Positions 1 to 11,424 of a DNA stretch of 11,424 bases are shown in pieces. A program made the position numbers and the translations under genes. The stretch comes from Ruminiclostridium sp. (GTDB lineage Bacteria > Bacillota_A > Clostridia > Oscillospirales > Ruminococcaceae), in assembly GCA_017550775.1 (NCBI GenBank), contig JAFZOA010000694.1, positions 1 to 11,424 on the forward strand, written 5' to 3'. The notes beneath the pieces are model-generated. The model was given only the letters and a program-made list of their open reading frames with translations. It ran no database searches and was not told where the DNA came from. Numbering within the stretch: the stretch's first letter is position 1; the number at the start of each line of letters is the position of its first letter.

Positions 1-122
1 GCCCCACTGCACGATGCAGTGAGGTGACCGCCAAAAGCGCGCAGGACGCGCGCATTCAAGCGGTCACCGAGGGACTCCTGCGCCAGCGTGACGCTGGACC
101 CATGCCGTACCACGGAACTTGA
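1..122. other. Hairpin-rich left edge, possible truncated gene or RNA
   Basis: The first 100 bases contain consecutive inverted repeats: CACTGCA/TGCAGTG (5-11/15-21), GGTGACCGC/GCGGTCACC (23-31/60-68) enclosing GCGCGC/GCGCGC (37-42/48-53), and CCAGC/GCTGG (83-87/93-97). This is much more GC-rich and more foldable than the following sequence. A plus-strand frame is open from base 3 to a TGA at 120-122 (ending ...RDAGPMPYHGT), and a minus-strand frame is also open to the window edge. I recognise neither peptide. The piece could be the 3' end of a structured RNA or the tail of a gene lying outside the window. Confidence 0.3.
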
Positions 123-149
123 ATAGACTCGTTACAGACCAATCATATA

Positions 150-234
150 TCAAAAGCAAGACCCGCCTTCCGGAAAGGCGGGTCTTGCTTGGTACGAGGA
201 ATATAAAAATGAAAACCTATTTTCAGTAGCTTCT
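150..234 (-). ncRNA. Short minus-strand RNA next to the toxin gene
   Basis: A perfect promoter (241-269, minus) and a 16-bp terminator-like hairpin (154-190) bracket about 85 nt with no ATG-initiated reading frame of note, so the product is probably an RNA. Its predicted start lies 7 nt after the -10 box. The 5' part contains GCTACTGAAA (221-230 on the complement), which also occurs in the leader of the 55-aa gene at 809-976. The terminator's 5' arm reads AGCAAGACCCGCCT and is complementary to the toxin mRNA leader (AGGCGG at 348-353 and TCTTGCT at 358-364), so a regulatory contact is possible. That contact is inference; the arm is also locked in the hairpin. Confidence 0.5.
154..190 (-). terminator. 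Strong hairpin terminator of the short RNA
   Basis: A perfect 16-bp stem (154-169 with 175-190) has a 5-nt loop, CCGGA. On the minus strand it is followed by TTTTGATAT, a short U-tract; on the plus strand no T-run follows. It therefore most likely ends the minus-strand RNA that starts near 234. Confidence 0.65.
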
Positions 235-240
235 TGGAAA

Positions 241-269
241 ATTATAGCACAAACGAAATGGTTTGTCAA
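241..269 (-). promoter_or_regulatory. Consensus sigma-A promoter (minus)
   Basis: On the minus strand TTGACA (264-269) and TATAAT (241-246) are separated by exactly 17 bp, with an extended TGC before the -10. It points left towards the short RNA and stands back to back with the toxin promoter at 288-316. Confidence 0.75.
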
Positions 270-287
270 TAGGACTTTCACATCATG

Positions 288-316
288 TTGACAAATCCCC
301 GCGGTCGTGTTATAAT
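288..316 (+). promoter_or_regulatory. Consensus sigma-A promoter of the toxin gene
   Basis: TTGACA (288-293), a 17-bp spacer and TATAAT (311-316) make a perfect consensus promoter. The predicted transcript starts at GAACAAGGG (323-331), 7 nt after the -10 box. The antisense RNAs opposite start with the same nine bases at the same distance from their own -10 boxes. Confidence 0.8.
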
Positions 317-361
317 AACTGCGAACAAGGGTAAACTGCAACAAAACAGGCGGTCAATCTT

Positions 362-377
362 GCTCCCGAAAGGGGGC
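362..377 (+). promoter_or_regulatory. Hairpin hiding the toxin ribosome binding site
   Basis: GCTCCC (362-367) and GGGGGC (372-377) can pair around a GAAA tetraloop (368-371), with one G-U pair. The G-run is the only Shine-Dalgarno sequence for the toxin start at 385, so the hairpin would limit its translation. A sequestered ribosome binding site is common in type I toxin mRNAs. Confidence 0.6.
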
Positions 378-384
378 GCTGCTT

Positions 385-489
385 ATGTACGTTACATGGA
401 ATGAACTATTTCAGTACGACCAGGTGATAATTGCTATTATTACTTTAACGGTGACCTTTATGGTTTACATAAATAGAAAAAAGAAATAA
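385..489 (+). CDS. Small membrane toxin, type I TA (Hol-Tox/TxpA-like)
   Basis: The gene encodes 34 residues: a short N-terminus with TWNELFQ (4-10), one hydrophobic membrane segment (about 13-29) and a basic end, NRKKK. This is the layout of the small holin-like/TxpA-BsrG class of type I toxins, which insert into the inner membrane and depolarise it. The ATG follows AGGGGG (371-376) by 8 nt, and a perfect promoter lies 69 nt upstream. Its 3' end overlaps an antisense RNA transcribed from 570, the arrangement seen in txpA/RatA and bsrG/SR4. The assignment rests on size, topology and the facing antisense promoter; I could not compare it with a database. A harmless small membrane protein is the alternative. 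Confidence 0.7.
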   Translation: MYVTWNELFQYDQVIIAIITLTVTFMVYINRKKK

Positions 490-570
490 CCGCCCGACAA
501 TCGCAAAACGGAAACGGCTATTTCTTTTCTTATTTCCGGGAGCGACCGTCTGAGCGGTTCGCCCTTGTTC
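476..570 (-). ncRNA. Antisense antitoxin RNA, copy 1
   Basis: A perfect minus-strand promoter (577-605) predicts an RNA that starts at 570 with GAACAAGGG and ends at the U-tract at 476-481, about 95 nt. Its 3' half is complementary to the last codons and terminator of the toxin mRNA, giving a 3'-3' overlap of about 50 nt. The 5' half folds into a hairpin (GCGAACCG/CGGTCGC with one bulged A) followed by GCTCCC (complement of 538-543), which is complementary to the toxin ribosome binding site GGGGGC. Type I antitoxin RNAs bind the toxin mRNA and promote its decay or block translation; that role is inferred here from position. Confidence 0.7.
482..525. terminator. Shared two-way terminator of toxin mRNA and antisense RNA
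   Basis: Stem 482-492 with 515-525 surrounds a 22-nt loop. On the minus strand it pairs completely (one G-U) and is followed by six Ts, so it ends the antisense RNA. On the plus strand the same stem has one A-C mismatch and is followed by a T-rich stretch (521-537), so it may also end the toxin mRNA. Confidence 0.6.
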
Positions 571-576
571 ATTTAT

Positions 577-605
577 ATTATAGCACAGTGCAGGAGATTT
601 GTCAA
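577..605 (-). promoter_or_regulatory. Consensus promoter of antisense RNA copy 1
   Basis: TTGACA (600-605, complement), a 17-bp spacer and TATAAT (577-582, complement), with an extended TGC before the -10. It is directed against the toxin gene. Confidence 0.8.
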
Positions 606-627
606 TAGCTGAAAACGGCATCAACTT

Positions 628-721
628 AACAAAAAGAAAAACCGCCCGACTTAGCACTCGAAAGCGGTTAATTTCTTTTAAGCTTTTAGGGAGCGACCGT
701 CTGAGCGGTTCGCCCTTGTTC
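628..721 (-). ncRNA. Antisense-type RNA, copy 2 (orphan)
   Basis: The second copy has its own consensus promoter (728-756), the same start (GAACAAGGG at 721-713) and the same 5' hairpin ending in GCTCCC. Its 3' half ends in the stem AACCGC/GCGGTT (640-645/664-669) followed on the minus strand by TTTTCTTTTTG. No toxin frame faces it: only about 20 bases separate its end from copy 1, and they resemble the last bases of a toxin gene (AAAAAGAAAAACCGCCCGAC near 631-650). It may act in trans on the toxin at 385 or on a homologue elsewhere. Confidence 0.6.
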
Positions 722-727
722 ATTTAT

Positions 728-756
728 ATTATAGCACGGTGCAGGAGATTTGTCAA
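728..756 (-). promoter_or_regulatory. Consensus promoter of antisense RNA copy 2
   Basis: TTGACA (751-756, complement), a 17-bp spacer and TATAAT (728-733, complement). It is identical to the copy 1 promoter except for one spacer base. Confidence 0.8.
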
Positions 757-771
757 TAGCGAGAAGATAGT

Positions 772-793
772 TTCCCCGCCTTGCGGCGGGGAA
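772..793 (-). terminator. Hairpin after the 55-aa gene
   Basis: TTCCCCGCC (772-780) and GGCGGGGAA (785-793) form a 9-bp stem with a TTGC loop, 16 bp beyond the stop codon of the minus-strand gene. The U-tract is poor (AAACTATCTT follows), so termination strength is uncertain. The hairpin also separates the gene from antisense RNA copy 2. Confidence 0.5.
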
Positions 794-808
794 TTGCGTT
801 TGTCGGTG

Positions 809-976
809 TTAAGAACGATCTTTGCTGTCTGAGCTGTCGTCGGTTTCGTCGGCAAGATAGGATTTGTCTATCCTCTTTATTCCGTGCTCGATCGTTTTGG
901 CGGCACGATCGGCATTGCCCGACTTGATAAGTTCAAGTATGGTTTCAAGTAAGAAGCATAACTCCTGATTAGTCAT
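809..976 (-). CDS. 55-aa acidic small protein, function unknown
   Basis: The frame starts at ATG 976-974 after AAAGGA (987-992, 10 nt upstream) and ends with TAA at 811-809. The product starts MTNQELCFLLETILELIKSG and ends in an acidic Ser/Asp tail (DETDDSSDSKDRS). The first 40 residues look like two amphipathic helices, with no membrane segment, no signal peptide and one cysteine (C7). A perfect promoter (1020-1048) of the same type as the antisense RNA promoters drives it. I do not recognise the family. Its position beside a type I toxin locus and its shared leader element with the RNA at 150-234 suggest membership of the same mobile or duplicating cassette, but no role can be assigned. Confidence 0.65.
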   Translation of the reverse strand: MTNQELCFLLETILELIKSGNADRAAKTIEHGIKRIDKSYLADETDDSSDSKDRS

Positions 977-1019
977 AATGTTCACATCCTTTCAGTAGCC
1001 GGTTGTCTTTCTTATCTAT

Positions 1020-1048
1020 ATTATAGCACGTGAAAAGAGATATGTCAA
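1020..1048 (-). promoter_or_regulatory. Consensus promoter of the 55-aa gene
   Basis: TTGACA (1043-1048, complement), a 17-bp spacer and TATAAT (1020-1025, complement) with an extended TGC. The predicted start near 1013 gives a leader of about 37 nt containing GGCTACTGAAAGGA. Confidence 0.8.
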
Positions 1049-1077
1049 CCGTATACCTTTATATAATAAAAACTTCG

Positions 1078-1149
1078 TTTCAAAAATTTTTAAAAAATTT
1101 GAAAAAAGGTGAAACTTTTTCTGAGAAAGCTATGACTTCCTAAATGTAA
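1078..1149 (+). repeat. Repeated promoter-like element, copy 1 (ECF-like -35)
   Basis: An A/T-rich inverted repeat (TTTCAAA at 1078-1084, TTTGAAA at 1098-1104) precedes TGAAACTTTTTC (1110-1121), then ATGACT (1132-1137) and CCTAAATGTAA (1139-1149). TGAAAC matches the -35 of extracytoplasmic-function sigma factors, which read TGAAAC-N16-CGTC in Bacillus; here ATGACT stands at the -10 distance, so the factor is uncertain. A second copy lies 163 bp downstream with 34 of 40 bases identical from TGAAAC on. No gene follows this copy directly; 1150-1240 holds small hairpins only (GCGGTT/AACCGC at 1170-1184). Confidence 0.55.
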
Positions 1150-1240
1150 GCAACATGAACGTGGTCAGAGCGGTTCAAAACCGCCGTTCGTTAAATCGGT
1201 GCAGCGTGCGGCGCGGCTCCGGAAGCCGGTTTCAAAAAGC

Positions 1241-1312
1241 TTCAAAAAAAATTCAAAAAATTTTGAAACAAGTGAAACTTTTTCGGGAAACGCAATGACT
1301 ACCTAAATGTAA
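1241..1312 (+). repeat. Repeated promoter-like element, copy 2 (ECF-like -35)
   Basis: This copy has the same order: an A/T-rich near-palindrome (TTCAAAA/TTTTGAA around 1252-1267), TGAAACTTTTTC (1273-1284), ATGACT (1295-1300) and CCTAAATGTAA (1302-1312). If active, it would start transcription about 200 nt upstream of the surface protein gene at 1519, giving that gene a second, stress-type promoter besides the sigma-A one at 1435. Between 1313 and 1434 I see one weak CGGTCA/TGACCG pairing (1315-1320/1341-1346) and nothing else definable. Confidence 0.55.
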
Positions 1313-1434
1313 ACGGTCAGAACCGAGGCACTAAAAACAAATGACCGGCGGTTTTTCAAAAGCCAGTTTGAACTGATTTGTGAATTTTGTCCGTAAGGTA
1401 CAGTAAAAATTCCAAAATATGTTAAAATTGACTA

Positions 1435-1463
1435 TTGAAAAAACGCACGAGATTATGTATAAT
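1435..1463 (+). promoter_or_regulatory. Sigma-A promoter of the 859-aa surface protein
   Basis: TTGAAA (1435-1440), a 17-bp spacer and TATAAT (1458-1463). The start near 1470 leaves a leader of about 50 nt. It also rules out an in-frame ATG at 1435 as the translation start, because that codon would lie upstream of this transcript. Confidence 0.7.
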
Positions 1464-1518
1464 AAATGCTGTAGGTAATGACAAACATTTACCGAAATTT
1501 TTTAGGAGGAATTTAATC

Positions 1519-4098
1519 ATGAAGATCAACAAGATCCTCGCGGCAGGCGTTGCCGCAACACTCGCTGTTACTTCCCTCTCCGCTGTTGTAAGCGCAGAGA
1601 CAGTAACTAAGTCTTTCGACATGGGCACAAGCGTTGCTACTTACAAGCTCAACACAACTGAGAACTGGAAGAGCGTTGACTTCCTCGCAGCTGTAGATCC
1701 GCTCACAGGCGCTACTATCCCCTCTGCTGCTATCGTTGAACCGCTGGTAGACGGCGACAAGCTCGTTTACGACTTCTCCGAAGCATACTTCGATACATGG
1801 GGCGGCACTGTTAAGAAGACATCCGTTAAGGTAAACAGCGTTAAGCTCAAGGTTACAGGTATCCAGGGTGCTAAGAACAACTCTTCCAAGGAGTACACCT
1901 ACGAGTTCAAGAACGTTGACAACAAGAACATCAAGTTCGAGCTCACAATGAACAAGAGCGTAGGTAAGGGCTTCATCCCCACACAGTTCGTTGAGATCAC
2001 AAAGGCTGAAGTTGTTATCGACTTCCAGTTCGATTCCACAAACGAGACCCTCTTCAAGAACGCTAAGAACAGCAATTCTTCCAGCGCTGAATGGGGTGGC
2101 GGACTCCAGAACATCAAGGTAACAACAGTTAAGACTGCTGCTGCTGACCTCGATGCTCTCAAGAAGGCTGCTAACGAAGCTCAGGCTAAGTGGGATGCTG
2201 CTGAGGCTGCTTACGACAAGGCTAAGGCTGATTACGACAAGGCAGTGAAGGAGAACGAAGGCAAGACCAAGGACGCTCAGGAAGCTTATGACGCAGCTGT
2301 AAAGAACCTCACAGAGGTTAACAGCCAGGCTCAGATCTACCTTGCTAACCAGACAACCGGTATCCCGGATCTCCTCACACAGAGCTACAAGGATGCTGCA
2401 GATCTCAGAATGGATGACATCTACGCTTACACCATTGAACAGGGTATTGTTGTAAAGGAAAATGAGCAGCAGCAGCCGCCTGAGGGTGAACAGTGGACAA
2501 CTCTTGATAAGATTCTGGCGGATGCAAAGAAGGAACAGGCAGAGGAAGAGAAGAAGGCTACTACTGCTGCTGCTAACAAGCAAGCTGCTGAAGCTCTCTA
2601 CGCAGTAGCTCAGCAGGCTATAGAAGCTGTTGGCGGTTCAGCCGTGTTAAATGAGGAAGATCCCGGACTGTCTGTAGTTAATTTCCCCGCAGCATTAGAA
2701 ATTCCGGAAGAGACTCAGGCTCAGCTCAAGAACAACTACCTCCAGGCTGCATCTCAGAAGGTAGCTTATACAAACGCAGAGGCTATGGCTACTGCAAGAG
2801 TAGCACTCATCAAGGCTATCGTAGAAGATATCGAGGAAGATATAAAGGAATTCGACAAGCTCGTTGAGACTGAAAGAACCGCTTTAGTTAAGCCCTACAC
2901 CGATGCTAAGGACGCTGCTAAGAAGGCTCTCGACGGTATCGGTACTGTAGACGACACAGCTCTCAAGGCTGCTGAGAAGGCTGCTGACGATGCTGAGACC
3001 GATTACGAGATCGCTCTTGCTGTTTACCTCTCCGCTCTTGAGGCAGGCGGCGACAACATCATCAACGTTATCAACGGTCTCGTTCCCGGCTACTATGAGA
3101 ACGCTTCCTTCGGTGACATCACATCCGAGATCAGATACGCTCCTCTCTACAAGACCACTAACAACACAACAATCGGACGTAAGGATGTTTGGGCTCTGTC
3201 CATAACAAACGACCACTACTCTGATTCTTACTCCACAGGTTCTTGGTACGATGACGAAGCTAACCAGTCCTACAACAACGACGACGTACATGACGGTACT
3301 GTTAAGAGAGCTTTCGCAGGTCTCGCTTCTCAGGCTGCTGACTTCTTCAACAAGCAGGACAACGGTAAGATCATATTCAAGTTCGCTAACCCCGCTTCTA
3401 CATCCAGCACTTGGGTAAACGGCGGTATCCCGTCCACTGAAGTTGGTCTTAAGTCCGCTATAGCTGGTACAAACTTCGGTATGTTCTGGAACTACGACCT
3501 CTCCACAGGTCAGCTCGTAGCTCTCGGCCAGGTTGACAGCGATGCACTCACAGTTACATTCGACGTAAGCCAGATCCTCGACGATATGGGCGGCCTCACA
3601 AAGGGCAACCTCGCTGATATCTACTACGGCATGAACTCCGGTAAGACATACGGCACTCCCTACAACTTCACCGGCTACCTCGTAGAGAAGGTAACATTCG
3701 AGTACGACGATGCTGAGTCTGAGACAGACGCTGAGACTGAGACTGTTGACGATACCGATGACGATACAGAGACAGTTGACGACGAAGACGACGACTACGA
3801 AGAAGAAGACGACGATGACGACTACGTTGAAGACGAAGACGACGACGACGACTACTTCATCGATGACGAAGACGACGACGACGATGACGCTTACATCGAA
3901 GACGAAGACGACGACGATGATACAGCTGCAGTCGTAGTTGAAGACGACAGCGACGACACAGACACCAACAATGACGTTGTAATCGTAACTCCCGTTAAGG
4001 AAGACGACGATGCTAACCCCGGAACAGGCGTTGGTCTCGCAGTTATCCCCGCTATCGTAGCTGCTGCTGCAATGGCTATCTCCAAGAAGAGAAAGTAA
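1519..4098 (+). CDS. Abundant acidic sortase-type surface protein, 859 aa
   Basis: ATG 1519 follows AGGAGG (1504-1509) and opens a classical signal peptide (cleavage after VVSA, residue 26). Residues 27-205 look like a beta-rich domain. Residues 209-275 and about 360-500 are Ala/Lys/Glu-rich and likely coiled coil (DAAEAAYDKAKADYDKAVKE). About 513-728 is a second globular domain rich in Tyr, Trp and Asn. Residues 729-826 are an Asp/Glu-rich low-complexity tract with runs of up to six Asp. NPGTG (833-837), a hydrophobic segment and KKRK end the protein, the pattern of sortase substrates with a non-LPXTG motif. I see no cysteine. Codons are strongly biased (AAG, CTC, GAC, TAC), as in very highly expressed genes, so an S-layer-like or major wall protein is plausible. 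No known family or enzymatic motif was recognised. Confidence 0.85.
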   Translation: MKINKILAAGVAATLAVTSLSAVVSAETVTKSFDMGTSVATYKLNTTENWKSVDFLAAVDPLTGATIPSAAIVEPLVDGDKLVYDFSEAYFDTWGGTVKKTSVKVNSVKLKVTGIQGAKNNSSKEYTYEFKNVDNKNIKFELTMNKSVGKGFIPTQFVEITKAEVVIDFQFDSTNETLFKNAKNSNSSSAEWGGGLQNIKVTTVKTAAADLDALKKAANEAQAKWDAAEAAYDKAKADYDKAVKENEGKTKDAQEAYDAAVKNLTEVNSQAQIYLANQTTGIPDLLTQSYKDAADLRMDDIYAYTIEQGIVVKENEQQQPPEGEQWTTLDKILADAKKEQAEEEKKATTAAANKQAAEALYAVAQQAIEAVGGSAVLNEEDPGLSVVNFPAALEIPEETQAQLKNNYLQAASQKVAYTNAEAMATARVALIKAIVEDIEEDIKEFDKLVETERTALVKPYTDAKDAAKKALDGIGTVDDTALKAAEKAADDAETDYEIALAVYLSALEAGGDNIINVINGLVPGYYENASFGDITSEIRYAPLYKTTNNTTIGRKDVWALSITNDHYSDSYSTGSWYDDEANQSYNNDDVHDGTVKRAFAGLASQAADFFNKQDNGKIIFKFANPASTSSTWVNGGIPSTEVGLKSAIAGTNFGMFWNYDLSTGQLVALGQVDSDALTVTFDVSQILDDMGGLTKGNLADIYYGMNSGKTYGTPYNFTGYLVEKVTFEYDDAESETDAETETVDDTDDDTETVDDEDDDYEEEDDDDDYVEDEDDDDDYFIDDEDDDDDDAYIEDEDDDDDTAAVVVEDDSDDTDTNNDVVIVTPVKEDDDANPGTGVGLAVIPAIVAAAAMAISKKRK

Positions 4099-4143
4099 TC
4101 TGACTATCATCAGATCACGAGATAACTCATAATCGGTAAAACT

Positions 4144-4176
4144 GACCGGAGCCGGTAACGGTTCCGGTCGTTTTTC
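4144..4176 (+). terminator. Intrinsic terminator after the 859-aa gene
   Basis: GACCGGAGCCG (4144-4154) pairs with CGGTTCCGGTC (4159-4169), one G-U pair, loop GTAA, followed by GTTTTT. It lies 46 bp after the stop codon and isolates this gene from the next. Confidence 0.85.
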
Positions 4177-4228
4177 CATAACGTATTCGCTTATTATTAC
4201 TTCGGCAATAAAACAATTGGCTGTTTAC

Positions 4229-4259
4229 GTTCTTTCCCCGCCTCCGGCGGGGAAAGAAC
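4229..4259. repeat. 14-bp perfect intergenic hairpin
   Basis: GTTCTTTCCCCGCC (4229-4242) and GGCGGGGAAAGAAC (4246-4259) are perfectly complementary around TCC. No T-run follows on either strand, so it is not a standard terminator. Its core TTTCCCCGCC...GGCGGGGAA is the same as in the hairpin at 772-793. A smaller hairpin, TTTACCCC/GGGGTAAA (4307-4314/4324-4331), follows. I see no confident promoter between 4177 and 4352. Confidence 0.5.
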
Positions 4260-4352
4260 AAAAACAAACTATTTAGTTGCCGTATCAATTAAGCTAAGCG
4301 ATCATGTTTACCCCGCCTGATATGGGGTAAAAATGAAAAAACATTGGTTTAG

Positions 4353-4528
4353 ATATCAACAGCAGAGGTGCTGTAGATATACGGCGTGCGGTAAGGTGCC
4401 GCACGAACTCCACAGGGTAAGCTGCGAGCGCCGAGCGGCGGGGCTTATCCGCTAAAAGACAGTCTGCGAAGGTGCGGTAACACCGGAGCGGGCGCCCGAT
4501 GAACGCGGTGTGCCAAAACGCGGTCATC
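4353..4528 (+). ncRNA. Structured RNA upstream of the 502-aa gene (raiA-like?)
   Basis: This GC-rich stretch folds into successive helices: ACAGCA/TGCTGT (4359-4364/4369-4374) inside ATAT/ATAT; CGTGCGG/CCGCACG (4385-4391/4399-4405); GGGTAAGC/GCTTATCC (4415-4422/4443-4450) enclosing CGCC/GGCG (4429-4432/4437-4440); GGTG/CACC (4471-4474/4481-4484); and GATGAACGCG/CGCGGTCATC (4498-4507/4519-4528, one mismatch). Unpaired segments such as AACTCCACAGGG and CTAAAAGACAG look like conserved RNA joints. It ends 15 nt before the ribosome binding site of the gene at 4560, with no terminator between. Some segments recall the raiA ncRNA family, from memory only. It could be a free ncRNA or a regulatory leader. 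Confidence 0.6.
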
Positions 4529-4559
4529 AAAGAAATCTTAAAAGGAGGATAACAATCCA

Positions 4560-6068
4560 ATGAGAAACTTCAAGAAGATAGCAGCTTGTGCGGCTGCTGT
4601 CATCTGCGCGGCAGCAATGGCTACCACAGCAAGCGCAAAGATCAAAGTTGTACCTTCCGACAAGCACATTCTGAGTGAGAGCGGAAGCTTCCTGGTAATG
4701 CTTTATTCCGACGGTACTTATGACAAGTCCACAAAGGATCCGACCGACTACGGCATTGATCTGACAAAGATCGCTACCGTTGAGGTGACCGTTAAGGGCG
4801 GCGACGGATTTGAAGGCAACATGGGCGGCGGTATCATCATGTCGTCCAAGTCCCCCGACGATGCTTCGACACACAACTGGCCGAGCAAAGAGTACTGGGG
4901 CGTTGTTGACGAGGATCTCGGTCTCGACACTCAGGCAGAAAAGGCTGTCAAGTTCGACACAATAGGAAGCGGCCTGTACAAGGCTACTCTTAAGCTCGAA
5001 GGTGCAAACACAGTAATCGACAAGTACAACTTTGTTCAGTTCGCTATCCAGGACTGGGGCAGCGATGAGATCGAAGTACAGTCCATCGTAATGAAGGACG
5101 CTTCGGGCGCTGAGCTGATCTCCTTCGACAAGAACGGTAAGGCACGCCTCGAGAACATCTGGGGCAAGGAGAAGGCTGAGGAGACCAAGGCAGAGGAAAC
5201 AGAGGCTCCCGAGGAGACAACTGCTGCCGAGGAAACCACAGAGAAGACCAAGAAGACCAAGAAGACTACCGAGGAGGTAGTTGAGGAAGAGATCGTTGAG
5301 GAAGATTCCGACGAGGATACCACCGGTTCCGATGACGATGAGGACGACGCAGAGGACGAAGATGCTGCAGAGCCTTTCTGGGTAGGTGCCGAGGAAGGTT
5401 CCGGTACAGAGATACTCGCTCCGTGGCTGAGCTTCGACAAGCTCGCAGGCGTTCCGAACAAGCCCTGCCTGATTCTCTGCTCTGAAGACGACAATGCTGA
5501 GCCTCCGGCTGACGCAGAGCTCGACTTCAAGGTAAGCGATATCTACGGTTTCAGATTCTACGTTCAGGTAGATCAGACAGCGTGGGATAACTGGCACGGC
5601 GGTCAGGTCGGCACAAACTCCGCTCTGGGCGGCTGGTCAACACTCGTTGACTACTCCACAGGCAACGACCTCGGCAACCTCGATATCGACCTCGACGCAG
5701 GTACATTCACCTACATGAGCGATACTCCTCTCTTCGCACAGGACGAGCAGGATATGGGCGGCTATGCTCACATCTGGCTTATGGACTGGTCGAACGGCGA
5801 TGACGCTCTCGTAACAGTCGGCGTTGACGTACTTGACAAGGACGGTAACAACCTGTTTGATGCTCCCGTAGCAGTTGTTGAGGAAGCTCCGGCAGTTGAG
5901 GAAACTCCCGTTGTTGTTGAGACTCCTGTTGTTGTAACAGGCGACGTAGCAGCGGCTACAGACAGCACAAAGGGCTCACCTGACACAGGTGTTGCTGATG
6001 TTGCAGTTGTTGCAGGTCTCGGACTTGTAGCAGCAGGCGCTGTAGTAGTAGCTAAGAAGAGAAAGTAA
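4560..6068 (+). CDS. Sortase-anchored surface protein with two beta domains, 502 aa
   Basis: The start follows AGGAGG (4543-4548) by 11 nt. A signal peptide ends at TASA (residue 26). Domain 1 (about 27-198) and domain 2 (about 271-433) are beta-rich and Trp/Gly-rich. Both hold a similar stretch, GNMGGGIIMSS and HGGQVGTNS, which suggests an internal duplication. Such Trp-rich beta domains on anchored proteins often bind polysaccharide; this is inference. They are joined by an acidic Glu/Thr/Lys linker (199-270). A Val/Pro/Glu stalk (434-465) leads to SPDTG (473-477), a hydrophobic segment and KKRK, matching the wall-sorting signal of the 859-aa protein upstream. Expression may depend on the structured RNA directly upstream. 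No catalytic motif was seen. Confidence 0.85.
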   Translation: MRNFKKIAACAAAVICAAAMATTASAKIKVVPSDKHILSESGSFLVMLYSDGTYDKSTKDPTDYGIDLTKIATVEVTVKGGDGFEGNMGGGIIMSSKSPDDASTHNWPSKEYWGVVDEDLGLDTQAEKAVKFDTIGSGLYKATLKLEGANTVIDKYNFVQFAIQDWGSDEIEVQSIVMKDASGAELISFDKNGKARLENIWGKEKAEETKAEETEAPEETTAAEETTEKTKKTKKTTEEVVEEEIVEEDSDEDTTGSDDDEDDAEDEDAAEPFWVGAEEGSGTEILAPWLSFDKLAGVPNKPCLILCSEDDNAEPPADAELDFKVSDIYGFRFYVQVDQTAWDNWHGGQVGTNSALGGWSTLVDYSTGNDLGNLDIDLDAGTFTYMSDTPLFAQDEQDMGGYAHIWLMDWSNGDDALVTVGVDVLDKDGNNLFDAPVAVVEEAPAVEETPVVVETPVVVTGDVAAATDSTKGSPDTGVADVAVVAGLGLVAAGAVVVAKKRK

Positions 6069-6089
6069 TTTTTCTGACAGCACAATTTG

Positions 6090-6119
6090 TCCCCCGCAGG
6101 ATCTCTGCGGGGGATTTTT
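6090..6119 (+). terminator. Intrinsic terminator after the 502-aa gene
   Basis: TCCCCCGCAG (6090-6099) pairs with CTGCGGGGGA (6105-6114) around GATCT, followed by TTTTT (6115-6119). Confidence 0.9.
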
Positions 6120-6143
6120 GTGTTTATGGGGTTGTCGGAGTTG

Positions 6144-6201
6144 ATGTGGTATCAGAAAGGTGCGGTATGGTTGCATACAAATCCGGAGTAATGTGGTATC
6201 A
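6144..6201 (+). promoter_or_regulatory. Repeated 11-bp box upstream of the RHH gene
   Basis: ATGTGGTATCA occurs at 6144-6154 and again at 6191-6201, with a partial match GTGCGGTAT (6160-6168) between them. The boxes precede a ribbon-helix-helix protein gene; such proteins usually bind repeated operators in their own promoter region. I could not place a good -35/-10 pair (TTGCAT at 6171 and TATCAT at 6197 are 20 bp apart). Confidence 0.4.
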
Positions 6202-6235
6202 TAGTGACAGAATACGGCGCAAAGGAGAATTGGAT

Positions 6236-6427
6236 ATGGCAGTGATAAAATCGCAGTTCACGCTGCGGCTCAACGTTGCCGATCATGCGAAGATACGAAA
6301 GATCGCGGAGGAGGAGAACCGGTCCGTGACCAACATGATCGAAACGATCATAAAGAAGGAAATAAAGCGGTACGAGGCGGAAAACGGCGAGATCGAGCTT
6401 ACGGACGACGATCTGTCGTCGCTGTGA
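6236..6427 (+). CDS. Ribbon-helix-helix (Arc/CopG-type) regulator, 63 aa
   Basis: ATG 6236 follows AAAGGAGAA (6221-6229); an upstream in-frame ATG at 6146 has no such site and would run through the repeated boxes. Residues 5-12 (KSQFTLRL) form the beta strand that enters the DNA groove, and two helices follow (VADHAKIRKIAEEENRSVTNMIETIIKKEIKRYE), the typical ribbon-helix-helix fold of dimeric repressors. The acidic tail (GEIELTDDDLSSL) is of the kind that can contact a partner protein. Many such proteins are antitoxins, but no toxin gene follows: the next gene is convergent and overlaps this one by 29 bp. It is therefore probably an autoregulated stand-alone repressor. Confidence 0.8.
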   Translation: MAVIKSQFTLRLNVADHAKIRKIAEEENRSVTNMIETIIKKEIKRYEAENGEIELTDDDLSSL

Positions 6428-6917
6428 CCGCGCCGAGCTCGGTGTAGATCATGCCGCGCTTGCCCCTGTCCGAGCGCATGAGTGAGAACTCGGTCACGGT
6501 CATCCGCGCGTCCGGGACGGAGATCTCCGGCATGGTGAGCGTGCCAGGTTCGCGCAGGAGGGTTATGTGCGGGGAGAACTTCTTTCTGTCGAAGGGTATG
6601 TCCGCGTCGGCGAGGTAGTGGCGTATCCGCGCGACGGTATTCCGGAGCTCCTCGGGTGCGGTTATCCCCGCCCACCAGAGCCGGCCGAAGCTTCCCAGAC
6701 TGCCGATCGAGAGCTCGAACGGCGTGAAGCGCACCTGTCCGAGCGTTTCAAGGACAAAGTCGGGGTCGGGGTAGTCGCCGATGAACGCGAGGGTGAGGTG
6801 GAGGTTTTCGGGCTTGGTGTAGCTGCCGCGGATATTGGCGGAGCGTAACTGCTCCATTATACCGAGAAGCGCGGAGTTTATTTCGGAGTTGAATCTGATC
6901 GCTGTGAACAGTCTCAT
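6399..6917 (-). CDS. thpR: RNA 2',3'-cyclic phosphodiesterase (LigT/2H family)
   Basis: The product is a 172-aa 2H phosphoesterase. The two signature HxTx motifs are intact: HLTL (H40, T42) and HITL (H117, T119). The start is MRLFTAIRF, usual for the family, at 6917, where GAGGAAG lies about 8 nt upstream; an ATG five codons earlier (6932) lacks a ribosome binding site. ThpR opens 2',3'-cyclic phosphate ends of RNA to 2'-phosphates and shows ligase activity in vitro in some members; the protein is cytosolic. The C-terminus (TATTDRRP) extends slightly beyond the usual end and overlaps the convergent RHH gene by 29 bp. It is transcribed from its own promoter at 6954-6982. Confidence 0.88.
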   Translation of the reverse strand: MRLFTAIRFNSEINSALLGIMEQLRSANIRGSYTKPENLHLTLAFIGDYPDPDFVLETLGQVRFTPFELSIGSLGSFGRLWWAGITAPEELRNTVARIRHYLADADIPFDRKKFSPHITLLREPGTLTMPEISVPDARMTVTEFSLMRSDRGKRGMIYTELGAVTATTDRRP

Positions 6918-6953
6918 TTTAAGCTTCCTCATTTTTTACGGGTAGGATAAGTT

Positions 6954-6982
6954 ATTATACCACGTTTCCGCCGGAAATACAA
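6954..6982 (-). promoter_or_regulatory. Promoter of thpR
   Basis: TTGTAT (6977-6982, complement), a 17-bp spacer and TATAAT (6954-6959, complement), with an extended TGG before the -10. Confidence 0.7.
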
Positions 6983-7001
6983 TATCTGTTGAGGCAAAGC
7001 C

Positions 7002-7030
7002 TTGATTACAGCAGCGGAATGTGCTATAAT
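7002..7030 (+). promoter_or_regulatory. Promoter of the zinc-ribbon/LRR gene
   Basis: TTGATT (7002-7007), a 17-bp spacer and TATAAT (7025-7030) with an extended TGC. It is divergent from the thpR promoter, with only 19 bp between the two -35 boxes, so a protein bound there could affect both. Confidence 0.75.
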
Positions 7031-7067
7031 AACAGTAACGTAAACTCACGAAAAGGAGAGTGATACC

Positions 7068-8057
7068 ATGATATGCAGCAATTGCGGAAAAGAAATATCG
7101 GACACCGCGAAGTTCTGCCGCTTCTGCGGAACTAAGGTCGAATGGGAGATGTACTGCAAGGAGTGCGGAGCAAAGCTCCAGTCGGACAGCGCGTTCTGCT
7201 CCGAGTGCGGAAAGCCGCTCGCGGGAAATGCGGAAAGTGCGGCGGATGAAGTTCCGGTCGGGGGCTTCCGCTGGGAGGAGGACAGCGCCGGAAACGTCTT
7301 TGTCACCGGTCACTCCGGGAACGGCAGCATTGTCAATATCCCGCCGGTCATAGACGGCAAGCGCGTTACGGAAATTTCCTCGGGCGCGTTCCGCGAGAAC
7401 AAGGCTGTGACCGATATAACAGTTCCGCGCAGCGTTGTGCGGATCGGAAACCGCGCGTTCAGCAACAGTCCCTCGCTCAGAAGCGTGACGATAAAGGCTG
7501 AGATCACGGAGATCGGCCGGGAGATGTTTTATAAGTGCACCGCGCTTACAGACGTGAAGCTTCCGGACACTGTCAGAGTGATAGAAGCGTCGGCGTTTTA
7601 CGGCTGCACCGAGCTCCGGAGCATAACGATACCGGAGGGCGTGACCGAAATAGGCGCGGAGGCTTTCATGGGCTGCACCGAGCTCGAAATCGTGACGATA
7701 CCGGACAGTGTTGTTGAAATAGGAGACGGTGCGTTCAAGTACTGCAAGTCGCTGAAAAGTGTAACGATACCGGCCGGCTTGAAGCGGACGGGAGAACGTG
7801 TGTTCATCGACTGTCAAGCACTCGAAAGAGCAGAAATAAAGCCCGGTGCGGAAGAAATAGGGGTACAGATGTTCTATTATTGCAGTCGGCTCAGAAGCGT
7901 CGATATACCGGACAGCGTCGTGAGGATCGGTGAGTATGCTTTTGACCACTGTCCCTCGCTTACGGTGACATACAGAGGAAAAACGTACAAACCGCAGGGG
8001 GACGACTCAGCCGAACTCAAAGAACTGTACGGCGATATAAACAATGCGGGAAAGTGA
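7068..8057 (+). CDS. Double zinc-ribbon protein with BspA-type leucine-rich repeats
   Basis: The 329-aa product opens with two short zinc ribbons: C3/C6...C17/C20 and C30/C33...C44/C47, all CxxCG-type knuckles. A linker (about 49-95) follows, then BspA-type (LRR_5) leucine-rich repeats of about 23 residues to about residue 310, with the recurring pattern ITIPxxVxEIGxxAFxxCxxL. AAGGAG (7053-7058) precedes the ATG. There is no signal peptide and no membrane segment, so it should stay in the cytoplasm, whereas most BspA-LRR proteins are secreted. The zinc ribbons probably hold structural zinc and both parts mediate binding; no partner can be named. It forms a single-gene unit. Confidence 0.85.
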   Translation: MICSNCGKEISDTAKFCRFCGTKVEWEMYCKECGAKLQSDSAFCSECGKPLAGNAESAADEVPVGGFRWEEDSAGNVFVTGHSGNGSIVNIPPVIDGKRVTEISSGAFRENKAVTDITVPRSVVRIGNRAFSNSPSLRSVTIKAEITEIGREMFYKCTALTDVKLPDTVRVIEASAFYGCTELRSITIPEGVTEIGAEAFMGCTELEIVTIPDSVVEIGDGAFKYCKSLKSVTIPAGLKRTGERVFIDCQALERAEIKPGAEEIGVQMFYYCSRLRSVDIPDSVVRIGEYAFDHCPSLTVTYRGKTYKPQGDDSAELKELYGDINNAGK

Positions 8058-8075
8058 TCTGAACAGAGAAACCAC

Positions 8076-8104
8076 CGCCTTACCCGAGGAGAACGGGTAA
8101 GGCG
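8076..8104 (+). terminator. Hairpin after the LRR gene, no T-run
   Basis: CGCCTTACCCG (8076-8086) and CGGGTAAGGCG (8094-8104) make a perfect 11-bp stem 18 bp after the stop. CGGAAATATCC follows, so it is a weak terminator or an RNA-protecting end. Between it and 8190 I see only a GCCGG/CCGGC pairing and no gene. Confidence 0.45.
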
Positions 8105-8190
8105 CGGAAATATCCTCTATTTAATTGCCGGAGTAATAATTTCCCCGGCGCTTATCATGCCCGACATAATGACAACCGAATGACCCCTTC

Positions 8191-8224
8191 CGGCTGAGTG
8201 CAAACCCGCACTCAGCCGTTTTTT
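8191..8224 (+). terminator. Strong intrinsic terminator
   Basis: CGGCTGAGTGC (8191-8201) pairs perfectly with GCACTCAGCCG (8208-8218) and is followed by six Ts (8219-8224). It probably closes the zinc-ribbon/LRR transcript. Confidence 0.9.
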
Positions 8225-8245
8225 ACACGATTTTAACAAAAAACC

Positions 8246-8274
8246 TTGCATTTTGTGCCGATTTGTGTTATAAT
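8246..8274 (+). promoter_or_regulatory. Promoter of the large surface protein's leader
   Basis: TTGCAT (8246-8251), a 17-bp spacer and TATAAT (8269-8274). The start is expected near 8281, 233 nt before the gene. Two copies of AACTTTCAC (8292-8300, 8303-8311), one helical turn apart, lie just downstream and could be an operator. A further candidate, TTGACA (8322-8327)-17-TATACC (8345-8350), lies inside the leader. Confidence 0.65.
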
Positions 8275-8280
8275 ATACAA

Positions 8281-8457
8281 GATGTAGATGTAACTTTCAC
8301 CAAACTTTCACGGAGAGGGGCTTGACAACGATGTCCGTGCGTGATATACCCGCAACAGCACAGCACACGGCTAACTGCGCTCTTTTGTCATGCCCGGAAC
8401 TCAATACAGGCTATAACGCTCGTGACCGCAGTATAACTATGGTTACGGGCGTTTTTG
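8281..8457 (+). ncRNA. Leader RNA with built-in terminator (attenuator candidate)
   Basis: Transcripts from 8281 run about 130 nt and then meet a complete terminator at 8415-8457, before the coding region at 8514. CACGGA/TCCGTG (8309-8314/8334-8339) forms an additional hairpin. I see no promoter between the terminator and the gene, so expression seems to need read-through, as in riboswitch or attenuator control. The sequence does not match any riboswitch I know. It could also be a free small RNA of about 175 nt. Confidence 0.5.
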
Positions 8458-8465
8458 TATTATAA
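8331..8465 (+). CDS. Possible 44-aa leader peptide
   Basis: ATG 8331, preceded by GGAGAGGGG (8312-8320), opens a 44-codon frame (MSVRDIPATAQHTANC...) that ends with TAA 8463-8465, running through the terminator hairpin at 8415-8457. Ribosomes on it would open or mask that hairpin. It shows no run of a single amino acid typical of biosynthetic attenuators and no known family, so it may be chance. Confidence 0.25.
   Translation: MSVRDIPATAQHTANCALLSCPELNTGYNARDRSITMVTGVFVL
8415..8457 (+). terminator. Terminator in front of the large surface gene
   Basis: AACGCTCGTGACC (8415-8427) pairs with GGTTACGGGCGTT (8441-8453), 13 bp with two G-U pairs, and continues into a run of five Ts (8452-8456). 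It sits inside the leader, upstream of the coding region at 8514. Confidence 0.75.
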
Positions 8466-8513
8466 ACTATCCCGCAGGGCGCGGGAAATACATAAATGAA
8501 AGGAAAACTCACA

Positions 8514-11424
8514 ATGAAAAGGACAAAAACAAAAATTTTAAGCGTGTTCCTGTCATTCTGCATGATAGTCTCGTGCATGGTGGGAATGAGTATCACGGCG
8601 AGCGCCGAAACAAAAAATATTGCGATGGACACCATTTACTACCCCGGAGATGTTATCGCCTTTCCCATCAGTGCTTATGTAAAGAGAGGGGAGTATACCA
8701 ACAATATCGGTGTAGGGTATTGGACTGTACAAGACTCATTCGTATATATTTCTGATTTCTCAACATGGCGTTTTGAGATAGAGAAGAACGACAGCGGTTG
8801 GGATATTCCCTGCTCTAACATTGATACAAATACAGCCGCTCCTACAGGTGTTAAATGCAACGGCGGTGACGATACACAAGGCAACCCTTACACGTTCGTA
8901 ACATACCGTGAAGTCACCGAATACCCCCTCTGGATCGGCACCACGCGGGTCACAAGCGCGAACGCGGCTGACACCGAAGGCACACGCGGCTGGAGCTATA
9001 CCCCCGCAACGGAAGGCGATGAACCCACCCCCGCAATACTGACGCTCAATAACTTCACCTACTCCGGCGAGGGATATAATAACGCCGCGATCTACACCAA
9101 CCAGAATCTGACAATAGACGTAACCGGAACAAATACGATCACACATACCGCGACAGATAATGACAGCCACGGCATTAGTGTCACAGGAATTCATAATCTG
9201 ACCATTACCGGTGACGGTACGCTGACCGTAAACAGCAGTAATACAAGCTCTTCCTTAAGCGAAGGCATCTATGTAGGCAATCTGCTTACCATTGATCCCG
9301 ACGCAACGGTGATCGCCAATGGCGGCAAAAGCACGCATGAATTAGGCAAAAGCTTCGGTGTATGTGCTGAATACGGCTTACACGTTGACGGCACGCTTGA
9401 AGCATACACCGATCCGGAAACCAACATCGGTTATGGTATCTATGAAATCGCTAACAACTTCATTATCGGCACCACCGGCAATGTGACCGTCGCAGGCAAA
9501 AACAAAGCTATATTTGATAAAGTGAAAAACTCTGTCCCCGGCACCGGCTGGGACAACACAGCAGGCACCGGAGACGGTACGGCAATCGGGACAAGCACCG
9601 ATGGACAGGCACTTACATACAAGAAGGTCGTTTTCGAGGCGGAAGAAGAACCCGATTATCCCCCCTATGTCATCTCCCCCGAGGGAGCAGGTACGGTAGC
9701 GGTAACCGGCTCGGCAGAAGACGGCTTTACCTATACCGCAACAGCAAATGATGGTTATTTGTTCGTAAAGTGGACTATCGTTCCCAAGGCCGGCGACTCG
9801 CAGGATGTAACAAACAACCCCTACACACTTCCCGCAGCGACTGTAAGCGGTGTCGATCATCTTGAAGCGGTGTTTGAGTCCGCAACCACCGTCTCCTTCT
9901 CCAAGGTAACCTCCGCAGATCAGATAACCGCTGCGAATATCGGCGTATGCACCTTTGATGATGCGAAGGGGTGGATCCTCACGAACTGGGACGCTCTCCA
10001 CGAGGGTGTTGCTGAGGGTCACTATGCAAACTTCGCTTATACTGTCGGAAACGGATTGAACTATATCTCATTCGCCGGTGGTACAGGTTATAGTAAAGAC
10101 GAATGGGCTGCCGCTTGGACACAGGGTTATAATGTAAATATTGAAGAATTAACTGACTGGTTCAATGGCAGCGACACCATATACCTCTGCGATTCCAACC
10201 TCCCGAACTTCGTCAGAGCCGAAAGCGCAGACGATCTTGAAGCCGGACTTGCAAACATGGGAACTTGCACAAAGGACGAGGCGAAAGCATGGGTAGCCGC
10301 TCATGCCGATGATCTGAAAGATGTACTCGCAACGCAACAAGAAACAAAACCCTACGCTGCTTTATGGATCGTATACAGTAATAATCAAAATAATGTACTG
10401 ACTATTTATTCTACTGGTCCCGATAACATACCCGACAATATGAGTGAAACAAGTGTATCCGTAGGCACCTTAAAGAGTGGTATTACCGAATGGAGTGATG
10501 CTGTCTATTACATCCCCGGAGAAGACTCCTTCGTGGTCACATACCAACCCGGTGACCACGCAACAGGCACCGCCTTTGAAGACGAGGCGGAAGAAGCGGT
10601 GTACAATTTACGGAGTACGGTTCCCGAAGGCTGGACGGTCGATGACGGGTATGAGCTTTACGGCTGGACTGTCGGAGAAACGCTCTACGGTCTGAACGCG
10701 CAGCTCGAACTCACGGATAATATAACCGCAACGGCTGTATGGCAGAAGAAATCCACTCCCAAGCCCACACCCGTGAACTGCACCGTCACCTTCGACACCG
10801 ACGGCGGCACTCCCGAGCCCGACCCCATTTCAAAAACTATCGGATACGGTGAGAAGATAAGCAAGCCGGAGACAGACCCCGAAAAGGAAGGCTATTCGTT
10901 CATGTTCTGGTCTGAGAACGGCAGAACAGAGTATGATTTCTCGTCACCGGTAATCTCCGATACAACGCTTAAGGCGATATATTCGGCAAACAAGTACACG
11001 ATAACCTTTGACTCCGACGGCGGCAGGGCAGTCGCTCCGATCACGCAGGATTACGGTACAGTTGTCACAAAGCCCTATGACCCGATAAAGACCGGATACA
11101 CCTTCGACGGCTGGGAGCCCGCTCTTCCCGCGACAATGCCCGCCGAGGACATGACGGTCACAGCAAAGTGGAAGGTAAATAAGTACACTATCACGTTCAT
11201 AACCGGCGACGGTACACAAATAGCGCCGATAACACAGGATTTCGGCACGGCGGTAACCGTTCCCGCTGACCCGACAAGAGACGGATACGCTTTCCTCGGC
11301 TGGGACAGGCTGATACCCGCGACGATGCCCGCGTGGAATATGACAATAAACGCTCTGTGGGCAGACACACAGCCGCATCCGATGATCCCGGAATATTCTG
11401 CGCCGGTCACAACAACTACCACAA
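8514..11424 (+). CDS. Large secreted surface protein, 3' end outside window
   Basis: The frame stays open for 970 codons to the window edge. ATG 8514 follows AAGGA (8500-8504), and the signal peptide ends at TASA (residue 31); an in-frame ATG at 8496 has a poorer site. Residues about 137-330 match the carbohydrate-binding, beta-helix-like domain common in Firmicutes surface proteins (LWIGTTRVTSAN, LTLNNFTYSG, LTIDVTGTNTI). Residues 383-455 are an InlB-like domain. Residues 456-750 hold two related segments (from N475 and N581, both NxGxCT). Three Flg_new repeats follow (about 755-822, 827-885, 890-949) with the YTITFDSDGG...GYTFDGW pattern. The Thr-rich end (VTTTTT) looks like the start of a stalk, so a dockerin or sortase anchor may follow outside. 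It is probably an adhesin or glycan-binding protein. Confidence 0.88.
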   Translation, partial: MKRTKTKILSVFLSFCMIVSCMVGMSITASAETKNIAMDTIYYPGDVIAFPISAYVKRGEYTNNIGVGYWTVQDSFVYISDFSTWRFEIEKNDSGWDIPCSNIDTNTAAPTGVKCNGGDDTQGNPYTFVTYREVTEYPLWIGTTRVTSANAADTEGTRGWSYTPATEGDEPTPAILTLNNFTYSGEGYNNAAIYTNQNLTIDVTGTNTITHTATDNDSHGISVTGIHNLTITGDGTLTVNSSNTSSSLSEGIYVGNLLTIDPDATVIANGGKSTHELGKSFGVCAEYGLHVDGTLEAYTDPETNIGYGIYEIANNFIIGTTGNVTVAGKNKAIFDKVKNSVPGTGWDNTAGTGDGTAIGTSTDGQALTYKKVVFEAEEEPDYPPYVISPEGAGTVAVTGSAEDGFTYTATANDGYLFVKWTIVPKAGDSQDVTNNPYTLPAATVSGVDHLEAVFESATTVSFSKVTSADQITAANIGVCTFDDAKGWILTNWDALHEGVAEGHYANFAYTVGNGLNYISFAGGTGYSKDEWAAAWTQGYNVNIEELTDWFNGSDTIYLCDSNLPNFVRAESADDLEAGLANMGTCTKDEAKAWVAAHADDLKDVLATQQETKPYAALWIVYSNNQNNVLTIYSTGPDNIPDNMSETSVSVGTLKSGITEWSDAVYYIPGEDSFVVTYQPGDHATGTAFEDEAEEAVYNLRSTVPEGWTVDDGYELYGWTVGETLYGLNAQLELTDNITATAVWQKKSTPKPTPVNCTVTFDTDGGTPEPDPISKTIGYGEKISKPETDPEKEGYSFMFWSENGRTEYDFSSPVISDTTLKAIYSANKYTITFDSDGGRAVAPITQDYGTVVTKPYDPIKTGYTFDGWEPALPATMPAEDMTVTAKWKVNKYTITFITGDGTQIAPITQDFGTAVTVPADPTRDGYAFLGWDRLIPATMPAWNMTINALWADTQPHPMIPEYSAPVTTTTT

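Follow-up and report, generated by a model that had tools for sequence, protein, structure and literature searches.

Immediately upstream of a gene for a sortase-type surface protein in Ruminiclostridium sp. lies a structured RNA, built around three covarying hairpins with invariant loops, that is new as a family relative to Rfam 15 but belongs to a kind already known, the orphan structured cis leaders, here from a single gut and rumen genus of Clostridia. We give about an even chance to the reading that this previously uncatalogued leader family exerts translational control in cis, through a conserved YUCC joint that would hide the Shine-Dalgarno (SD) sequence; the leader probably controls the amount of surface protein made. 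Little has been described about how fibre degraders of gut and rumen control their many anchored surface proteins, and a conserved leader with an SD-complementary joint offers a testable handle on the post-transcriptional regulation of a few of them. Throughout, the window (W) is the whole 11,424-nt stretch of DNA analysed, and coordinates are numbered from its first letter.

The 461-nt intergenic gap between the upstream gene and the ATG of the surface-protein gene (Table 1) holds the region at 4353-4528, whose 3' edge coincides exactly with the end of helix Pd. MFE folds of the region contain at least six helices (the first hairpin, Pa, Pb, and two stems each in Pc and Pd), with an energy of -75.7 kcal/mol; dinucleotide shuffles give -63.4 +/- 4.1 kcal/mol, and one in 200 is equally stable (z -3.0). 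Longer stretches behave similarly, with z of -3.4 at 4340-4559 (0/200 shuffles as stable) and -3.5 at 4312-4580. Across the 125-146 nt cores of eight copies z runs from -1.1 to -3.9, which is moderate on its own, and, as judged from the sequences, the decisive support for structure is covariation with relatives rather than stability. The original prediction had described a highly structured RNA of at least six helices, placed after a terminated gene and before a ribosome binding site, in cis to a sortase-type surface protein and with a riboswitch-like build; folds, shuffles, covariation and the flanking terminator-like hairpin, SD and gene bear this out in content and coordinates. The downstream protein has a signal-peptide-like start, two beta-sandwich domains (about residues 31-192 and 283-426) and an acidic linker, and ends in an SPDTG anchor, a membrane span and a KKRK tail; on that tail the NF033846 (Rumino_NPXTG) model aligns at 30/30 positions with 16.9 bits, under its cut-off of 23.5, and the upstream gene likewise matches NCBIfam Rumino_NPXTG under cut-off (E 0.02).

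Table 1. Positions of the leader, its parts and its neighbours in the window
Feature	Positions	Strand	Basis or remark
Upstream gene (MKINKILAAG...), NPGTG-type anchor	1519-4098	+	Syntenic with the RNA
Terminator-like hairpin after the upstream NPGTG-type gene	4143-4170	+	12-pair stem, then TTTTT
Candidate promoter TTGCCG-17-GATCAT, weak	4277-4305	+	8/12 matches; RNA start would be ~4312
First hairpin of leader, loop GAGG	4353-4380	+	MFE folds; no relative was seen to have it as a unit
Hairpin Pa, apical UAAGGUG	4385-4405	+	MFE; UAAGGUG common to L053 and L067
Conserved joint YUCCAC (CTCCAC in window)	4408-4413	+	UCCAC in 8/8; CUCC (4408-4411) complementary to GGAG (4544-4547)
Helix Pb	4415-4450	+	4415-4422 with 4443-4450; apical stem 4429-4432 with 4437-4440; covariation
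Pb internal loop UGCGAG	4423-4428	+	Part of helix Pb
Helix Pc	4462-4493	+	4462-4467 with 4488-4493; 4471-4474 with 4481-4484; covariation
Pc loop CGGUAA	4475-4480	+	GCGGTAACA invariant in 8/8
Helix Pd	4498-4528	+	4498-4502 with 4524-4528; 4504-4507 with 4519-4522; covariation
Pd loop GUGUGCCAAAA	4508-4518	+	Contains GUGCC, invariant in 8/8
SD GGAGGA, putative target of YUCC joint	4544-4549	+	Sequence
Downstream sortase-type surface-protein gene, 502 aa	4560-6068	+	ATG at 4560

Relatives of the RNA were reached by way of the downstream protein, for which there were 154 homologues among 7993 scored candidates; an 11-sequence protein alignment (A2) scanned against genome contigs yielded 55 loci, many of them from rumen or gut samples, whose titles name Ruminiclostridium, Ruminococcus, Ruminococcaceae, Clostridia and a few others. 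With the window RNA as single query, nhmmer gave one clear match among the fetched loci (L053, E 2.4e-8) and weak leader matches in L016 (0.02), L067 (0.052), L013 (0.13 and 0.53) and L038 (0.33), while the L014 copy was added by motif search. The covariance model R1 returned six of seven copies (members of its training set) at E <= 1.5e-21, and L067, outside that set, at E 0.0043. There are eight full copies in six genomes, seven of them from relatives: besides that of the window, two in L013 (G001) and one each in L014 (G451), L016 and L038 (both G418), L053 (G397) and L067 (G426), the last being the most diverged, with a Pb that lacks the UGCG internal loop. All eight stand directly before an SD and a signal-peptide-like gene, within 25 nt, and the genes that follow are of the same surface-protein kind. 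Seven fetched loci contain the MKINK...NPGTG gene; in all seven the signal-peptide-like gene that comes next bears the RNA or its GUGCC hairpin, which makes the arrangement syntenic.

The family is narrow as far as the sequences sampled reveal, with full copies in 5/71 genus genomes and none added by the order sample. Model R2, built from all eight copies, matched six of the 71 genus genomes at E <= 0.1, five of which hold full copies (G001, G418, G451, G397 and G426); the seven full copies involved were all training copies, so the 71 genomes yield no new one, and the sixth genome, G446, is a weak match corresponding to L019. In an even sample of the order, one of 394 genomes (G001 itself) matched at E <= 0.01; in an even sample of the family, scanned with R1, two of 396 matched (G001 and one chance match). 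Both scans ran under stricter filters, so that diverged copies may be missed.

Comparison of the copies supplies the covariation. In the eight-row model alignment (A5), which was fitted to the model structure and hence leans towards it, 94.3% of cells are paired under the Pb-Pc-Pd structure and 15 of its 25 pairs carry two-sided changes; none of 500 shuffles reaches any of five measures, and pairing falls to 26-41% when partners are slid by 1-3 columns. A hand alignment by helix, biased in the same way, has 156/159 cells paired and double changes in 14/21 pairs, against shuffled means of 117 and 7 and maxima of 132 and 12 (2000 shuffles). RNAalifold, run with no structure supplied on A4, in which MAFFT aligned the seven clearest copies, recovered Pb, Pc and Pd in part, with two-sided changes in 5/21 pairs and a small covariation term (-0.53), probably because MAFFT misaligns some of the stems. 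The inner stem of Pd illustrates the pattern, reading CGCG/CGCG in the window versus GCGC/GCGC in most relatives. UCCAC, GCGGUAACA and GUGCC are invariant in 8/8 copies and remain unchanged while the stems are rewritten between relatives. Compensatory changes in the relatives support Pb, Pc and Pd, and what emerges is a conserved structured domain with covarying helices in what is presumably an mRNA leader, as in riboswitches.

The leader status follows from the surroundings of the copies. TTGACA-17-TATAAT, with 12/12 matches, stands upstream of five of the eight (five of the seven relatives) and predicts leader lengths of 161-190 nt; the best candidates in the window reach 8/12 (TTGCCG-17-GATCAT and two others), the best for L014 reaches 9/12, and the L067 copy is too near its contig end for a good promoter match. 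By the weak match in the window, the 5' start of the leader probably lies upstream of 4353, at about 4312. No copy has a terminator-like T run (T runs reach at most 4 over the 180 nt that precede the SD), which makes control by termination inside the leader unlikely and, together with the perfect promoters of five copies, makes a cis-acting mRNA leader most likely. Region 4353-4528 thus most likely belongs to the 5' leader of the mRNA for 4560-6068, and the promoter position suggests that leader and gene are transcribed as a single mRNA. That the region instead yields a small RNA acting in trans, either made independently or cut out of the leader, is by comparison very improbable: processing could take place between Pd and the SD, and raiA/ModT, a riboswitch-looking RNA reported to act in trans (PMC11706538), provides a precedent, but the structure is followed by no terminator-like T run and the SD and gene adjoin every copy found.

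How such a cis leader might act is suggested by its pairing with the SD. RNAalifold on A4 forms an outer helix between YUCC, in the joint before Pb, and GGAG of the SD in 7/7 rows, the variable pair being U.G or C-G. As the SD is invariant, this helix shows no two-sided covariation. The whole-leader MFE of the window pairs 4408-4411 with 4544-4547, and YUCC:GGAG is present in the whole-leader MFE of three of the eight copies (W, L053 and, with 3 of 4 pairs, L016). Across the eight, the UCC pair probability ranges from 0.04 to 0.81, lying below 0.1 in both L013 copies (L013a and L013b), L014 and L067; 30 random 4-mers placed at the joint position have per-copy means of 0-0.022. UCCAC occurs in 8/8 full copies, 0/3 hairpin-only leaders and 2/94 other leaders; plain YUCC is common, being found within 170 nt of the SD in 36 of the 94. 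Consensus pairing of YUCC with GGAG around the three hairpins suggests translational control, and the marginal helix may fit a switch, but may equally be a chance match of 4 nt.

Under the proposed mechanism, Pb, Pc and Pd with their invariant loops would form a compact domain. In a closed form the YUCC joint would pair with GGAG of the SD, shutting the three hairpins into a multi-branch fold that masks the ribosome binding site, whereas in an open form the SD would be free and the surface protein made; some small molecule, protein or physical cue would shift the balance. That the SD is hidden in vivo and that a signal exists are both what we infer. A stronger version, in which Pb-Pc-Pd forms a new riboswitch class that would sense a small molecule, perhaps fibre-derived or a signalling compound, and gate carbohydrate-binding-like surface proteins through the SD-hiding joint, seems to us unlikely.

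The hairpins could instead be a passive stability or standby element, a chain that protects the mRNA of an abundant surface protein against attack at its 5' end and keeps an AU-rich stretch before the SD free for landing, with no switch involved. We consider this possible, if rather unlikely. Mean SD unpaired probability is 0.42 in the eight full copies, 0.49 in the three hairpin-only leaders and 0.44 in the 94 others, without difference, so that accessibility is not lower than in other leaders, which also speaks against hiding of the SD; the perfect promoters suggest high expression; and, by eye among the leaders listed, many anchored-protein leaders of the genus consist of a hairpin after the -10 box followed by an AU-rich stretch and GGAGG. 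Short leaders of this type were observed, for example, at 1490-1518 of the window and 2880-2907 of L013, where the hairpin (for example GUAGGUAAUGACAAAAUUUACC) comes right after the -10 box. A shield, however, needs no invariant loops, and it is the three conserved segments that stay fixed here while the stems change.

The GUGCC loop also turns up outside the full copies. Hairpins bearing it occur in 11 leaders, 22-28 nt from GGAGG, namely the eight full copies, two in L015 and one in L019; the latter three keep the hairpin without recognisable Pb and Pc, and have YUCC but lack UCCAC. The first L015 copy and that of L019 lie at the same syntenic place, which makes it probable that they derive from the same element by divergence. 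Of 105 leaders that precede signal-peptide-like genes, eight show the loop in the MFE, whereas 20 rounds of mononucleotide shuffling average 0.2 and never exceed 1; three of the eleven (L013a, L016 and L038) are without it in that MFE. As its most widely kept part, the hairpin might be a docking site at which a trans-acting protein or small RNA reads the Pd loop near the SD, with Pb and Pc accessory, an account that we regard as improbable. It draws on the occurrence of the hairpin in three leaders without recognisable Pb or Pc and on the excess over shuffles; against it, a trans regulator would have few targets, at one or two genes per genome, and model R3 (GUGCC hairpin plus SD) finds at E < 1e-4 in 71 genomes only its 10 training copies. 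These score at E <= 4.2e-5 and nothing else appears until 0.0077; at E <= 0.5 there are matches in 52/71 genomes, as expected by chance, and none of four weaker matches examined is of this kind, the best preceding a GAPDH-like gene.

That the RNA is itself a catalogued one in a new place, and raiA in particular, has next to no probability. The original prediction had tentatively related it to raiA on a few sequence segments, which are the only support for the idea, and the segment CACAGGGTAAG proves to be part of the UCCAC joint and helix Pb, with letters that covary between species. The whole window has no match to Rfam 15 at gathering score, and hence no confident match to an unrelated known class. 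Positions 4099-4620 give six matches at E <= 10, all under gathering score and all looking like chance, among which raiA (RF03072), whose model is in the library, is absent. Four sit upstream of the region, on a hairpin around 4202-4292 (best MIR2655, E 0.0064, 4202-4284), and one falls in the coding start; the sole match inside the region, Entero_5_CRE (E 0.53), lies on the minus strand across Pc and Pd and was taken as chance. Six full-copy loci of relatives have only two tRNAs at gathering score and six matches at E <= 1, none of them in the leader; the L015 and L019 leaders have no Rfam match at E <= 0.1 and none at gathering score, a MIR1437 match in L019 (791-864) being under gathering score and away from the leader. 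At E <= 0.001 raiA was found in 0/71 genus genomes, yet 14 control genomes were equally silent, so this count does not prove absence. At the sensitivity of Rfam, the reading as raiA or another catalogued RNA is refuted.

Set beside known systems, the RNA resembles translational riboswitches and orphan leaders in that its conserved loops sit on helices that covary, directly in front of one kind of gene, together with a conserved SD-complementary segment and no terminator-like T run. Unlike riboswitches, it is so far restricted to one genus, with one or two copies per genome where present, and precedes a surface protein rather than a transporter or biosynthesis gene. With raiA/ModT (RF03072) it shares a multi-helix build of about 200 nt in a Gram-positive-type bacterium, but it differs in its lack of a covariance-model match and in its fixed place before an SD and surface-protein gene. 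Among the open-access papers listed for the subject, none concerns such a leader. Should a ligand exist, the RNA would represent a new class of riboswitch linked to functions of the cell surface; should it serve stability alone, it would remain a well-defined family of structured RNA, new and missing from Rfam.

In the genus, leaders that precede a gene we take, from its protein sequence, to be rpsB-like (L070, L075, L092, L093 and L094) include some that match R1 weakly, mostly through an AU-rich stretch and GGAGGA and, in L075 and L093, through a UCCACAU segment. Unlike the present RNA, these ribosomal-protein leaders are without good equivalents of Pc and Pd, and their downstream gene is unrelated; they were rejected as family members, the similarity being taken as chance. 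In their own right, the five share a structured-looking GC-rich stretch that has no Rfam match at E <= 0.1.

Several other features were observed in the window. Between the terminator-like hairpin and the leader, 4215-4273 forms a long hairpin with 28-nt arms, 82% complementary, and a 3-nt loop, perhaps a second terminator. A GGUAAC loop, like that of Pc, is present in the terminator-like hairpins that follow the MKINK gene, at 4143-4170 and at about 4827-4852 of L015. At 385-486 (+) an ORF encodes 34 hydrophobic residues with a basic tail (MYVTWNELFQYDQVIIAIITLTVTFMVYINRKKK), beside two 90-nt repeats that are 92% identical (520-609 and 671-760) and an inverted repeat (288-339/705-756), an arrangement that presumably resembles a type I toxin-antitoxin locus; the ORF product has no Pfam match at E <= 10 and two NCBIfam matches to sorting tails, under cut-off. 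The gene at 8496 has a long leader (8281-8495) in which, by eye, a hairpin around GACCGCAGTATAACTATGGTTACGGGCG is followed by TTTTTG, a possible attenuator. The protein encoded at 7068-8057 combines N-terminal zinc ribbons with BspA-type leucine-rich repeats.
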